From Eubacterium ventriosum (GTDB lineage Bacteria > Bacillota > Clostridia > Lachnospirales > Lachnospiraceae), in NCBI RefSeq assembly GCF_025150745.1, contig NZ_CP102282.1, forward strand, positions 2,732,501-2,796,500: a stretch of 64,000 nucleotides of DNA, in the 5' to 3' direction. A program made the position numbers and the translations under genes. Of the stretch, positions 1 to 64,000 are shown in pieces (within the stretch, counting starts at the first letter, position 1; each line of letters opens with the position of its first letter). The notes below the pieces were generated by a model that did no database searches, was not told where the DNA came from, and saw only the letters and a list, made by a program, of their open reading frames with translations.

Positions 1-603
1 TGGAAACTCATATGCATGAGGGTTGCCTTCTTTTGAGATTTTGTCAATTTTAGGGCCTCCCGGGTATCCTAAACCTATTGCTCTTGCAACCTTATCAAAA
101 GCTTCACCTGCTGCATCATCTCTTGTTTTCCCAAGAATTTTGTATTTTCCATAATCTTCAACAACAACTAAATGAGTATGTCCACCTGATACTACAAGGC
201 ACACAAATGGGGGCTCTAATTCCTTGTTTTCTACATAATTAGCGCAAATATGTCCTTCAATATGGTGCACACCGATTAAAGGTATGTCCTTTGCAAAGCA
301 TATAGCCTTTGCTTCTGCCACACCTACCAATAAGGCTCCAACTAAGCCCGGTCCATATGTAACACCTATTGCATCTATGTCATCTAATGTGCAATTAGCG
401 TCCGACAAAGCTTTTTCTATAACATAATTTATATTTTCAATATGTTTTCTTGATGCGATTTCAGGCACAACACCACCGTATAAAGTATGTAAATCTATCT
501 GAGATGAAATAACATTAGATAATGCTTCTCTACCGTTAACTACTACTGCTGCCGCTGTTTCATCACAAGAACTTTCAATTGCTAATATTTTCACTTCTTC
601 CAT
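1..603 (-). CDS. tsaD: tRNA N6-adenosine threonylcarbamoyltransferase TsaD (partial)
   Basis: TsaD transfers the threonylcarbamoyl group from TC-AMP to A37 of ANN-decoding tRNAs, working with TsaB and TsaE. Only the first ~201 residues lie in the window; the C-terminus is cut off at base 1. The N-terminus shows the ASKHA start [17 protein letters not shown]. The metal-binding HxxxH element is seen as [12 protein letters not shown], followed by [12 protein letters not shown]. The ATG is preceded by AAAAGGTG. It is the last visible gene of the tsaE-tsaB-rimI-rnz run, 42 bp after rnz. Identification is secure. Confidence 0.95.
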
Positions 604-645
604 GTTAACACCTTTTCTTTTTCTGTCTAATTAATGTTAATAATT

Positions 646-1554
646 TTAGTCCTCAAAACATAAATTAACAGACATTCCATCCTTTCCTGCTTTAGCATTT
701 TCAAATATATCCGTAACTGTATCCATATACTCTAAAGGTCTTACTAATGAAGGGCTGAAATGTGTAAGCCACATTTCCTTAGGTTGTGCCTCTTTTGCAA
801 TCTTTGCAGCCTCTTTAAATGTCATATGTTTATGTTCTCTTGCCTTGGCATCCTTATCAGGTTCGCCATACATCCCTTCGCATATAAAAAGATCCGCCCC
901 TTTTGCCGCCTCTGCTATTACAGGCACTGGTCTTGTATCTGTTGTATAAGTAACTTTTAAACCTTTTCTTGGCGCACCAACTACCATATCAGGTGTAAAT
1001 GTTACACCATCAACTTCAACCGTCTCACCTTTTTGAAGTTTTCCCCAACTTCTTATAGGTATGTTAAGTTTTTTTGCCGCTTCAGGGTTGAACTTTCCTC
1101 CACGATCTATTTCTATGGAATATCCGTAGCAAACTATATTATGCTTTACTCTAAAAGCTTTAATCCTGAAATCTTCAAATTCCAGTGTTTGCTCACCTTC
1201 AGTAAGTTCAATAAAATTAATGTCAAAAGGTAATTCAGGTGCTATGGTTCTAAGAGCATTGACAACTTTTGTCAATCCTCTTGGACCTATCATTGTAAGA
1301 GGTTCCGTTCTCTCTGCATTTCCCATTGTTAAAAGTAAACCCGGCAAACCACTAATATGATCTGCATGATAATGTGTAATGCAGATAACATCAATAGGCT
1401 TAAATGTCCAGCCTTTTTCTTTGATTGCAACCTGAGTACCCTCTCCACAATCTATTAATATATTTTTTCCATTATATCTGCACATAAGGGCTGTAAGCCA
1501 TCTTCTTGGAAGTGGCATCATTCCCCCTGTGCCAAGTAAACAAACATCTAACAT
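646..1554 (-). CDS. rnz: Ribonuclease Z (tRNase Z, short form)
   Basis: A 302-residue metallo-beta-lactamase-fold endonuclease that cuts the 3' trailer from CCA-less tRNA precursors in the cytoplasm. The zinc motif HYHADH is at residues 61-66, and downstream metal ligands lie in VTYTTDTRP and WLTHFSPS. An EHKHMTF segment matches the short-form family's HxT/HxH region. The length is typical for bacterial short-form RNase Z. It sits in a tRNA-maturation operon (t6A genes on both sides), 28 bp after a small zinc-ribbon protein gene. Confidence 0.93.
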   Translation of the reverse strand: MLDVCLLGTGGMMPLPRRWLTALMCRYNGKNILIDCGEGTQVAIKEKGWTFKPIDVICITHYHADHISGLPGLLLTMGNAERTEPLTMIGPRGLTKVVNALRTIAPELPFDINFIELTEGEQTLEFEDFRIKAFRVKHNIVCYGYSIEIDRGGKFNPEAAKKLNIPIRSWGKLQKGETVEVDGVTFTPDMVVGAPRKGLKVTYTTDTRPVPVIAEAAKGADLFICEGMYGEPDKDAKAREHKHMTFKEAAKIAKEAQPKEMWLTHFSPSLVRPLEYMDTVTDIFENAKAGKDGMSVNLCFED

Positions 1555-1582
1555 ACCTTCTCCATTTTCTAAATGATTAAAA

Positions 1583-1822
1583 TCATAACAATTCTGTATA
1601 ATTTTTTGTATTTATTTTGTATAAAAATTTTTCTGTTATTTCATCATAGCATTTTTCGCACAAATCAAAAGTGTCTTCTCTTCCATCTTTTTTTGAAAAA
1701 TACCCCCACTTATAATCTGCGAAAAATACACCTTCCTCTATTGTGAAATTATTTACTTTAATATTTTTTCCACAATTGTTACATACTACTTTCGTTAGTT
1801 TTTTATCTTTATATACTCTCAT
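1583..1822 (-). CDS. Small zinc-ribbon-like protein, unknown function
   Basis: A 79-residue protein. I chose the ATG at 1822 because AGGAGG lies 5 nt upstream; the longer frame would need a TTG start. Two CxxC pairs are visible, CNNCGK near the N-terminus and CEKCYDE about 45 residues later. They suggest a single zinc ribbon or rubredoxin-like knuckle. The middle is aromatic and charged (FFADYKWGYFSKKDGRED). There is no signal peptide or membrane segment. It lies between rimI and rnz in the t6A operon, so an RNA- or ribosome-related role is possible, but I do not recognise a named family. Confidence 0.6.
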   Translation of the reverse strand: MRVYKDKKLTKVVCNNCGKNIKVNNFTIEEGVFFADYKWGYFSKKDGREDTFDLCEKCYDEITEKFLYKINTKNYTELL

Positions 1823-1898
1823 ACTTTCCTCCTGTGTCAATAATTAGTCTTGTTTCATTCTAACTATAAACACTTTCAAATACTAGTGGAAAGTTCTT

Positions 1899-2342
1899 CT
1901 AATCATGTTTCCACATAATAAGAGCATTTTCAACAGGTTTTTCATAAAAATTCTTACGTATTCCCGCTTCTTCAAAGCCTAGTTTTTCATATAAACTTAT
2001 TGCCGGAACATTAGTCTCTCTTACTTCCAAAGTAATATCTGACACTCCTTTTTTCCCGCATTCATAAAAAAGTTTATTTAACATATTCTCAGCCACATTC
2101 TTTCTTCTAAAATTTTCTTTGACTGCCACATTGCTAATGTCAGCTTCTTCAAAAGAAATATATGCTCCACAATATGCCACAATTTCATCTTTAATTTCTG
2201 CTACTATATATACAGTATTTTCGTTTTTTAAAGAATCCAAAAAGGATTTTTCAGACCATGGTAGAGAAAAAATTTCCTTTTCTATTGCTGCAACCTGTTT
2301 TATATCCCCTTCACTCATTAACCTATAGATTATTTCCTGCAT
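1899..2342 (-). CDS. rimI: Ribosomal-protein-alanine N-acetyltransferase RimI
   Basis: A 147-residue GNAT acetyltransferase expected to acetylate the N-terminal alanine of ribosomal protein S18 with acetyl-CoA. The GNAT acetyl-CoA loop is seen as NFRRKNVAENML, and the C-terminal motif as EVRETNVPAISLYEKLGFEE, which is characteristic of RimI. Its 5' end overlaps the end of tsaB by 20 bp, implying translational coupling. Adjacency to tsaB is a common arrangement in Firmicutes. An internal ATG at 2318 is an alternative start; I kept the longer form because its first residues (IIYRLMSEGDI) look like family sequence. Confidence 0.9.
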   Translation of the reverse strand: MQEIIYRLMSEGDIKQVAAIEKEIFSLPWSEKSFLDSLKNENTVYIVAEIKDEIVAYCGAYISFEEADISNVAVKENFRRKNVAENMLNKLFYECGKKGVSDITLEVRETNVPAISLYEKLGFEEAGIRKNFYEKPVENALIMWKHD

Positions 2343-3051
2343 CTTTTGTTCTTTCCATTTTTTCTTTTAATTCTCTTTCAGCCTGAGATAATCTTAAATA
2401 TTCCGGTGCGTGCTCAGCTGCTGTTTCAGTCTTCCCTTCTTTGTAATAAATTTCTGCCAAAGATGCCAAAGATGAAGCCTTTGCTCTGTTTACAGATGCA
2501 GGCGCATAATAATGCTCTGTTGTCATTTCTTCTTCGATTATATCTTTGTAAGCATCCACGCCATCACCATTAAACATGACCGCCTGTGACATATTATTTA
2601 ATTCTTTTACAAGATCTCTAATCATCATAATGCACTGTGGTTTTATAACTTCCATTGTTGTACCGTTAAACTTGTAAATTCCTGTGTAAACCTGTTCTCT
2701 TCTTGCATCCATAATAGGGCAGATAACAAAAGATGAAGAGAAAAGATTATATGCTAACGCATCCATTGTTGGAATATTTATAATTGGAATATTAAGTGCC
2801 AGTCCAAAACCTTTAGCTGTGGCACTTCCAATTCTAAGGCCTGTGTATGACCCCGGACCACCTGCAATTGCAATTGCATCTACCGTATTCATATCCAAAT
2901 CTATATTCTTCTTTATTTCATCTATCATAGGCAATAAAGTCTGTGAATGTGTTTTTTTGTGATTAATTGTATATTCTGCTGTTAAGACACCATCTGTTAC
3001 AACAGCTACAGTTGCCACCATAGATGAACTGTCTATTGCCAAAATTCTCAT
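2323..3051 (-). CDS. tsaB: tRNA threonylcarbamoyladenosine biosynthesis protein TsaB
   Basis: A 242-residue ASKHA-fold paralogue of TsaD that acts as a non-catalytic partner in the TsaBDE complex. It begins MRILAIDSSSMVATVAV and carries the TsaB hallmark GGPGSYTGLRIG at about residues 64-75. It lacks the TsaD HxxxH metal site, as expected. The start codon overlaps the end of tsaE by 4 bp and its end overlaps rimI, so these three genes form a tightly coupled operon. Length is normal. Confidence 0.94.
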   Translation of the reverse strand: MRILAIDSSSMVATVAVVTDGVLTAEYTINHKKTHSQTLLPMIDEIKKNIDLDMNTVDAIAIAGGPGSYTGLRIGSATAKGFGLALNIPIINIPTMDALAYNLFSSSFVICPIMDARREQVYTGIYKFNGTTMEVIKPQCIMMIRDLVKELNNMSQAVMFNGDGVDAYKDIIEEEMTTEHYYAPASVNRAKASSLASLAEIYYKEGKTETAAEHAPEYLRLSQAERELKEKMERTKDAGNNL

Positions 3052-3473
3052 AGTCCTTCCACCGTAACCTTTCTATAATCAAGACCTTTTTCTAAATCTT
3101 TCTCTATTAATACAGTTGCTGCATCACTTGGAATTAATTCTTCAATTAATTTAGACCATTCTATTAAGCATACCCCTTCCCCAAAGAAATAGTCTTCATA
3201 ACCGATTTCATACATTTCTTCGGGATCACCAATTCTATAAACGTCAAAATGATAAAGTGGTATTCTTCCTTCATCATACACCTGAATTATTGTAAAAGTA
3301 GGGCTGTTTACTGTTTCTTCGATTCCGAGTCCCTTAGCGAATCCTTGGGTAAATACAGTCTTTCCCACTCCTAAATCACCATTAAGACAAATAACCTGTC
3401 CTGGCTTTGCCTGTTGTCCTATTTTTTTCCCAAGATTAAATGTGTCTTCCCAACACATAGTCTCATAAACCAT
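3048..3473 (-). CDS. tsaE: tRNA threonylcarbamoyladenosine biosynthesis ATPase TsaE
   Basis: A 141-residue P-loop ATPase that energises the TsaB-TsaD complex. The Walker A loop GDLGVGKT is at residues 32-39, followed by NSPTFTIIQVY and YHFDVYRIGDPEEMYEIG, which are hallmark TsaE segments. I set the start at 3473 because GGAGG lies 6 nt upstream; a longer frame to 3578 adds 35 residues that do not resemble the family. First gene of the t6A operon, transcribed away from the ribU terminator. Confidence 0.93.
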   Translation of the reverse strand: MVYETMCWEDTFNLGKKIGQQAKPGQVICLNGDLGVGKTVFTQGFAKGLGIEETVNSPTFTIIQVYDEGRIPLYHFDVYRIGDPEEMYEIGYEDYFFGEGVCLIEWSKLIEELIPSDAATVLIEKDLEKGLDYRKVTVEGL

Positions 3474-3584
3474 ATATCCTCCAAACAAAATTTTTGATTG
3501 AATAAATTGCCAAGCAAAATTCACTTGTACAATCCTAATAAGCAATACCATTGTAACACAATATAATTTTTTTTCCACAAAAAC

Positions 3585-3612
3585 TAAAAAGACGGCACTT
3601 TTAATGCCGCCC
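3585..3612 (-). terminator. Rho-independent terminator after ribU
   Basis: On the minus strand a GC-rich stem (GGCGGCAT paired with GTGCCGTC, 4-nt loop) is followed by TTTTT. It separates ribU from the downstream tsaE operon. Confidence 0.8.
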
Positions 3613-3659
3613 TCTAGGTTAAAATAATGGATTTTACTTGCTATTTAATTTTTTATACT

Positions 3660-4265
3660 TTATAACTTTATTGTTTTTACGAAAGCACTAATGTGCTTGT
3701 AAATTAATGCTGTTACCAAACTTACTATTATGCCCTTAACAATGTTAAACGGTGCCACACATACTATTGTAAAACTTAATTTGTTTGTAACTAAAGGCTG
3801 AATCTTTGCCCCTGCACCAATAATTGCTTCTAATGGCATTCCAAATGCCTTAACATAAAATGGTATCATTACGAAATAGTTAAGAACAACACCTGCTACA
3901 GCCATGAACAACGTTCCAACTAACATTCCAATGAAGGCATTCTTTTTTGTTTTGTGTTTCTGGTAAATTATACTTGCAGGTACTACCAAACATACTCCTA
4001 TACAGAAGTTTGCGAAATCTCCAACATATGCTGTTGAAGTTCCCTTAATTAATAATTTAAGGATAATCTTTATTGCTTCCATAATTACTCCCGATACAGG
4101 TCCCATAATAAATGAACCTACAAGAATTGGAATCTCACTTAAATCAATTTCATAAAAGTTTGGTGCTATAAAAGGAATTGGAAATTCCCATAACATTAAC
4201 ACTGCGGCAAGTGCTGAGAACATTGCCATAAGAACCAGATTTTTTGTAGTAAATACTTTTTTCAT
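3660..4265 (-). CDS. ribU: Riboflavin ECF transporter S component RibU
   Basis: A ~201-residue membrane protein with about six hydrophobic helices, the substrate-binding S component of an energy-coupling-factor transporter. The early segment EFPIPFIAPNFYEIDLSEIPILVG is typical of RibU. Start 4265 is chosen because AGGAGA lies 8 nt upstream; an upstream ATG at 4304 lacks a good ribosome site. Substrate assignment rests on both the protein and an FMN riboswitch in its leader. It must share the EcfA/EcfT module, which is encoded at 61.9-64 kb of this window. Confidence 0.93.
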   Translation of the reverse strand: MKKVFTTKNLVLMAMFSALAAVLMLWEFPIPFIAPNFYEIDLSEIPILVGSFIMGPVSGVIMEAIKIILKLLIKGTSTAYVGDFANFCIGVCLVVPASIIYQKHKTKKNAFIGMLVGTLFMAVAGVVLNYFVMIPFYVKAFGMPLEAIIGAGAKIQPLVTNKLSFTIVCVAPFNIVKGIIVSLVTALIYKHISAFVKTIKL

Positions 4266-4343
4266 TTTAAATCTCCTTTTTCTTTTTTCAAAATTCTTCA
4301 ACACTTATTGGTGATTTGATTTGCCGTATCTTTCTTTTTGTGG

Positions 4344-4379
4344 CAAAAAGAAAACCCCGGAAATAGTTTCCAGGGCTTA
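4344..4379 (-). terminator. FMN riboswitch expression platform (attenuator hairpin)
   Basis: Minus strand: AAGCCCTGGAAA pairs with TTTCCGGGGTT around a 3-nt loop and is followed by TTCTTTTT. Lying between the FMN aptamer and ribU, it is the expected terminator that forms when FMN is bound. Confidence 0.8.
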
Positions 4380-4478
4380 AATACAAAGCAAATATAGAAA
4401 TGTAATATTCATAAATTACTGATTGCAAGATTCCAGTGGCTTTTAGAATCCTTAATCAATCTACGATAATTACGCTCC

Positions 4479-4598
4479 TGTCTTCTCTCATCCAGACTTT
4501 ACTGTCGGTTATGGATTCACACCATATCATGCCATTGGCTCGCTGACTTATGCATTCGCAATCACAGCCGGTAGGGAATTTCACCCTGCCCCGAAGAA
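4479..4598 (-). promoter_or_regulatory. FMN (RFN) riboswitch aptamer
   Basis: The minus strand carries the RFN signature blocks in order: CTTCGGGGCAGGGTGAAATT near the 5' end, CCTACCGGC, then GCGAGCC, GTGTGAATCC, CCGACAGT and GTCTGGATGAGAGAAGA at the 3' end. These match the canonical FMN aptamer. It sits upstream of the ribU attenuator, so riboflavin uptake should be switched off by FMN. Confidence 0.95.
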
Positions 4599-4619
4599 TT
4601 TTTTAATTTTTACTATGTC

Positions 4620-4648
4620 ATTATAGTACTTATATAAATCTTTGTCAA
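4620..4648 (-). promoter_or_regulatory. ribU: Promoter of the ribU riboswitch transcript
   Basis: Minus-strand TTGACA (4643-4648), 17-bp spacer and TATAAT (4620-4625): a perfect sigma-A promoter placing the start of transcription just upstream of the FMN aptamer. Confidence 0.85.
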
Positions 4649-4673
4649 CTTTTTAACAAAGGTTGTCTGCTAT

Positions 4674-6002
4674 TTATTTTTTTACCTTGATAAATGCATT
4701 GTAAATAGCTTTCATTGCTACTTCAAAGTCTTCCTCTGCAACACCGATAATGATGTTTAATTCTGAAGAACCCTGATCAATCATCTTAATATTTACTCTT
4801 GCATCTGCTAAAGCTGTAAATAAGATTGCCGCTGTACCTCTTGCACTCTTCATTCCACGACCTACAACTGCAATAAGAGCTAAGTTGCTTTCAATGTATA
4901 ACTGGTCAGGATGCACTCTTGATCTAATTTCATCAAGAATTGTTGTTTCCTTGCCTGCTAACTTATCTGTCTGAATAACAACGCTCATTGTATCTACACC
5001 TGATGGCATATGTTCAAAACTTACATTGCTCTTTTCTAATGCACGAAGAACGTTTCTACCAAATCCAACTTCGCTGTTCATTTTGTCTTTTTCAATATTG
5101 ATTACAGACATACCTTTTTTACCTGCAATACCTGTAATAATATGTTCACAAGGTTCTGCTGTTTCTGATACAATCATTGTTCCTCTATCCTGCGGGCAAT
5201 TAGTATTCTTTATATTTACAGGAATGCCTGCTGCTCTTACTGGGAAAATAGCATCTTCATGAAGTACAGTTGCACCCATATATGCTAATTCTCTAAGTTC
5301 ACTATATGTGATTGTGTTAATTGGAGCCGGATTGTTAACAATTCTAGGATCACAAATAAGGCATCCGCTAACATCTGTCCAGTTTTCATAAAGCTTAGCT
5401 TCTGCTGCTCTGGCAATAATAGAACCTGTTACGTCAGAACCTCCACGTGAAAATGTTTTGATTGTTCCATTTGGCATTGAGCCGTAGAATCCCGGTACTA
5501 CTGCTTTCTCTGTTGCTGCAAGCTTTGGAATTAATTTTTCTGCTGTTTTGTCCCAGTCAAACTGTCCCATATCATCAAAGAAAATATATTTTGCAGCATC
5601 AATAAAGTCAAAGCCTAAATACTTAGCTAAAACCTTACTGTTAAGAAATTCACCACGGCTGGCTGCATAATCACGGCCTGCCATATGTGAAAAAGCTCCC
5701 TTTATAATTTCAAAATCTTCCTCTAAAGAAAAATCTTCAATTCCTAAGTCCATAATAATGTTATTATATCTGTCCTTAATCATCTGGAACTGCTCATCAA
5801 AGTTCTGTCCTTCTGACGCCATTTCATAGCATTTGTAGAGCATATCTGTTACTTTAATGTCTTCCACATATCTTTTTCCCGGTGCAGATGCTACAACAAA
5901 ACGTCTTGTTGGATCATCTAATATTATTTCTGCAACCTTTTTAAACTGCTTAGCGTCAGCTAATGAACTTCCCCCAAACTTAACAACCTTTGTTTCCTTC
6001 AT
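4674..6002 (-). CDS. lysC: Aspartate kinase
   Basis: A 442-residue monofunctional aspartokinase that phosphorylates L-aspartate, the first step toward lysine, threonine and methionine. The kinase motif KFGGSS is at residues 8-13, and the FSRGGSDVTGS substrate loop and TDVSG are visible. The C-terminal ~140 residues hold two ACT-type regulatory segments (IAVVGRGM, ALADARVNIKMIDQGSSELNIIIG), so feedback inhibition is expected. It follows hom by 62 bp and is probably co-transcribed. No lysine riboswitch was recognised upstream. Confidence 0.95.
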   Translation of the reverse strand: MKETKVVKFGGSSLADAKQFKKVAEIILDDPTRRFVVASAPGKRYVEDIKVTDMLYKCYEMASEGQNFDEQFQMIKDRYNNIIMDLGIEDFSLEEDFEIIKGAFSHMAGRDYAASRGEFLNSKVLAKYLGFDFIDAAKYIFFDDMGQFDWDKTAEKLIPKLAATEKAVVPGFYGSMPNGTIKTFSRGGSDVTGSIIARAAEAKLYENWTDVSGCLICDPRIVNNPAPINTITYSELRELAYMGATVLHEDAIFPVRAAGIPVNIKNTNCPQDRGTMIVSETAEPCEHIITGIAGKKGMSVINIEKDKMNSEVGFGRNVLRALEKSNVSFEHMPSGVDTMSVVIQTDKLAGKETTILDEIRSRVHPDQLYIESNLALIAVVGRGMKSARGTAAILFTALADARVNIKMIDQGSSELNIIIGVAEEDFEVAMKAIYNAFIKVKK

Positions 6003-6064
6003 GTTATATTTTCCCCTTAATCTTATTTTATATTATGCGGTTATATGAGATATAGTTAATAAAA

Positions 6065-7267
6065 TTAACCTTCTATTCTAATTCTAGAGATTACTGTGCC
6101 TAATTCATCTGCTTTTTTTGCAAACGTAGCTTCACTAATCTTTTCTGTAATAAATCCAAATTCTCCATCAATGTTAGCATCAACATATTCAACATTGCCA
6201 AATACCTTTTCAATGTCTTCTTTTGAACTACTACTTCTAACAAAGAATTTCTTCTTTGACTTTGAAAAGTCTTCTAATTCTAATTTTTCTTCATCCCACA
6301 TTACTGTTGTTGATACATTAAGATGTCTTACACTATCCACCACGTCAGACACAACTGCGCTGGCTGTTGGAAGCTTTCCTGCACCACTACCGATAAATAC
6401 TAAGTCACCTACCATATTTCCACGTACAAGTATTCCGTTTACAACACCACTAACGTTAAATAATGGATGATCCGGTGCCAAAAGTCTAGGTGCTACAGAT
6501 GCAACTACCTGATTATCCTCGTTCTTGCACTTACCTAATAACTTAATTGATCGTCCCATAGCCTTAGCATATTTAAAATCTTCTGCTGTAATTTTTGAAA
6601 TTCCTTCTGTATAAATTTCTTCAAAGTTTACAGTTTTACCTTTTGCTAAAGATGCTAATATAGCAATCTTTCTAACTGCGTCATAGCCTTCGATATCAGC
6701 TTCAGGATTTCTTTCAGCATAGCCTAAATCCTGTGCCTGTTTTAAAGTGCTGTCAAAGTCAGCTCCTTCTTTGTCCATTTTTGTTAAAATGTAATTTGTT
6801 GTACCATTTAAGATACCTGTTATTTCACATATCTTATCAGCTGTAATATGCATGTTAAGTGGACGTATAATAGGGATTCCACCACCTACTGCAGCTTCAA
6901 ACAAGAAGTTTCTGTTATGCTGCTGGGCAATCTTAATTAATTCTGCACCATATTTTGCAACAAGTTCTTTGTTTGATGTACAAACACTCTTGCCTGCTTC
7001 TAATGCCGACTTAACAAAATCGTATGATGGTTTAAGCCCTCCCATTACTTCTATAATAACCTCAACTTCAGGGTCATTTAAAATAATATTGTAATCATGA
7101 ACTAATACATTCTCACAAGGATCTCCTGGAAACTCTCTTAAATCAAGTACATATTTTATGTCAATTTCCTGTCCTGCTTTGTTTGTAATTAATTCTTTGT
7201 TCTCTTTAATAATCTGGAATACTCCTGAACCTACTGTTCCGTATCCTAAAATTGCCACTTTTATCAT
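6065..7267 (-). CDS. hom: Homoserine dehydrogenase
   Basis: A 400-residue NAD(P)-dependent enzyme that reduces aspartate semialdehyde to homoserine in threonine/methionine synthesis. The Rossmann loop GYGTVGSG is at residues 8-15, GGGIPIIRPL and GILNGTTNYILTKM form the active site, and EADIEGYDAVRKIAILA carries the catalytic region. The C-terminal ~55 residues look like a reduced ACT-like tail. It lies upstream of lysC, a coherent aspartate-family operon, with its own promoter behind prfB. Confidence 0.95.
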   Translation of the reverse strand: MIKVAILGYGTVGSGVFQIIKENKELITNKAGQEIDIKYVLDLREFPGDPCENVLVHDYNIILNDPEVEVIIEVMGGLKPSYDFVKSALEAGKSVCTSNKELVAKYGAELIKIAQQHNRNFLFEAAVGGGIPIIRPLNMHITADKICEITGILNGTTNYILTKMDKEGADFDSTLKQAQDLGYAERNPEADIEGYDAVRKIAILASLAKGKTVNFEEIYTEGISKITAEDFKYAKAMGRSIKLLGKCKNEDNQVVASVAPRLLAPDHPLFNVSGVVNGILVRGNMVGDLVFIGSGAGKLPTASAVVSDVVDSVRHLNVSTTVMWDEEKLELEDFSKSKKKFFVRSSSSKEDIEKVFGNVEYVDANIDGEFGFITEKISEATFAKKADELGTVISRIRIEG

Positions 7268-7310
7268 GTTTATTCCTCGCTTGTTAAAGTTTAGTTTATT
7301 TTACCATTGA

Positions 7311-7339
7311 ATAATAGCACGGTTAATGGTAATCCGCAA
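7311..7339 (-). promoter_or_regulatory. Candidate promoter for hom-lysC
   Basis: Minus-strand TTGCGG (7334-7339), 17-bp spacer and TATTAT (7311-7316), within the 78-bp gap between prfB and hom. Confidence 0.55.
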
Positions 7340-7345
7340 CAAAAA

Positions 7346-8461
7346 TTAGTTATCTTTCTTAATATTAATCCATTTTAAGTATGCATTTATAAAGGGATCA
7401 ATGTAACCATCCATTACTTTTCCAACGTCTGTTATCTCCTGATTTGTTCTGTGATCCTTTACCATTGTATATGGTTGCATAACGTAAGAACGTATCTGAC
7501 TGCCCCATCCAATCTCTTTTATTTCTCCTCTAATTCCTGAACGTTTTTCCTCTTCTTCCTGTTTTTTTAGAACATAAAGTTTAGCTTTTAACATCTTCAT
7601 AGCCTTATCTTTATTCTGAAGCTGAGATCTTTCATTCTGACACTGTACAACAATTCCTGTAGGGTTATGTGTTATTCTTACCGCCGATGATGTTTTGTTA
7701 ATGTGCTGTCCACCGGCACCACTTGAACGGTAAGTATCAATTCTAATGTCATCATCATTTATTTCAACATCAAGGTCTTCCTCAATATCAGGCATTACAT
7801 CACATGAAGCAAAAGAAGTCTGTCTTTTTCCTGCTGCATTAAAAGGAGATATTCTAACTAGTCTGTGAACTCCTTTTTCTGATTTCAAATAACCATATGC
7901 GTTTTCGCCGTTAACCTGAAATGTTATGGACTTTATTCCTGCCTCGTCTCCATCAAGGAAATCAAGTACTTCTGTTTTATATCCCTTACTTTCTGCCCAA
8001 CGGGTATACATTCTATATAACATACTTGCCCAGTCACAAGACTCTGTTCCCCCTGCTCCTGCATTGATTTTTACAATGGCATTGTTTTTGTCATATTCTC
8101 CTGACAAAAGAGTCTCTATTTTAGTTTTTTCAAATTCATCTATAAACTCTTTCGTTTCCTGCTCAACTTCTTCTACTATTGAAGCATCATTTTCCTCTTC
8201 ACCCATTTCAATTAAAGTTCCAAGATCTTCATATTTCTGCTGAAGGTGTTCAATGGTTTCAAGACTGTCTTTTAATTGTTTTAATTCTTTTGTTATTTCC
8301 TGAGACCTTGTTAAATTATCCCAAAATCCCTGTTCTTCCATTATTCCTTCAATTTCTTCTATTCTTTCTTTTTTTGCCTGTATGTCAAAGGCTTTGCGCA
8401 GTTCTTCCAATTGATCTGCATATTGATTCCATTGATATTTGTATTGTTCAAGTTCTACCAC
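7346..8461 (-). CDS. prfB: Peptide chain release factor 2
   Basis: RF2 reads UGA/UAA stop codons and triggers peptide release. The stop-recognition tripeptide region reads RLVRISPFN (SPF) and the catalytic loop is SSGAGGQHINKTSSAVRITH (GGQ). I prefer the GTG start at 8461 (371 residues), because GAGG lies about 7 nt upstream and the resulting MVELEQYKYQ is a typical RF2 start; the alternative TTG at 8473 lacks a ribosome site. The gene is readable in one frame, so the usual programmed +1 frameshift is not needed here. Its end is 78 bp before hom. Confidence 0.94.
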   Translation of the reverse strand: MVELEQYKYQWNQYADQLEELRKAFDIQAKKERIEEIEGIMEEQGFWDNLTRSQEITKELKQLKDSLETIEHLQQKYEDLGTLIEMGEEENDASIVEEVEQETKEFIDEFEKTKIETLLSGEYDKNNAIVKINAGAGGTESCDWASMLYRMYTRWAESKGYKTEVLDFLDGDEAGIKSITFQVNGENAYGYLKSEKGVHRLVRISPFNAAGKRQTSFASCDVMPDIEEDLDVEINDDDIRIDTYRSSGAGGQHINKTSSAVRITHNPTGIVVQCQNERSQLQNKDKAMKMLKAKLYVLKKQEEEEKRSGIRGEIKEIGWGSQIRSYVMQPYTMVKDHRTNQEITDVGKVMDGYIDPFINAYLKWINIKKDN

Positions 8462-8496
8462 GTCATACCTCAATCTTACTTTTTCTAGATTTTTAA

Positions 8497-8536
8497 AAAA
8501 GAAAGGAGTCGTCTAAAGCAACCCCTTTCTTTATAA
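8497..8536 (-). terminator. Terminator after secA
   Basis: Minus strand: AAAGAAAGGGGTTG pairs with CGACTCCTTTCTTT (7-nt loop), followed by TTTAAAAA. It lies between secA and prfB. Confidence 0.75.
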
Positions 8537-8550
8537 TTCAAGCCGTTGTA

Positions 8551-11121
8551 TTAAGCCTTACGTCCACAACAGTTTTTATACTTCTTTCCTGAACCACATG
8601 GACAAGGATCATTTGGATAAATCTTTTCAGATTCTCTGTGTTTAGTCTTGCTAACACCTGTATCATCCTTGTTTGTTCCTGTAACTTCTGCCACCTCTTC
8701 ACGTTCAACTTTCTGTTCAACCTGAATATGATATAAAGTCTTAACAGTTTCAACTTTGATACCTTCAATCATGTCATTAAACATTTCAAAGCCCTGAATC
8801 TTGTATTCAACAGCAGGATCTCTCTGACCATAAGCCATAAGACCAATACCCTGTTTCAACTGTTCCATATCATCTAAGTGATCCATCCACTTTCTGTCGA
8901 TTACTCTTAACAGAACGATTCTTTCTAATTCTCTAATATGTTCAGGTTCTGGGAACTCAGCTTCCTTAGCTTCGTAAAGCTTAACTGCAGCTTCCTTCAA
9001 TAACTGTTTAAATTCAGCTTTTGAAAGATGTTCAATCTCGCTCTTTGGAATTTCAAGTTTTACAGGAATAATTTCAAATAATGACTGACTTAAACCTGCC
9101 ACATCCCAATCCTTAGTCTCCTGATCATCGCCAACAAACATGTCAACCTGAGATTCAATTACTTCATTCATCATCTTGATAATTGCATCTCTCATATTCT
9201 CGCCGTTAAGAACTCTTGCTCTTTCAGCGTATATAATCTCTCTCTGGTCATTGTTAACCTTATCATATTCCATAAGGTTCTTTCTTATGCCAAAGTTATT
9301 TCCTTCTATCTTCTTCTGTGCTCTTTCAATAGTCTTAGTTAATGACTTATGGTGAATTTCTTCATTCTCTGGAACACCTAATGCATTAAAGATTGACATA
9401 AGCTTCTCTGAAGCAAACAATCTCATAATATCATCTTCCAATGAAATGTAAAACTTAGATTCACCAACATCACCCTGACGACCTGAACGACCTCTTAACT
9501 GGTTATCGATACGTCTTGATTCATGTCTTTCTGTACCTATAATCTTAAGACCGCCTGCTGCTCTTGCAGCATCATCAAGCTTAATATCAGTACCACGGCC
9601 TGCCATATTAGTAGCAATAGTTACTGCTCCATGCTGACCTGCCTGAGCAACGATTTCTGCTTCCTTCTCGTGGAATTTAGCATTTAATACATTGTGTGGA
9701 ATACCTCTCTTCTTAAGCAAAGCACTGATTTCTTCTGAAGAATCAATGTTAATAGTACCAACCAATACAGGCTGTCCCTTTGCATGTGATTCAACAATGT
9801 CTTCTATAACTGCATGAAGTTTCTCTTTCTTAGTCTTAAACATGGCATCTTCATGGTCAATTCTTGCAATTGGCTTGTTTGTTGGAATTTCAACAACGTC
9901 CATACTATAAATATCTCTAAATTCTTTTTCTTCTGTTAAGGCTGTTCCTGTCATACCTGCCTTCTTGTCATATTTGTTAAAGAAGTTCTGGAATGTAATT
10001 GTTGCAAGAGTCTTGCTTTCTCTGTTAACTTTTACATGTTCCTTTGCTTCAATAGCCTGATGTAAACCATCAGAATATCTACGGCCCGGCATAATACGTC
10101 CTGTAAATTCATCTACAATAAGTACTTCATCATCCTTAACTACATAGTCCTGATCTCTATGCATAAGGTTGTGTGCTCTTAATGCCAAAATAACATTGTG
10201 CTGAAGTTCTAAGTTTTCAGCATCAGCATAGTTGTCAATGTGGAAGAATTTTTCAACTTTTTCAATACCCTGTGCTGTTAAAGTAACAATCTTGTCCTTT
10301 TCATTTACAAGGAAGTCTCCATCTTCTTCAATGTCAACACCCATAATGGCATCCATCTTGCTAAGTTCAGGATTAGCTGTGCCACGTTCCATCTGTCTTG
10401 CAAGAATGTCACACATTTCATATAACTTAGTTGACTTACCACTCTGTCCGGAAATAATAAGAGGTGTTCTTGCCTCATCAATAAGAACCGAGTCAACTTC
10501 GTCGATAATACAGTAATGAAGTCCACGCTGAACTAACTGTTCTTTGTAAACAACCATGTTATCTCTTAAGTAGTCAAATCCTAATTCGTTATTTGTAATA
10601 TATGTGATGTCACAGTTATAGGCCGCTTTCTTTTCTTCATGTTCCATGTCTGAAAGAACACAGCCTACTGTTAATCCCAAAAATCTGTGAACCTGTCCCA
10701 TCCACTCAGCATCTCGAGTAGCAAGGTATTCGTTAACTGTTACGATATGAACGCCCTTGCCTTCCAATGCATTAAGATATGCAGGCAACAAACATGTCTG
10801 TGTCTTACCTTCACCGGTTTTCATTTCTGCGATACGTCCCTGATGTAAGATAATACCACCCTGTAACTGACATGGATAATGTTCTGTTCCAAGTGTTCTT
10901 CTTGTTGCTTCTCTAACTAAGGCAAATGCCTCAGGAAGCAAATCGTCTAAAGTTTCACCTTTCTGTAATCTATTTCTAAATTCTGTTGTCTTAGCCTTCA
11001 TCTCGTCGTCGGTAAGTTTTTCCATCTCCGGCTTAAGGCTTAAGATCTTCTCTATTGTATGATTATGTCTTTTTAATTCACGCTGACTATGCGTTCCTAC
11101 GATTTTATTAATTACGCCCAT
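8551..11121 (-). CDS. secA: Preprotein translocase ATPase SecA
   Basis: An 856-residue motor ATPase that drives secretory proteins through SecYEG. Walker A is MKTGEGKTQ (about residues 100-108), Walker B/DEAD is [20 protein letters not shown], and the motif [12 protein letters not shown] and helicase motif GRSGRQGD are present. The C-terminus has the SecB/zinc-binding [14 protein letters not shown]. Start 11121 is chosen because GAGGAGA precedes it and [18 protein letters not shown] is family-like; the longer frame to 11199 adds a hydrophobic tail covering the promoter. Confidence 0.97.
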
Positions 11122-11170
11122 GGTAATCTCCTCAAATATATTTGTTGTAAAATACAACACGCTAAGGAAT

Positions 11171-11199
11171 ATAATACCATTTAAATCGGTTTTATTCAA
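11171..11199 (-). promoter_or_regulatory. secA: Promoter of secA
   Basis: Minus-strand TTGAAT (11194-11199), 17-bp spacer and TATTAT (11171-11176), about 50 bp upstream of the chosen secA start and downstream of the hpf terminator. Confidence 0.7.
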
Positions 11200-11272
11200 T
11201 ACAAGTATGTGTTATTTATTTGTTAAAAAAGTGTAAACGTAGGCATTTCATAACTTTTGTTCTTATAAACGC

Positions 11273-11317
11273 AAAAAAGAATCCCTAACTGATATATTTC
11301 AACCAATCAGGGACTCT
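11273..11317 (-). terminator. Terminator after hpf
   Basis: Minus strand: GAGTCCCTGAT pairs with ATCAGTTAGGGATTC (2-nt bulge), followed by TTTTTT. Confidence 0.85.
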
Positions 11318-11357
11318 TATTAGATATTATTTAGTTTTCTTAGTTACTTTTTATCTT

Positions 11358-11897
11358 TTAGTCAAGTTCAGGTTCTATTAAACCGTATGTATTACCTTTA
11401 CGTTTGTAAACTACATTAACTTCTTCTGTCTCTGCATTAAGAAATACAAAAAAGTTATGTCCAAGTAATTCCATTTCTACGCAAGCTTCTTCAGGATCCA
11501 TTGGCTTAATACCAAATCTCTTAGTCTTTTTGATTTTAATCTGATCCTCATCTTCGTCTTCGTAATCAGCTTCAATGTATGTCTCTGTAAAAGCTTCCTT
11601 AATTGATTTCTTCTTGTCAATAATCTTATTCTTATACTTAACAAGCTGTCTTTCAATTGTTTCCTCAACCATATCGATTGATACATACATATCATCACTT
11701 ATTTCTTCCGCTCTGATAATACGTCCTTTGACTGGAATTGTTACCTCCACCTTCTGTTCATTCTTATTAACACTTAATGTAACGTCCACTCTAGTCTCTT
11801 CCGCGAAGTATTTATCGAGCTTTCCGATTTTCTCTTCTACTGCGCTTCTGATGCCTTCTGTTACTTCAATGTTCTTACCGAAAATCTTAATTTTCAT
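11358..11897 (-). CDS. hpf: Ribosome hibernation promoting factor, long form
   Basis: A 179-residue long HPF that dimerises 70S ribosomes into 100S particles in stationary phase. Residues 1-95 are the HPF/YfiA fold (MKIKIFGKNIEVTEGIRSAVEEKIGKL). A charged linker (EADYEDEDEDQIKIKKTKR) leads to the C-terminal dimerisation domain (RFGIKPMDPEEACVEMELLGHNFFVFLNAETEEVNVVYKR, split here only for description). AAAGGAAG precedes the ATG, and the gene has its own promoter and terminator. Next gene downstream is secA, the usual Firmicutes order hpf-secA-prfB. Confidence 0.93.
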   Translation of the reverse strand: MKIKIFGKNIEVTEGIRSAVEEKIGKLDKYFAEETRVDVTLSVNKNEQKVEVTIPVKGRIIRAEEISDDMYVSIDMVEETIERQLVKYKNKIIDKKKSIKEAFTETYIEADYEDEDEDQIKIKKTKRFGIKPMDPEEACVEMELLGHNFFVFLNAETEEVNVVYKRKGNTYGLIEPELD

Positions 11898-11929
11898 GGT
11901 ACCACTTCCTTTCGTTAACTAGTAATTAA

Positions 11930-11958
11930 ATTATACCATTTAAGGTGATTTTCCACAA
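11930..11958 (-). promoter_or_regulatory. hpf: Promoter of hpf
   Basis: Minus-strand TTGTGG (11953-11958), 17-bp spacer and TATAAT (11930-11935), just upstream of the hpf ribosome site. Confidence 0.75.
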
Positions 11959-12284
11959 GAAAAAACACACTTTTTTCACTTATTTTTCTCTACTCTTTTT
12001 TCGACGCTATTTTTGTATATTTTATACAAATTTAACCCATTTTTAACTATCTGGCACAATTATAGTTAAAAAGTTATTAACATTGTTTTTTCAGTTTTTT
12101 TCAATAAAATTCTCCCTTAAAATAGGTTATTAACCCACTTATTAACATTATCAACATAAAAGTGTGTCATTTTATGTAAATCTTTGTCGACAGCTGTAAA
12201 GAACTAATGTTTTGTTGATATGTTCCAAACTTGTACATTTTACACATAAACTATTGACTTTTTTCTAAAATTCGCCACACTATT
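11959..12284. other. Gene-free AT-rich stretch upstream of hpf
   Basis: About 325 bp between the hpf promoter and the terminator of the wall-hydrolase gene. It is very AT-rich, with several TTATTAAC words near 12075-12150. I see no ORF with a ribosome site and no recognisable RNA. Confidence 0.5.
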
Positions 12285-12330
12285 TTGCAAAAAAATAAGA
12301 CCTGTATTGGTTGTTGCCAATTCAGGTCTT
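12285..12330 (-). terminator. Terminator after the NlpC/P60 gene
   Basis: Minus strand: AAGACCTGAATTGG pairs with CCAATACAGGTCTT (6-nt loop), followed by ATTTTTTT. Confidence 0.88.
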
Positions 12331-12349
12331 GTTTCTATATTATATTTAA

Positions 12350-13744
12350 TTATCCAATAATTCTTCTAGCTGCACAAGGTGATCCCATGCCACTAATTAT
12401 AATACCTGTTTCTTCTGTTGAAGCATGTATAATCTGTCCACCACCAATGTAAATAGCTACGTGGCTGATTGTAGAACCACCATACTTGTAGAATAACAAG
12501 TCACCTGGCTGTAAGCTACTCATTGATACAGCTCTACCGTTGTTAACCTGTGTATATGATGATCTGCTAAGTCCATACCCAAAGTGAGCGTATACTGACA
12601 TTGTAAATCCTGAACAGTCTGTTCCGTTTGTAAGACTTGCTCCACCGTATACGTAAGGGTTACCAAGGAACTGCTTAGCATATGCTACAATTGCTGCACC
12701 TGTTCCCGAACCGCTTGAGCTGCTTGATGAGCTACTATGACTCTTCTTGCTTGAGCTACTGCTACTTGAACTACTTGATGAACTACTGCTTGATGATGAG
12801 TTGCTGTAGTTGCTTCTTGAACTTGAGTTTGAGCTGTTCGAATATGTACCGTCGCTTGAACTCTGGCTGTTATCATTTGATGCCTGCTGTTCCTGCTGTT
12901 CAGCCTGCTTTCTTGCCTCTTCTTCAGCTGCCGCTTTTGCTGCCGCTTTTGCTGCCTCACGTTCTTTCTTAATCTTAGCTTTTTCTTCTTTTCTTGTTAT
13001 AGCTGTTTCCATGTTAATGTTGACATTGGCATACTGTGCTGAAATCCAACCACTAACACCGGCTTTAATTTTAACCTTAATCCATTCGCCAGTCTTGTCA
13101 AACTTCTTAATAGTATATGTTTCATTCTTGTAAACGTTAGTTACTACTTTAGAATTAGTACTAGCTTCTGCTCTAACATGGATAGCATCCTTAGCTTCTG
13201 CCTGTACATAACCATTATCTAAAGCTCTGCTCTTAGCACTACTTCCTGTTACAAAGAAATCTGACTTAATATAACCTGTACAGTTACCTGATACAATCTT
13301 GTACCAACCGTTATTAGTCTTTTCAAGAATTTTTGCACCACTGTTGTTATAAATTTTTCCAACAACCTTTGATTCTGTTGTTGGTTTCTTTCTTACATTA
13401 ACATAATCTTCTGCACCACCTGAAACCTTAGTAATTGCTATGTTAGCAAATAACTTGTCCTCACTTGATGTTGCTGTATTAGATGTCTGTGTCTTTTCAG
13501 TCTGATTTTCTGTCTTTGTTGTCTCATTAGCTGTTGCTGTACTATCTGTTGCTTCTGTAGGAAGTAACTTCTCAATATCAGTTTCTTTACCACTATTATT
13601 GATGTAATCTTCAACAATAACTGCTGCACCTGCGCTAGGTATTTCTGTTGCTAATTCATCTGCAAACAATGGCATAGACGCTGTGATTGTCATAGATGCC
13701 ACAAGTGTACCTGCTACAAGTTTCTTAGCATAATTACTTCTCAT
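12350..13744 (-). CDS. Secreted SH3-domain NlpC/P60 peptidoglycan hydrolase
   Basis: A 464-residue exported wall hydrolase, probably a gamma-D-glutamyl-diamino-acid endopeptidase. A signal peptide covers residues 1-28 (LVAGTLVASMTITASMPLFA). Two bacterial SH3 domains (about 105-165 and 180-245) should bind the wall. An Ala/Lys/Glu helix (about 250-285) and a long Ser-rich linker (about 290-350) lead to the C-terminal NlpC/P60 domain. That domain has its catalytic Cys in GTDCSGFTMS and His in ISHVAIYIGG. AT-rich promoter and own terminator make it monocistronic. Exact bond cleaved is inferred from the family. Confidence 0.92.
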   Translation of the reverse strand: MRSNYAKKLVAGTLVASMTITASMPLFADELATEIPSAGAAVIVEDYINNSGKETDIEKLLPTEATDSTATANETTKTENQTEKTQTSNTATSSEDKLFANIAITKVSGGAEDYVNVRKKPTTESKVVGKIYNNSGAKILEKTNNGWYKIVSGNCTGYIKSDFFVTGSSAKSRALDNGYVQAEAKDAIHVRAEASTNSKVVTNVYKNETYTIKKFDKTGEWIKVKIKAGVSGWISAQYANVNINMETAITRKEEKAKIKKEREAAKAAAKAAAEEEARKQAEQQEQQASNDNSQSSSDGTYSNSSNSSSRSNYSNSSSSSSSSSSSSSSSSSKKSHSSSSSSSSGSGTGAAIVAYAKQFLGNPYVYGGASLTNGTDCSGFTMSVYAHFGYGLSRSSYTQVNNGRAVSMSSLQPGDLLFYKYGGSTISHVAIYIGGGQIIHASTEETGIIISGMGSPCAARRIIG

Positions 13745-13922
13745 GAAAATTCTGCCTCCATTTGTTTTAATTCTGTTCTAAAATTTCGGTATATGTTTAA
13801 ATCCATATCAAGTAAATATTTTAATACATATTGATTACATATTCAATACATTTTTTAATATAATCTTAAAAATATACCTAAAGTTATTCTCAATCAATTC
13901 TAAATATTACAATTTTGTTACA

Positions 13923-13951
13923 ATTATAACAACTCTTATATAGATTGTCAA
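13923..13951 (-). promoter_or_regulatory. Promoter of the NlpC/P60 hydrolase
   Basis: Minus-strand TTGACA (13946-13951), 17-bp spacer and TATAAT (13923-13928): perfect consensus. It gives a leader of about 170 nt in which I recognise no c-di-AMP riboswitch. Confidence 0.82.
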
Positions 13952-14033
13952 CCTACATATATTAGCAATTTATTCCTATTTAATTTCATTTCCCGGTTCA
14001 CTTTTACTTTTTTAATATTAATTTCATAAAAAA

Positions 14034-14130
14034 AGTAGTACCTAAGTACTATTTTTTCCTATAATTATGGTACTATAGTACTAAAGTACCAGGGTACTAC
14101 TTTTTTCTAATAAGTACAGTACTAAGGTAC
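14034..14130. repeat. Array of nine GTAC words, mostly 8 bp apart
   Basis: GTAC occurs at 14038, 14046, 14070, 14078, 14086, 14094, 14114, 14119 and 14127. Six of the eight intervals are 8 bp or multiples of it (8, 24, 8, 8, 8, 8). The array lies between divergent genes, immediately upstream of the SDR gene, and probably holds protein-binding sites. Confidence 0.6.
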
Positions 14131-14165
14131 TATATGGCACTATCTATTATAAAGGATGATATATT

Positions 14166-14882
14166 ATGAAGAAAACAATATTAATTACAGGAGCTTCCGG
14201 AGATATCGGAAGTGAAATTTGCCGTTTTTTTATAAAAAACAATTATAAAGTAATAGGAACTTACAACAAAAATAAAGCTACTATTGAAGCGCTTGCAGAA
14301 GAGCTTGGAAGTGATTTTTCTTATTATCAGTGCGACTTATCTGATTTTAATAATGCTGAAAAGCTATTTAAGAATTTAGGAGATATTTCCATTGATATTC
14401 TTGTTAACAATAGTGGAATTTCTGTGTTGGGATTGCTTCAGGATATAACGGATAGTGAATGGAGCAGACTTTGGAACACTAATGTTACCTCTGCCATTGC
14501 TATGAGCAAAATGATTATTCCTATTTTTCTAAAGCAAGGTTATGGAAAAATAATCAACATTTCTTCTGTCTGGGGGCAGCGCGGTGCTTCCTATGAAGTT
14601 TGCTACTCCACAACCAAGGGTGCCATTGATTCTTTCACTAAGGCTCTTGCCAAGGAACTTGCCCCTTCAAACATTCAGGTTAACGCTATTTCCTGTGGAA
14701 TAATAGACACCAAAATGAACGGACATCTTACACAGGAAGATGTTGACTCTATTATAGAAGAAATACCTGCATCAAGACTTGGCACAACTGAAGATGTTGC
14801 AAATGCTGTATATGGTCTTGTCAATTCAGGCTCCTATATTACAGGACAGATTATTACCGTTGACGGCGGATGGCAGGTATAA
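14166..14882 (+). CDS. SDR-family oxidoreductase, possibly EF-P 5-aminopentanone reductase
   Basis: A 238-residue classical short-chain dehydrogenase/reductase. The NADP-binding loop is TGASGDIGS near the N-terminus, the NNSG motif follows, and the Ser-Tyr-Lys catalytic set is INISSVWG...YSTTK. The stretch TKALAKELAPSNIQVNAISC and the C-terminal GQIITVDGGW resemble the YmfI-type enzymes that reduce 5-aminopentanonyl-lysine on EF-P; a FabG-like acyl reductase is the alternative. AAGGATGAT precedes the ATG. It stands alone on the plus strand behind a striking GTAC array. Confidence 0.85.
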   Translation: MKKTILITGASGDIGSEICRFFIKNNYKVIGTYNKNKATIEALAEELGSDFSYYQCDLSDFNNAEKLFKNLGDISIDILVNNSGISVLGLLQDITDSEWSRLWNTNVTSAIAMSKMIIPIFLKQGYGKIINISSVWGQRGASYEVCYSTTKGAIDSFTKALAKELAPSNIQVNAISCGIIDTKMNGHLTQEDVDSIIEEIPASRLGTTEDVANAVYGLVNSGSYITGQIITVDGGWQV

Positions 14883-15009
14883 TTTTTTTAATTTCAAGTT
14901 TCATCGTTATTAAGTCAAATCATGATATGGTACAAGTTATTGTTTTACGCGATACTCATTCGCATTTTGTGTACGCTACATGCTCATAACGCGCTGTCGC
15001 GCTATGCAT

Positions 15010-15066
15010 TAAGGACGAAATACAACTGTTGGCGAGCAAGCTCTCCACGTCTGTATTTCGTCCTTA
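15010..15066. repeat. Long inverted repeat downstream of the SDR gene
   Basis: ATTAAGGACGAAATACA and its exact complement TGTATTTCGTCCTTAAT (17 bp) flank a ~24-nt loop that has its own near-pairing (GGCGAGC/GCTCTCC). Additional GC-rich palindromic words (GCGCGCTGTCGCGC region) precede it from 14945. It occupies the 241-bp gap between convergent genes. Confidence 0.75.
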
Positions 15067-15123
15067 ATTTGCATTGCTTGTAAGAACGCGCAAATTATTA
15101 TTTAAGTTCGGTTATTCTTCTTT

Positions 15124-16965
15124 TTAATATTTTTCTTTCTCACCATTTTCGTAAGATTGGATTCTTGCTGTATCTCCCGATGAAGTAACTGAATCTCCCT
15201 TATCGTTTATGACATGTGTAATCTGTCCCTGACCGTTAAGTTTTACAGTTACAATATTTCTAATTTCTACTCCATCCTTGTTAGGAATCTCTGCTCCACT
15301 GAATATTTCTATGTTCGCATCTCTATTGTAACAATAAATTCCAAGTCCACAGCCGTAAAAATCATTAACTTCATCGCCTATTTTAAATGATGCATAACCT
15401 TTCACCTTACCATTATGGCTCATATAATATTTCTGGTTAGGTGCATCGTAAGGCATTTCGCTTTGATAGAAATATAGCTTACCGCCATTACCATTCCATA
15501 TGGTCTGATATTCCTGAAAATGTTCAACAAACAATCCATACATTGTAACATTGTCACCATTTATCACAATACCATTAGGTGCTGTATTCATATCCCAGCC
15601 TACATTGTCTCCGTGGTCAGCTCTCCAAACCCAAAAATTGTCTCCAATTACATCATTACTGTTAATGGTAACACAATTCTTAACTTTGCCCTTGTAATTT
15701 GCGCCTCCTACTCTAAAGTACACATCACTAAAGCAAATAGGGTTGTCGCTATGGGAAACTTCTGCTTTTTCATTTCCAACTTTAAGCAATGTTTCTGACT
15801 GCTTATCCCCTGCTTCAAATAAAACTCCGCATACTTTAATTCCATCTACATCTGATGTTACCATACACGCATTTCCATTAGTTGAAACAAGAGTAGCAAG
15901 TCCCATGCCGTATATAATAGTATCTTTTTCTTCTACAGTAATAGGTTTGTCTAAAGTATAAATTCCAGGTGTCAAAAGAAGATTTTTTCCTTCTTTAAGA
16001 GCCTTGTTAATTGTATCTGCGTTATCCTTTTGGGCATCTGCCACGTAAAACATATTCAGGCTATAAAAAGTACCTTTAACTCCGTTCTCCCACGAAATTC
16101 CCTGACATTCTGTTCGTTTTTCAGGAACCATAACGCCATATCCATTGTCCTCATCATAAACCAAATAAGGCTTCTCCTGAATCTTTGGAACTGTTTCTTC
16201 TTTAGTATATGGTTCATATGGCCATCCGCCTGTAGGAATAGTATCAACATTTACACCTGTAAAAACCATATTCCACACGCCATTTTCAAAATATCCCCAA
16301 TTGTTATTTCTAAAAAGATACTGTTGCTGTGAACCTGAGGAAACCATCTTTTCCACTTTGCAGTCTGCCATAAAGCCACCTGATGACCAGCCCTCGCCAT
16401 CGCTTAAAACAATACCGTCATTAAAATTAACACGTCTAAGAGATACTGCCTGTGAATTAGCCCACATACAGTAATCATTTACCGAAAAATTCTCTGCACT
16501 TCTCCAGAAATTGCAGGTAGCATTGTGAAACATCCAATCTGCATTAACCCATAATTTATTAATATTAGTATCTGTAGGCAAAATTCCAAGTCCCAAAACC
16601 TGTGTATAAAATCCTACATTAATTTCTAATGAAGTTCCATAATCTCCCGGCTTAAAAAGTAATGCATATCTTTCATCTCCAAACTGGTTAGATTCCTGTC
16701 TTGCAAAAATCTGACTTACTTTTTCCTGAATTTCATCCTTATTGTCTGTAGGAGAAAATACATATGTATTCTTTCCTAAAACACTATCATCCTTTACCGG
16801 CTCTCCGTCAGACTTAAATTCAATATTATTTTCAACTTTATTTTCTGTTGTTTCCACCTGAGTTGTTGTCTGTTGCTGCTTTTTCTCATTGTTACAGCCA
16901 ATAAGTCCTGTTGACAATGTAACCAAAGCTACTGTCATTAATAAAGCTTTTAGTTGCTTTCTCAT
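15124..16965 (-). CDS. GH55-like beta-helix lipoprotein
   Basis: A 613-residue predicted lipoprotein: signal peptide 1-23, lipobox LIGC with Cys24, then a Gln/Thr-rich tether. The rest resembles the large beta-helix proteins related to GH55 exo-beta-1,3-glucanases, often mislabelled adenylyl cyclase. Supporting segments are LLFKPGDYG, QVLGLG, NATCNFWRSAENFSV, MWANSQAVSLRRV and SSGGFMADCKVE. The second half has GKNLLLTPGIYTLDKPI and IYGMGLATLV, a second beta-helix. Start 16965 is chosen for AGGAGAAG upstream; it follows the preceding gene by 7 bp, so the pair is one operon. Substrate unknown; beta-glucan is inference. Confidence 0.8.
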   Translation of the reverse strand: MRKQLKALLMTVALVTLSTGLIGCNNEKKQQQTTTQVETTENKVENNIEFKSDGEPVKDDSVLGKNTYVFSPTDNKDEIQEKVSQIFARQESNQFGDERYALLFKPGDYGTSLEINVGFYTQVLGLGILPTDTNINKLWVNADWMFHNATCNFWRSAENFSVNDYCMWANSQAVSLRRVNFNDGIVLSDGEGWSSGGFMADCKVEKMVSSGSQQQYLFRNNNWGYFENGVWNMVFTGVNVDTIPTGGWPYEPYTKEETVPKIQEKPYLVYDEDNGYGVMVPEKRTECQGISWENGVKGTFYSLNMFYVADAQKDNADTINKALKEGKNLLLTPGIYTLDKPITVEEKDTIIYGMGLATLVSTNGNACMVTSDVDGIKVCGVLFEAGDKQSETLLKVGNEKAEVSHSDNPICFSDVYFRVGGANYKGKVKNCVTINSNDVIGDNFWVWRADHGDNVGWDMNTAPNGIVINGDNVTMYGLFVEHFQEYQTIWNGNGGKLYFYQSEMPYDAPNQKYYMSHNGKVKGYASFKIGDEVNDFYGCGLGIYCYNRDANIEIFSGAEIPNKDGVEIRNIVTVKLNGQGQITHVINDKGDSVTSSGDTARIQSYENGEKEKY

Positions 16966-16972
16966 ACTTTTA

Positions 16973-19867
16973 TTACTTCTCCTCATCCTTTTTTTGTTGC
17001 ATATTAATTGCATAAACGCTATGTCTTGATGTAACAAAAAGAGTATTACGCTTAATCCCTCCAAAATCAAAAGTTGTAGGTCTTTCCGGAACCCTGATAA
17101 TATCTATTAACTTTCCATCTTTATAAACCTTAATGTTATCATCACCAACATAGATTTTTTCGTCAAACTTCTTAACCCTAAAGTCACCCTCTTCAATAAT
17201 AACCTGAGGGTTTGTTAATAAGCCTTCTTTGTTAATGTCACATTGGAAAACTCTCTTATACATTTCATCAACTGAATATAATTTACGTCCCGGCTTTGAT
17301 CTTGAAAGATTGTTAGCTCTAATCAAATCATAGTGACAAGGAATAATTGTTACCCCATCCGGTGCTAAGAATGCTTTTTTCGGATTATACTGAATAACAT
17401 CCTTAAAGTCTGAACCGTCACGCCATCTGTTTCCCGGATATAAAACTCTTGCCGGCTCTATGTCGCCAATGTTTACTTTTTCTAATTTTACACATTCTCT
17501 GTTACTGTCAATTGTAAATGCCACAATCTGAGCCTGACTGTTGTACCAGAATCCATAAGATGTTCCATATGAATCCTCCGGCAAAACATTAATGTTAGGC
17601 TTTCCATTTATTGTTGCATCTCTTGGAATGGCATACTCGCCAATAACAATAATATTATCCCTTGTATCAAATCCTATAGAATTAATTTTATAAGGAGATT
17701 CAAAAATCATAGACAGCTCCAATGTTTCCCTGTCCACTCTGTAAATCTGCTTATATAAGCTGTCAAGGAAATAGAAATTGCCCTTTCCGTCACAGCTTCC
17801 ACCATCAGCAAACTGGAAGCCTGAATACAGCTTTTCTGTTTTTGGCTGTTTCTCGCCTTTTCCTGTTATTTCTATTGAAACTGCCTGCCATGGTCTTATT
17901 TCAATGCCGGTATTCACATCTAATAAGAAATTATCCATGGTGTATTTCATCTGTGAAAAATTATGAACGTTCAAAAATTTAATATTTTCACAATTCCATG
18001 TTTTTACACAATAAGGAAATGGTTTCTGCACAAAAACAGTTCTAAAACAATATGTAGTTGCAAAAGTAATATCCTTACAATTATGTAATTCTATTGGAAG
18101 TGCAAACTCACCCTCTGCTTTTTCTTCTTCACTTTGGAAACCATATATTGTTACATTCTTTGCATTTATCATTCTAAGTTCACATCTGCAATGATGCTCT
18201 AATGACAGACAATATATTCTTGTAGGAGTTTCAGTATTCTGAATCTGAACACCCACTGAAACATATGGACTTGCTGACCATATATCCTTAAAGGTTCCGC
18301 CACCTCCGTTACAAATAAGAAGACTTGCATACTGGTAGTCCCATATTTTCTTAAGGTCTGCATCTCTGCATCTTCCCTCATCATATGGCTGTTCAAAAGC
18401 TCCTGTCATCTTTACAAGGTTACCGTGACCGCCAAAGAATTTCACATCATTCATATATGAATTTTTGTTACTCATCCATTTAACGCCACAGGCTCTTGGA
18501 TTTCGTCCACCTGTATTAACACCGAGACCAAACATAATATTTCTTCCCTTTGAAGTTTCAATAAAAGCCTTAGCCTTGCCAAATCCTGTAAACTTTTCAG
18601 AATTTTCTTTTAAAATAAGTTGCGTTGAAACCGGATTCATTCCTATAAGAGATGTATTTTCTTTTAACTTAATTGTATCTGAAAAAATATATTCACCCTG
18701 CGGAAAATATATTGTTTCATATTTTTCAATTGCCTCTTTTAAAGCCTGTGTGTCATCAGTTACACCATCACCTTTAAGTCCTACTTCCTTGGCATTAACC
18801 CAAGTTAACATATCAGGCAACGGCTGTATATCTGTTTTTAAGATTCTATAATCTACGTCTTTTGCATATCTGTAAATCTGGTCGTGAATCTGTTTATCAT
18901 GATAAATATCGCTAACTGTAGTTCCATGAATGTATTTCTTTATAATGCACTGATAATCTTCATTAGCAATCTGTCTGCCACTGCTCTTATATTCAACAAC
19001 ATTTTCCACTGCCTTAAGCTGACAATTTTTAACATAAACCTGTGTTAGTGAGTTGTTGTCCATTGCCACGTTTAAAATACAATTCATATCTTCAAAAACA
19101 GAATTTTCTATATATATTTTTTCGAAATAATCATCATCAACTTCAATAAATTTAGCTGTATTAACACAATGGGTACGAATAATATTAAAGCCTGCCTCTC
19201 TTGTCTTAATTGCTCCAACGGTCTGCCCGAAAAATCTTGTATCAACCATTACAAAAGGCCAGCCCGGAGAGCACTTTGTTGTTATAATTCCGTACTTTCC
19301 TCCGTTAATATAGATGTCTTCCATTTCATTTCCAACATCATAAATGCCTGCCATACCTGACTGCACATTGATGTCAATATGGTTAATAAAACAGTGCTGT
19401 GCGTAATGAGTTCTAAAAGCTACTGCATATTCATTGCCCTGGCCAAGACTTACATTAATATTGGAAATGGCACTGTAAAAAGTTCCCGGATTGGCATCTG
19501 CAATTTCCGCCTCATTCTCTTTTAGTTCGTTAACAAACCAGAATAAATATTTAAATCCACCCTTGTTCTCAGGATGTGGTTCATTAAATCCTTCTGCATT
19601 ATCTTTTAATATAAAATGTGGTCTGTTGTCACCGTATCCTATAAGTCTGACTGCCTTTGGCACATAAATAGTCTTGCTTAACAAATACTCACCTTCAGGT
19701 ATAAAAAGAACACCATAACCGGCCTTATCCACAACCGTCTTTATGGCGTTCTGTAATTCATTAGACACATCGATGCTGCCGTCGTTTTTTACATTAAAAA
19801 ACTCCTCTGTAAAATAGACAGCATTACAGTCTCTTATTTCTTCTTTGTAAAATGATATTCCGTTCAT
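16973..19867 (-). CDS. Double pectate-lyase-3-type beta-helix protein with C-terminal beta-propeller
   Basis: A 964-residue protein. Two repeats of a Pectate_lyase_3/GH55-like beta-helix are visible: GVLFIPEGEYLLSKTIYVPK near residue 55, and VGLKGDGVTDDTQALKEAI followed by YFPQGEYIF near residue 370. From about 690 the sequence changes to a propeller-like domain (FADGGSCDGKGNFYFLDSLY, FDTRDNIIVIGEYA) similar to SMP-30/NHL sugar-lactonase folds. There is no signal peptide, so it appears cytoplasmic, unlike its partner lipoprotein 7 bp downstream. It is probably a polysaccharide lyase or glycosidase; substrate not identifiable from sequence. Confidence 0.75.
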   Translation of the reverse strand: MNGISFYKEEIRDCNAVYFTEEFFNVKNDGSIDVSNELQNAIKTVVDKAGYGVLFIPEGEYLLSKTIYVPKAVRLIGYGDNRPHFILKDNAEGFNEPHPENKGGFKYLFWFVNELKENEAEIADANPGTFYSAISNINVSLGQGNEYAVAFRTHYAQHCFINHIDINVQSGMAGIYDVGNEMEDIYINGGKYGIITTKCSPGWPFVMVDTRFFGQTVGAIKTREAGFNIIRTHCVNTAKFIEVDDDYFEKIYIENSVFEDMNCILNVAMDNNSLTQVYVKNCQLKAVENVVEYKSSGRQIANEDYQCIIKKYIHGTTVSDIYHDKQIHDQIYRYAKDVDYRILKTDIQPLPDMLTWVNAKEVGLKGDGVTDDTQALKEAIEKYETIYFPQGEYIFSDTIKLKENTSLIGMNPVSTQLILKENSEKFTGFGKAKAFIETSKGRNIMFGLGVNTGGRNPRACGVKWMSNKNSYMNDVKFFGGHGNLVKMTGAFEQPYDEGRCRDADLKKIWDYQYASLLICNGGGGTFKDIWSASPYVSVGVQIQNTETPTRIYCLSLEHHCRCELRMINAKNVTIYGFQSEEEKAEGEFALPIELHNCKDITFATTYCFRTVFVQKPFPYCVKTWNCENIKFLNVHNFSQMKYTMDNFLLDVNTGIEIRPWQAVSIEITGKGEKQPKTEKLYSGFQFADGGSCDGKGNFYFLDSLYKQIYRVDRETLELSMIFESPYKINSIGFDTRDNIIVIGEYAIPRDATINGKPNINVLPEDSYGTSYGFWYNSQAQIVAFTIDSNRECVKLEKVNIGDIEPARVLYPGNRWRDGSDFKDVIQYNPKKAFLAPDGVTIIPCHYDLIRANNLSRSKPGRKLYSVDEMYKRVFQCDINKEGLLTNPQVIIEEGDFRVKKFDEKIYVGDDNIKVYKDGKLIDIIRVPERPTTFDFGGIKRNTLFVTSRHSVYAINMQQKKDEEK

Positions 19868-19936
19868 ATTATTTCCTCTTTTCCAAAATATAATCTGTAT
19901 CTTACTAACTTCTCTGTCGTACTTTCTTATGAAATA

Positions 19937-19965
19937 ATTTTACCAAATACCATTACTATATTCAA
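19937..19965 (-). promoter_or_regulatory. Promoter of the beta-helix gene pair
   Basis: Minus-strand TTGAAT (19960-19965), 17-bp spacer and TAAAAT (19937-19942), between the cupin stop codon and the 964-residue gene. Confidence 0.6.
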
Positions 19966-19979
19966 TTTTAAAATTGTTT

Positions 19980-20309
19980 TTATTGCTTTGGCACAACGCC
20001 GAAGATTATAAGGTCTTCTGTCCCCTCATTCTTCATTCCATGCTTGTGTCCCTTTGGACAATAATGTGCCTGACCTGCTTTTAAAATTTCTGTTTTTCCA
20101 TCAATATAAACTGTAGCCTGGCCTGAAACACAAAAGACTTCTTCGCTGTTGTCTGTATGCTCATGAATACCAATAGATGCTCCCGGCTCTAATACTCCGT
20201 ATAAAATTCTCATGTTTTCATCATTGTACATTTTCGCCCTTGTGTCTTTTTCACCACCATTAAAATTGTGAATTACTGTTTCTTCCATATTTTCAAAATC
20301 TAATAACAT
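19980..20309 (-). CDS. Cupin-domain protein
   Basis: A 109-residue single-domain cupin. Metal-binding residues are visible in GIHEHTDNSEEVFCV (His, His, Glu) and in the second motif HYCPKGHKHGMKN. It starts at 20309 because AGGAGG lies 8 nt upstream; the earlier ATG at 20339 has none. No signal peptide. Such small cupins bind sugars or other small molecules or act as isomerases. Position upstream of two carbohydrate-active proteins hints at sugar metabolism, but the downstream pair has its own promoter. Function otherwise unknown. Confidence 0.8.
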   Translation of the reverse strand: MLLDFENMEETVIHNFNGGEKDTRAKMYNDENMRILYGVLEPGASIGIHEHTDNSEEVFCVSGQATVYIDGKTEILKAGQAHYCPKGHKHGMKNEGTEDLIIFGVVPKQ

Positions 20310-20340
20310 TGTGAACCTCCTTGTAGTTTTGCAGTGCAAC

Positions 20341-20366
20341 AGGAGTTACATCAACTGTAACTCCTA
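20341..20366. terminator. Hairpin between the M14 peptidase and cupin genes
   Basis: AGGAGTTAC and GTAACTCCT form a 9-bp stem with a 7-nt loop. The T-run (ATTTTTT) follows on the plus strand; on the minus strand, where genes lie, no T-run follows, so it may only weakly terminate the peptidase transcript. Confidence 0.5.
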
Positions 20367-20370
20367 TTTT

Positions 20371-21663
20371 TTATAAATACATTTTTGCAACTGCTACTAA
20401 TACATTCTTATTTGTCTTGTATATTTTTTTGTACTGCCTATTCTTTACCGGTGCAGGTACTAATCCTGTTTCCAATGTACAGTTTAGTATGTTTCTGTCA
20501 TCAAGATAATCACTAAATGTTCCATACTGAACCTTACCGCTTAAAACGTGAGTATAATGTGTCATTGAATAAAGCATATTGCTAAGCTTTGTGTGATTAA
20601 GGTGATACATTACTTCTCCTGCCTGATGATAACAAATTACTACGTTAGGTTTTACTTTTTCTACTACTGAGATCTGTGCCTTTGTTTCCGGTTCAGATAC
20701 CGGTGTTTTGCCCGTATAATTCTTGTGCGCCGGTGCTTTTGCTCCTTTTCTGTTAAATCCTTCTGCATAGTTTCTATTAATATCTACACCTCTGGCATTA
20801 GCTTTCCACTCTTTAAAGCTGAATCCTTTTGCTATTTTGTAGAGATTCTTGCGTAATGTGGCATTTCTTATTTTCTTTGGTCCATACTGACTGATTGTTA
20901 CTCCATCAGGATTTACCATTGGCATAATTACCATTTTAACATTGTTAAAGATTTTGCTGTATTTTTTTCCCTGATACTTCTTGGAGTCATATCCTCTACA
21001 GTAATCCTCAATAACATTCATTATAAACTTAGTGTTCATATACTCTCTTGCATGTACAGATGTTTCAACATAAACTGTTTTCTTAGCTTTTGCATTACCA
21101 AGTGTAACATAGTATAAGTTTCTTTTATCTAAACTTTTTCCTGCAATGTCAACTTTAAATATTGAGCCATAAGCATTTTCCAACTTTTTAAGGTCTCTCT
21201 TCATATCATTATATGAATATTTCTTATCTGCTGCATTTACAATCTTCTTGGCATTGCATTTGTATGTAATGTACTTTGATTCAACTAATAATTTCTGATT
21301 GCCTACCTGAATCAATGAATATCCATTGTTGCATTTCTTGTAAACATAATAACGGATACCTTTTTTTACTTTTGTTACTTTCTCTAACTTTAAGTTATAT
21401 GCTGTAACTGTTTTCTTTACATAACCACCTTTTTTTACGTTCTTTCCTGTTGTGTCAACATCCGGCTTAGTAGTTGGCTGTACCGTAGTTGGCTGTTCAA
21501 CCTTTGTAGTGGTTTCCTGTGGTGTTGTTGTTTCAGGTGCTGTAGTTGTTTCCTGAGGCGCTGTTGTTACCGGAGCTGTTACTTCTTCGGCCTTTACCTC
21601 AGTCAAATTAATTCCCAATGCAATGATACCAATTAGCATTAGAATTTTTAATGTTTTTTTCAT
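20371..21663 (-). CDS. Secreted M14-family zinc carboxypeptidase
   Basis: A 430-residue exported metallopeptidase. Signal peptide 1-25 is followed by a Thr/Pro/Glu-rich linker (about 26-75) and an SH3-like module (KKGIRYYVYKKCNNGYSLIQ). The M14 catalytic domain covers about 145-430. Its zinc ligands are in SVHAREYMN (HxxE) and VICYHQAGE, substrate-binding Arg in DINRNY, and catalytic Glu in NCTLETG. Members cleave C-terminal residues of peptides or D,L-peptide bonds in wall fragments (the gamma-D-Glu-mDAP type); the SH3 module favours wall-peptide substrates. Own leader; ends in the hairpin at 20341-20366. Confidence 0.87.
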   Translation of the reverse strand: MKKTLKILMLIGIIALGINLTEVKAEEVTAPVTTAPQETTTAPETTTPQETTTKVEQPTTVQPTTKPDVDTTGKNVKKGGYVKKTVTAYNLKLEKVTKVKKGIRYYVYKKCNNGYSLIQVGNQKLLVESKYITYKCNAKKIVNAADKKYSYNDMKRDLKKLENAYGSIFKVDIAGKSLDKRNLYYVTLGNAKAKKTVYVETSVHAREYMNTKFIMNVIEDYCRGYDSKKYQGKKYSKIFNNVKMVIMPMVNPDGVTISQYGPKKIRNATLRKNLYKIAKGFSFKEWKANARGVDINRNYAEGFNRKGAKAPAHKNYTGKTPVSEPETKAQISVVEKVKPNVVICYHQAGEVMYHLNHTKLSNMLYSMTHYTHVLSGKVQYGTFSDYLDDRNILNCTLETGLVPAPVKNRQYKKIYKTNKNVLVAVAKMYL

Positions 21664-21761
21664 AAGTTCTTTCCTTTCAACTTTTTTCTCCCATATGTAA
21701 GTATTGTATCATAAAATGACCTTTAAATGTTCTTTATTTTGCTTATATAGCCATTGAATCT

Positions 21762-21799
21762 AAAAAAGACAAAGTCTCCAAACTGTTGAAAACTTTGCC
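21762..21799 (-). terminator. Terminator after nrdD
   Basis: Minus strand: GGCAAAGTTTTC pairs with GGAGACTTTGTC (several G-U pairs), followed by TTTTTT. Confidence 0.75.
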
Positions 21800-21816
21800 T
21801 TTCCTATTAGAATATA

Positions 21817-24006
21817 TTACAAATGTAGAACTCTATCTTTTATTTCCTGAGTTCTTCCCTGATTCCAGAACTGTGTTCCAATATAACCGCATGTTCTTCT
21901 TGCAACACTCATCTTGTCCTGATTACGGTTTCCGCAACTTGGACATTCCCATACAAGTTTTCCATTCTTTTCATCAGTTACTATTTGTATTTCCCCATTG
22001 TATCCACAGCATTCACAATAATCTGACTTAGTGTTAAGCTCTGCATACATAATATTGTCATAAATAAATTTCATAACCTGAATTACAGCTTCGATATTAT
22101 CCTGAAGGTTAGGAACTTCAACATAACTGATAGCTCCACCAGGAGATAACTTCTGAAATTCAGATTCGAATTTAAGCTTGCTAAAAGCATCAATCTTCTC
22201 TGTTACATGAACATGGTAACTGTTAGTAATATAGTTCTTGTCTGTTACACCTTTTATAATGCCAAATCTCTTCTGAAGGCATTTAGCAAACTTATAAGTT
22301 GTTGATTCCATAGGTGTTCCATAAACAGAATAGCTAATATTTTCTGCTGCTTTCCATTCTGCACATTTATCATTAAGTTTCTGCATAACCTTTAAAGCAA
22401 ATGGCTTAGCTTCGGGATCTGTGTGTGACTTTCCTGTCATTCTTACACACATTTCGTAAAGTCCTGCGTAACCTAATGAGATAGTTGAATATCCATTGTA
22501 TAATAACTTGTCTAATGTTTCACCCTTCTTAAGTCTTGCCAAAGCACCATTCTGCCAAAGAATAGGGGCAACATCTGAAGGTGTTCCAAGTAATCTTTCA
22601 TGTCTGCATCTTAAAGCTCTGTGACAAAGCTCTAATCTTTCATCTAATATCTTCCAGAATAGATCCATATCTCCATTAGAAGAACATGCCACATCAACCA
22701 AGTTGATTGTTACAACGCCCTGATTAAATCGTCCATAGAACTTGTAGCTTCCGTCAGGATTTCTCTGGCTGTCTTCAACTGTTAAGAATGAACGACATCC
22801 CATACATGGATATACACATCCGTTCTTCATTTCACGCATAACCTTAGCTGAAATGTAGTCAGGAACCATTCTCTTTGCTGTACATTTAGCTGATAAAACT
22901 GTTAAATCCCAATATTTAGAATCAGGTGTAACATTATCTTCATCAAGTACATATATAATCTTAGGGAATGCAGGTGTAATCCAAACACCTTTTTCATTTT
23001 TTACACCCTGTATTCTCTGTTTTAAAACTTCTTCAATTAATACTGCAAGGTCATCTCTTGTCTGTCCTTCAGGAACTTCATCCAAATACATAAACATTGT
23101 AACAAAAGGTGCCTGTCCATTACATGTCATTAATGTAATAAGCTGGTACTGAATAGTCTGAATACCTCTTGTGATTTCATCACGAAGTCTTCTTTCAACA
23201 ATCATCTTAAGCTGTTCGTCTGAGTAGTTAACTCCCACTTCATCACGTTCCTTCATTACTTCCTCAGTAATCTTGTCACGGCTAACCTGTACAAAAGGTG
23301 CAAGATGTCCTAATGAAAATGACTGTCCGCCGTACTGGTTACTTGCAACCTGTGCCACAATCTGAGTTGTAACGTTACAAGCTGTATAAAAACTATGAGG
23401 TGGATCAATCTTTGTTTCTGAAATGCATGTTCCATTCTCTAACATATCCTTTAAGTTAATAAGGTCACAGTTATGTTCCTTCTGTGCAAAATAGTCAGAA
23501 TCATGGAAATGAATAATCCCCTGTTCATGTGCCTGCGTAATTTCATCAGGTAATAAAATACGTCTAGTTAAATCCTTGCTAACCTCACCCGCCATATAAT
23601 CACGCTGAGTTGAGTTAATCGTAGGATTCTTGTTTGAGTTCTCCTGTTTCACCTCTTCATTAATCTGATCAATAAGTGCGAGTATTCCATCATCAGTTGT
23701 GTTAGCCTTTCTTGCCATATCTCTCTTATATCTGTAACGAACGTAAATCTGCGCAACTTCATATCCACGCATCTCCATAATGCCACGTTCTACCATATCC
23801 TGAATATCTTCTACTGCTGTAGCATGGTTTGACTGACAAATCTGATCCATAACAATCTTGCCAACAGCCTCAATCTGGTACTCATTAAGTCTATGTATCG
23901 GTTCTACTTCGTTATTAGCCTTTCTGATGGCATTAAGAATCTTTTGCACATCAAAAACCACTTCTTCACCATTTCTTTTAATTACTCTACGTGTTATCGT
24001 CTCCAT
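21817..24006 (-). CDS. nrdD: Anaerobic ribonucleoside-triphosphate reductase
   Basis: A 729-residue class III ribonucleotide reductase that makes dNTPs under anoxia using a glycyl radical. Residues 1-95 form an ATP-cone (RRVIKRNGEEVVFDVQKIL). Central Cys motifs include CMGCRSFL, the zinc site is CECCGYNG...CPSCGN, and the glycyl-radical loop RRTCGYIGTQFW places Gly at about 707. GGGAGAAAC precedes the ATG. The activase NrdG, usually next to nrdD, is not adjacent: a terminator and a peptidase gene follow. Promoter carries a palindrome (24089-24116). Confidence 0.96.
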   Translation of the reverse strand: METITRRVIKRNGEEVVFDVQKILNAIRKANNEVEPIHRLNEYQIEAVGKIVMDQICQSNHATAVEDIQDMVERGIMEMRGYEVAQIYVRYRYKRDMARKANTTDDGILALIDQINEEVKQENSNKNPTINSTQRDYMAGEVSKDLTRRILLPDEITQAHEQGIIHFHDSDYFAQKEHNCDLINLKDMLENGTCISETKIDPPHSFYTACNVTTQIVAQVASNQYGGQSFSLGHLAPFVQVSRDKITEEVMKERDEVGVNYSDEQLKMIVERRLRDEITRGIQTIQYQLITLMTCNGQAPFVTMFMYLDEVPEGQTRDDLAVLIEEVLKQRIQGVKNEKGVWITPAFPKIIYVLDEDNVTPDSKYWDLTVLSAKCTAKRMVPDYISAKVMREMKNGCVYPCMGCRSFLTVEDSQRNPDGSYKFYGRFNQGVVTINLVDVACSSNGDMDLFWKILDERLELCHRALRCRHERLLGTPSDVAPILWQNGALARLKKGETLDKLLYNGYSTISLGYAGLYEMCVRMTGKSHTDPEAKPFALKVMQKLNDKCAEWKAAENISYSVYGTPMESTTYKFAKCLQKRFGIIKGVTDKNYITNSYHVHVTEKIDAFSKLKFESEFQKLSPGGAISYVEVPNLQDNIEAVIQVMKFIYDNIMYAELNTKSDYCECCGYNGEIQIVTDEKNGKLVWECPSCGNRNQDKMSVARRTCGYIGTQFWNQGRTQEIKDRVLHL

Positions 24007-24082
24007 CTTGTTTCTCCCACAATGTATTATCTTTATATATCTTTATTTTTTAAATGTACTATATCTTGTGTCCACCTAAAGG

Positions 24083-24116
24083 ATTATAGCACAATATATT
24101 CCAAATTGTATAGTGC
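24083..24116 (-). promoter_or_regulatory. nrdD: nrdD promoter with 28-bp palindrome, candidate NrdR site
   Basis: The -10 TATAAT (24083-24088) with extended TG is abutted by a dyad (24089-24116) whose arms read GCACaATA and TATaGTGC. Each arm matches about two thirds of the NrdR box core ACACWATATATW. Repressor identity is inference. Confidence 0.5.
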
Positions 24117-24214
24117 CAATTGCAACAAATTTTATTAAATATTTTATTAAATATTTTTTTATTTTTCTTATTTTCCCATAAATAAAGGCTTTTTCAGATT
24201 AAATGGTTTACATA

Positions 24215-25603
24215 TTATCTGCCTGATTTTTTTTCAAAATTTTTAAATACTCCATTTATCACAATCAATGAGATAACTGCTGCCACGAAATCTGCTATAG
24301 GAGCTGAAAACATTATGCCCTCTACACCTTCTAAGCCTATTTTTATAAATATAATAGGTAATATTACTAACAACGGAAGTAAGAATATAATCTGCCTTGT
24401 AAGTGACAAAAATGTTCCCTTGTTAGGTTCTCCAATTACAGTACAGAATGTTGATGTAATTGGCTGTATTCCGTTTAAGAATGTCATAAATAAGAATATT
24501 CTAAAGAATTTTTCCGCAAACATAAAATATTCATTGGAACCTGAACCGAATATTCCGATAATCTGTCTTGGAAATAACTGAAAAATCAGGAACGCTATAG
24601 TGGACACCACTGTATTGCATGTTACTGCTATCTTGTACGTCTTCTTTACACGGTCATAATTGCCTGCTCCTGTGTTAAAACTCGCTATAGGCTGTATCCC
24701 CTGGGCCACACCAATACATATTGAAAAATATAACTGGTTAACTTTCATAATAATACCTGCACAGGCAATTGGAATTGATGCGCCATAAATTGACAATCCA
24801 CCGTAATACTTTAATGACTTGTTCATTACAATCTGAACAATCATCATGGCAAGCTGATTAAGTCCCTGCGCCATTCCCAAATGTAATGTTCTAAAAACAA
24901 ATTCTTTGCAAGGTATTAAATGCTTACGTTCTATCTTAGCTGTTTTGTAATGACGCATATACCACACTACCATCATAAAAGACACAATCTGTCCTATAAC
25001 AGTTGCAAGAGCTGCTCCTGACATTCCCCATCCAAATCTCATTACAAATAAATAATCTAATATAACATTAATAATTGCTCCCACAAGGTTGCAATACATT
25101 GAAAATTTAGGGCTGCCGTCTGCTCTTACAAGATGTGAGCCTCCATTGGCTACCATTACAAATGGGAAGCCAAAAGCAACCACTCCCACATACTCTTTTG
25201 CGTAAGGCAAAACTGAGTCAGGTGAACCGAAAAACTTAAGCAAAGGTTCCATAAAAAAAAGTGAGATTAATGCTATTACCACACCTACTCCAAACATTAC
25301 CGTAAGTGCATTTCCAATAAAATACATAGCCTTCTTCTTATCTCCTGCACCCATATTAAGGTTAAACCCTGCCGCACCACCAATTCCCAGTGCAAGCATT
25401 GCGGCAAGACACATAGTTGTTAGGGGAAATGCTATATTTGTTGCTGCATTACCTAACTCACCAACAGTTCTTCCTATAAAGAATTGGTCAACAATATTAT
25501 ATAAAGAAGTTACAAGCATTGATATAATGCTTGGTATTGCAAACTTTCTTAAAAGCCTTCCAACCGGCTCTGTTCCCAATGGATTAACTTTATCTTTTTC
25601 CAT
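24215..25603 (-). CDS. MATE-family multidrug/efflux transporter
   Basis: A 462-residue polytopic membrane protein with about 12 hydrophobic helices in two six-helix repeats. The family start LLRKFAIPSIISMLVTSLYN followed by IVDQFFIGRTVG is clear, as is the mid-protein repeat HLGMAQGLNQL. Such proteins export cationic drugs or metabolites using Na+ or H+ gradients; substrate not predictable. Start 25603 is chosen for AAAGGAAAT upstream; a start at 25621 adds six residues. It stands alone between nrdD and the divergent hydrogenase operon. Confidence 0.9.
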   Translation of the reverse strand: MEKDKVNPLGTEPVGRLLRKFAIPSIISMLVTSLYNIVDQFFIGRTVGELGNAATNIAFPLTTMCLAAMLALGIGGAAGFNLNMGAGDKKKAMYFIGNALTVMFGVGVVIALISLFFMEPLLKFFGSPDSVLPYAKEYVGVVAFGFPFVMVANGGSHLVRADGSPKFSMYCNLVGAIINVILDYLFVMRFGWGMSGAALATVIGQIVSFMMVVWYMRHYKTAKIERKHLIPCKEFVFRTLHLGMAQGLNQLAMMIVQIVMNKSLKYYGGLSIYGASIPIACAGIIMKVNQLYFSICIGVAQGIQPIASFNTGAGNYDRVKKTYKIAVTCNTVVSTIAFLIFQLFPRQIIGIFGSGSNEYFMFAEKFFRIFLFMTFLNGIQPITSTFCTVIGEPNKGTFLSLTRQIIFLLPLLVILPIIFIKIGLEGVEGIMFSAPIADFVAAVISLIVINGVFKNFEKKSGR

Positions 25604-25760
25604 ATTGATTTCCTTTCCCAAATTGCATTTTTTGGCAAAGCGCCAGCGCTATTAATAATACCACTTTTACATATATAATTTCCAGTAAATTAATTAAATT
25701 AATAAAAAATATTTAAAATATTTATTTTAGAAGATTGTTATTTTTTTAACATTCTTTTTC

Positions 25761-25789
25761 TTGTATTGTATTTTCTCCTATGTTATAAT
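25761..25789 (+). promoter_or_regulatory. Promoter of the hydrogenase operon
   Basis: TTGTAT (25761-25766), 17-bp spacer and TATAAT (25784-25789), about 50 bp upstream of the hydrogenase start. Confidence 0.75.
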
Positions 25790-25838
25790 TATTTTGATTG
25801 CGATTCAATCACGCTATAGATTAACAAAGGAGTAAAAG

Positions 25839-27353
25839 ATGAGAGGAATTTATTCTAATAAAACAGAAATCCGTCACAAGGTATTTACTGAAATTGCCCG
25901 TATGGCATATGATGACAGTCCATTGTCACGAATTGAAGATTTACCATATGAAATTGTTCCCGGAGAAATCGGAAAATATTACGATAATATCTTTTTGGAA
26001 CGTGCCATCGTTGGTGAACGTCTTCGTACAACAATGGGACTTCCTATTAGAAAGATGTCAGAACATGCACCTCTTTCTGAAGGAATTGATGCCAGCGCAA
26101 TTGACGAGAAATACTACGATCCCCCACTTATTAACATTATTAAGTTTGCATGCCATGCATGTCCTGAGAAACGTGTTTTTATTACAAACGCATGTCAGGG
26201 ATGTTTAGAGCATCCTTGTATTGAGGTTTGTCCTAAAGATGCAATTAAGATGGTTAAAGGCCGTTCTGTAATCGACCAGGACAAATGTATAAAGTGCGGT
26301 AAATGTGCCAGTGCCTGCCCATACAATGCAGTTGTAAAACAGGAACGTCCATGTGCCAAAGCTTGTGGCATGAACGCCATTAAGTCAGACGAATATGGTA
26401 GAGCTGATATTGATTATGATCAATGTGTATCCTGTGGTATGTGTTTAGTAAGTTGTCCTTTTAGTGCAATTGTGGACAAGAGTCAGATTTATCAGACTGT
26501 TCTTGCATTAAAAAGTGAAGCACCGGTTTATGCTGCCATTGCTCCATCATTTGTACGTCAGTTTGGTGCTGATGTTACACCTGAAATGGTTCGTGCCGCA
26601 TTAAAAGTATTAGGTTTTGAAGACATGGTTGAAGTTGCCATTGGTGCTGACCTTTGTTCTTTACAGGAAGCTGAGGACTTTCTTGAAAATGTTCCTGCCA
26701 ATCAGAAATGGATGGGAACTTCATGTTGTCCTGCATGGTCAGTTATGGCTAAGAAGACTTTGCCTGAATATGCCCATTATATTTCAATGTCACTTACACC
26801 TATGGTTCTTACTGCAAGAATGATTAAAAAACAACATCCTGAATGTAAGGTTGTATTTATCGGACCTTGTGCTGCCAAGAAATTAGAGGCAAGCAGACGT
26901 TCAGTACGAAGCGATGTTGATTTTGTATTAACTTTTGAAGAAACAATGGGATTATTTGATGCCAAAGCTGTTGACTTTAAATCTCTTGAAGTTGAAGAAC
27001 CACTTCAGACATCAAGTGCACTTGGAAAAGGATTTGCTTCAAGTGGTGGTGTTGCCCAGGCTGTTGTTAAGGTTATTAATGAAATGCGACCTGATATGGA
27101 AGTTAAAACAGTTAAGGCTGAAGGTTTGGCCGAATGTAAAAAGATGCTTATGATGGCCAAAGCCGGAAAATATGACGGATATTTATTAGAAGGAATGGCT
27201 TGTCCCGGCGGTTGTGTAGGTGGTGCCGGCGTACTTTCAGATGCACGAAAGACTGCAATGGACTTACAAAAAGATATGGCCCGTTCAGAATTAAAAGATC
27301 CTACAGAAACACAATACAAAGATTTCTTAGAATTAATAACATCGGAGGATTAG
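25839..27353 (+). CDS. Monomeric [FeFe] hydrogenase
   Basis: A 504-residue iron-only hydrogenase, likely coupling ferredoxin oxidation to H2 evolution in the cytoplasm. N-terminal Cys clusters (CQGCLEHPC, CIKCGKCASACP, CVSCGMCLVSCP) bind [4Fe-4S] centres. H-cluster motifs follow: TSCCPAW (about 294-300), GPCAAKK (about 342-348) and ACPGGCVGGAG (about 453-463). The conserved N-terminus RGIYSNKTEIRHKVFTEIAR marks the short monomeric type often placed in group B; the group is my inference. GAG-rich ribosome site AAAGGAG. The ECF S component starts 2 bp after its stop, so the two are co-transcribed. Confidence 0.92.
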   Translation: MRGIYSNKTEIRHKVFTEIARMAYDDSPLSRIEDLPYEIVPGEIGKYYDNIFLERAIVGERLRTTMGLPIRKMSEHAPLSEGIDASAIDEKYYDPPLINIIKFACHACPEKRVFITNACQGCLEHPCIEVCPKDAIKMVKGRSVIDQDKCIKCGKCASACPYNAVVKQERPCAKACGMNAIKSDEYGRADIDYDQCVSCGMCLVSCPFSAIVDKSQIYQTVLALKSEAPVYAAIAPSFVRQFGADVTPEMVRAALKVLGFEDMVEVAIGADLCSLQEAEDFLENVPANQKWMGTSCCPAWSVMAKKTLPEYAHYISMSLTPMVLTARMIKKQHPECKVVFIGPCAAKKLEASRRSVRSDVDFVLTFEETMGLFDAKAVDFKSLEVEEPLQTSSALGKGFASSGGVAQAVVKVINEMRPDMEVKTVKAEGLAECKKMLMMAKAGKYDGYLLEGMACPGGCVGGAGVLSDARKTAMDLQKDMARSELKDPTETQYKDFLELITSED

Positions 27354-27355
27354 AA

Positions 27356-27916
27356 ATGAAATTAAAAACTAAACATATTACAGTTACTGCAGTCATGATA
27401 GCTTTAAGCATTGTTGTAATACAATTTATTAAAGCTCCTCTTATGATTGCCGGACAGAATGTTGCCATCTCAGGTGCCCTCATTAATCTTATACTCATAA
27501 TTGATACACTTTACTGCGGATTAGTAAGTGGAATTATATTATCAGTAATTATCCCTGTGTTCTCATTTATTTTAACACAGAGTCCACTTATCTCAGCAGT
27601 TCCTGTTATACTTCCATGCATCATGATTGGAAACATTGTTTTCGTTCTTTTTGCCTGGTTTGTAAGAAACAAAAAAATCGAACTTAACTTATTACCATTA
27701 AGCCTTGTTGTTGGCTCAATTGCAAAAGCCGGAATAATGACACTACTTATTGTACAGTGGGCAATCCCACAGTTTGGTGCTTCACTTGCTCCAAAAATGG
27801 TTACAATGGCAAAAGTTACATATTCTACAACACAGTTAGTTGCTGCACTTTTTGGTTCATTCCTTGCTATTATCATTTGGCCAATCGTAAGAGTTGCAGT
27901 AAAAGGCATAAAATAA
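27356..27916 (+). CDS. ECF-type transporter S component, substrate unknown
   Basis: A 186-residue integral membrane protein with five to six hydrophobic helices beginning MKLKTKHITVTAVMIALSIV, the usual S-component start with a short cationic N-terminus. The start at 27356 has GGAGG 10 nt upstream and lies 2 bp after the hydrogenase stop. No riboswitch is present, so the vitamin or cofactor cannot be read from regulation. It should use the EcfA1/A2/T module encoded at 61.9-64 kb. Co-transcription with an iron-sulphur hydrogenase might hint at a cofactor link, which is speculative. Confidence 0.8.
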   Translation: MKLKTKHITVTAVMIALSIVVIQFIKAPLMIAGQNVAISGALINLILIIDTLYCGLVSGIILSVIIPVFSFILTQSPLISAVPVILPCIMIGNIVFVLFAWFVRNKKIELNLLPLSLVVGSIAKAGIMTLLIVQWAIPQFGASLAPKMVTMAKVTYSTTQLVAALFGSFLAIIIWPIVRVAVKGIK

Positions 27917-27938
27917 GAATATTTATGTAATAAAACAA

Positions 27939-27975
27939 AAATGATGTTAGTTTAATTGCTGACATCATTTTTTAT
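27939..27975 (+). terminator. Terminator of the hydrogenase operon
   Basis: AATGATGTTAG pairs with CTGACATCATT (one G-U, 8-nt loop), followed by TTTTT. Confidence 0.85.
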
Positions 27976-28026
27976 GTCTTTTAACTACAGGTATCCTTTC
28001 CAAAAATATACATAATTATATTTTCA

Positions 28027-28097
28027 CTTTACAATAGACGGCGGAGCAAAATAAGAAAAGCAACGTGTTTGCATGCAGCCCTTTTCCGGCGATACTA
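28027..28097 (+). repeat. Decayed copy (right half) of the 185-bp structured repeat
   Basis: About 70 bp beginning CTTTACAATAGACGGCGGAG and containing AACGTGTTTGCA match the right half of the elements at 36673-36857 and 54874-55058. The left arm and central hairpin are missing or unrecognisable. It sits between convergent terminators. Confidence 0.75.
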
Positions 28098-28100
28098 AAC

Positions 28101-28138
28101 CAAAATAAAACAGGAGCTACAACCAATGCAACTCCTGC
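28101..28138 (-). terminator. Terminator after mgtE
   Basis: Minus strand: CAGGAGTTGCA pairs with TGTAGCTCCTG (4-nt loop), followed by TTTTATTTT. Confidence 0.88.
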
Positions 28139-28142
28139 GTTT

Positions 28143-29570
28143 TTATGCCATATGAACTATATTTAATAATAATGTCCATGCCAAACCGTAATATGTTACT
28201 ACGGCCACCAAATCGTTTACTGTTGAAATAAGTGGACCTGAAGCAACTGCCGGGTCTACTTTAATCTTTGTAAAGAAGATAGGAATTATTGTTCCTACAA
28301 CACTTGAGATTATCATTGCAAGCCATAATGCTCCTCCGATACATCCTGACATTGCAAAGGCATTTACTACCGTCTGTCCTTTTGCAAGCCATATAAATAG
28401 TCCTGTTATCATAAATGAAATGGAACCTATTATCATTCCGTTAAAGAATCCTACTTTTAGTTCCTTAAGAACAAAACCTAACTGTTGCTTTAATGTAAGT
28501 TCCTCATCTGTTAATACTCTGATTGTTACAGCCAGTGACTGTGTTCCAACGTTACCTGACATTCCAAGTATTACTGACTGGAAACTTACTATGATAGGAA
28601 GTGTTGCTATAACGTGTTCAAACATTCCTGTTACTGATGAAACTCCAAGTCCTAGCATTAGTAATATTACAAGCCATGGGATTCTCTTTTTTAAACTTTC
28701 AAGCAAAGGTTCTTCCAAATCTTCTTCTGATGTCAAAGCAGCCAACTTAGCGTAGTCTTCACCCATCTCTTCATCTACTACTTCCAATAAGTCCTGAGAT
28801 GTAATAACACCAAGTATGTGCTGGTCCCTGTCAAGTACAGGAATTGAATCTTCTGAGTAGTCCTTCAAATCTTCAATACAGTCATCTACTGTTTCATGAT
28901 CGTATACAAAAGGATATGATGTTGTAACCAATGTTTCAAGTACAACATATTCTCTTGCCACAATAAGGTCTGTTAAATCTATTGCTCCGTAAAATTTATT
29001 TTCACCGTCAAGTACATATAATGTTGATATATTGTCATTGTCTGCAGCCTGTTCAACTACACGCTTCATTGCCTGCTTAATTGTAAGGTTAAGTGTTAAT
29101 GTAACATAGTTAGTTGTCATCTTGCTACCGATTTCATCGTCATCATATGACTGAATCAGGTCAATGTCTTTTTTTGCTTCCTTATCCATTAACTGGATAA
29201 GTTCCTCGCTCTTTTCATCCTCCAATTCATCAAGAATATCTACTGCATCGTCAGCTTCCATGTTTTCAAGAATGTCTGCCGCAAGTTCTGAATCCAATTC
29301 TTCGATAAATTCTTCCGGATCATCTAAATAAGCGAAAACCTCTGAAACTCTTTCAAGTCCCATGATAGAGTAAAGTTTTCTTCTTTCCTTTACATCTAAC
29401 TTCTCTAAAACTGCTGCTATATCATTCTCATGATAATCATCCAGTTCTTCTTTCTTCTTATACGCAGGTTCGTCGCTTTTTATAATCTGTATAATTTCGT
29501 CTTCATAATCATCCCTCTGTGGATTTATATCTTTTAATTCTTTGTCATCGATTTTATCTTCCACTGTCAT
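28143..29570 (-). CDS. mgtE: Magnesium transporter MgtE
   Basis: A 475-residue Mg2+ channel. The acidic cytoplasmic N-domain of superhelical repeats (about 30-160, e.g. LADILENMEADDAVDILDEL) is followed by two CBS domains (about 165-290). The membrane part has five helices from about 305, containing RIPWLVILLMLG, GMSGNVGTQSLAVTIR and the pore segment SGPLISTVNDLVAVVTYYG. The acidic N/CBS region closes the pore when cytosolic Mg2+ is high. GAGGAGG lies 7 nt before the ATG. The long leader holds a short ORF (29633-29734); no M-box was recognised. Confidence 0.95.
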   Translation of the reverse strand: MTVEDKIDDKELKDINPQRDDYEDEIIQIIKSDEPAYKKKEELDDYHENDIAAVLEKLDVKERRKLYSIMGLERVSEVFAYLDDPEEFIEELDSELAADILENMEADDAVDILDELEDEKSEELIQLMDKEAKKDIDLIQSYDDDEIGSKMTTNYVTLTLNLTIKQAMKRVVEQAADNDNISTLYVLDGENKFYGAIDLTDLIVAREYVVLETLVTTSYPFVYDHETVDDCIEDLKDYSEDSIPVLDRDQHILGVITSQDLLEVVDEEMGEDYAKLAALTSEEDLEEPLLESLKKRIPWLVILLMLGLGVSSVTGMFEHVIATLPIIVSFQSVILGMSGNVGTQSLAVTIRVLTDEELTLKQQLGFVLKELKVGFFNGMIIGSISFMITGLFIWLAKGQTVVNAFAMSGCIGGALWLAMIISSVVGTIIPIFFTKIKVDPAVASGPLISTVNDLVAVVTYYGLAWTLLLNIVHMA

Positions 29571-29632
29571 ATACCTCCTCTATCATTTTGTGCCATTCTA
29601 ATGTGCCCTGTGTATATGCGGGAAAACTGATG

Positions 29633-29734
29633 TCAGATTCTTATTTTGAGAGAAAAAGCATAATGGATATTTTCTCTGTTTTCTTCAAAATATCTAACAT
29701 TACAGCTTCGCCCCCAACTGTCAGAACTATCCAT
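29633..29734 (-). CDS. 33-residue leader ORF in the mgtE 5' region
   Basis: ATG at 29734 is preceded by GGAGGTGAAGATA, one of the best ribosome sites in the region, and opens a 33-codon frame ending in TGA, 62 bp before mgtE. The peptide begins MDSSDSWGRSCNV and is charged, with no membrane segment. A second, overlapping frame (MLDILKKTEK..., 19 residues) starts inside it. It lies on the mgtE transcript predicted from the promoter at 29830-29858. A regulatory leader peptide is plausible; function is inferred only from position. Confidence 0.45.
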   Translation of the reverse strand: MDSSDSWGRSCNVRYFEENRENIHYAFSLKIRI

Positions 29735-29829
29735 TATCTTCACCTCCAAAATTTAATAATTATTTATTAGCACAGAAAAGACTTATGGTCTTAAACCACA
29801 AGTCTTCCTACTATATTCTTCACTATTAA

Positions 29830-29858
29830 ATTTAACACTTTTTTCATGATTATGTCAA
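29830..29858 (-). promoter_or_regulatory. mgtE: Candidate promoter of mgtE and its leader ORF
   Basis: Minus-strand TTGACA (29853-29858), 17-bp spacer and TTAAAT (29830-29835). Start of transcription near 29823 gives a leader of about 250 nt, with a hairpin (AAGACTTGTGGT/ACCATAAGTCTT, about 29787-29817) before the leader ORF. Confidence 0.6.
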
Positions 29859-29896
29859 CCTAACCATGACTTTATTATGTACTTTTTTTTCAAGAA

Positions 29897-29998
29897 TTAA
29901 TCGTTTTTTCTTAAAAACTCATCCCATAGTGCAAATCCGAATCCTAACACTAAAAATATAATTCCCAATACTGTACAAATAGTTCCCATACTTCCCAT
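29897..29998 (-). CDS. 33-residue single-span membrane peptide
   Basis: A short frame MGSMGTICTVLGIIFLVLGF followed by GFALWDEFLRKND, with GGAGG 11 nt upstream of the ATG. The middle ~20 residues are strongly hydrophobic and the C-terminus is charged, giving one transmembrane helix. It lies between mgtE (same strand) and the divergent KdpD-like kinase gene. It is about the size of KdpF-type subunits but does not show their C-terminal pattern, so I leave it unnamed. Ribosome site, codon integrity and clear helix support it as a real gene. Confidence 0.55.
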   Translation of the reverse strand: MGSMGTICTVLGIIFLVLGFGFALWDEFLRKND

Positions 29999-30288
29999 TG
30001 TTTCATTTCCTCCTTCTATTTTTCTTTTTGATTTTTAACTGTCTTTTTCAAGCTTTTTCCATATGATTTTTTATGTTTTTTACTTTTCCACGAATTTAAC
30101 ACTTATGATTTTATTTAACAATATGTTTTGGCACACCTTAACGGCTTATTAATATCAGGCGATAAGTTTTTAACATATTATTAGCTTATAGGGTTTGTTC
30201 CTTAGCACTATTTTTACATTTATAATTATTTTCATTTTTCTGTTAAAAGGTTATACTATTTATTAGATTTTTAATTTGGAGAAAAGCT

Positions 30289-31368
30289 ATGAAGTTAATT
30301 AAGAACATATCAAAAAAGGATTTTGCAAGAAACACTATTATTACTTTTTTGCTTATGACTGTGGCAACAATTATTTCTTTTGTATTATTTTATACGCCAA
30401 ATTTTTCGCCGGCTGTTATTGCACCTATATACATTCTTGGATTAATACTTATCGGAACCTTAACTACGGGATATTTACCGGGAATTATTGCAGCAATAAT
30501 AAGTGTTATATGTATTAATTTTCTTTTTACATATCCTTATTTTCAGCTTAATTTTACAATAACCGGCTATCCTCTTACTTTTATTGTGATGTTGTCAATC
30601 TCTCTTATAATAAGTACATATATGACAAGATTTAAGAAACAGGGCATAGCACTTGCCGAAAAAGAGAAGCTTATTGCAGAAGGTGAAAAGGAAAAAATGC
30701 GTGCCAACCTGCTTCGCTCTATTTCTCACGACCTACGCACTCCCCTTACAAGCATAATTGGTGCCTCTTCTTCTCTTACTAACGATAGTCTTAACCTATC
30801 GGAAGAGGAACGTAGTCATCTTATGCGTAACATTACTGAGGATGCAGCATGGCTGCTTAATATGGTTGAAAATATTTTGTCTGTTACAAAGATTCAGGAC
30901 GACAACAGAACTCTTAATAAAAGTTCTGAGCCTTTAGAGGAAATTATGTCTGATTCAGTTCACAGAGTTAAAAGACGTATTCCTGACGCAAACATTAAGA
31001 TAACATTGCCTGATGAGTTTGTTTTGGTTCCAATGGACGCTCTTCTAATTGAGCAGGTTATTATCAATCTTTTAGAAAATGCCCTAAAGCATTCTCATTC
31101 CAAGAAGCCTATTGAACTTTATGCCACTATTGAGCCAAAAACTGTTACCGTTTATGTAAAGGACTATGGCATTGGCATTAGTAATGATAAAAAAGATGAG
31201 ATATTTAAGTCTTATACCCGCAGAAACAACAGCCCTGACAGGGACAAGGGTATGGGCATTGGGCTTTCTATTTGCCAGACTATTATAGAAGCCCACAATG
31301 GTGAAATTCATGCAGACACCCATGATGAAGGTTCTGTATTTTATTTTTCACTGCCTAAAGAGGATTAA
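30289..31368 (+). CDS. KdpD-like sensor histidine kinase, short form
   Basis: A 359-residue membrane kinase. Four helices within about 15-115 form a DUF4118-type sensor resembling the KdpD membrane domain (FLFTYPYFQLNFTITGYPLT). The dimerisation box SISHDLRTPLTS holds phospho-acceptor His (about 147), and the ATPase domain shows the N box NLLENALKHS, DYGIGIS and GMGIGLSICQ. It lacks the ~500-residue N-terminal KdpD and USP domains of full KdpD. GGAGAAAA precedes the ATG. The response regulator begins about 50 bp downstream. No kdpFABC genes are in the window. Confidence 0.88.
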   Translation: MKLIKNISKKDFARNTIITFLLMTVATIISFVLFYTPNFSPAVIAPIYILGLILIGTLTTGYLPGIIAAIISVICINFLFTYPYFQLNFTITGYPLTFIVMLSISLIISTYMTRFKKQGIALAEKEKLIAEGEKEKMRANLLRSISHDLRTPLTSIIGASSSLTNDSLNLSEEERSHLMRNITEDAAWLLNMVENILSVTKIQDDNRTLNKSSEPLEEIMSDSVHRVKRRIPDANIKITLPDEFVLVPMDALLIEQVIINLLENALKHSHSKKPIELYATIEPKTVTVYVKDYGIGISNDKKDEIFKSYTRRNNSPDRDKGMGIGLSICQTIIEAHNGEIHADTHDEGSVFYFSLPKED

Positions 31369-31419
31369 TTTTTGATTAGTTTTACAATCAACATTTTTCA
31401 AAAAATTTGGAGGATTATT

Positions 31420-32130
31420 ATGAAAGATTACACTATTCTACTTATTGAAGATGAAAAAAATATTGCAGATTTTGTTGAAAAGATTCTGCGTTCTAATGAT
31501 TATAAAGTTGTAACAGCTTCCACCGGTGGCGAGGGGCTTTCACTTATAAAATCAAGATGTCCTGACATTATTCTTCTTGACCTTGGACTTCCTGATATGG
31601 ACGGTCTTGATGTAATTTCAAGTGTGCGTTCATGGTCTTTATGTCCCATTATTGTTCTTTCTGCAAGAACTACTGATAATGATAAAGTATCTTCCTTAGA
31701 CCTTGGTGCAGATGATTACATAACTAAGCCCTTTAGCACTAATGAACTACTTGCAAGAATAAGAACTTCATTAAGACATAGCAACCGTGTTGTTACTAAC
31801 GATTCAGTAAGTGAAAAACCTTACGCTGCCCTTGGCCTTAAAATAGATTTTATGAAAAGAATTATTACAAGGGACGGTGAGCCTATTCATCTTACCCCTG
31901 TTGAGTACAAAATTGTTGCCTACATTGCCAAAAACTCCGGCAAGGTAATTACATACTCCTCTATTCTTAAAAACGTTTGGGGACCAAATATGGACGAAAA
32001 TGATAATAAGATTCTGCGAGTTAACATGGCTAACATTCGAAGAAAGATTGAGCCAAATCCTGCGGAACCTACTTATATTCTTACTGAACTGGGTGTGGGA
32101 TACAGAATGCTGGAAGATTCTTCACTATAA
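31420..32130 (+). CDS. KdpE-like OmpR-family response regulator
   Basis: A 236-residue two-domain regulator. The receiver domain (1-115) shows acidic pocket EDE near residue 10, acceptor Asp in DIILLDLGLPDMDG, and Lys in DDYITKPF. The C-terminal winged helix contains HLTPVEYKIVAYIAKNSGKV and the RVNMANIRRKIE recognition region, strongly KdpE-like. Start 31420 is supported by GGAGG 7 nt upstream. It is co-transcribed with the short KdpD-like kinase and ends at a bidirectional terminator. Its target may be K+ transport or turgor genes elsewhere. Confidence 0.9.
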   Translation: MKDYTILLIEDEKNIADFVEKILRSNDYKVVTASTGGEGLSLIKSRCPDIILLDLGLPDMDGLDVISSVRSWSLCPIIVLSARTTDNDKVSSLDLGADDYITKPFSTNELLARIRTSLRHSNRVVTNDSVSEKPYAALGLKIDFMKRIITRDGEPIHLTPVEYKIVAYIAKNSGKVITYSSILKNVWGPNMDENDNKILRVNMANIRRKIEPNPAEPTYILTELGVGYRMLEDSSL

Positions 32131-32172
32131 AAAAATGGTTACGTTCTACGAAAATCTGAACGTAACCATTTT
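32131..32172. terminator. Bidirectional terminator between kdpE-like gene and pyk
   Basis: AATGGTTACGTTC and GAACGTAACCATT form a 13-bp stem with A-runs on one side and T-runs on the other, serving both convergent genes. Confidence 0.88.
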
Positions 32173-32174
32173 TC

Positions 32175-33596
32175 TTATTCTACAGTCTGAACTTTCATCA
32201 TATTAGTTGTTCCTGATGTTCCAAGTGGTACACCTGAAGTAATTACTACAATGTCACCCTGATTTACTAACTTGTTCTCTTTTGCAACTTCAACTGCGTA
32301 ATCAAAAAGTTCCAATACGTCTTCCTTTTCTTTAAGAAGTACAGGAGTCACTCCCCATGAAAGGCTAAGCTGTCTGCAGGTTTTCTCATCTGTTGTACCT
32401 GCAATAACCATACAATCAGGTCTACAACTTGAAATCATTCGTGCTGATCTTCCTGACTTAGTAACTGTAAGGATAGCCTTAGCTTCCAAGTCATAAGCTG
32501 TTGTACATGTGGCATGGCAAACAGCCTGTGTAATATTTCTTTCTGTATGAATATTCTGGTTGAAAAATCTCTGCTTGTAATTGATATCCATCTCTGTTCT
32601 TTCAGCTATTCTAACCATAGTCTGTAATGCGTCAATTGGATACTTACCTGCCGCTGTTTCTCCCGAAAGCATAATTGCACTTGTACCATCATAAATAGCA
32701 TTGGCAACATCTGTTGTCTCAGCTCTTGTAGGTCTTGGGTTATTCATCATTGAGTCAAGCATCTGTGTAGCTGTTATAACCTTCTTGCCTGCCTGATATA
32801 CTTTCTTAATAATCATCTTCTGGATAATTGGGACTTCTTCTTCCGGAAGCTCTACTCCCATATCACCTCTGGCAACCATAATGCCATCAGCAGCTTCAAT
32901 AATTGAATCTATGTTGAGTATTCCTTCACTGTTTTCAATCTTTGCAATAATGTTAATATTTTCGCCACCGTTTTCTTTTAAAATAGCACGAATCTGTTCT
33001 ACATCTTCTGCACATCTTACAAATGATGCTGCAATATACTCAACATCCTGCTCTATACCAAAAATAATGTCTTTCTTGTCCTGTTCACTTAAATATTCCA
33101 TGTTAATATGAATGTCAGGAACATTGACACCTTTCTTATCTGAAATCTTTCCGTCGTTCTTTACTTTACAAACAACGTCCTGTCCAACTATTTTTTCAAC
33201 TTCCATCTTAATAAGACCATCATCTATCAAAATAACTGAACCCGGCTCTACGTCCTTATACAAATCAGGATATGTTATGTTTACACGGTTTTCGTCACCA
33301 ATGATTTTTTCACCTCCAACCAATGTAAATGTCTGACCTGAAAAAACGTGAACCTTACCATTTTCAAAGTTACCTGTTCTGATTTCAGGTCCCTTTGTAT
33401 CCAACAATATGGCTACCGGCTTGTTACACTTTTCTCTTAATTCCTTAACTTTGTTCATTCTTCCCAAATGCTCTTCGTGAGAACCGTGAGAGAAATTACA
33501 TCTTGCTACATTTAAACCATTCTTAATTAATTCTTCTAATACATTGTCCTTATCTGTTGCAGGACCTAATGTACAAACAATTTTAGTTTTTCTCAT
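32175..33596 (-). CDS. pyk: Pyruvate kinase
   Basis: A 473-residue glycolytic enzyme converting phosphoenolpyruvate and ADP to pyruvate and ATP. It starts MRKTKIVCTLGPATD; the active-site segments LLDTKGPEIRTG, MVARGDMGVELP and the signature ATQMLDSMMNNPRPTRAETTDVANAI are present. The length shows the short form without the extra C-terminal PEP-utiliser domain found in Bacillus enzymes. Own promoter upstream and convergent terminator downstream: monocistronic. Confidence 0.96.
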   Translation of the reverse strand: MRKTKIVCTLGPATDKDNVLEELIKNGLNVARCNFSHGSHEEHLGRMNKVKELREKCNKPVAILLDTKGPEIRTGNFENGKVHVFSGQTFTLVGGEKIIGDENRVNITYPDLYKDVEPGSVILIDDGLIKMEVEKIVGQDVVCKVKNDGKISDKKGVNVPDIHINMEYLSEQDKKDIIFGIEQDVEYIAASFVRCAEDVEQIRAILKENGGENINIIAKIENSEGILNIDSIIEAADGIMVARGDMGVELPEEEVPIIQKMIIKKVYQAGKKVITATQMLDSMMNNPRPTRAETTDVANAIYDGTSAIMLSGETAAGKYPIDALQTMVRIAERTEMDINYKQRFFNQNIHTERNITQAVCHATCTTAYDLEAKAILTVTKSGRSARMISSCRPDCMVIAGTTDEKTCRQLSLSWGVTPVLLKEKEDVLELFDYAVEVAKENKLVNQGDIVVITSGVPLGTSGTTNMMKVQTVE

Positions 33597-33896
33597 ATCT
33601 GCCTTTACCTCTTGTCTTTTTTCTTTTTATAATATAACAATGAACCTATATTTATACAAGTTAAAAATATGTAAAAAAATGAGAAGTAATTTTATTAATT
33701 TTTACTTTTGCCTTTTACTACGCTAAAATCAATAATCAAAATTCACAAAATTTTAACCTTTTTTCTCTATACATTTTATATTGATTGGAGTATTATGGTC
33801 TTAGATTGTAATATTTTTTATTAACAATTATGAAATGAAAAATAATTGTTTAGAATTAGCAAAATTATTTGATTATTTTGTGAAAGGCATATTTTA
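33597..33896. other. Divergent AT-rich gap between pyk and the HD gene, with pyk promoter
   Basis: Minus-strand TTGTAT (33654-33659), 17-bp spacer and TATATT (33631-33636) form the likely pyk promoter. The rest, to 33896, is very AT-rich and must hold the promoter of the plus-strand HD gene; no other structure was recognised. Confidence 0.6.
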
Positions 33897-34373
33897 ATGG
33901 AAATTAATTTAGTTTATAGGAATGAGTTTATTAAATTAGTAACACCTATTATTGAGAATGAAAAAGTAAAACGTATGGACAAATATATACAACACGGAAC
34001 AACAAGTACTTTGGATCATTGCATCGCAGTAGCTTATGTTAGTTTTGCAATGGCAAAGAAACTTAATATCCATTGCGATTACAATAGTTTAATCAGAGGC
34101 GCTCTATTGCACGACTACTTCTTATACGACTGGCATGTAAGTGATGAATCACATAAATGGCACGGTTTCAGCCACGCAAGAACAGCTCTTGAGAATGCCT
34201 CTCATGACTTTGAACTTACGCCTATAGAAAAGGATATAATTGAGAAGCATATGTTTCCGCTTAACATCAAACTTCCTAAATATAGAGAAAGCTATCTTGT
34301 AACAATCGCTGACAAGATTTGTTCTTCATATGAAACAATATATAAAGTTCCGTATGTTGCAATTTATAATTAG
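33897..34373 (+). CDS. HD-domain protein (putative phosphohydrolase)
   Basis: A 158-residue single HD domain. The metal ligands appear as TLDHCIAVAY (His), GALLHDYFLYDWH (HD), GFSHARTA (His) and VTIADKICS (Asp), the full HD set. No other domain or membrane segment. GTGAAAGG lies before the ATG. Small HD proteins of this class hydrolyse phosphomonoesters or nucleotides; the substrate cannot be told from sequence. Monocistronic, with its own terminator. Confidence 0.85.
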   Translation: MEINLVYRNEFIKLVTPIIENEKVKRMDKYIQHGTTSTLDHCIAVAYVSFAMAKKLNIHCDYNSLIRGALLHDYFLYDWHVSDESHKWHGFSHARTALENASHDFELTPIEKDIIEKHMFPLNIKLPKYRESYLVTIADKICSSYETIYKVPYVAIYN

Positions 34374-34398
34374 GATACAATTTAATTAGATTTAAGAA

Positions 34399-34437
34399 GT
34401 CATATGGATTCAAGTTGAATCTGTATGGCTTTTTGTT
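34399..34437 (+). terminator. Terminator after the HD gene
   Basis: GTCATATGGATTC pairs with GAATCTGTATGGC (several G-U pairs), followed by TTTTTGTTTTG. Confidence 0.8.
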
Positions 34438-34579
34438 TTGTTTGGTGTAATCTTTGTGGAATTTTAAGATATTTTGTTTGTTATTAACTTTGCTGATTCT
34501 GGATTTTTAGAAGATTTAATATATTTTATGCTCTATGGATTTCATTTTCTATACTGATAAGATTATCTCACCGAAAAAC

Positions 34580-34840
34580 CCGGAATATGGTTTACATAAC
34601 ATCGTTAAAATGTTACCAAATCTAAAACGTACCCCAAATTTTCACTATTTCATTATTTTTGGGGTACGCAAATTTAATTGTTGTCTGTATAAGTAACATT
34701 TTAGTTAACATAACTTCCAAAGTAAAAATCAATATGTGATAATCTTCTCTTTAAAGCAAGCATATGTGACCTAGCCAGTTTACATAACTTGAAAACGTAC
34801 CCCAAAAAATCGAATATTTCAATATTTTGGGGTACGCAGC
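34580..34840. repeat. Duplicated hairpin repeat CGTACCCCAAA / TTTGGGGTACG
   Basis: Two hairpins, 34628-34668 and 34796-34836, share identical 11-bp arms and AT-rich loops of 19 nt that differ in sequence. Each is preceded by GTTTACATAAC (34590 and 34779) and by AAAA, and followed by GCA, so a unit of about 80 bp is repeated 168 bp apart in the same orientation. The 536-bp gap holds no convincing gene. Confidence 0.7.
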
Positions 34841-34909
34841 CCAAAATTTCAACGACAAGCATCACATCAATTAGAAAATTGCAACAGTAGTCATTACCCA
34901 CTAAATCTC

Positions 34910-35587
34910 TTACAGCACATCAAATATTTTATCCAAACTATCTATTTCATATTCAGGCTTTATCTCTGTCATATTCTCGCTTCTTTTCGGATTGTACCAG
35001 CAAGTATGAATTCCTGCATTAATTCCACCTAGAATATCTGAACTTAAACTATCCCCAATAATAATCATTCCTTCAATATTAGGATTATTCATCTTTTCAA
35101 AACAACCATTGAAAAATTCTATTTTAGGCTTGTTATATCCAATTCTCTGAGAAATAAAAATATCTTCAAAATATTTTGAGATATCAGCACCGGCAATTCT
35201 TTTGTCCTGAACTGATGCTGTTCCATTAGATACAATAAACAATCGATATTTGTTCTTTAGTTTTTCCAAAACATCAATTGTTCCATCAATTATGAAGTAA
35301 CTGTTGCTTAAGTTGTTTTCATAAAGTTGCCATGCCTTATCTCCTGACTGGTTAACTCCTAACTCTTTAAAAAGAATCTCGAATCTGCCTGTCAAAACCT
35401 GCTCTCTTGTAATCTTTCCAAGCTCCAACAATTTCCACTGGGCGTCATTTATTTCACTATATCTTTCAATAGTTGATGACAGCGGTTCTATGCCTAGCTC
35501 TTCCAATGTTTTCTTCAAAGCAAAAGCCTCTGACTTGTGAAAATCCAATATTGTATCATCTAAATCCAAAAGTACTGTATCTATCAT
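34910..35587 (-). CDS. HAD-family hydrolase, YjjG type
   Basis: A 225-residue haloacid-dehalogenase phosphatase. Motif I is LLDLDDTILDF (Asp nucleophile and acid), motif II Ser/Thr in LFIVSNGTAS, motif III Lys in IGYNKPKIEFF and motif IV in IIIGDSLSSDILGG. The overall pattern, including GIHTCWYNP, matches the YjjG/YfnB group that dephosphorylates non-canonical pyrimidine nucleotides or other phosphomonoesters. It starts 14 bp after uppP, so the two are probably co-transcribed, though no functional link is obvious. Confidence 0.88.
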   Translation of the reverse strand: MIDTVLLDLDDTILDFHKSEAFALKKTLEELGIEPLSSTIERYSEINDAQWKLLELGKITREQVLTGRFEILFKELGVNQSGDKAWQLYENNLSNSYFIIDGTIDVLEKLKNKYRLFIVSNGTASVQDKRIAGADISKYFEDIFISQRIGYNKPKIEFFNGCFEKMNNPNIEGMIIIGDSLSSDILGGINAGIHTCWYNPKRSENMTEIKPEYEIDSLDKIFDVL

Positions 35588-35601
35588 TTATTCTCCTTAT
35601 T

Positions 35602-36432
35602 CTACACAAAACTAAAATACAGCATCACTAATATGCCAAGCACTATTCTGTACCATCCAAAAATCTGGAAGTCATGCTTTTTAATATATCCCATAAGGAA
35701 CTTTATTACAAGAATTGAAACAAGAAATGCCACAACTGTTCCAATCACCAAAACCGTAAGCTCTGTTGCAGAAAATGCCAGTCCGAATTTTATTATCTTA
35801 AGAAAACTTAATCCAAACATTACCGGCACTGCAAGGAAAAACGTAAATTCTGCTGCTGCCACTCTTGAAACGCCAATCAATAATGCACCTATAATAGTTG
35901 AGCCTGAACGTGAAGTTCCCGGTATAATTGACAAAATCTGAAACAGCCCGATAATAAATGCAGTCTTATATGTAATGTCATTTAAAGTTAAAACTTTAGG
36001 TGTTCTTGTTTTATTCCATCTTTCGATTACGATAAAAGCAATACCATATACAATTAATGTAATGGCAATCACAATAGGTGTGTGAAGATGTGCCTCAATA
36101 AAATCATCAAACAAAATAGTTACAACAGCTCCCGGAATACAAGCAACAACTACCTTAAACCACATTGAAAAAATATCTTTTTCAATAACAGGCTTGCTCT
36201 TATCCTTAAACTGAAATGGAAACATCTTGTTCCAAAACAAAACAACAACCGCTAGAATTGCACCCAACTGAATAACCACAAAAAACATCTCTTTAAAGTC
36301 AGCACTTACATTCATCTTAATAAACTCGTCAACCAAAAGCATATGCCCTGTACTACTAATTGGAAGCCATTCAGTTATCCCTTCAACAATTCCTAAAAAA
36401 ATAACTTTAATAATCTCAATAAAATCCAACAT
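35602..36432 (-). CDS. uppP: Undecaprenyl-diphosphatase UppP (BacA)
   Basis: A 276-residue integral membrane phosphatase that recycles undecaprenyl diphosphate to the monophosphate carrier of wall synthesis and confers bacitracin tolerance. The signature GITEWLPISSTGHMLLVDEF is split here as GITEWLPISSTGH then MLLVDEF; the second motif is PGTSRSGSTIIGALL. About eight hydrophobic helices. Upstream lies the structured 185-bp repeat; downstream is a HAD phosphatase gene 14 bp away. Confidence 0.95.
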   Translation of the reverse strand: MLDFIEIIKVIFLGIVEGITEWLPISSTGHMLLVDEFIKMNVSADFKEMFFVVIQLGAILAVVVLFWNKMFPFQFKDKSKPVIEKDIFSMWFKVVVACIPGAVVTILFDDFIEAHLHTPIVIAITLIVYGIAFIVIERWNKTRTPKVLTLNDITYKTAFIIGLFQILSIIPGTSRSGSTIIGALLIGVSRVAAAEFTFFLAVPVMFGLSFLKIIKFGLAFSATELTVLVIGTVVAFLVSILVIKFLMGYIKKHDFQIFGWYRIVLGILVMLYFSFV

Positions 36433-36672
36433 ACTCTATCCTCTCTTATAATTCAAATATTAGGAAAACATAATTTCCCTTTTTTACTGCAACTAATAAT
36501 AGCATATATAATCTATTATGAAAATAAAATTTTGCCTATTACTTTTTAATTTATAATTTCGTTAGCTTTTTTAAGCAAACCTTAATATTTAATTAAATTG
36601 CAAATAGTTCTCCCTCGTATTATATATAAAGACATCATTCATTAGTCATTCATGGTTCTTTTACTTTCGCTT
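36433..36672. other. Gene-free AT-rich stretch upstream of uppP
   Basis: About 240 bp, then the 185-bp repeat and a terminator, separate uppP from the ABC transporter genes (478 bp in all). Apart from the uppP promoter that must lie here, I see no ORF or RNA signature in this part. Confidence 0.5.
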
Positions 36673-36857
36673 GGAATCACCAGAGATAGGCTACCTAGCA
36701 AATAATAGTCAGATTTTTGAAATTTTGCGAGTATAGTGTAAGGCGTAAAACCTACTGTCTGAGCCATAGGCGAGTTTAGGTTTTCGCCTTACAATAGACG
36801 ACAAAGCAAAATAAGAAAATCAATGTGTTTGCAGGCAGTCTATCTCTGGTGAGTTCC
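36673..36857 (+). repeat. 185-bp structured repeat, copy B
   Basis: The ends pair (CACCAGAGATAG with CTATCTCTGGTG, within ~20-bp imperfect arms). A central hairpin pairs GTAAGGCGTAAAACCTA with TTTAGGTTTTCGCCTTAC around the loop TGTCTGAGCCATAGGCGAG. Intermediate segments also pair (AGCAAATAA region with GTGTTTGC region). Same length and architecture as the element at 54874-55058. No coding capacity. Confidence 0.85.
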
Positions 36858-36865
36858 TGAAAATA

Positions 36866-36906
36866 CAAAAAGGGAAGTCACTAACTAAATGGTGGCTTCC
36901 CTTTTA
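36866..36906 (-). terminator. Terminator after the amino-acid ABC operon
   Basis: Minus strand: AAAAGGGAAGCCAC pairs with GTGACTTCCCTTTT (one mismatch/G-U), followed by TGTATTTTC. Confidence 0.85.
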
Positions 36907-36910
36907 AATA

Positions 36911-37666
36911 CTAATTATATTTCCCTATAAATTCTCTAGTTCTTGCATTCTGTGAATTAAATACCTGCTCAGGTGTTCCATCCTCAACGATTACTCCATT
37001 TTCCATGAAGATTATTCGATTGGATACTTCCTTGGCAAATGACATTTCGTGAGTAACTATTACCATTGTCATATGTTCACTTGCAAGTTCTTTTATGACT
37101 TTTAGTACTTCCTTTGTAAGTTCAGGATCTAATGCTGATGTTGGTTCATCGAAAAATAGTATATCCGGATTCATTGCCAATGCTCTTGCAATGGAAACTC
37201 GCTGCTGCTGTCCACCTGACAGTTCGCATGGGTAAGCGTCTTTCTTGTTGGCTATTCCCATTTTTTCAAGAAGTCGGTTGGCTGTTTCTTCCACTTCCTT
37301 CTTGTCTCTTTTTTGAACATTTAAAGGAGCATCTGTAATGTTTTTCCAAACTGAATAGTGTGGAAAAAGGTTAAAGTTCTGAAATACCAATCCGTATGTT
37401 GATTTCAATTCCTTAAGCTGAGACTTAGGTGCATATGTTACTATGCCATTCTCGTTTGTGTCAGCCATTAATTTGTCATTGTATTCAATCTTTCCACCTG
37501 AAATTTTTTCAAGGTTTACTGCACATCTTAATAAAGTAGACTTACCTGAACCTGACGGTCCGATAATAGAAAGAACATCTCCCTTATTTACTTCAAGGGA
37601 AATATCTTTTAACACTTCAAATTCGCCAAAACTTTTTTGGATGTGTTTCATTTCTAATACACTCAT
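36911..37666 (-). CDS. Polar amino-acid ABC transporter, ATP-binding protein
   Basis: A 251-residue GlnQ/ArtP-type ATPase. Walker A is [13 protein letters not shown], the ABC signature [16 protein letters not shown], Walker [16 protein letters not shown], and the switch His in [10 protein letters not shown]. It has about ten extra residues in the N-terminal lobe ([15 protein letters not shown]) relative to the common 240-residue form. Last gene of the three-gene importer operon, 11 bp after the permease. Substrate class (polar amino acid) is inferred from family. Confidence 0.93.
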
Positions 37667-37677
37667 GTTTCTTCTCC

Positions 37678-38367
37678 CTATCTGTAATAACTTAATTTCT
37701 TTTCAATTAATCCCATAATCCAAGCTACCAAAGCATTAAATACAAAGTAAAATACTCCGGCAACAAAGAATGGTGTCAAACTTGATGTTGATGAAGCTAT
37801 CTGTTTTGCAATACTGAACATTTCCATATAAGCTATTGAAAATGCAAGTGATGTATCTTTTACAAGACAAATTACTTCATTAGTAATTGATGGCAATATT
37901 CTCTTAATTACCTGTGGTAATATAATCTTCATAAAAGTCTGTGCCTTGTTGTATCCGAGCATATTTGCTGCTTCGTACTGTCCTCTTGGCATTGACTCAA
38001 TACCTGAACGGTATATTTCAGCAAAGTATGCTGCGTAGTTAAGCACAAATGAAATTATTACCGCATAAAATCTGTAATCTCTTGAAATCTGTATTTTTAA
38101 TAAATAGCTTGGTCCAAAATATATTGCCATAACCTGTAACATAAGAGGTGTTCCTCTCATTATTGATATGTAGATGTTAACCAACCATTTTACTATTTTA
38201 ATTCTGGACATTCGTCCCCATGCCACAACAAGACCAAATGGTAATGAGAAAAGCAGTGTTAAAACAAATATCTTTACTGTTTCTATCATACCTAATGACA
38301 TCTTCTCTAACATCATATTCATCGGCATTGTAGTAGCAACTATCATAAATCCTGTTCCTATAGTCAT
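37678..38367 (-). CDS. Polar amino-acid ABC transporter permease
   Basis: A 229-residue HisM/GlnP-type permease with about five helices. The EAA loop that contacts the ATPase reads [22 protein letters not shown]. Start 38367 has GGAGATA upstream and lies 2 bp after the binding-protein stop codon. Only one permease is encoded, so the transporter is likely a homodimer. Confidence 0.92.
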
Positions 38368-38369
38368 TT

Positions 38370-39179
38370 TTATTTATCTCCAAGACAAATCATATCTTCT
38401 ATTCCGTATTTTTTAGCTAATTCATCAACTTTACCTTCATCATAAAGTTTCTTTAAATCAGCATTAACTTTATCTCTAAGTTCTGTATTTCCTTTTTTGA
38501 AGCCAATTCCATACTGTTCTGAATTAAGGTTTTCATCAAGAATAACATAATTGTTATTTCTGTTGTTAACCTGATATTTTGCAACACCTACATCCATTGC
38601 TACAGCATCAACTGTACCTGCTTCTAATTCTGAGAAAGCTGTGTTGTAATCAGGAAATTCCTGAATCTCTTTAAATGTCTTTCCAAGCTTCTCCTGATCT
38701 CCACCTTTCTGTAATAACTGAAGGGCTGCACTTGCTGACTGAGCTGCAACATACTTATCCTTTAAATCTGCTAACTTAGTAATTCCTGAATTCTTTGCTA
38801 CAACTACAACCTGCTGATTGTTTACATATGGATCTGACCATTCATACTTATCTTCCTTACCGTTAATAGTAAATCCATTCCAAATACAATCAATGTTTCC
38901 ATTATTTAATTCAGCATCTTTAGAAGCCCATTCAATAGGTGTCTTTACTAATTCCCAACCTTCCATGTCACAAACAGCCTGTGCCAATTCAAGGTCAAAT
39001 CCTGTATATTCACCTGTATCTGAATCCATATATCCATATGGTGGATATTCTGCATCAAAACCTACTGTAAATTTCTTTTTTGAAGAATCGCTATCGCTCT
39101 TCTTTGTTTCTTTATTTCCACAAGCTGAAAGTGATAAAACCATAGCTAATGAAAGAACTAAAACTAATAATTTTTTCAT
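38370..39179 (-). CDS. Polar amino-acid ABC transporter substrate-binding lipoprotein
   Basis: A 269-residue type-2 (SBP_bac_3) binding protein. Signal peptide with lipobox LSAC (Cys20) anchors it outside the membrane; a Lys/Ser linker follows. The binding-fold start is FTVGFDAEYPPYGYMD, then GEYTGFDLELAQAVC, IDCIWNGFTINGKED, and the C-lobe YGIGFKKGNTELRDKVN. First gene of the operon. The ligand is an amino acid, probably polar, but cannot be specified. Confidence 0.92.
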   Translation of the reverse strand: MKKLLVLVLSLAMVLSLSACGNKETKKSDSDSSKKKFTVGFDAEYPPYGYMDSDTGEYTGFDLELAQAVCDMEGWELVKTPIEWASKDAELNNGNIDCIWNGFTINGKEDKYEWSDPYVNNQQVVVVAKNSGITKLADLKDKYVAAQSASAALQLLQKGGDQEKLGKTFKEIQEFPDYNTAFSELEAGTVDAVAMDVGVAKYQVNNRNNNYVILDENLNSEQYGIGFKKGNTELRDKVNADLKKLYDEGKVDELAKKYGIEDMICLGDK

Positions 39180-39209
39180 TTTATTTTCCTCCTGGATTTT
39201 CGTTCTCTA

Positions 39210-39268
39210 ATACTTTACTAAACTAAAGTTTACTAACAAATGCTATCAAATGTACTGTAAAAAGTCAA
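39210..39268 (-). promoter_or_regulatory. Candidate promoter and operator of the amino-acid ABC operon
   Basis: Minus-strand TTGACT (39263-39268), 17-bp spacer and TAGCAT (39240-39245). Just downstream, TTTACTAA is repeated 15 bp apart (39214-39236), a possible operator. Confidence 0.45.
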
Positions 39269-39389
39269 GCAATATTCATCATTTTCTATCATTTTTTTAT
39301 ATTGTAGAAATCCGAAGCACAAAACAGTCCAAATAATCGTGTTATGCTTTAAAATTATATTTTTATTTACATATATTTTTTGCTCAGAA

Positions 39390-39443
39390 AAGCAAAAATT
39401 TAAAGCTGCCACTGTACCGAATTTCTCAGCATAGTGACAGCTT
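39390..39443 (-). terminator. Terminator after the HPr-Cof genes
   Basis: Minus strand: AAGCTGTCACT pairs with AGTGGCAGCTT around a ~19-nt loop, followed by TAAATTTTTGCTTTT. A second dyad (TGGACCA/TGGTCCA, 39472-39510) precedes it. These account for most of the 343-bp gap from 39180 to 39522. Confidence 0.6.
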
Positions 39444-39522
39444 CATCGCCGTAAAATGGCTTTATATAATGTGGACCAAAAGACGGGAATCTGTGGACAA
39501 ATGGTCCAACATTTTAACATAT

Positions 39523-40350
39523 TTAATTATTAGAATTAATTAATTCCTTAATGGCATATGCCACACCATTTTCATCGTTACTTAAAGTTATGAAATCTCC
39601 AAGCTTTTTTATTTCATCTCTGGCATTATACATAACTACTGAAACCCCTGCAGTTTTTAAAATATCTACGTCATTAAGGTTGTCACCTATTGCCATAGTT
39701 TCTTCTATAGAAATGCCTAAATATTCTGCCAAAGCCATAAGCCCTTTTGCTTTAGTAGTTCCCTTAACATTAAATTCCAAATTAGTACCTTCTGAATACG
39801 AAAGGTCGTAATTTATATCTTTAATCTTCTCAACTACTTCATCTCTTATTTCAGCAGTTGGGAAAAAAATATTAACCTTGGCAACCGGCTTATCTCTTGA
39901 AGCAATATACTCACCAATGTTCTCAACAGGCACTCTGGTCTTCTTTATAAACTCATCTATGTGATAAACATTGTATCTCTTAGTATCTTCTATACATCTT
40001 CTCTCTGAATAAATTACACCATCAGCCTGCAACTCAAACATCATATCCATGTCCATAGCTTTTACTGTATCATATATATATCTAACATCACTCATATCCA
40101 GCAAATCTGAATAGAGCATTTTATTATTTTCAAAATCAATTACATATGCGCCATTGCACATTATTCCATATTTAACATATGGCATTTTCGAGGACACTTC
40201 TTCTAACTCGTTATCTATTCTTCCTGTAGAAAAAGTAAACTTTATACCTCTTTCTTCATATTCTTTAACTGTCGTTTTATTTTCTTCTGACAAATTCTTG
40301 TTGCTGTCTAACAAAGTTCCATCTATATCCATAGCTACTAATTTAATCAT
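39523..40350 (-). CDS. Cof-type HAD-IIB family phosphatase
   Basis: A 275-residue HAD phosphatase of the Cof subfamily, likely acting on sugar phosphates or cofactor precursors. Motif I is AMDIDGTLLDSN (residues 6-17), motif II FTFSTGR, and motif III/IV GTTKAKGLMAL and MAIGDNLNDVDIL. A C2B cap lies between II and III. It follows the variant HPr gene by 32 bp and is probably co-transcribed. Substrate unknown. Confidence 0.9.
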   Translation of the reverse strand: MIKLVAMDIDGTLLDSNKNLSEENKTTVKEYEERGIKFTFSTGRIDNELEEVSSKMPYVKYGIMCNGAYVIDFENNKMLYSDLLDMSDVRYIYDTVKAMDMDMMFELQADGVIYSERRCIEDTKRYNVYHIDEFIKKTRVPVENIGEYIASRDKPVAKVNIFFPTAEIRDEVVEKIKDINYDLSYSEGTNLEFNVKGTTKAKGLMALAEYLGISIEETMAIGDNLNDVDILKTAGVSVVMYNARDEIKKLGDFITLSNDENGVAYAIKELINSNN

Positions 40351-40382
40351 AAAAACCTCCTGAATTTGCTCAAAAGAAAATT

Positions 40383-40640
40383 CTACTTCATATTAGAAAT
40401 AGCTTCTATTAACTGTTCTACTGCCAACTCTTCATCTTCGCCTTCGGCTTCAACAACTACGGTATCATCACATCGTACTGCCAGCCCAAGTACACGCAAA
40501 ACATTCTTCATATCAATGCCATTGCTTCCTTTGTAAAGTTTTATGTCAGACTTATAACTTCTTGCCTGATTAACCAAAACAATAGCCGGAGTTGCATGTA
40601 TACCCTGTTTCGCCTTAACTGTTATTTCCTGTCTCTTCAT
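40383..40640 (-). CDS. Atypical HPr-family phosphocarrier protein
   Basis: An 85-residue HPr paralogue. The phosphorylated His is kept in GIHATPAIVLVNQA, but Arg17 of the canonical HARPA motif is Thr. The regulatory Ser46 site (normally NLKSIMGV) reads DMKNVLRV, with Asn in its place, so phosphorylation by HPr kinase is not expected. Start 40640 has GGGAGG 9 nt upstream. It has its own promoter and lies just past the transketolase genes, suggesting a phosphocarrier dedicated to the neighbouring PTS. A Crh-like regulator is excluded because His15 is present. Confidence 0.88.
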   Translation of the reverse strand: MKRQEITVKAKQGIHATPAIVLVNQARSYKSDIKLYKGSNGIDMKNVLRVLGLAVRCDDTVVVEAEGEDEELAVEQLIEAISNMK

Positions 40641-40714
40641 TTCTATACCTCCCATTATTATCAAAACACAACTTTAAGTTCTGATTATCTGTCTATTAAA
40701 TTTCATTCCTGTTT

Positions 40715-40743
40715 AGTATAGATTTTTTAACTGTTTGTGTAAA
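40715..40743 (-). promoter_or_regulatory. Promoter of the variant HPr gene
   Basis: Minus-strand TTTACA (40738-40743), 17-bp spacer and TATACT (40715-40720). Confidence 0.7.
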
Positions 40744-40747
40744 GTAA

Positions 40748-40785
40748 TATTCCGGTAACATTTTACCGCCACCGGAATATTATAC
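40748..40785 (-). terminator. Hairpin after the transketolase genes
   Basis: Minus strand: AATATTCCGGT pairs perfectly with ACCGGAATATT; no strong T-run follows (ACTTTAC), so it may be a weak terminator or 3' stabiliser. Confidence 0.55.
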
Positions 40786-40836
40786 ACTGAGCAAATATAT
40801 TTAATACTATTTTGATGTTAAACATCAAATTTCTGA

Positions 40837-41781
40837 TTACTTATTTAAATAATCTTTGATATTGTTATAAATTCCTTTAGCATCTAAACCATGTTTTTCA
40901 AGTAATTCTTCAGCTAATGCTGATTCACCGAATACATCCTGAACACCAATTTTATGTACAGGTGCAAGATTTTCTTCGCTTACAACATCTGCAACAGCAC
41001 TTCCAAGGCCACCAATTACTGAATGTTCTTCAACTGTAACAATCTTTCCTGTTTCCTTAGCTGCTTTGATTACTAAATCCTTGTCTAATGGTTTAATTGT
41101 ATGTATATTAATAACTCTTGCATTAATACCATCTTTAGCTAACATTTCTGCTGCCTGTAAAGCTTCTGATACTAAAATTCCGTTAGCAATAATTGTTAAA
41201 TCATTACCATCCTTTAATGTAACACCTTTTCCAATTTCAAACTTGTAATCAGGATTATCATTAATTACAGGAACTGCTACTCTACCGAATCTCATATATA
41301 CAGGTCCTTTATATTCATAAGCTGCTTTTACTGCTGCTCTTGCTTCAACATCATCACTTGGACAAATAACAACCATTCCCGGAATAGTTCTCATTAATGC
41401 AAAATCTTCGTTACACTGATGTGTAGCACCATCCTGTCCTACTGAAATACCACCGTGTGTAGCACCAACTTTTACATTTAAGTGAGGATAACCAACTGAG
41501 TTTCTAAGTTGGTCAAACGCTCTACCTGCTGTAAACATTGCAAATGATGATACAAAAGGTACGATTCCTGTTGTTGAAATACCTGCTGCCATGCCAACCA
41601 TATTGGCTTCAGCTATACCACATTCAATATGTCTGTCAGGGAAAACATCTCTAAAAATTGTTGTCTTTGTAGCTCCACCAAGGTCAGCTTCAAAAACAAG
41701 TAAGTCATCATGTTCTTTTCCCAATTCTACTAATGCGTTACCATAACTCATTCTAGTTGCAATCTTCTTTACTTCTGACAT
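40837..41781 (-). CDS. Transketolase, C-terminal subunit
   Basis: A 314-residue subunit carrying the pyrimidine-binding and C-terminal domains of a split transketolase. MSYGNALVELGKEHDDLLVFEADLG and the segment FPDRHIECGIAEANMVGMAAG (catalytic Glu in GIAEANM) are typical. The C-terminal domain has VEEHSVIGGLG. It overlaps the N-terminal subunit gene by 13 bp. Together they transfer two-carbon ketol units between pentose-phosphate sugars. Split transketolases are frequent in Clostridia. Confidence 0.93.
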   Translation of the reverse strand: MSEVKKIATRMSYGNALVELGKEHDDLLVFEADLGGATKTTIFRDVFPDRHIECGIAEANMVGMAAGISTTGIVPFVSSFAMFTAGRAFDQLRNSVGYPHLNVKVGATHGGISVGQDGATHQCNEDFALMRTIPGMVVICPSDDVEARAAVKAAYEYKGPVYMRFGRVAVPVINDNPDYKFEIGKGVTLKDGNDLTIIANGILVSEALQAAEMLAKDGINARVINIHTIKPLDKDLVIKAAKETGKIVTVEEHSVIGGLGSAVADVVSEENLAPVHKIGVQDVFGESALAEELLEKHGLDAKGIYNNIKDYLNK

Positions 41782-42605
41782 AATGCTTCACCTGCCTTTT
41801 CTAATTCTTCCATTGCCTGTTTGTACTGCTCATCATTAGGTGCAGCTCCATGCCATGAAACATTATTTTCCATAAATGAAACGCCTTTACCTTTTACAGT
41901 CTTAGCAATGATTACTGTTGGCTGTCCCTTAACAGTTTTTGCTTCGTTAAAAGCTTTTTCAAGTGAATCAAAATTATGTCCGTCTGCTTTGATAACATGA
42001 CATCCAAATGATTCGAATTTTTCATCTAATGGATTTGGTCCAATGATTTCATCAATTGTTCCATCAAGCTGTAATCCATTATTATCAACGATAACACAAA
42101 GATTGTCTAACTTTCTGTGTGAAGCAAACATAAGAGCTTCCCAAACCTGTCCTTCGTCAATCTCTCCGTCACCTACTAATGTATATACTCTGTAATCTTT
42201 ATTCTTAAGCTTTCCGCCTAAAGCCATTCCAACTGCTGCTGAAATACCCTGTCCTAAAGATCCTGTTGACATATCAAGACCAGGTGTTTTCTTAATATCA
42301 GGATGTCCCTGAAGAATTGTACCCATCTTTCTGTATGTCATAAGAATATCCTTTGAAAAATATCCTTTTTCTGCTAATACGGCATAAAGTGCAGGAACTG
42401 TATGTCCCTTTGATAAAACGAATCTGTCTCTGTCAGGATTCTTTTCATCCTTAGGATCTACGTTCATTTCATTAAAATATAAGTATGTAAAAATATCTGT
42501 TGCTGATAATGCTCCACCCGGATGTCCTGACTTTGCATTATGAATCATTGATATTGTTTCTTTTCGAATGTTATTGGCAATTTTCTCTAATTCTAACTTC
42601 TCCAT
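41769..42605 (-). CDS. Transketolase, N-terminal subunit
   Basis: A 278-residue thiamine-diphosphate-binding subunit. ISMIHNAKSGHPGGALSATD opens the domain (catalytic His in GHPGG), DRFVLSKGHTVPALYA follows, and the ThDP motif is LVGDGEIDEGQVWEAL...CVIVDNNG. The C-terminal end overlaps the next subunit. It follows the transaldolase-like gene by 31 bp, giving an operon for non-oxidative pentose phosphate reactions linked to the upstream PTS. Confidence 0.93.
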   Translation of the reverse strand: MEKLELEKIANNIRKETISMIHNAKSGHPGGALSATDIFTYLYFNEMNVDPKDEKNPDRDRFVLSKGHTVPALYAVLAEKGYFSKDILMTYRKMGTILQGHPDIKKTPGLDMSTGSLGQGISAAVGMALGGKLKNKDYRVYTLVGDGEIDEGQVWEALMFASHRKLDNLCVIVDNNGLQLDGTIDEIIGPNPLDEKFESFGCHVIKADGHNFDSLEKAFNEAKTVKGQPTVIIAKTVKGKGVSFMENNVSWHGAAPNDEQYKQAMEELEKAGEALCQK

Positions 42606-42636
42606 AACAATGTTACCTTTCTATAATAACTATATA

Positions 42637-43290
42637 TTATTCTCCAAATACTGCTTTGTAATCAGCCTGGAACTTTTCAATTCCCTGATCCGTTAATGGA
42701 TGTTTTGTCATCTGTTCAATTACCTTGTAAGGTACTGTTGCAATATCTGCTCCTGCCAATGCACAGTCTGTAACATGGATTGGGTTACGTACTGATGCTG
42801 CAATGATTTCTGTATCATATCCGTAGATGTCAAAGATTTCTGAAATGTTTCTGATTAAGTCGATTCCAGGTGTGTTAATGTCATCTAATCTTCCAAGGAA
42901 TGGTGATACATATGCTGCTCCTGCATTTGCTGCAAGTATTGCCTGATTTGCTGAGAAAATTAATGTTACGTTTACTGGTATTCCTTCTGATGAAAGTACC
43001 TTTGTTGCTTTTAATCCTTCCACTGTCATTGGAATCTTTACTACCATGTTTGGATGGATTTTTGCAATTTCACGTCCTTCGGCAATCATACCTTCTGCAT
43101 CAACAGTTGTAGCTTTTACTTCTCCACTGATTGGTCCGTCTACAATTGTAGTAATTTCTTTGATTACCTCATTGAAATCTCTTCCTTCTTTTGCAATTAA
43201 TGATGGGTTTGTTGTTACACCACAAATTACTCCCATATCATTTGCTTTTCTAATATCTTCTACATTTGCTGTATCAATAAAAAACTTCAT
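42637..43290 (-). CDS. Fructose-6-phosphate aldolase / short transaldolase
   Basis: A 217-residue Schiff-base aldolase of the FSA/TalC class. The opening [20 protein letters not shown], the [13 protein letters not shown] loop, catalytic Lys in NMVVKIPMT, and SPFLGRLDD are all present. FSA and TalC differ by few residues, so whether it splits fructose 6-phosphate or performs transaldolase exchange is not certain. In this locus it would act with transketolase on the sugar phosphate delivered by the PTS. Confidence 0.9.
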
Positions 43291-43629
43291 ATCATTGCCT
43301 CCTAAACCTTTATTTCTATTTTGTTACATTTCCTGTTCGTTTTCCATGTTAATAAATTTTAAAAGTTTTTTCTTTTGTATATTATAACTTTTACATTTGT
43401 ATTTTAATTTCTTTAGTCTTCTATTTGTTATCTTTCGTATACTTTAATTTGTCTTATGTACACTTTTATTCTCTCTTGTGTTTTTTATCTAAGAAATTCA
43501 CTTTTTTGCTTATTACGTTTCCTTTCTAACGGATGCTGACGTTTGGCATTCAATTGACTGGAGCTTAGAACCCTTGCGACAGCATCCAAAAGAAAGAGGT
43601 TAAATCTAAAATGACTTTAATTTTTAATT
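43291..43629 (-). other. 339-bp intercistronic gap with a compact folded element
   Basis: Between the IIB gene and the aldolase gene. 43522-43596 folds as CTTTCT/AGAAAG plus GGATGCTG/CAGCATCC around a 41-nt interior that contains CAATTG and GGAGC/CTAAGCTCC-like pairing. The remaining ~220 bp are TTTGTAT-rich low-complexity sequence on the plus strand. No ORF. Confidence 0.55.
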
Positions 43630-43914
43630 TTACTGTGCTTCGTCAAAAGCCTTCTTTAACTTTTCTTCAAGTTCAGGCATTGACATAATATTCTCTAAAA
43701 GAACTACCTTAGGGAATGAGTGAGTAAAGTTTTCAAGGTCGCCACCTACAACAAACAAATCTGCTGCGTTAGCTGATGCATCTGATAAAGATGAATGCAT
43801 AACTTCAACTCCACTAATTCCTAATTTTTTTAATGCCTTTTCTACATTAAGTCTAATCATTAATGATGATCCAAGTCCTGAACCACAACAACACATTATT
43901 TTTTTGATTCCCAT
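43630..43914 (-). CDS. PTS IIB component, ascorbate/lactose-type superfamily
   Basis: A 94-residue cytoplasmic EIIB. The phosphocysteine loop is IMCCCGSGLGSSLMIRLNVE, with Cys in CGSGLGSS as in UlaB/SgaB proteins. Start 43914 is preceded by AGGAGA at 9 nt; the ATG at 43923 would abut the ribosome site. Its partner IIC gene immediately upstream is truncated. Substrate probably a pentitol-like or ascorbate-like sugar acid, judged from the family and the following pentose-phosphate genes. Confidence 0.88.
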   Translation of the reverse strand: MGIKKIMCCCGSGLGSSLMIRLNVEKALKKLGISGVEVMHSSLSDASANAADLFVVGGDLENFTHSFPKVVLLENIMSMPELEEKLKKAFDEAQ

Positions 43915-44026
43915 GATAAACATCTCCTTTTATAAAAAATTTTATTGTTATTAAGTTTTACCCCCTGCTAAAAGTTGCAGGGGATAATTTTTATTTAGTT
44001 TTCAAATATTAAATTGTCAATAATTA

Positions 44027-44460
44027 TTATTCAGCTTTTGCTGCAGGTTTCTTTGCAACAAAGTTGTAAATAATTGGGATTAAGAATAAGATTACACAAA
44101 CAATTAATAATAAGTTACCTGTTGTAAATCTTGCAATGTTTCCTAAAATAATACCTACACCACAGAAGTCAGCATCTGAGAATGTTGTTCCTGCGTAATG
44201 TAAAGCACCAAGTACCGGCATACAGAATACTGGTAAGAATGTAATTAATAAACCGTGGAAGAAAGCACCTACGATACATCCTTTTAAACCACCTTCAGCA
44301 TTTGCAAATACACCGGCTGTAGCACCACAGAAGAAGTGAGGTACAACACCTGGAAGAATAATTGGAACTGCTGCAAGAGCTGCACCCTTAATACCAAATA
44401 AGATGAACATACCAACGATACCACCTACGAATGATACAATGAAACCAATAAGTACTCATA
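44027..44460 (-). pseudogene. Truncated PTS ascorbate-type IIC (UlaA-like), 3' remnant
   Basis: The readable frame codes for only ~140 residues (IGFIVSFVGGIVGMFILFGI, GGLKGCIVGAFFHGLLITF, ending VAKKPAAKAE), the C-terminal third of a UlaA-type IIC of about 450 residues. The first ~300 residues and start codon are missing. Upstream sequence changes abruptly at about 44455 into the 3' end of the IIA gene, in another frame. An internal ATG at 44410 could give a 127-residue fragment, but no functional channel. Looks like a deletion joining IIA and IIC. Confidence 0.8.
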
Positions 44461-44877
44461 TACATCTTCAGCTGTCTCTGCCTGGATTAATTCCTTTAAC
44501 GCTTCCTCATCCATAAAAAGCTGAGCCAATGTCTGAATTACTGACATATGAGATTCTGAGTCCGTAGCTGCTAACGCTACCAGCAAACGAACGGGTTTTC
44601 CGTCTTCTGAAAACTTGATTGGTTTTCTAAGAACAGTTACTGCCAGCTGTTTTTTCAGCACTCCCGTTTCAGGTCTCCCATGGATTAATGCAACATCATC
44701 AGTTAATACATAATATGGACCCATCTCATTTGTGATGTCGATGATACCCTTTGCATAATCTGGCGTTACATAACCCTGTTCCTCTAGGGAACGTAGGCTG
44801 ACGGTAATCGCTTCTTTCCAGTCGTCAACATGATCAAGAATTTGAACATTCTCTTTTTTTAACATGTCAAGAATCAT
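44425..44877 (-). CDS. PTS IIA component (mannitol/fructose or UlaC type), C-terminus altered
   Basis: A 150-residue EIIA. The phosphorylatable His is in DVALIHGRPETGV. IRVLVALAATDSESHM-like segment LLVALAATDSESHMSVIQTL is the family C-terminal core. The natural end appears to be near EDVYEYL; the last residues VSLYHS come from IIC DNA read out of frame, so the gene end was altered by the deletion. The core domain is complete, so it may still function. It follows the regulator gene, separated by a strong hairpin. Confidence 0.85.
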   Translation of the reverse strand: MILDMLKKENVQILDHVDDWKEAITVSLRSLEEQGYVTPDYAKGIIDITNEMGPYYVLTDDVALIHGRPETGVLKKQLAVTVLRKPIKFSEDGKPVRLLVALAATDSESHMSVIQTLAQLFMDEEALKELIQAETAEDVYEYLLVSLYHS

Positions 44878-44927
44878 CCGTGAACCTCCTTATCAATTTG
44901 TAAATCCATAGTAACACTTACTTTTGC

Positions 44928-44977
44928 AAAAAAGAAGTCCAACCTTTTGCACATTTTTTGTGCAAAGTGTTGGACTT
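44928..44977 (-). terminator. Strong hairpin between regulator and PTS genes
   Basis: Minus strand: AAGTCCAACACTTTGCACA pairs with TGTGCAAAAGGTTGGACTT (two mismatches), followed by CTTTTTTG. It terminates the regulator transcript; IIA likely has its own promoter in the 50 bp that follow. Confidence 0.85.
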
Positions 44978-44991
44978 TTTTTGTATCGTTT

Positions 44992-47022
44992 TTATTTTAT
45001 TAGTAATTTTAACGAATCCAGTATTTCATCAGGGTTTTCAGCCATTTCCAGTTTTTCAACGTTTTTTTCAACTGAAAAGACACCCATTATATCTTTCAAT
45101 ACTCTAAGATGTTTTTCCTGGTCTTTTGCAGACATAACAATGATAATCTTGGCTTCATGGAAGTTAGAAAACTGTACCTGTTCCTTAAACACACCTATTG
45201 AAACACCTAAATCATTTACATTGTCTTTAGGCTGACTGTGTGCAAGAACAACATCTTTGGTGATGAACATATATGGTCCATAATATCTTAAACTGTCAAT
45301 TATGCTTTCAATATACTGTTCATTAATTGTACCTCTTTCCTCTAACGGTTTTGCAGATTTCCTGAGAGCTTCCTCCCATCTGCATTTTTTATTTTCAACA
45401 AAAACCAAATCCTTTGACAATAAATCAAGAAGACCTTTCTTTTTCTTGTCAAGATATACAGTCATTCTCTGATTTCTGCTTTCAAAGTATTTCTGTAATT
45501 CATTGTATAAGTCATCTCTTTTGTCATTGTCAACAAACTTCTTTATAGTCTGGAACAATTCATCTACATCAACATTACCCTGTAAGTTTTTAAATACTGA
45601 ATGATTTAAAATAAGCTTCTTATCAAAATCAGTAAGTATAGGATGTACAACTATCACAGGAACCAAGCAGTTAATCTTGTGAGTTGAAATAACTACATCA
45701 CAAATGTTATGTACGTTAATTGCTTCCTTGTTGGATACTACTCCCACAATGTCTACCTGTGGAAGCATCTTTAAAAGCTCATGTTTTATCATGTTTCCTG
45801 ATGATATACCGTTAGTACATACTATAAGAACTCTTATTTTCTCATTTTGTTCCTCTTCCTTCTTAAGATGAGCGCCAAAATGAAGTGTAAGATATGCAAC
45901 TTCTCCCTCCGGAACCGGAAGACCTATCTGCTGCTCTAAATAGTGACACACTATCTTAGTTAAATCAAATAATTCCGAATACTCTCTTACAACATCCTCA
46001 AGCATAGGATTTCCTACCTGAATACCATATTGGAACCTATACATTGATGTATTAAGGTGATAATATAATGCTTTTTCAAGGTCATCCTTATCTTCAAATT
46101 TAACACATGCTACCTTTTCAAATTCAGCAACAAGAGCCTTTGATAATTCGTAATTAGATTCCTTAGAATAGTTGTTAAATACATCCATTGTATTCATTGA
46201 AACTCTCGAACCTAATAAATGAAGACATAAGTATATTTTTTCTTTCTCTATTAAATTCGGAAACTCCTCTTCAATAAGCCTGTATTCCTGAGAATTTTCA
46301 AGTTCTTCTTTCTTTAAGTCAGGGAAATATAATCCTTCATTGCCTTTTTCCATTAACGGAATAAGCATTGCAATGGATCTTAATGTTCCCTCAACATAGC
46401 TTGTATTTAATTTAGTTTCAATTTTCTGTAATTTTTTTAAGTTTTCTTCTACACTGTTATCTTTCAAGTATGAAAAAGTTTCGCTTTCGTACACTGGTTT
46501 CAACATATTAATGTATAGCATAAACAATGCTCTTATTCTTATGCTGTCCCCATCAATAAAATATCCTTGCTTGGATTTATAACCTAATGTTAAGTCAAAA
46601 TCCTGTAACTGCTTAACAACTACTCTAATATCATTGAAAATAGTATTTCTACTTACCTGAAGATATTCCGCTAATTGTTCAACATTTACTGCTTCCTTAG
46701 ATTTTATAATATAGCAAATTATAAAATATATTCTTTCCATTGGTGAAAATATATATTCTTCTTTTGCGCCTCCCTTTTCCATTACCTGTTCAATTTGTTG
46801 TTTTTCTTCTTCTGTTAGTTTAATTCCCTTGCCACGAACAACAGTGATTTCATTTATTCCCTGAACACTTAACCAATCATTAATTTTGCATAATTCATAA
46901 TAAATGCTTCTTTTTGATAGTTTGAATTCTTCTGAAATCTGTGGTAACGAAACGTAAGTATCACTTGCCATAATCATATATAATATCTTCTTACATCTAG
47001 TACTTATATATGCTTCTGTCAT
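44992..47022 (-). CDS. PRD-containing PTS-regulated transcriptional activator
   Basis: A 676-residue MtlR/LicR-type regulator. Two N-terminal helix-turn-helix units (about 5-60 and 85-140, EQLAEYLQVSRNTIFNDIRVV) are followed by two PRD domains (about 180-390). An EIIB-like domain with CTNGISSGN (about 400) and an EIIA domain with His in VVLAHSQPKD (about 610) complete it. PTS phosphorylation of PRD and EII domains would tune activity. It precedes the ascorbate-type PTS genes on the same strand and most likely activates them. Length and order match the family. Confidence 0.9.
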   Translation of the reverse strand: MTEAYISTRCKKILYMIMASDTYVSLPQISEEFKLSKRSIYYELCKINDWLSVQGINEITVVRGKGIKLTEEEKQQIEQVMEKGGAKEEYIFSPMERIYFIICYIIKSKEAVNVEQLAEYLQVSRNTIFNDIRVVVKQLQDFDLTLGYKSKQGYFIDGDSIRIRALFMLYINMLKPVYESETFSYLKDNSVEENLKKLQKIETKLNTSYVEGTLRSIAMLIPLMEKGNEGLYFPDLKKEELENSQEYRLIEEEFPNLIEKEKIYLCLHLLGSRVSMNTMDVFNNYSKESNYELSKALVAEFEKVACVKFEDKDDLEKALYYHLNTSMYRFQYGIQVGNPMLEDVVREYSELFDLTKIVCHYLEQQIGLPVPEGEVAYLTLHFGAHLKKEEEQNEKIRVLIVCTNGISSGNMIKHELLKMLPQVDIVGVVSNKEAINVHNICDVVISTHKINCLVPVIVVHPILTDFDKKLILNHSVFKNLQGNVDVDELFQTIKKFVDNDKRDDLYNELQKYFESRNQRMTVYLDKKKKGLLDLLSKDLVFVENKKCRWEEALRKSAKPLEERGTINEQYIESIIDSLRYYGPYMFITKDVVLAHSQPKDNVNDLGVSIGVFKEQVQFSNFHEAKIIIVMSAKDQEKHLRVLKDIMGVFSVEKNVEKLEMAENPDEILDSLKLLIK

Positions 47023-47154
47023 TACCTGAACTCCCTTTTCTTATTTTAAAAGTTCTAACTAACTTTTATATATTTTAATTAAAATGCAAAACACCAAAAT
47101 CTTGATTACGCTGATTGCTCTGCGCTTCACAATTTTAATTTTTTTCGTATATAT

Positions 47155-47379
47155 TTACTTACTTTCTTCATCTAACATAGGTGCATCTACACATTCAGGA
47201 TTTTTTACTTTCCCTGTTGCCCATGCACTTCCCACATCACATCTGCCGTGATGCTTTAACTTTCGTATTTCACCATCGTTACCATCTTCTGCAACATTCA
47301 AATTAATTCTAGCTGTTGTAGCTGATGCTTCATCTAGCATCTTAATAATGTTTTCAATGTCTTTTTCGCTTGCTGCCAT
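47155..47379 (-). CDS. Small conserved-looking protein beside the aldo-keto reductase
   Basis: A 74-residue soluble protein beginning MAASEKDIENIIKMLDEASA and carrying GRCDVGSAWATG near the middle, plus a second Cys in NPECVDAP. Start 47379 is preceded by TAGGTG; it lies 7 bp after the aldo-keto reductase stop codon, so the two are co-transcribed. No known domain recognised. The Cys/His content (HHGRCD) might bind a metal, which is speculation. Confidence 0.6.
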   Translation of the reverse strand: MAASEKDIENIIKMLDEASATTARINLNVAEDGNDGEIRKLKHHGRCDVGSAWATGKVKNPECVDAPMLDEESK

Positions 47380-47386
47380 AATACAC

Positions 47387-48526
47387 CTACTTTCCAAAAT
47401 ATTCTGCAACCTTTTTAAGGTCTTCTATTATTGATAAATGCTGTGGGCATACCTTCTCACACTGTCCACATGCAACACAATCACTTGCCTTTCCAAATGT
47501 ATGAGTTAATCTGTCATAATACTCACCCTGTGGAGTCCATCCTTTTTCTTTAACTTCCTGCAAATCCGCATTATATAATGAAAAATATTTAGGAATTGCA
47601 ATCTTCTTTGGACATCCTTCCGTACAATATGAACAGCCTGTACAAGGTATGGCAATATTACTATTAATCGCATCTACAGCCTTCATAATAATATCTTGTT
47701 CTTCATTATTAAGTGGCTTAAAATCTTTCATATAACTCATATTGTCCATTAACTGTTCCATATTGCTCATTCCACTTAGTACCATCTTCACATTTTCATG
47801 ACTTGCTGCAAATCTAATTGCCCAAGATGGAATTGATGCTTCACTGTTGTAATCTTTAAACATCTTTTCCACATCATCAGGTACTTTTGCCAAAGTTCCA
47901 CCCTTTACAGGTTCCATCACAATAACAGGCTTATTGTGTTTTTTTGCTACTTCATAACATTTTCTTGACTGAATCCCTTCGCTATTCCAATCCAAATAAT
48001 TAATCTGAAGCTGAACAAATTCCATTTCAGGATGCTCTGTTAACACTTTATCAAGTAACTGGGCATTGTCATGGAAAGAAAATCCCACATGTTTTACAAG
48101 ACCTTTTTCCTTCTTATCCATAATCCAGTTAAAACAATCAAGGTCATTATATATTTTATAATGATCCTGACCTATATCATGCAACAGATAATAATCAAAA
48201 AATTCTACACCTGTCTTTTCTAACTGCTTATTAAATACCGCATCTCTGTCTTCTTTTGTCTTAATGAAACCTGCGTGAAGCTTTGTTGCTAATGTATAAC
48301 TATCTCTAGGATATCTTTTAACCAAAACCTCTTTTGTTGCATTTTCACTGGCAAATCCACAATACATCCATGCTGTATCGAAATATGTAAATCCATTTTT
48401 AATAAAGGCATCTACCATCTTCTTAGTAAGCTCAAGATCAATGCTAGCTCCATCATTTTCGTCTAACAATGGTAAACGCATAAGTCCAAAACCAAGTTTC
48501 TTATTTCCAAAAAATAATTCACTCAT
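47387..48526 (-). CDS. Aldo-keto reductase with C-terminal 4Fe-4S ferredoxin domain
   Basis: A 379-residue oxidoreductase. An AKR TIM barrel covers about 1-285: GFGLMRLPLLD, catalytic FDTAWMYCG (Asp/Tyr), KLHAG and YYLLHD. The C-terminal part carries two Cys clusters, CTGCSYCTEGCPKKIAIP and CVACGQCEKVCPQHLS, for [4Fe-4S] centres. This fused type is common in anaerobes and is thought to couple carbonyl reduction to ferredoxin-like electron flow; the substrate is unknown. Followed by a 74-residue co-transcribed protein. Confidence 0.92.
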   Translation of the reverse strand: MSELFFGNKKLGFGLMRLPLLDENDGASIDLELTKKMVDAFIKNGFTYFDTAWMYCGFASENATKEVLVKRYPRDSYTLATKLHAGFIKTKEDRDAVFNKQLEKTGVEFFDYYLLHDIGQDHYKIYNDLDCFNWIMDKKEKGLVKHVGFSFHDNAQLLDKVLTEHPEMEFVQLQINYLDWNSEGIQSRKCYEVAKKHNKPVIVMEPVKGGTLAKVPDDVEKMFKDYNSEASIPSWAIRFAASHENVKMVLSGMSNMEQLMDNMSYMKDFKPLNNEEQDIIMKAVDAINSNIAIPCTGCSYCTEGCPKKIAIPKYFSLYNADLQEVKEKGWTPQGEYYDRLTHTFGKASDCVACGQCEKVCPQHLSIIEDLKKVAEYFGK

Positions 48527-48678
48527 AACATACCTCCAAAAAATATAGCCTTATTTATTTTTAATTCGAGTCATAACACGTAAGTTCAATTCTACAACTT
48601 TTAATAAATAAAATCAACTTTCTTGTATTGCTCCTTACCTATGTGCCTCCTTACCTATATGGTATTGTCAGAGATTAA

Positions 48679-48704
48679 GGAGCATACCAATTCTGATATG
48701 CTCC
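48679..48704 (-). terminator. Hairpin after the ROK kinase gene
   Basis: Minus strand: GGAGCATA pairs with TATGCTCC (10-nt loop), followed by only TTAATC; probable terminator with a weak T-run. The remaining gap to 48527 shows no gene. Confidence 0.55.
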
Positions 48705-48740
48705 CATAATTAAACCCTATTCAATTTAAAATGTGAAATA

Positions 48741-49637
48741 TTATTCTGCCTTTGAGAATGCAAGATAAGCTGCTCCAATAAGTCCTGAGTCTTCGTTTAA
48801 TGTAGATTTTCTTACCTTTACATATGGCTTCATTATTTCGTAAACTCTTTCTTTTGCAAGAGCTTCAACTTCTTCTACAAAGCCATCTATCTTTAATGCT
48901 ACGGAACCGCCTAAAATTACTATTTCAGGATCTGCGTATCCGTAAACTACACCGATAAAGTTTGCAAGATATTCTTTTGCATCATCCATTATCTGCTTTG
49001 CAACTTCATTTCCTGCTTTTGCAAGGTCATTTACTTCTCCTGCATGTTTTACATCAAGTCCTGCCTTAACAGCTCTTGATGTAATGGCTGTACCACTGCT
49101 TATTGCTTCAATTCCTCCGGGAATTATTGAGCCATGGCTTGGTCCATCTTTCATCATTACGCAGTTAGCTACTTCGTTACCAAAACCGTGTGCGCCGTGA
49201 TAGATTTCTTTATTTATTACAAATCCTGCGCCAAGTCCTGTTGATACAGTAAAGAACTGAACATAATTATAATCCTTTCCTTCACCTACAACTGCTTCTG
49301 CAAGACCTGCAAGGTTAGCATCATTTTCAAGATATACAGGCTTGTTAATAAGCTTGCTTAATTCTTCTGCAACTTTAAGATTATGCCACTGTCCCTTAAG
49401 GTTAGGCGGTGTTAAAATCTTTCCATTAATTAAGTCAAGTGGACCCGGACATGACATTCCTGCACCAACAATATCACAGTCGAAACTTTTTATAACTTCT
49501 GCAATTTTGCCAAGTGTTACATCAGGATTTTCACTGTCTGTTGCAAACTGCTTTCTCTCGATTATATTTAATTCTTCGTCAGCTAATGCCACTCTTGTAT
49601 TTGTGCCACCAATATCAATTGCTACTGAGTACTTCAT
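48741..49637 (-). CDS. ROK-family sugar kinase
   Basis: A 298-residue ASKHA sugar kinase. The phosphate loop is AIDIGGTNTRVALAD, the sugar-binding region LENDANLAGLAEAV with catalytic Asp, and VSTGLGAGFVINKEIYHGAHG follows. The ROK zinc motif (Cys-rich CGCGxxGCxE) is absent; the matching segment reads GSIIPGGIEAISSG. It follows the GH38 mannosidase gene by 10 bp and would phosphorylate the sugar released from it, probably mannose or glucose. A regulator role is unlikely because no HTH is present. Confidence 0.88.
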   Translation of the reverse strand: MKYSVAIDIGGTNTRVALADEELNIIERKQFATDSENPDVTLGKIAEVIKSFDCDIVGAGMSCPGPLDLINGKILTPPNLKGQWHNLKVAEELSKLINKPVYLENDANLAGLAEAVVGEGKDYNYVQFFTVSTGLGAGFVINKEIYHGAHGFGNEVANCVMMKDGPSHGSIIPGGIEAISSGTAITSRAVKAGLDVKHAGEVNDLAKAGNEVAKQIMDDAKEYLANFIGVVYGYADPEIVILGGSVALKIDGFVEEVEALAKERVYEIMKPYVKVRKSTLNEDSGLIGAAYLAFSKAE

Positions 49638-49647
49638 GTTTTTTCTC

Positions 49648-52365
49648 CTATTTAGCTTTTACACAAATTGTTACAAACTTACAATGTGATAATTCTTTAA
49701 CATTAATTGTATTGTTTTCTACCTTAATGTCTTCAGTCTTTTCTTCTCTTAAGTTAGTGTAGTAAGCTTCTTTTACATCAAAGTTAAACTTGATTGTATC
49801 ACTTATGTTTTCATGATTCTTACCATTAAAAAGTCTGATAATATATCCGTCATTGTCTTCAGCTTTCTTCATTGCAGAAACAACAAGTTTGTTTTCTGTT
49901 TCAAATAATGAATAACGTGATTCTTTTGTTCCTTCAATTTCACGCTGTGAGAAGATTAATCTTCCGTTTAAGAATTCTGCATAAGTATAAACTTCAATGT
50001 TAGTATTATATGCTTTTGCCAATGTGTCAACGTTAGCTTCGTTAATGTCTGAAGCGTATGTTGTAAATCCGAAAGCAAAGTCCATTTCTTTTAATAGTTG
50101 AGCTGCAGGTGTTTCAATAATTCTTTCACCACTTGCACGGCCCGGACGATAAATAAGATTTTCCTTACCCATAAATCCATAAGTACGGAATAATGTAAGT
50201 CTAATCATATGATCATCAAGAACTTCGTATTCTCTTACGCCCTGTGGAATTACAGCAATACCCTGTTTGCCATCTGTTAATGAAACATATGACTGTGTAG
50301 GTTCAATGCTAATAGGTGGTTCCTGCCATGTTGACTGGTCATTAGCCCAGTTAGCAAGTTCCTGAACTCCTGTTTTCTTTTCTGTTTTGTTTTCCGCACT
50401 TGCCATGTAAAGTTTCATTTCCTTTTCATAGTAGTTTGGACGTTTAATTGAACCGAACTGTTCATCAGCATAGTTAAATGATGAAACAATCTGGCTGTCA
50501 AATAATACACATAAACGGTGTGATAAACCTTTGTTATCAACATGTACGTTAAAATCAATAACCTTAGAATCTTTTCTAAGAGCTACAGTCATAGTAATTG
50601 GAAGATTTACACTTACCTTACCTTCTGCACGTTCTTCTAAGTCTTTTGGTACTACCATGTTAAACTTAATTACTGCCTGATCATAAATATCACTACCACT
50701 TACTTCAACGCTACATTCTGATTTATTAGAAAATACTTCTAAATCTTTTCTTGGTGGTGAATAGTTAAAGCTGTCGCCATCATCTCCGTTTTCTACAAGA
50801 ACACCCTGGTTCTTATAAGTAACGTTATTTTCTTTATCTGTTATAGTTAATGAACCGTCTTCTTCAACGTTAATTGCGTAGAATTCATTTTCTAATGTAT
50901 TCTTCTTTTCTAAATTCTTAGCACTGTTGCCCTTTGTATCAAGTGTGTACTGAACATAACCAAATGCAGGTACATCACTAGTCTTAATAGCTATTGTAGC
51001 TTCAAGAACCTTACTTGGAACATAGAACTTACGTGAAGGGTCAAGTTTAATTGTCTGTGATAAAACATAATCTGTTAAATCTCTTGATTCAATAACTGTA
51101 TAGTCTACTTTGTTACCCTTTTCATCTAAAATTGCAAAATTTCCACCCGGAATATATGTCTTAACAACAACTGTATCATTTCTCTTCTGAGGTAAAGTAT
51201 TAATAAGTGTAAATGTCATCTCTGCATCATTCTTTACACTTGTTGCAATAAGACGTGAATGTAATTCAACTAAGTTTACTGCAATATCTCTTGCCTGCTT
51301 ATATCTTACATAAACATCTTCATTAGCTGTATCTGAAATACATGAACCAATTGAATCGTGAGCTGCATTTTCAAATAATAATTTCCAGATTTCTCCTACT
51401 GCTTCGTGAGGATAATCATTTCCTAAATTGTATGATAATGTAAGAAGTGGTTCCATTACGTTAGTTACATAGTTCTGAATCTGTGTATTCATAACCTTTA
51501 AGTCTGAACGTGATGAGAAAATAGATTTGTGAATTCTCATATGCTTAGCAATAACAAGTTCACCACTTACTTCTTCTAATTCAGGATTTTCGCTCTTTAC
51601 ATCTTTAATATAATCTTCAATACAACTGATTACATATTCATTTTCAGGATCTTTTTCGTTTCTTTCCTTAATAATTTCAGGAAGATTTGTTCTAATTGGA
51701 GCCTGATCAAATCCGTTAGGGAAGTAGATATGCTTTGTAGCACTACGTCCGCCTGCTTTTTCGAAACATTCCTTCTGCCAAAATTCTTCACTCTGCTTTG
51801 GATCTTCAGGAATATTTCCACCAATATAATATCCGAAAGGAATCTGTGTTGTGAATACAACGCTTCCGTCGTCACCTCTCCAGTTATAGTCAGTGTGATT
51901 TACCATATCATCACTTACGCCTCTCCAGAATAAAGTATCCTCAATACCAAATTCCTTGTAAATCTGAGGCATGTTACCTGACTGTCCAAATGAATCAGGA
52001 ACATATCCGACATTCATATATCCGCCAAAAGTTTCGCAACGCTTCATTCCGTAATACATATTACGAACAATGCTTTCACCTGAAATAACTAACTGGTCAG
52101 TCTGTGTATACCAAGGTCCGATTACTAACTTCTTTTCCTTAACTAATTTTGTTATTCTGTCTTTATCCTGTGGCATCCACTTAATATAGTCATCAAGTAA
52201 TGACCCCTGTGCGTCAACCATAAAATATTTAAAATCAGGGTTGCTTTCTAAAGTATCTAATACGTCCTTTAAATCTTTCATAAGATAAACTTTAGATCTT
52301 GATGTTGTAAAATACCATTCTCTGTCCCAATGTGAATGAGGTACTACATGTACTTTTCTTTTCAT
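49648..52365 (-). CDS. mngB: GH38 alpha-mannosidase, mannosylglycerate hydrolase-like
   Basis: A 905-residue cytoplasmic glycosidase. It begins KRKVHVVPHSHWDREWYFTT (zinc ligands HxHWDR) and continues GPWYTQTDQLVISGESIVRN and VGYVPDSFGQSGNMPQIY, with the nucleophile Asp expected in this region. FPNGFDQAPIR supplies the later zinc-site motif. The N-terminal half closely resembles E. coli MngB, which hydrolyses 2-O-(6-phospho-mannosyl)-glycerate. Context with a fructose-type PTS, kinase and PRD activator supports uptake of a phosphorylated alpha-mannoside. AGGAGG precedes the ATG; a terminator lies 20 bp further upstream. Confidence 0.9.
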   Translation of the reverse strand: MKRKVHVVPHSHWDREWYFTTSRSKVYLMKDLKDVLDTLESNPDFKYFMVDAQGSLLDDYIKWMPQDKDRITKLVKEKKLVIGPWYTQTDQLVISGESIVRNMYYGMKRCETFGGYMNVGYVPDSFGQSGNMPQIYKEFGIEDTLFWRGVSDDMVNHTDYNWRGDDGSVVFTTQIPFGYYIGGNIPEDPKQSEEFWQKECFEKAGGRSATKHIYFPNGFDQAPIRTNLPEIIKERNEKDPENEYVISCIEDYIKDVKSENPELEEVSGELVIAKHMRIHKSIFSSRSDLKVMNTQIQNYVTNVMEPLLTLSYNLGNDYPHEAVGEIWKLLFENAAHDSIGSCISDTANEDVYVRYKQARDIAVNLVELHSRLIATSVKNDAEMTFTLINTLPQKRNDTVVVKTYIPGGNFAILDEKGNKVDYTVIESRDLTDYVLSQTIKLDPSRKFYVPSKVLEATIAIKTSDVPAFGYVQYTLDTKGNSAKNLEKKNTLENEFYAINVEEDGSLTITDKENNVTYKNQGVLVENGDDGDSFNYSPPRKDLEVFSNKSECSVEVSGSDIYDQAVIKFNMVVPKDLEERAEGKVSVNLPITMTVALRKDSKVIDFNVHVDNKGLSHRLCVLFDSQIVSSFNYADEQFGSIKRPNYYEKEMKLYMASAENKTEKKTGVQELANWANDQSTWQEPPISIEPTQSYVSLTDGKQGIAVIPQGVREYEVLDDHMIRLTLFRTYGFMGKENLIYRPGRASGERIIETPAAQLLKEMDFAFGFTTYASDINEANVDTLAKAYNTNIEVYTYAEFLNGRLIFSQREIEGTKESRYSLFETENKLVVSAMKKAEDNDGYIIRLFNGKNHENISDTIKFNFDVKEAYYTNLREEKTEDIKVENNTINVKELSHCKFVTICVKAK

Positions 52366-52386
52366 TACAATCCTCCTAATGTTTTT

Positions 52387-52415
52387 AAAAAAAGCAGGGG
52401 CAACCCGGCCCCTGC
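52387..52415 (-). terminator. Strong terminator between PTS IIC and mannosidase genes
   Basis: Minus strand: GCAGGGGC pairs with GCCCCTGC (6-nt loop), followed by TTTTTTT. It ends 21 bp before the mannosidase start codon, leaving no room for a separate promoter. Confidence 0.92.
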
Positions 52416-52464
52416 CCTAATAGTTTTGAAAGTTATTATTTAAAATTGATTTTAGTTTTTTTAA

Positions 52465-53574
52465 TTACTTGATGTCTTCAAATGAGATGTCAATTTCGTC
52501 TATATCTACATCTTCTGAACCTGCTTCGCTCTTATCATTGAAATCTACGAAAAGTGTAGCAAGAATAGCTATAACGAATGCACCAACTAAGATACCTACA
52601 AGGTAAGCCCATCCGTGTGTTATTGATACGAATCCGTAAACACCACCTACTGGAGGGATATCACCCTTACCACCTAAGATAGCGATAACTGCTGCACCAA
52701 TTGCTGCACCGAACATATTTACAGGAATTAAAATCTGTGGCTTAACAAGTGTAAATGGAATAGCACCTTCTGTGATTCCTACAAATCCCATAGCCCAGTT
52801 ACTCTTACCTGTTTCTCTAAATTCAGCTGAGAATCTCTTCTTTTTGATTACTGTTGCAATAGCGTATGCTAAAGGTGGCATACAAATTGCTGCGTTGATG
52901 AATACGTTTGGCTGATAAATTCCTTCTGCCATTAATGCGTTTCCTGCCATCCAAGCTGACTTGTTGATAGGGCCACCCATATCACTGGCGATCATTGCAC
53001 CAAGGATCATAGCCATTACTAACTGTGCGCTCTGGTTCTGGCACATTGAACTAATCCAATTTACTAACCATGTGTTAATTGCTGCAAGTGGTGTAGCAAG
53101 AATAACACCCATTATTATTGCAACAAAACCTGTTGCTATTAAAGGACAAACAACAAGTGGCATTACTGAACCCATTGATTCTGGAAGGTGAATGTGCTTC
53201 TTAGCCCATTTTACTGTGTAACCAGCGATGAAAGCTGCGATTACGGCACCTAAGAAACCTGCGTAAGTACTTGATGCAACTGCACCACCGATGAAACCAG
53301 CACCGATAGCCGGCTTATCTGCAATACTGTAAGCTATAAATCCTGCTAATACAGTATTAACCATTCCAATACCTGTCCAACCTACGTTTTCAATTAACTT
53401 CATGATGTGCCATACGCCTGTTCCATCTGCATATGGATCTAATGAAGTAATACCAAAGCATAATGCTATAAGTTTTGGTATGGCAACTACTAATGATGCT
53501 CCGATAATAAGAGGAAGCATGTAGCCGATACCAGTCATCAAATGACCTTTTGCGTCTTTAAAAAATTGTTTCAT
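52465..53574 (-). CDS. PTS fructose-family IIC component
   Basis: A 369-residue membrane permease with about ten helices. The start FKDAKGHLMTGIGYMLPLII is typical, followed by IADKPAIGAGFIGGAVASST, ASDMGGPINKSAWM, and FVGITEGAIPFTL, all hallmark EIIC-Fru segments. An acidic cytoplasmic tail (SEAGSEDVDIDEIDISFEDIK) ends it. IIB and IIA are separate genes upstream. The mannosidase downstream suggests a mannosylglycerate-like substrate, as in MngA; that is inference. Confidence 0.92.
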   Translation of the reverse strand: MKQFFKDAKGHLMTGIGYMLPLIIGASLVVAIPKLIALCFGITSLDPYADGTGVWHIMKLIENVGWTGIGMVNTVLAGFIAYSIADKPAIGAGFIGGAVASSTYAGFLGAVIAAFIAGYTVKWAKKHIHLPESMGSVMPLVVCPLIATGFVAIIMGVILATPLAAINTWLVNWISSMCQNQSAQLVMAMILGAMIASDMGGPINKSAWMAGNALMAEGIYQPNVFINAAICMPPLAYAIATVIKKKRFSAEFRETGKSNWAMGFVGITEGAIPFTLVKPQILIPVNMFGAAIGAAVIAILGGKGDIPPVGGVYGFVSITHGWAYLVGILVGAFVIAILATLFVDFNDKSEAGSEDVDIDEIDISFEDIK

Positions 53575-53811
53575 GTCTCTTAATCTCCTTTTTTATTTAG
53601 TTATCTTTTGTATTTTTTACATATATGAATATGTATTTTTCTTTTGTAATTAAACATTAATTGTTTAATTCATCTTTTGTGTATTTCAGTAATTTTATCT
53701 TTTGTATTTAGTATTTAATTTTATCTTTTGTATTTAGTTTTGTAAAAAATTTGTCTTTAGTATTTTTGATTATCTTTTGTACTTTATCTATCTAAAAATA
53801 CTTTTTGGCTA
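53575..53811 (-). repeat. AT-rich spacer with repeated ATCTTTTGTATTT words
   Basis: In the 237-bp gap between IIC and IIB genes, ATCTTTTGT recurs about five times (near 53605, 53670, 53698, 53723, 53770), several followed by ATTTAGT. No coding capacity or stable hairpin recognised. Confidence 0.55.
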
Positions 53812-54123
53812 TTATTTGCTAACTGCTGCAACACATTTCTTTAATACAGCCTCAGGTGCCTTAATGCAGATATTAATATCTACACGGATAACCTTCTTGC
53901 CTTCGAAACGATCCATGCCAACAATCTTCTGGTCAGAAGCGATAATTACGAAATCAGCTGCCTGAGCTTCTTCTTTTGTAATTTCGTTAACCTGTCCCAT
54001 ACTACCCTGCTGTTCCATCTTCACATCATAACCTAATGCTTTACCAGCTTTTTCTAAAGCCTTAGCTGCCATTGGTGTATGTGCAAGTCCTGCTGGACAT
54101 GCTGAAATTCCTACAATTTTCAT
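53812..54123 (-). CDS. PTS fructose-family IIB component
   Basis: A 103-residue EIIB-Fru domain. The phosphocysteine loop is VGISACPAGLAHTPMAAKAL, with Cys in ACPAG; KMEQQGSMGQVNEIT is also characteristic. It lies 1 bp after the IIA stop codon, so both are translated together. It transfers phosphate from IIA to the sugar entering through IIC. Confidence 0.93.
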   Translation of the reverse strand: MKIVGISACPAGLAHTPMAAKALEKAGKALGYDVKMEQQGSMGQVNEITKEEAQAADFVIIASDQKIVGMDRFEGKKVIRVDINICIKAPEAVLKKCVAAVSK

Positions 54124-54124
54124 A

Positions 54125-54577
54125 TTAATTGTCCTCCTTCATAATTTTTAATATATATTCCTTTAGCTCTGCCTTATCAGTTGATGATTTAACCTTATCC
54201 TTAAATTCATCTTCCAAAAGACTAGTTGCCAATTTTGAAATCATTAATAAGTGTTCGTTCCCTGCATTTTCCATTGGTACAATAAGTGCAAACAGATACT
54301 TAACCTTTGAATCATCTAATGTTTCCCAATCAAGTTCGTTCTTACACTTAACAAAGAAAATAGCAACTTCCTTAGCGTGAGTTGACTTTGCGTGAGGTAT
54401 TGCGAATTCATCCTGTAAGCCTGTAGAATACTCTTCTTCTCTCTTTAAGAAATCTCCAAGCAAACCGTCCTTATCATCAGTAATGCCATATTCAAAAGCC
54501 TTGCTGCTGACAAAGTCTAAAGCTTCTTCTTTGTTCTTAGCATCAATGTCAAAAAAAATATAATTTTCTTTAATCAT
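54125..54577 (-). CDS. PTS fructose-family IIA component
   Basis: A 150-residue EIIA (PTS_EIIA_2). The phospho-His is in DEFAIPHAKSTHAKEVAI, and FALIVPMENAGNEHLLMISKL is the family core. Start 54577 has GGAGG 7 nt upstream; the TTG at 54589 is not needed. First gene of the PTS-mannosidase-kinase operon, opposite to its regulator gene, with palindromic operators in between. Confidence 0.92.
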   Translation of the reverse strand: MIKENYIFFDIDAKNKEEALDFVSSKAFEYGITDDKDGLLGDFLKREEEYSTGLQDEFAIPHAKSTHAKEVAIFFVKCKNELDWETLDDSKVKYLFALIVPMENAGNEHLLMISKLATSLLEDEFKDKVKSSTDKAELKEYILKIMKEDN

Positions 54578-54637
54578 TATTTCCTCCAAATAAATGTTTT
54601 ATCTTGCTGTCTTGCATTAAGTATACCCACAACCTGC

Positions 54638-54762
54638 TTCCGTTTCAATTCATCCAATTTCCAACTTAAAACGGAAAAACATCACCTTCACTACCCCAAC
54701 TTCCGTTTCAAAACGGAAACCCATTTCACACCACTGTCACACATTTCCGATTCAAAACGGAA
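54638..54762. promoter_or_regulatory. Palindromic operator array TTCCGTTT-CA-AAACGGAA
   Basis: A perfect 18-bp dyad (54701-54718), a one-mismatch copy TTCCGATT-CA-AAACGGAA (54745-54762), and two separated half-sites TTCCGTTTCA (54638) and AAAACGGAA (54668). They lie upstream of the IIA gene and probably bind the divergently encoded PRD activator. Confidence 0.75.
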
Positions 54763-54873
54763 AAAAATACATTTGCTCTTTAAAGCCAGATATCATATAC
54801 TAATACTATAAAAACCAAACTATACTATTATAAAGTAATAGTAGAAATACAAATTTAGATTATTGCAATATTA

Positions 54874-55058
54874 CCTGTATTTCACGGAAGTTTTAGTGTG
54901 CAAACAATAGGCAGATTCCCGAAGTTTTGTGAGCATAGCGTAAGGCAAAAAACAACTGTCTGAGCCGTAGGCGAGTTTTGTTTTTTGTCTTACTGTGGGC
55001 GGCGGAGCAAAACAAGGAGAATCAACGTGTTTGCCACAAAACTTCCGTGGGATACAGG
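54874..55058 (+). repeat. 185-bp structured repeat, copy C
   Basis: The ends pair (CCTGTATTTCACGGAAG with CTTCCGTGGGATACAGG). The central hairpin pairs GTAAGGCAAAAAACAA with TTTTGTTTTTTGTCTTAC around TGTCTGAGCCGTAGGCGAG. A side stem joins GTGTGCAAACA with GTGTTTGCCAC. Same length as copy B. It sits 43 bp upstream of the PRD-activator start codon. Confidence 0.85.
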
Positions 55059-55100
55059 GTGGGTTGCAATGAACAATACTTTCATTAAGAGGAGGCAGAA

Positions 55101-57029
55101 ATGTTTCAGTACAGTCGTTTAGACGTTATGTTTAACAGAATCAGAATAAACGAATATACATCTGTTAATGATTTAGAATCCTTGCTTGGTATAACGGACA
55201 GAACTATAAGAAATGACATCCAGGAGATAAACAATGACCTTGAAAAGAACGGGGCAATTATTAAACTAAAGAGAAATCACGGTTATTATATTTCTATTTT
55301 GGATGAAGACAAGTACAACAAATTTGTAAAGGAAATGGATACAGAAGAGGATAACACTTCTCTTCTTGATTCTTCGGAAGACAGAATCAAATCCATTCTT
55401 TATTCCTTATTATCCACTAACGAATATGTTACAATGAATGATTTGGCTGAATCTGTATTTATTTCGAAGAATACTTTAAATAAATACATTAAAACAATTA
55501 AAGAGATTATTGGTAAATATGATTTGGAGTATATTACCAAACTTAATGCCGGCATTAAAATAATCGGCTCTGAAGATTCTAAGAGAAAATGTATATTCGA
55601 CAATGTTTTGTACACTGATTTTGATCACTACATTACAGGATTTACTAAAGAGGAACGAACAATATTTAAAGATATTGATCTTGATTTACTTAAAGATATA
55701 ACAATAAAGCAATTGGACGAACATTTTGTTAAGACAAGCGATTTTAACCTGAAAAATATAATCATTCATTTAGCTCTTATGACTACAAGAGTTCTTGGAA
55801 ATAATTACATAAGCATTCAGAATATTAACACTGATGCTTCAATTATGGGACTTGTTAACGGTCTTTGCCGTGAATTAGAAGAGCATTACGATATTGCTAT
55901 TTCCAAAGGTGAAAAGAACTATATTTATCTTCAGATTGTGGCCAATACACACCTTGAAATAACTGATATTGACGATGACCATTTGCGTACTTCCATATTA
56001 AAGGTCCTTGATGTTATTTATCAGGATTACAACTTTGATTTAAGAAATGACGAAATATTAATCGCTGACCTTTTTAGACATTTAAAGTCTATTTTTACAA
56101 GTAAGCTTTATGACTTAAACAGTACCAACCCTCTTTTGGAAACAATAAAGACTAACTATCCTTTGGAATACGAAATTACATTAACTGCAATTTCCAAGGT
56201 TTTCGTATGTGAACCTTACGTTCTAAAAGAAGAAGATGTTGGATACGTGTCAATTTATATAGGTGCCGCCATTGAAAGATGCTATTATAAGTCACCTAAA
56301 AAGAAAAATGTTATTCTTGTATGCGGAAGCGGTCACGCCACAACGCGTATGTTAGAAGCCCGTTTAAATGTTGTTTTTCCGGACAAGATTAACATTGTTA
56401 AATGCGTTTCATATAATGAATATTCAAACTACACCAAAGAGAACGTTAAAGACATCGATTTTGTTATTACAACTGTTGTTCTAAAAAGCAATCTGCTGCC
56501 TTCAATTATGGTAGACTTTGCACTGAACAATAAAGATGTGGAATCAATTAACAGATATCTTTCAAAACTTTTGAGAAAACGACTTCAAATGTTTGACCAG
56601 TTCTTTGACAAGGATTTGTTCTTTAGATTTAACGAACAGCTAGACAAAGAAACAGTTATCAAGATGATGTGTAACAAACTTCAGGAGAAAAATTTTGTAA
56701 ACGAAGACTTCCTTCAGTCTGTTCTTAAAAGAGAAACAATTGGAAAAACAAATATGAATGATGTATTTGCCCTTCCGCATCCTATGGAAATGTGTGCCAA
56801 TGACACAAAAGTTGCCGTGGCATTGCTTAAAAATCCTGTAAAATGGAACGACAGCAACAAAATACAGATAGTGTTCATGCTTGTTCTAAAACATGGAGAA
56901 CAGAAAGATTTTGAACATTTGTATGATATATTCATAGAAATAATCAACACACCAAAACTACAGCAGAATATTTTGAAGGCTAAGTCATATGAAGAGTTCT
57001 TGGATGTGCTGTATGATGGGATAAAGTAA
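55101..57029 (+). CDS. PRD-containing PTS-regulated transcriptional activator
   Basis: A 642-residue BglG/MtlR-type regulator. N-terminal HTH domains (VNDLESLLGITDRTIRNDIQ, and MNDLAESVFISKNTLNKYIK near 115) precede two PRD domains (about 190-395). An EIIB-like domain with the loop VCGSGHATTRML (about 410) follows. The C-terminal EIIA domain has the phospho-His in VFALPHPMEM (about 555). GAGGAGG lies before the ATG. Divergent from the PTS IIA gene, so it likely controls the mannoside operon through the palindromes at 54638-54762. Ends at a shared terminator. Confidence 0.9.
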   Translation: MFQYSRLDVMFNRIRINEYTSVNDLESLLGITDRTIRNDIQEINNDLEKNGAIIKLKRNHGYYISILDEDKYNKFVKEMDTEEDNTSLLDSSEDRIKSILYSLLSTNEYVTMNDLAESVFISKNTLNKYIKTIKEIIGKYDLEYITKLNAGIKIIGSEDSKRKCIFDNVLYTDFDHYITGFTKEERTIFKDIDLDLLKDITIKQLDEHFVKTSDFNLKNIIIHLALMTTRVLGNNYISIQNINTDASIMGLVNGLCRELEEHYDIAISKGEKNYIYLQIVANTHLEITDIDDDHLRTSILKVLDVIYQDYNFDLRNDEILIADLFRHLKSIFTSKLYDLNSTNPLLETIKTNYPLEYEITLTAISKVFVCEPYVLKEEDVGYVSIYIGAAIERCYYKSPKKKNVILVCGSGHATTRMLEARLNVVFPDKINIVKCVSYNEYSNYTKENVKDIDFVITTVVLKSNLLPSIMVDFALNNKDVESINRYLSKLLRKRLQMFDQFFDKDLFFRFNEQLDKETVIKMMCNKLQEKNFVNEDFLQSVLKRETIGKTNMNDVFALPHPMEMCANDTKVAVALLKNPVKWNDSNKIQIVFMLVLKHGEQKDFEHLYDIFIEIINTPKLQQNILKAKSYEEFLDVLYDGIK

Positions 57030-57053
57030 AAAAGTCAAAGTTCATATATTAAT

Positions 57054-57086
57054 AATGGCAAGCACTAAGTATAATGCTTGCCATTT
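57054..57086. terminator. Bidirectional terminator
   Basis: AATGGCAAGCA pairs with TGCTTGCCATT (10-nt loop), followed by TTAAC on the plus strand and TTATTAATA on the minus. It separates convergent genes. Confidence 0.7.
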
Positions 57087-57089
57087 TAA

Positions 57090-57449
57090 CTATATTAAAC
57101 TTCTTATATACGTCGCTAATTTCAGAGCCTCTTTGTTTTTATTTCTTCTAAATATAACTGCATAATCATTAGTAACAGCTCCAAATATTGTATACGGTGC
57201 AAATACCACTATTAACAGTGATGTAATTGCAGCAAAAATTGGCTTTTTGTATATCACTGACAGCATCATCGTAATATACACAATTACTAACATTACAAAA
57301 GATAGCAAAACAGAATTTACAAGAGTGACTTTTACATTATAATTGTTTTTTAATATTGATGATGACACTATATAATACATATTATATATAACAAATACTG
57401 GAAATGACATTCCTGCACTATAAACAATTGATTTTGAATGTAGTAACAT
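57090..57449 (-). CDS. Hypothetical membrane protein, possibly a remnant
   Basis: About 119 residues from the ATG at 57449, with three hydrophobic helices and a basic tail (FRRNKNKEALKLATYIRSLI). No ribosome site precedes this ATG; the frame extends upstream only to a TTG at 57506, inside the terminator of the next gene. The protein may therefore be the 3' part of a longer membrane protein that lost its start. No family recognised; low confidence that it is expressed. Confidence 0.35.
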   Translation of the reverse strand: MLLHSKSIVYSAGMSFPVFVIYNMYYIVSSSILKNNYNVKVTLVNSVLLSFVMLVIVYITMMLSVIYKKPIFAAITSLLIVVFAPYTIFGAVTNDYAVIFRRNKNKEALKLATYIRSLI

Positions 57450-57487
57450 TTTCTTTGTATAGCCTGCCCATATTCCCCAAATCCATA

Positions 57488-57515
57488 CAAAAAAGCTGCC
57501 ACACAATGTGACAGC
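57488..57515 (-). terminator. Terminator after the rhodanese/TtcA-like gene
   Basis: Minus strand: GCTGTCACA pairs with TGTGGCAGC (3-nt loop), followed by TTTTTT. Confidence 0.88.
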
Positions 57516-57536
57516 CTACCATAATTTTAATCTTTT

Positions 57537-58667
57537 TTATTTTTCATCATATGTTTCAAGAAAATGATGTTTAACGCCATCTTTCTTATAAGCAACTACT
57601 GTATTTAAGTTTACATTTTCTATGCTCTTAAATATGTTGCCTTCCACATATGGATTAACCTTTTTAAGTTCTCTTATAAGGTCTTTTATTTCCATTCTCT
57701 TTGAACGGTTTTCGTTATTGTTGCAAGTTGTGCATGTGTCTGTGAACTTGCAGGCGCACTGGATGAAGTGAAGGTCGTTGTAATCTCTCCAAGCCTTTAT
57801 GTCGTCCTCTCTTACAAGATATAAAGGTCTTATAAGCTCCATTCCTTCAAAGTTTGTGCTGTGAAGTTTAGGCATCATTGTCTGAACCTGTGCTCCGTAA
57901 AGCATTCCCATTAATATAGTTTCGATTACATCATCATAGTGATGTCCTAAGGCTATTTTGTTACAACCCATTTCTTTGGCAAAACTATATAAATGACCTC
58001 TTCTCATTCTTGCACAAAGGTAGCAAGGTGACTTTTCAACATTAAATACTGATTCAAAAATATCTGATTCATATATTGTAATTGGAATATTTAATCTTCT
58101 TGCATTTTCTTCTATAACCTGTCTGTTGGCAGGGCTGTATCCCGGGTCCATTACAAGGAATTTAACCTGAAAATCAAACTTGTTGTGAAGCTTTAATTCC
58201 TGAAAAAGTTTTGCCATAAGCATTGAGTCTTTTCCACCTGAAATGCATACTGCAATACAGTCTCCTTCTTTTACAAGTTCATATTCATTAATTGCCTTAG
58301 TAAATTTGCTCCAGATTTTCTTCTTAAACTTCTTTCTTATACTCTGCTCAACATTCTTGGCAAAATCATCTGCTTCCCTATTTTTCATATCTTCAAGAAG
58401 CCAGCCGATATAGCCACCTTCAAGGCTGACTGCATCTAAGCCTTTTGCTTTTAAATCATCTGCTATGTCTATGCTGTTTTTTCCTCTGGCACAGACTATA
58501 ACAAGTTTCTTTGAATAATCAATCTTGTCATTGTTTTCAATTTCGTCAACTGAAACCTGAATTGCTCCAGGCATTACCCCATGGGCAATTTCTGCATCAC
58601 TTCTAATATCTATAAGTTCATATGTTTCTTTATCTAATTTATTTAATTCTTTAACTGAAATGCTCAT
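57537..58667 (-). CDS. Rhodanese-TtcA fusion, tRNA thiolation-type PP-loop ATPase
   Basis: A 376-residue two-domain protein. Residues 1-95 are a rhodanese domain with its active-site Cys in LVIVCARGKNS, a sulphur carrier. Residues ~115-350 are a TtcA/TilS-like PP-loop ATPase: PP-loop CISGGKDSMLMA, YLCARMRRG (CxxC) and ALGHHYDDVIETILMGM. A further Cys cluster CACKFTDTCTTCNNN may bind iron-sulphur. It likely activates tRNA for sulphur transfer, the rhodanese part supplying persulphide; target base (C32 or other) is inferred. tcdA lies upstream, 57 bp away. Confidence 0.85.
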   Translation of the reverse strand: MSISVKELNKLDKETYELIDIRSDAEIAHGVMPGAIQVSVDEIENNDKIDYSKKLVIVCARGKNSIDIADDLKAKGLDAVSLEGGYIGWLLEDMKNREADDFAKNVEQSIRKKFKKKIWSKFTKAINEYELVKEGDCIAVCISGGKDSMLMAKLFQELKLHNKFDFQVKFLVMDPGYSPANRQVIEENARRLNIPITIYESDIFESVFNVEKSPCYLCARMRRGHLYSFAKEMGCNKIALGHHYDDVIETILMGMLYGAQVQTMMPKLHSTNFEGMELIRPLYLVREDDIKAWRDYNDLHFIQCACKFTDTCTTCNNNENRSKRMEIKDLIRELKKVNPYVEGNIFKSIENVNLNTVVAYKKDGVKHHFLETYDEK

Positions 58668-58724
58668 TTTTTCTTACACTCCGTTTTTTTTAAATTCCCT
58701 AACTTTTTAATATATAACCTTTTT

Positions 58725-59486
58725 CTATTTCTGCTTAGCTGCCAAATCTTTAACAACTTCTCCGCCAATTATAAGTCCAACTATTGATGGCACAAAAGCT
58801 ACACTACCCGGAATATCTCTTCTTTCCGTACATTTGTGGGTCGCTCCCGGTGGACATATGCAGTGATTTTTACAGCTACTTGACATATCTTCAATTGGTC
58901 TTGTTGGCTGTTCCTCAGAATATACTACTTTTAATTTTTTAATGCCTCTCTTCTTTAATTCACGTCTCATTACTTTTGCAAGAGGACAAACTTTAGTCTT
59001 GTAAATATCCGCAACCTTAAACTGGCTTCCATCAAGCTTGTTACCTGCGCCCATGCTACTTATAATTGGAATGTTCTTTTCCTGAGCTTTCATTACAAGT
59101 GCTATCTTGGCAGTTACAGTGTCTACTGCGTCTACAATGTAATCATATTCATCCCATGGGAAATCATCAGCGTTTTCAGGTAAGAAAAAGCACTCGTGGA
59201 TTCTAACATCCGCATTAGGATTAATGTCTAAAATTCTATCTTTCATAACCTGTGTCTTATATTTTCCAACAGTACTCCTTGTTGCAATAATCTGTCTGTT
59301 TAAATTAGTAAGACAAACCTTGTCATCGTCTATTAAATCAAAGGCTTCAACGCCACTTCTTACAAGTGCTTCACAAACATATCCGCCTACGCCGCCTATG
59401 CCGAAAATGGCTACTCTTGACTTTGATAACTTTTCCATTGCTTCCTTTCCTAAAAGAAGCTCTGTTCTTGAAAACTGATTTAGCAT
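58725..59486 (-). CDS. tcdA: tRNA threonylcarbamoyladenosine dehydratase TcdA
   Basis: A 253-residue ThiF/MoeB/E1-family enzyme that uses ATP to cyclise t6A37 in tRNA to ct6A. The nucleotide loop is VAIFGIGGVGGYVCEALVRSG, then FDLIDDDKVCLTNLNRQI, and a Cys pair CPLAKVMRRELKKRG. The C-terminus carries CICPPGATHKC. Start 59486 is chosen because AAGGAG lies upstream (12 nt) and MLNQFSRTELLLGKEAM is family-like; the longer frame adds poor sequence. Acts downstream of TsaD/B/E at the other end of this window. Confidence 0.92.
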   Translation of the reverse strand: MLNQFSRTELLLGKEAMEKLSKSRVAIFGIGGVGGYVCEALVRSGVEAFDLIDDDKVCLTNLNRQIIATRSTVGKYKTQVMKDRILDINPNADVRIHECFFLPENADDFPWDEYDYIVDAVDTVTAKIALVMKAQEKNIPIISSMGAGNKLDGSQFKVADIYKTKVCPLAKVMRRELKKRGIKKLKVVYSEEQPTRPIEDMSSSCKNHCICPPGATHKCTERRDIPGSVAFVPSIVGLIIGGEVVKDLAAKQK

Positions 59487-59902
59487 ATTCTTATATTTCT
59501 CCTTAACACTTAAATGGCGGATGCACTGCATCCGCCTTGTTTTCCTAGTAATTCAATGGGTTTAATTATATAGTATTTAATTTACTTTGTCAATTGCTCC
59601 AAAAGAAAAGACTACACCATTTCTGAGATATATTTTACGCTACCTGCACTCTTCCTTGAGAGCTTAGTTTTAAGCTTAAATGTATCTCCAACTTTCATTA
59701 CAGTAGGCTTTTGCAGTTATCCTTATCGACTATCACCACTTTATATCTGCGATGGCTTTTAAGTTCGAATCCGCTTCGCTTCTTCTCACTCATCAAAGCC
59801 ATCCTATGATGGACTCACTGACGTTATCTGCGAACGCAAGGTAATTCGCAGACGCTTCGCGTCTTGCTCATCATCCTTGCGTTCCTATGACCAAAAAAGA
59901 CA
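59487..59902. repeat. Gene-free palindrome-rich stretch after rpsI
   Basis: Several nested inverted repeats: GATGGCTTT/AAAGCCATC (59751-59803), AACGCAAGG/CCTTGCGTT (59833-59883) with inner GACGC-TTC-GCGTC, and GTTATCTGCGAAC (59823) matched by its complement at 59952. Both inner hairpins share ...CGCTTCGC... and CTCATC words. No ORF with a ribosome site. Confidence 0.65.
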
Positions 59903-59938
59903 TAAAAAAAGCCCATGAATGCAAGCATTCTGGGCTTT
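59903..59938 (-). terminator. Terminator after rpsI
   Basis: Minus strand: AAGCCCAGAATGC pairs with GCATTCATGGGCTT (1-nt bulge), followed by TTTTTATG. Confidence 0.88.
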
Positions 59939-59967
59939 TGATATCTTTTTTGTTCGCAGATAACTGC

Positions 59968-60363
59968 TTATCTCTTTGAAAACTGTGGTGCTCTACGAGC
60001 TGCTTTAAGACCTGGTTTCTTTCTTTCTTTCATTCTTGAATCTCTTGTTAAGAATCCAGCTTTCTTAAGAATTGGTCTGTAAGCATCTGAATCTACCTGA
60101 AGTAATGCTCTTGAGATACCGTGTCTGATTGCACCAGCCTGTCCTGTGTATCCACCACCATGTACTGTGATGATTACATCAAACTTATCAACAGCATCGA
60201 TTGCTGCTAATGGCTGACGTACGATAACCTTTAATGTTTCTAATCCGAAGTATTCATCAATACTTCTCTTATTAATTGTTATATTTCCTTTACCAGGCAT
60301 TACATATACTCTTGCAATGCTGCTTTTTCTTCTACCTGTTCCATAATACTTTTCTGTAGCCAT
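59968..60363 (-). CDS. rpsI: 30S ribosomal protein S9
   Basis: A 131-residue ribosomal protein with the S9 pattern [19 protein letters not shown] at the start, [19 protein letters not shown] in the middle, and the basic tail [17 protein letters not shown] whose last residues reach the P-site tRNA. It follows rplM by 23 bp in the conserved rplM-rpsI operon. Length is normal. Confidence 0.98.
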
Positions 60364-60386
60364 TGTTATTTCCTCCTCTCAGTTAA

Positions 60387-60815
60387 CTAAAATGTTAATT
60401 CTTCTGGTTTCTGAGCTGCGTGTGGATGCTCTGGTCCAGCATAAACAAAAAGTTTCTTAATCATTGCTCTTCCTAAAGGTCCCTTTGGAAGCATGCCTTT
60501 AACTGCAAGTTCAATAACACTTTCAGGCTTCTTATCAAGCTTTTCTTTTAATGTCATTTCCTTCATACCACCAACGTAGTCTGAGTGACGATAGTAAATC
60601 TTCTGTTCTAATTTCTTACCTGTTACTGTGATTTTATCTGCGTTTGTAATAATTACATAGTCACCTGTGTCGATATGAGGTGTGAACTGTGGTTTGTTCT
60701 TTCCTCTTAAAATCTTAGCAACTTCTGATGACAAACGACCTAATGTATATCCTGTAGCGTCAACTACATACCATTTTCTTTCAATATCTGATGGACTAGC
60801 CATATATGTTTTCAT
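60387..60815 (-). CDS. rplM: 50S ribosomal protein L13
   Basis: A 142-residue ribosomal protein. The start [40 protein letters not shown] and the [15 protein letters not shown] segment are diagnostic, as is [26 protein letters not shown] lies upstream of the ATG. First gene of the rplM-rpsI operon, with a strong promoter and a structured leader. Confidence 0.98.
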
Positions 60816-60839
60816 TGGTTTACCTCCTGAAATTTTGCT

Positions 60840-60926
60840 TTTCTAAAAAAATTTATGTGTTAAATGTCCGTACCGGGGCTTTGGCTAGGGCATAAAACTA
60901 TCGTGCATACCTTGTCACAATAAATG
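60840..60926 (-). promoter_or_regulatory. Structured rplM leader, candidate L13 leader element
   Basis: The rplM transcript begins about 60919 and carries ~100 nt of leader with GGTATGCACGAT, GGTACGGAC and GCCCTAGCCAAAGCC segments that could fold near the ribosome site. Autoregulation by L13 is known for such operons in Bacillus; whether this leader is homologous is unproven here. Confidence 0.4.
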
Positions 60927-60955
60927 ATTATACGGTATTTAATATTTGCTGTCAA
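60927..60955 (-). promoter_or_regulatory. rplM: Promoter of rplM-rpsI
   Basis: Minus-strand TTGACA (60950-60955), 17-bp spacer and TATAAT (60927-60932): perfect consensus. Confidence 0.9.
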
Positions 60956-61027
60956 GAGTCTTTTTTCGTTTATTTAAGCTTTCTTTATATCCATTTATTA
61001 AAGCTTTTATAAAAGTTCTTTATTTAC

Positions 61028-61118
61028 GCTTTATTATCATTTATGAACAATTATATATAGCTTACTCACTATACTTTATTGTCATCTATGAATATTTTGT
61101 ACATCTTATTCACTATAC
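61028..61118. repeat. Tandem duplication at the 3' end of truA
   Basis: A 44-bp unit is repeated: TTACTCACTATAC at 61062 and TTATTCACTATAC at 61106, each followed by TTTATT or CTCTATT and ...TCAT(T/C)TATGAA upstream in both. The second copy contains the truA stop codon and last codons. Confidence 0.6.
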
Positions 61119-61846
61119 TCTATTCCAACTAGTGTAAGACCGCACGCCGGAGCTTTAGGGCCTGCAACATATCTGTCTTTTGCCTCTATTATTTCCTTTA
61201 CATGTTCCGGCGGATAAACTCCAAGTCCTACCTTTATTAATGTACCAACGATTATTCTTACCATATTATATAAGAAACCATTTCCTGTAATTCTGATTGA
61301 TATTACATCATCTCTTTTGTTTACACTAAGAGAATATACAGTTCTTACAGTACTATCTACCTGACTTCCTGCTGAGCAAAAGCTGGCAAAGTCGTGTTCT
61401 CCAACTATGTACTCTGCTGCCTCTTTCATTTTCTGCTCATCCAAAGGCATATACATAAAATGTGTGTAAAACCTTTGCAATGGATCAGGAAACCTTCTAT
61501 TTAAAATCTTATATTCATATGTTTTTGTGCTATCTCTGTATCGTGGATGCCAATCAAGTGGGACTTCATCTGATTTTTGGATTCTAATATCGTTAGGCAA
61601 TCTTTGATTAAGTGCAAAAGATATTTTTTCTGCAGGAATCCTTGTTTCCGTATCAAAAACAGCTACATTTCCCATTGCATGTACCCCTGAATCAGTACGG
61701 CTTGCACCTATAACTGCAATTTCTTCATTTAATAAATCTTTTAATGCTTTATTAAGAACTTCTTCAACAGTTATTCCGTTAATCTGCACTTGCCAACCGC
61801 AGTAATTGGTTCCATCATAAGCAATTATTAACCTTACTCTCTTCAT
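61106..61846 (-). CDS. truA: tRNA pseudouridine(38-40) synthase TruA
   Basis: A 246-residue pseudouridine synthase acting on positions 38-40 of tRNA anticodon stems. The opening RLIIAYDGTNYCGWQVQ, the catalytic-Asp motif GASRTDSGVHAMGNVA, and FLYNMVRIIVGTLIKVG are all present. It follows ecfT by 20 bp and completes the ecfA1-ecfA2-ecfT-truA series often found after ribosomal protein genes in Firmicutes, in the usual order before rplM-rpsI. Length is normal. Confidence 0.96.
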   Translation of the reverse strand: MKRVRLIIAYDGTNYCGWQVQINGITVEEVLNKALKDLLNEEIAVIGASRTDSGVHAMGNVAVFDTETRIPAEKISFALNQRLPNDIRIQKSDEVPLDWHPRYRDSTKTYEYKILNRRFPDPLQRFYTHFMYMPLDEQKMKEAAEYIVGEHDFASFCSAGSQVDSTVRTVYSLSVNKRDDVISIRITGNGFLYNMVRIIVGTLIKVGLGVYPPEHVKEIIEAKDRYVAGPKAPACGLTLVGIEYSE

Positions 61847-61866
61847 TTGCGTTCCTTTATTGACAT

Positions 61867-62700
61867 TTATTCAACTAATATTAACATATTTATGGTTGTA
61901 ATGTTATTAACCATAAAATTAGTACCTAAAATTATTGCTATAATCAAAAAACATACAACATATGCATATGCATCATGTCTATTATAGCTTAAAGGTTTCA
62001 TTTTTGTTCTTTCACCGCCGTGATAACATCTTGCTTCCATTGCAGTTGCCAAATCAGCAGCTCTTCTAATTGAAGATACAAAAAGCGGTATTAATATAGG
62101 TATTAAGCTTTTCGCCCTCTGCAATATATTTCCTGTATCAAAACTGGCACCTCTTGCCTTTTGTGCCTTAGTTATCTTGTCTGTTTCTTCCATTAAAGTA
62201 GGAATAAATCTTAATGCCAAAGACATTACCATAGCTATTTCATGTACAGGAAATTTGATTACGTTCAAAATCCCAAATGATTTTTCAAGACCGTCCGCTA
62301 AATCGTTAGGTGTTGTTGTTAGTGTCATAACTGATGTTCCAACTACTAATAGCACAAGTCTTATCGCCATATAAACACCTTTTATAATTCCCTGTTTTGT
62401 TATTGTAAAAATAAGAAAATGGACAATCACATCTCCCGGCGTAAGAAAAATATTAAAAACTACACTTAACAGCATAATAAAAATAATCCCTCTTATGCCT
62501 TTCATCATCTTCTTAAAAGGTACCTTTGACATCTTTATTACTATTCCCAGAAATAACGTAATCAGTCCATAACCTATTACATTGTTAATCATAAAAACCA
62601 TTACTACAAAAACTAACGTTCCAAAAAGTTTAACTCTTGGGTCCAGTTTATGTATTACTGAATCTTCCGGATAATATTGTCCAATTGTTATATCTACCAT
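61867..62700 (-). CDS. ecfT: ECF transporter transmembrane component EcfT
   Basis: A 277-residue membrane scaffold joining S components to the EcfA ATPases. Hydrophobic helices cover both ends; the coupling motifs KAQKARGASFDTG and ATAMEARCYHGGERTKM carry the Ala-Arg-Gly and Ala-Arg-Cys (A-R-G type) signatures that contact the ATPases. It starts 1 bp after the ecfA2 stop codon. It should serve RibU (3.7 kb) and the S component at 27.4 kb. Confidence 0.95.
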   Translation of the reverse strand: MVDITIGQYYPEDSVIHKLDPRVKLFGTLVFVVMVFMINNVIGYGLITLFLGIVIKMSKVPFKKMMKGIRGIIFIMLLSVVFNIFLTPGDVIVHFLIFTITKQGIIKGVYMAIRLVLLVVGTSVMTLTTTPNDLADGLEKSFGILNVIKFPVHEIAMVMSLALRFIPTLMEETDKITKAQKARGASFDTGNILQRAKSLIPILIPLFVSSIRRAADLATAMEARCYHGGERTKMKPLSYNRHDAYAYVVCFLIIAIILGTNFMVNNITTINMLILVE

Positions 62701-62701
62701 T

Positions 62702-63550
62702 TTATCTTCCTAAACTTTTCAATATACTTTCCTTTGCTTCTTCCAGATTAATAATATTTTCATCAACATCAAGTCCATCCTCCTTAAGCTGATGCATAAT
62801 ATATGTTATCTGAGGAGCCGCAAGACCTATTTGTTCTAACTTTTTATAATGTTTAAAAACATTATGTGGGGCATCATCATACATAACCTGCCCCTTATTC
62901 ATTACAATAATTCTTTCGGCGTAGTTAGCTACATCCTCCATACTATGAGAAACAAGGACTATTCCTATTCCTTTTTTTTCTCTAAGCTCTTTTAGACGAT
63001 TTAATATTTTATCCCTACCTGCCGGATCAAGACCTGCTGTTGGTTCGTCTAAAATAAGTATTTCCGGATTCATTGCAAGAACTCCCGCTATTGCCACTCG
63101 TCTCTTCTGACCACCTGACAGTTCAAAAGGAGTTTTCTCATACAATTCTTCTCGTACACCAACAAGCTGTAAGGCTTCTTTTGCCTTTTCTATTGCCTGT
63201 TCCTTTGTGCAGCCCTGATTAAGCGGTCCAAAACAAACATCTTTTATAACTGATTCCTCAAATAACTGATGTTCAGGATACTGAAATACAAGTCCTACCT
63301 TACATCTTAAACCTCTTATGTCAAAGCCCTTATCTGCAATGTTTTTTCCATCATAATAAACATTTCCCGATGTTGCTTTCTCTAAACCGTTAAAATGCTG
63401 TATTAATGTAGACTTGCCTGATCCTGTGTGACCGATAATAGCTACAAACTCTCCTTTATTAATTTCTAAATTAACATTGTTTAATGCTTTTGTTTCAGAA
63501 CTTGTTCCGGCTCCATAAACAAAACTTACATCTTCTAATTTTAATGACAT
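62702..63550 (-). CDS. ecfA2: ECF transporter ATP-binding protein EcfA2
   Basis: A 282-residue ATPase of the shared ECF module. Walker A is GHTGSGKSTLIQH, the Q-loop FQYPEHQLFEESVIKDVCFG, signature LSGGQKRRVAIAGVLA, and Walker B PEILILDEPTAGLDPAG; the switch His is in VLVSHSMEDV. FQYPEHQLFEES is a mark of EcfA2/CbiO proteins. It starts 5 bp after the ecfA1 stop codon. Pairs with EcfA1 as a heterodimer. Confidence 0.95.
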   Translation of the reverse strand: MSLKLEDVSFVYGAGTSSETKALNNVNLEINKGEFVAIIGHTGSGKSTLIQHFNGLEKATSGNVYYDGKNIADKGFDIRGLRCKVGLVFQYPEHQLFEESVIKDVCFGPLNQGCTKEQAIEKAKEALQLVGVREELYEKTPFELSGGQKRRVAIAGVLAMNPEILILDEPTAGLDPAGRDKILNRLKELREKKGIGIVLVSHSMEDVANYAERIIVMNKGQVMYDDAPHNVFKHYKKLEQIGLAAPQITYIMHQLKEDGLDVDENIINLEEAKESILKSLGR

Positions 63551-63555
63551 ATTCC

Positions 63556-64000
63556 TTACCTGTTTTCGTTTATTTGCATCATTAATTCTTCCACTGTCAA
63601 AATTCCGTCTTCTATATTAAGACCACTCTTTTTAAGCATATAAGCCAATTCTGTAACCTGTGGTACTTCAAGGCCAAGACTTTTAAGCTTTTCAACATGT
63701 GAAAAAACTTCCTTTGGATTACCCTGCATAACAAGTTTTCCCTTGTCCATAACAAAAACCCTGTCCGCCTTAATTGCCTCATTCATATGATGAGTTATAA
63801 GAATAATTGTTATCCCCTTTTCTTCATTAAGACTGTGAAGTGTGTCTATTACCTCATTTCTTCCAACAGGATCAAGCATTGCCGTAGGCTCATCCAAAAC
63901 AATACATTTAGGTTCCATTGCTATAATTCCTGCAATTGCCACTCTCTGCTTCTGTCCACCTGACAGTTTAAGTGGTGACTTATGTCTGAACCTTGTCATA
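63556..64000 (-). CDS. ecfA1: ECF transporter ATP-binding protein EcfA1 (partial)
   Basis: The C-terminal ~147 residues of an ECF ATPase; the N-terminus with Walker A lies beyond the window end. Visible are signature [16 protein letters not shown], Walker [19 protein letters not shown], and switch His in [12 protein letters not shown]. The order ecfA1-ecfA2-ecfT-truA is standard. The apparent ATG at 63999 is internal and not the real start. Confidence 0.93.

Follow-up and report, generated by a model that had tools for sequence, protein, structure and literature searches.

What kind of element leaves two 185-nt copies in which the stems differ in sequence and still pair within each copy? The question arises from a window of 64 kb (64,000 nt, the whole stretch of Eubacterium ventriosum DNA analysed here), in which a sequence-only reading had placed two such copies with outer arms, central stems and a loop. 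All of these features were verified. Copy 1 occupies 36673-36857 and folds at -81.4 kcal/mol (z -11.6); copy 2 occupies 54874-55058 and folds at -85.6 kcal/mol (z -9.0). Both are given on the plus strand, as delimited by inverted repeats and folding, and none of 200 shuffles folded as well. The proposal that the copies share a 185-bp layout held for the length and for the pairing within each copy, whereas homology did not extend beyond a core of ~135 nt (positions 25-160 of the query); the ~25 nt beyond it at either end are unlike between copies 1 and 2, yet paired inside each.

Structure of the window copies

In copy 1, the conserved core (36697-36833, plus strand; 149.4 bits with covariance model R1) is flanked by locus-specific arms at 36677-36696 on the left and 36833-36852 on the right, which form an inverted repeat matched at 18 of 20 positions. 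Conserved alignment columns within the core mark an internal loop whose 5' side is GAGTATAG (36729-36736) and whose 3' side (36793-36805) reads AATAGACGACAAA where the family consensus is AATARRCGGCGSA; the apical motif, TGTCTGAGCC..GGCGAGTT, is located at 36756-36776. The parts of copy 2, likewise on the plus strand, are a core at 54899-55035 (140.6 bits with the covariance model), inverted-repeat arms at 54874-54894 and 55038-55058 (19 of 21 positions matched) and an apical motif at 54957-54977. A decayed third copy, chiefly the 3' part of the core, was recognized on the same strand at 27957-28073 by a score of 25.5 bits (E 0.0003) and a partial BLAST match, and no left arm was visible there by eye.

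The arm matches of copies 1 and 2 were rivalled in the window only by a short-loop hairpin at 57044-57095 (18 of 21), and the two copies were the only inverted repeats in the 64 kb in which at least 15 matched pairs enclose a spacer of 41-300 nt. The same scan, run on a sample of the genome, undercounts, because it missed a copy known to lie in that sample (L218). About three TTCCGTTTCAAAACGGAAA-like palindromes were also seen at ~54630-54770 of the window, flanked by ORFs that by eye resemble PTS components (minus strand) and a PRD-type regulator of 642 aa (plus strand).

A dispersed family in the Lachnospiraceae

The search of the full genome and of related Lachnospiraceae that the sequence-only reading had proposed recovered a dispersed family. 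The window's genome, a single 2.86-Mb contig, yielded 36 matches to copy 1, of which 30 were near full length and six partial, with 40 of the 61 candidates scored. In a survey that scored at most eight candidates per genome under stricter filters, so that copy numbers are lower bounds and E-values are rough, a covariance model of the core matched at E ≤0.001 in 57 of 397 Lachnospiraceae genomes, representing 53 of 334 genera; the best score reached at least 60 bits in 23 of the 57 carriers (hand count). The 22 genomes of congeners gave 0-3 BLAST matches each, against 36 in the window's genome, counts that overlook partial copies where contigs of G007 and G008 end. Several short-read contigs stop inside or near the hairpin (L101, L104 and many RGIG1650 contigs among L068-L097), and the element is therefore probably undercounted in MAGs.

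By mechanical ORF calls, the copies in the window's genome were intergenic, except for three spanned by minus-strand ORFs, and only one of the 29 with an ORF on both sides lay between divergent genes. Their orientation relative to genes was mixed; relative to replication it was about 23 versus 13 of the 36, which was not significant in a hand count that placed three copies near skew switch points on the majority side.

This widespread structured repeat is real, and no counterpart was found in Rfam (the element had no match above gathering score for the window, for copy 1 up to E 5 or for 20 other loci) or, among the matches listed, in the openly licensed literature searched. No BLAST match was obtained in plasmid and phage collections, and the core pattern was present in 0 viral contigs. 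The window also carries an FMN riboswitch at 4476-4602 on the minus strand (RF00050, 106.4 bits).

When the phylum was searched for the apical motif alone, 15 of 398 genomes contained it, with up to 37 copies per genome, and its reversed pattern had no match among those listed. Most of 18 apical-motif loci from those genomes appeared by eye to form a single, very long hairpin built from different stems, and a wider superfamily of hairpins bearing this motif is therefore likely, although not proven. Seven contigs of the viral collection (L245-L251) also contained the motif, mostly inside long hairpins as judged by eye.

Covariation and conserved loops in the core

We aligned 29 cores, comprising 18 from the window's genome, three from congeners and eight from other Lachnospiraceae, Eubacteriales or Blautia-labelled MAGs. 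The core is a single irregular hairpin of five helices with nearly invariant unpaired motifs: ATAGGCA, GAGYATAG opposite AATARRCGGCGSA, and the apical CTGTYTGAGC..GCGAGTTT. Two-sided changes were present in 29 of 39 core pairs (128 cells); by hand count, about 62 of the 128 were double transversions when the commonest pair was taken as reference. RNAalifold's own structure displayed such changes in 24 of 38 pairs. The five-helix structure, which was drawn from the same 29 rows that it was scored on, paired 90.8% of cells, compared with 36-52% when slid by 1-3 columns. None of 500 shuffled alignments equalled the real core on any of five measures, in a control that ignores relatedness although 18 of the 29 rows come from one genome.

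The earlier reading had taken paired changes in the two copies as a sign of selection on a folded molecule. Genome-wide and across genera, paired changes were well above the shuffled and slid controls, and the argument carries over to the core (29 of 39 pairs, 0 of 500 shuffles) and not to the outer arms, which are mostly locus-specific. Because the paired changes lie so far above these controls, the core is probably selected as a folded single strand, either RNA or single-stranded DNA; covariation beyond chance is combined here with conserved unpaired motifs, as in a structured functional RNA or single-stranded DNA.

When individual copies were compared, kept double changes exceeded independent expectation in several pairs (10 versus 5.0 in L012/L018; 8 versus 3.4 in L256/L257), and broken pairs numbered 14 against the 10 kept changes in L012/L018 and 8 against 4 in L003/L007. 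The rows for L069/L090 and L261/L262 may compare different hairpins, because there are two hairpins in each. On the given strand, G.T cells outnumbered A.C cells by 37 to 20 in the core and by 61 to 39 in aligned arms, an excess that is only suggestive because related copies are not independent.

Locus-specific arms

The arms lie outside both the covariance model and the pattern that located the loci in other genera. Of the 34 full-length copies of the genus, 33 had arms whose pairing with each other scored above the 99th percentile of cross-locus comparisons (the set comprised 30 near-full-length copies from the window's genome, two from G021 and one each from G002 and G009, which are an orthologous pair; partial copies excluded), the exception being L002, which has no arms. 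Outside the genus, 35 of 37 loci did so as well, one further locus of the 38 having no flank and related loci (L130/L131 and L073/L078/L098) being included. At 30-130 nt, the inverted repeat was still above the 99th percentile in 10 of the 34 genus copies and 6 of the 37 other loci. At 60-200 nt, none of the 34 genus copies was above control, indicating that long repeats are a minority, and at 100-300 nt none was in either set.

Perfectly matched arms reached 53 nt at L032 and 63 nt at L138, and the imperfect inverted repeat of L160 spans about 100 nt. At L014, a terminator-like hairpin is present as inverted copies on both sides, inside the inverted repeat, and at L159 both sides carry a palindrome that we take to resemble parS. 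Of the aligned arm positions, 659 of 707 were matched in the 25 nt nearest the core and 910 of 1138 further out, the latter figure being inflated by local alignment (L002 and L034 excluded). Two opposite hairpins lie near each other at L127, L139, L272, L273 and L275, in the same intergenic region or around a few genes.

Arms and cores appear to differ in history. Core identity and arm score were uncorrelated across 29 copies (Spearman 0.045, p 0.37), and L012 and L014, whose cores are 95% identical, scored 10 for their arms, lower than the average of 13.7. The left arms in the window's genome nonetheless follow a positional purine/A-rich consensus. With L002 excluded, 18 of 406 arm pairs were similar at ≥14 of 22 positions, compared with a mean of 6.6 in column-shuffled controls (0 of 200 as high); at ≥16 of 22 there were two such pairs, a number reached in 11 of 200 controls. 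The arms of L003/L007 and of L012/L018 are recognizably related, with paired changes. This consensus and excess similarity point to some common ancestry or target preference alongside a local origin of the arms.

The sequence-only reading had offered a MITE-like element or a structured RNA family. Dispersal and a folded core bore this out, whereas terminal inverted repeats common to the copies were not seen in the window's genome, where arms are mostly locus-specific; they occur elsewhere, in G264, G318, G389, G413 and RGIG1650/G418, as species-specific arms and outer inverted ends common to the copies.

Empty sites and partner genes

No clean empty site was found at L014, L034, L032 or L073/L078/L098. 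Both genes flanking L014 were aligned in 11 of 19 relatives, and by eye the core and the inverted terminator-like pair were absent from all 11; however, because these genes are only about 69-79% identical, the empty sites cannot trace either arm. The L034 copy is present in G002 and G009, and the contigs of G007 and G008 stop inside the hairpin; relatives at L032 are ≤77% identical. The rabbit-gut loci L073/L078/L098 share a neighbourhood, with insertion points that are not orthologous and intergenic DNA that could not be aligned by eye. The congeneric loci L104 and L034 share an identical stretch of ~140 bp that leads up to the core and enters it, whereas ~1 kb upstream is about 82% identical, which we read as recent recombination or strong constraint.

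Four core-less copies of the elements with shared arms, L161, L163, L167 and L192, were considered as ancestral empty palindromes and rejected; because they retain core pieces or have joins at short repeats, they are read as deletion products, although L163 and L167 could be ancestral. At the L043 locus (L223:4380-4560), 22-nt arms and the outer core are intact and the interior is deleted.

No mobilising enzyme was found. The Y1 transposase family (PF01797) had 0 matches in the window's genome and was present in 6 of 11 core carriers and in 7 of 11 genomes where the core was not matched, so that it does not track the element. The ORF adjoining L160 had no Pfam match, and six regions with close inverted copies, viewed by eye for a candidate autonomous partner, displayed ordinary-looking ORFs.

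Origin of the hairpins

The family is dispersed and combines a covarying core and nearly invariant loops with locus-specific arms and, at some loci, inverted repeats of 53-100 bp. As the best explanation, held tentatively, we propose a non-autonomous mobile hairpin in which the core would be selected in its folded form and the arms would mainly be inverted host flanks generated by fold-back copying or template switching. The ~135-nt core would act while single-stranded and folded, either as RNA or as DNA, and its conserved internal loops and apical motif would probably be bound by a putative trans-acting factor. Either the core hairpin would prime fold-back synthesis on the neighbouring strand or the replication fork would switch template there; the stem would grow outward at insertion, and the inner arm would be re-matched afterwards by the same copying process, which would be strongest beside the core, where arm positions are best matched. 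According to PMC8794818, hairpin stems can be both created and repaired by template switching. Since inverted copying of flanks can make paired arms without selection, paired arms alone are no proof of a selected RNA.

Several features of the sequences appear to count against this explanation. The positional consensus of the arms in the window's genome and their excess pairwise similarity would not be predicted by local copying alone, and in 12 of 30 copies arm and core are separated by a step of 5/4, 4/3 or 3/2 nt, which argues against exact fold-back, because that process would produce no step. The predominance of broken pairs over kept double changes in L012/L018 and L003/L007, the MITE-like shared arms in some genomes and the armless L002 point the same way. 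We regard as doubtful a version that would be a new mobile-element class with self-built inverted flanks, in which the core integrates while folded and single-stranded, its 3' end primes copying of the adjacent host strand and the resulting long, locus-specific stem is later re-templated, the apical motif marking a wider superfamily of hairpins of this type in the phylum.

The chief rival, rather unlikely in our view, is that existing palindromes, such as terminators or older palindromic repeats, receive the core at their apex and are thereby split into the two arms. The core does lie centrally between the arms, 29 of 30 copies in the window's genome leaving 0-5 unpaired nt per side, and several RGIG1650 copies adjoin terminator T-runs or short palindromes (by eye). 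Core-free palindromes also exist: 464 kb of the window's genome contained 21 palindromes with at least 15 matched pairs and a loop of ≤40 nt, two of them core parts. However, all of these had arms of ≤22 nt, in a scan that would miss long imperfect palindromes, against 53-63 perfect nt at occupied sites; the free palindromes are unlike the arm consensus (by eye); and inverted terminator copies flank L014 on both sides.

If the element were instead an old ordinary MITE, arms and core would move jointly through a transposase acting at the outer ends, the arms drifting fast with compensation and the cores being kept by selection and gene conversion. The common arms and outer inverted ends in G264, G318, G389, G413 and RGIG1650/G418 fit this scenario, as do the excess arm similarity in the window's genome and the related arms, with paired changes, of L003/L007 and L012/L018. 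Core and arm similarity are nevertheless uncorrelated, and in 10 of 34 copies the inverted repeat runs on at 30-130 nt into flank that is unique to the locus; we consider an old MITE unlikely. By eye, no target-site duplication was noticed in G264 or RGIG1650 copies. A chromosomal structured RNA with a cellular or cis-regulatory role, and only secondary mobility, seems very improbable given the uneven copy number (36 in the window's genome versus 0-3 in 22 congeners by BLAST, some partial copies missed) and the mixed orientation to genes and to replication (about 23 to 13), even though covariation and nearly invariant loops persist across genera, G.T exceeds A.C on the given strand of the core (37 to 20) and only 1 of 29 copies lies between divergent genes (mechanical ORFs).

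Relation to known elements and implications

Integron attC sites and retron ncRNA work as folded strands with flanking inverted repeats, as we propose for the element described here. With MITEs it shares a short, non-coding, palindromic form, many dispersed copies (36 matches around a ~135-nt core) and, in several genomes, outer inverted ends common to the copies; unlike MITEs, its arms in the window's genome are mostly unique to each copy, and its centre is a covarying fold common to elements with different ends. REP, REPIN and BIME elements are also extragenic palindromes in many dispersed copies, according to passages of PMC3733652, PMC3116915 and PMC2817692. However, REP-type palindromes are given as 20-40 bp in PMC3733652, whereas the present core measures ~135 nt and contains several internal loops, and no Y1 transposase match was found in the window's genome. 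The perfect stems made or repaired by copying one arm onto the other, as portrayed in sections of PMC8794818, resemble the arms proposed here, but those sections concern RNA genes generally, whereas we propose the process for the flanks of one dispersed core.

Two signals that are usually merged are now apart: paired changes indicative of selection, in the core, and flanking arms whose pairing could be produced by copying. Because dozens of copies surround a single core with arms graded in length and decay, the family provides a natural test set for asking whether bacterial hairpins are built by template switching, and in covariation tests for RNA genes such arms should not be counted as independent evidence of selection.

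Other repeats were noted at two further loci. A cluster of ATGTTTCACGTGAAACAT sites, presumably parS-like, lies at L214:5425-5860, and an array of inverted repeats, CTGTACCATAT/ATATGGTACAG, occupies L212:2400-2660.
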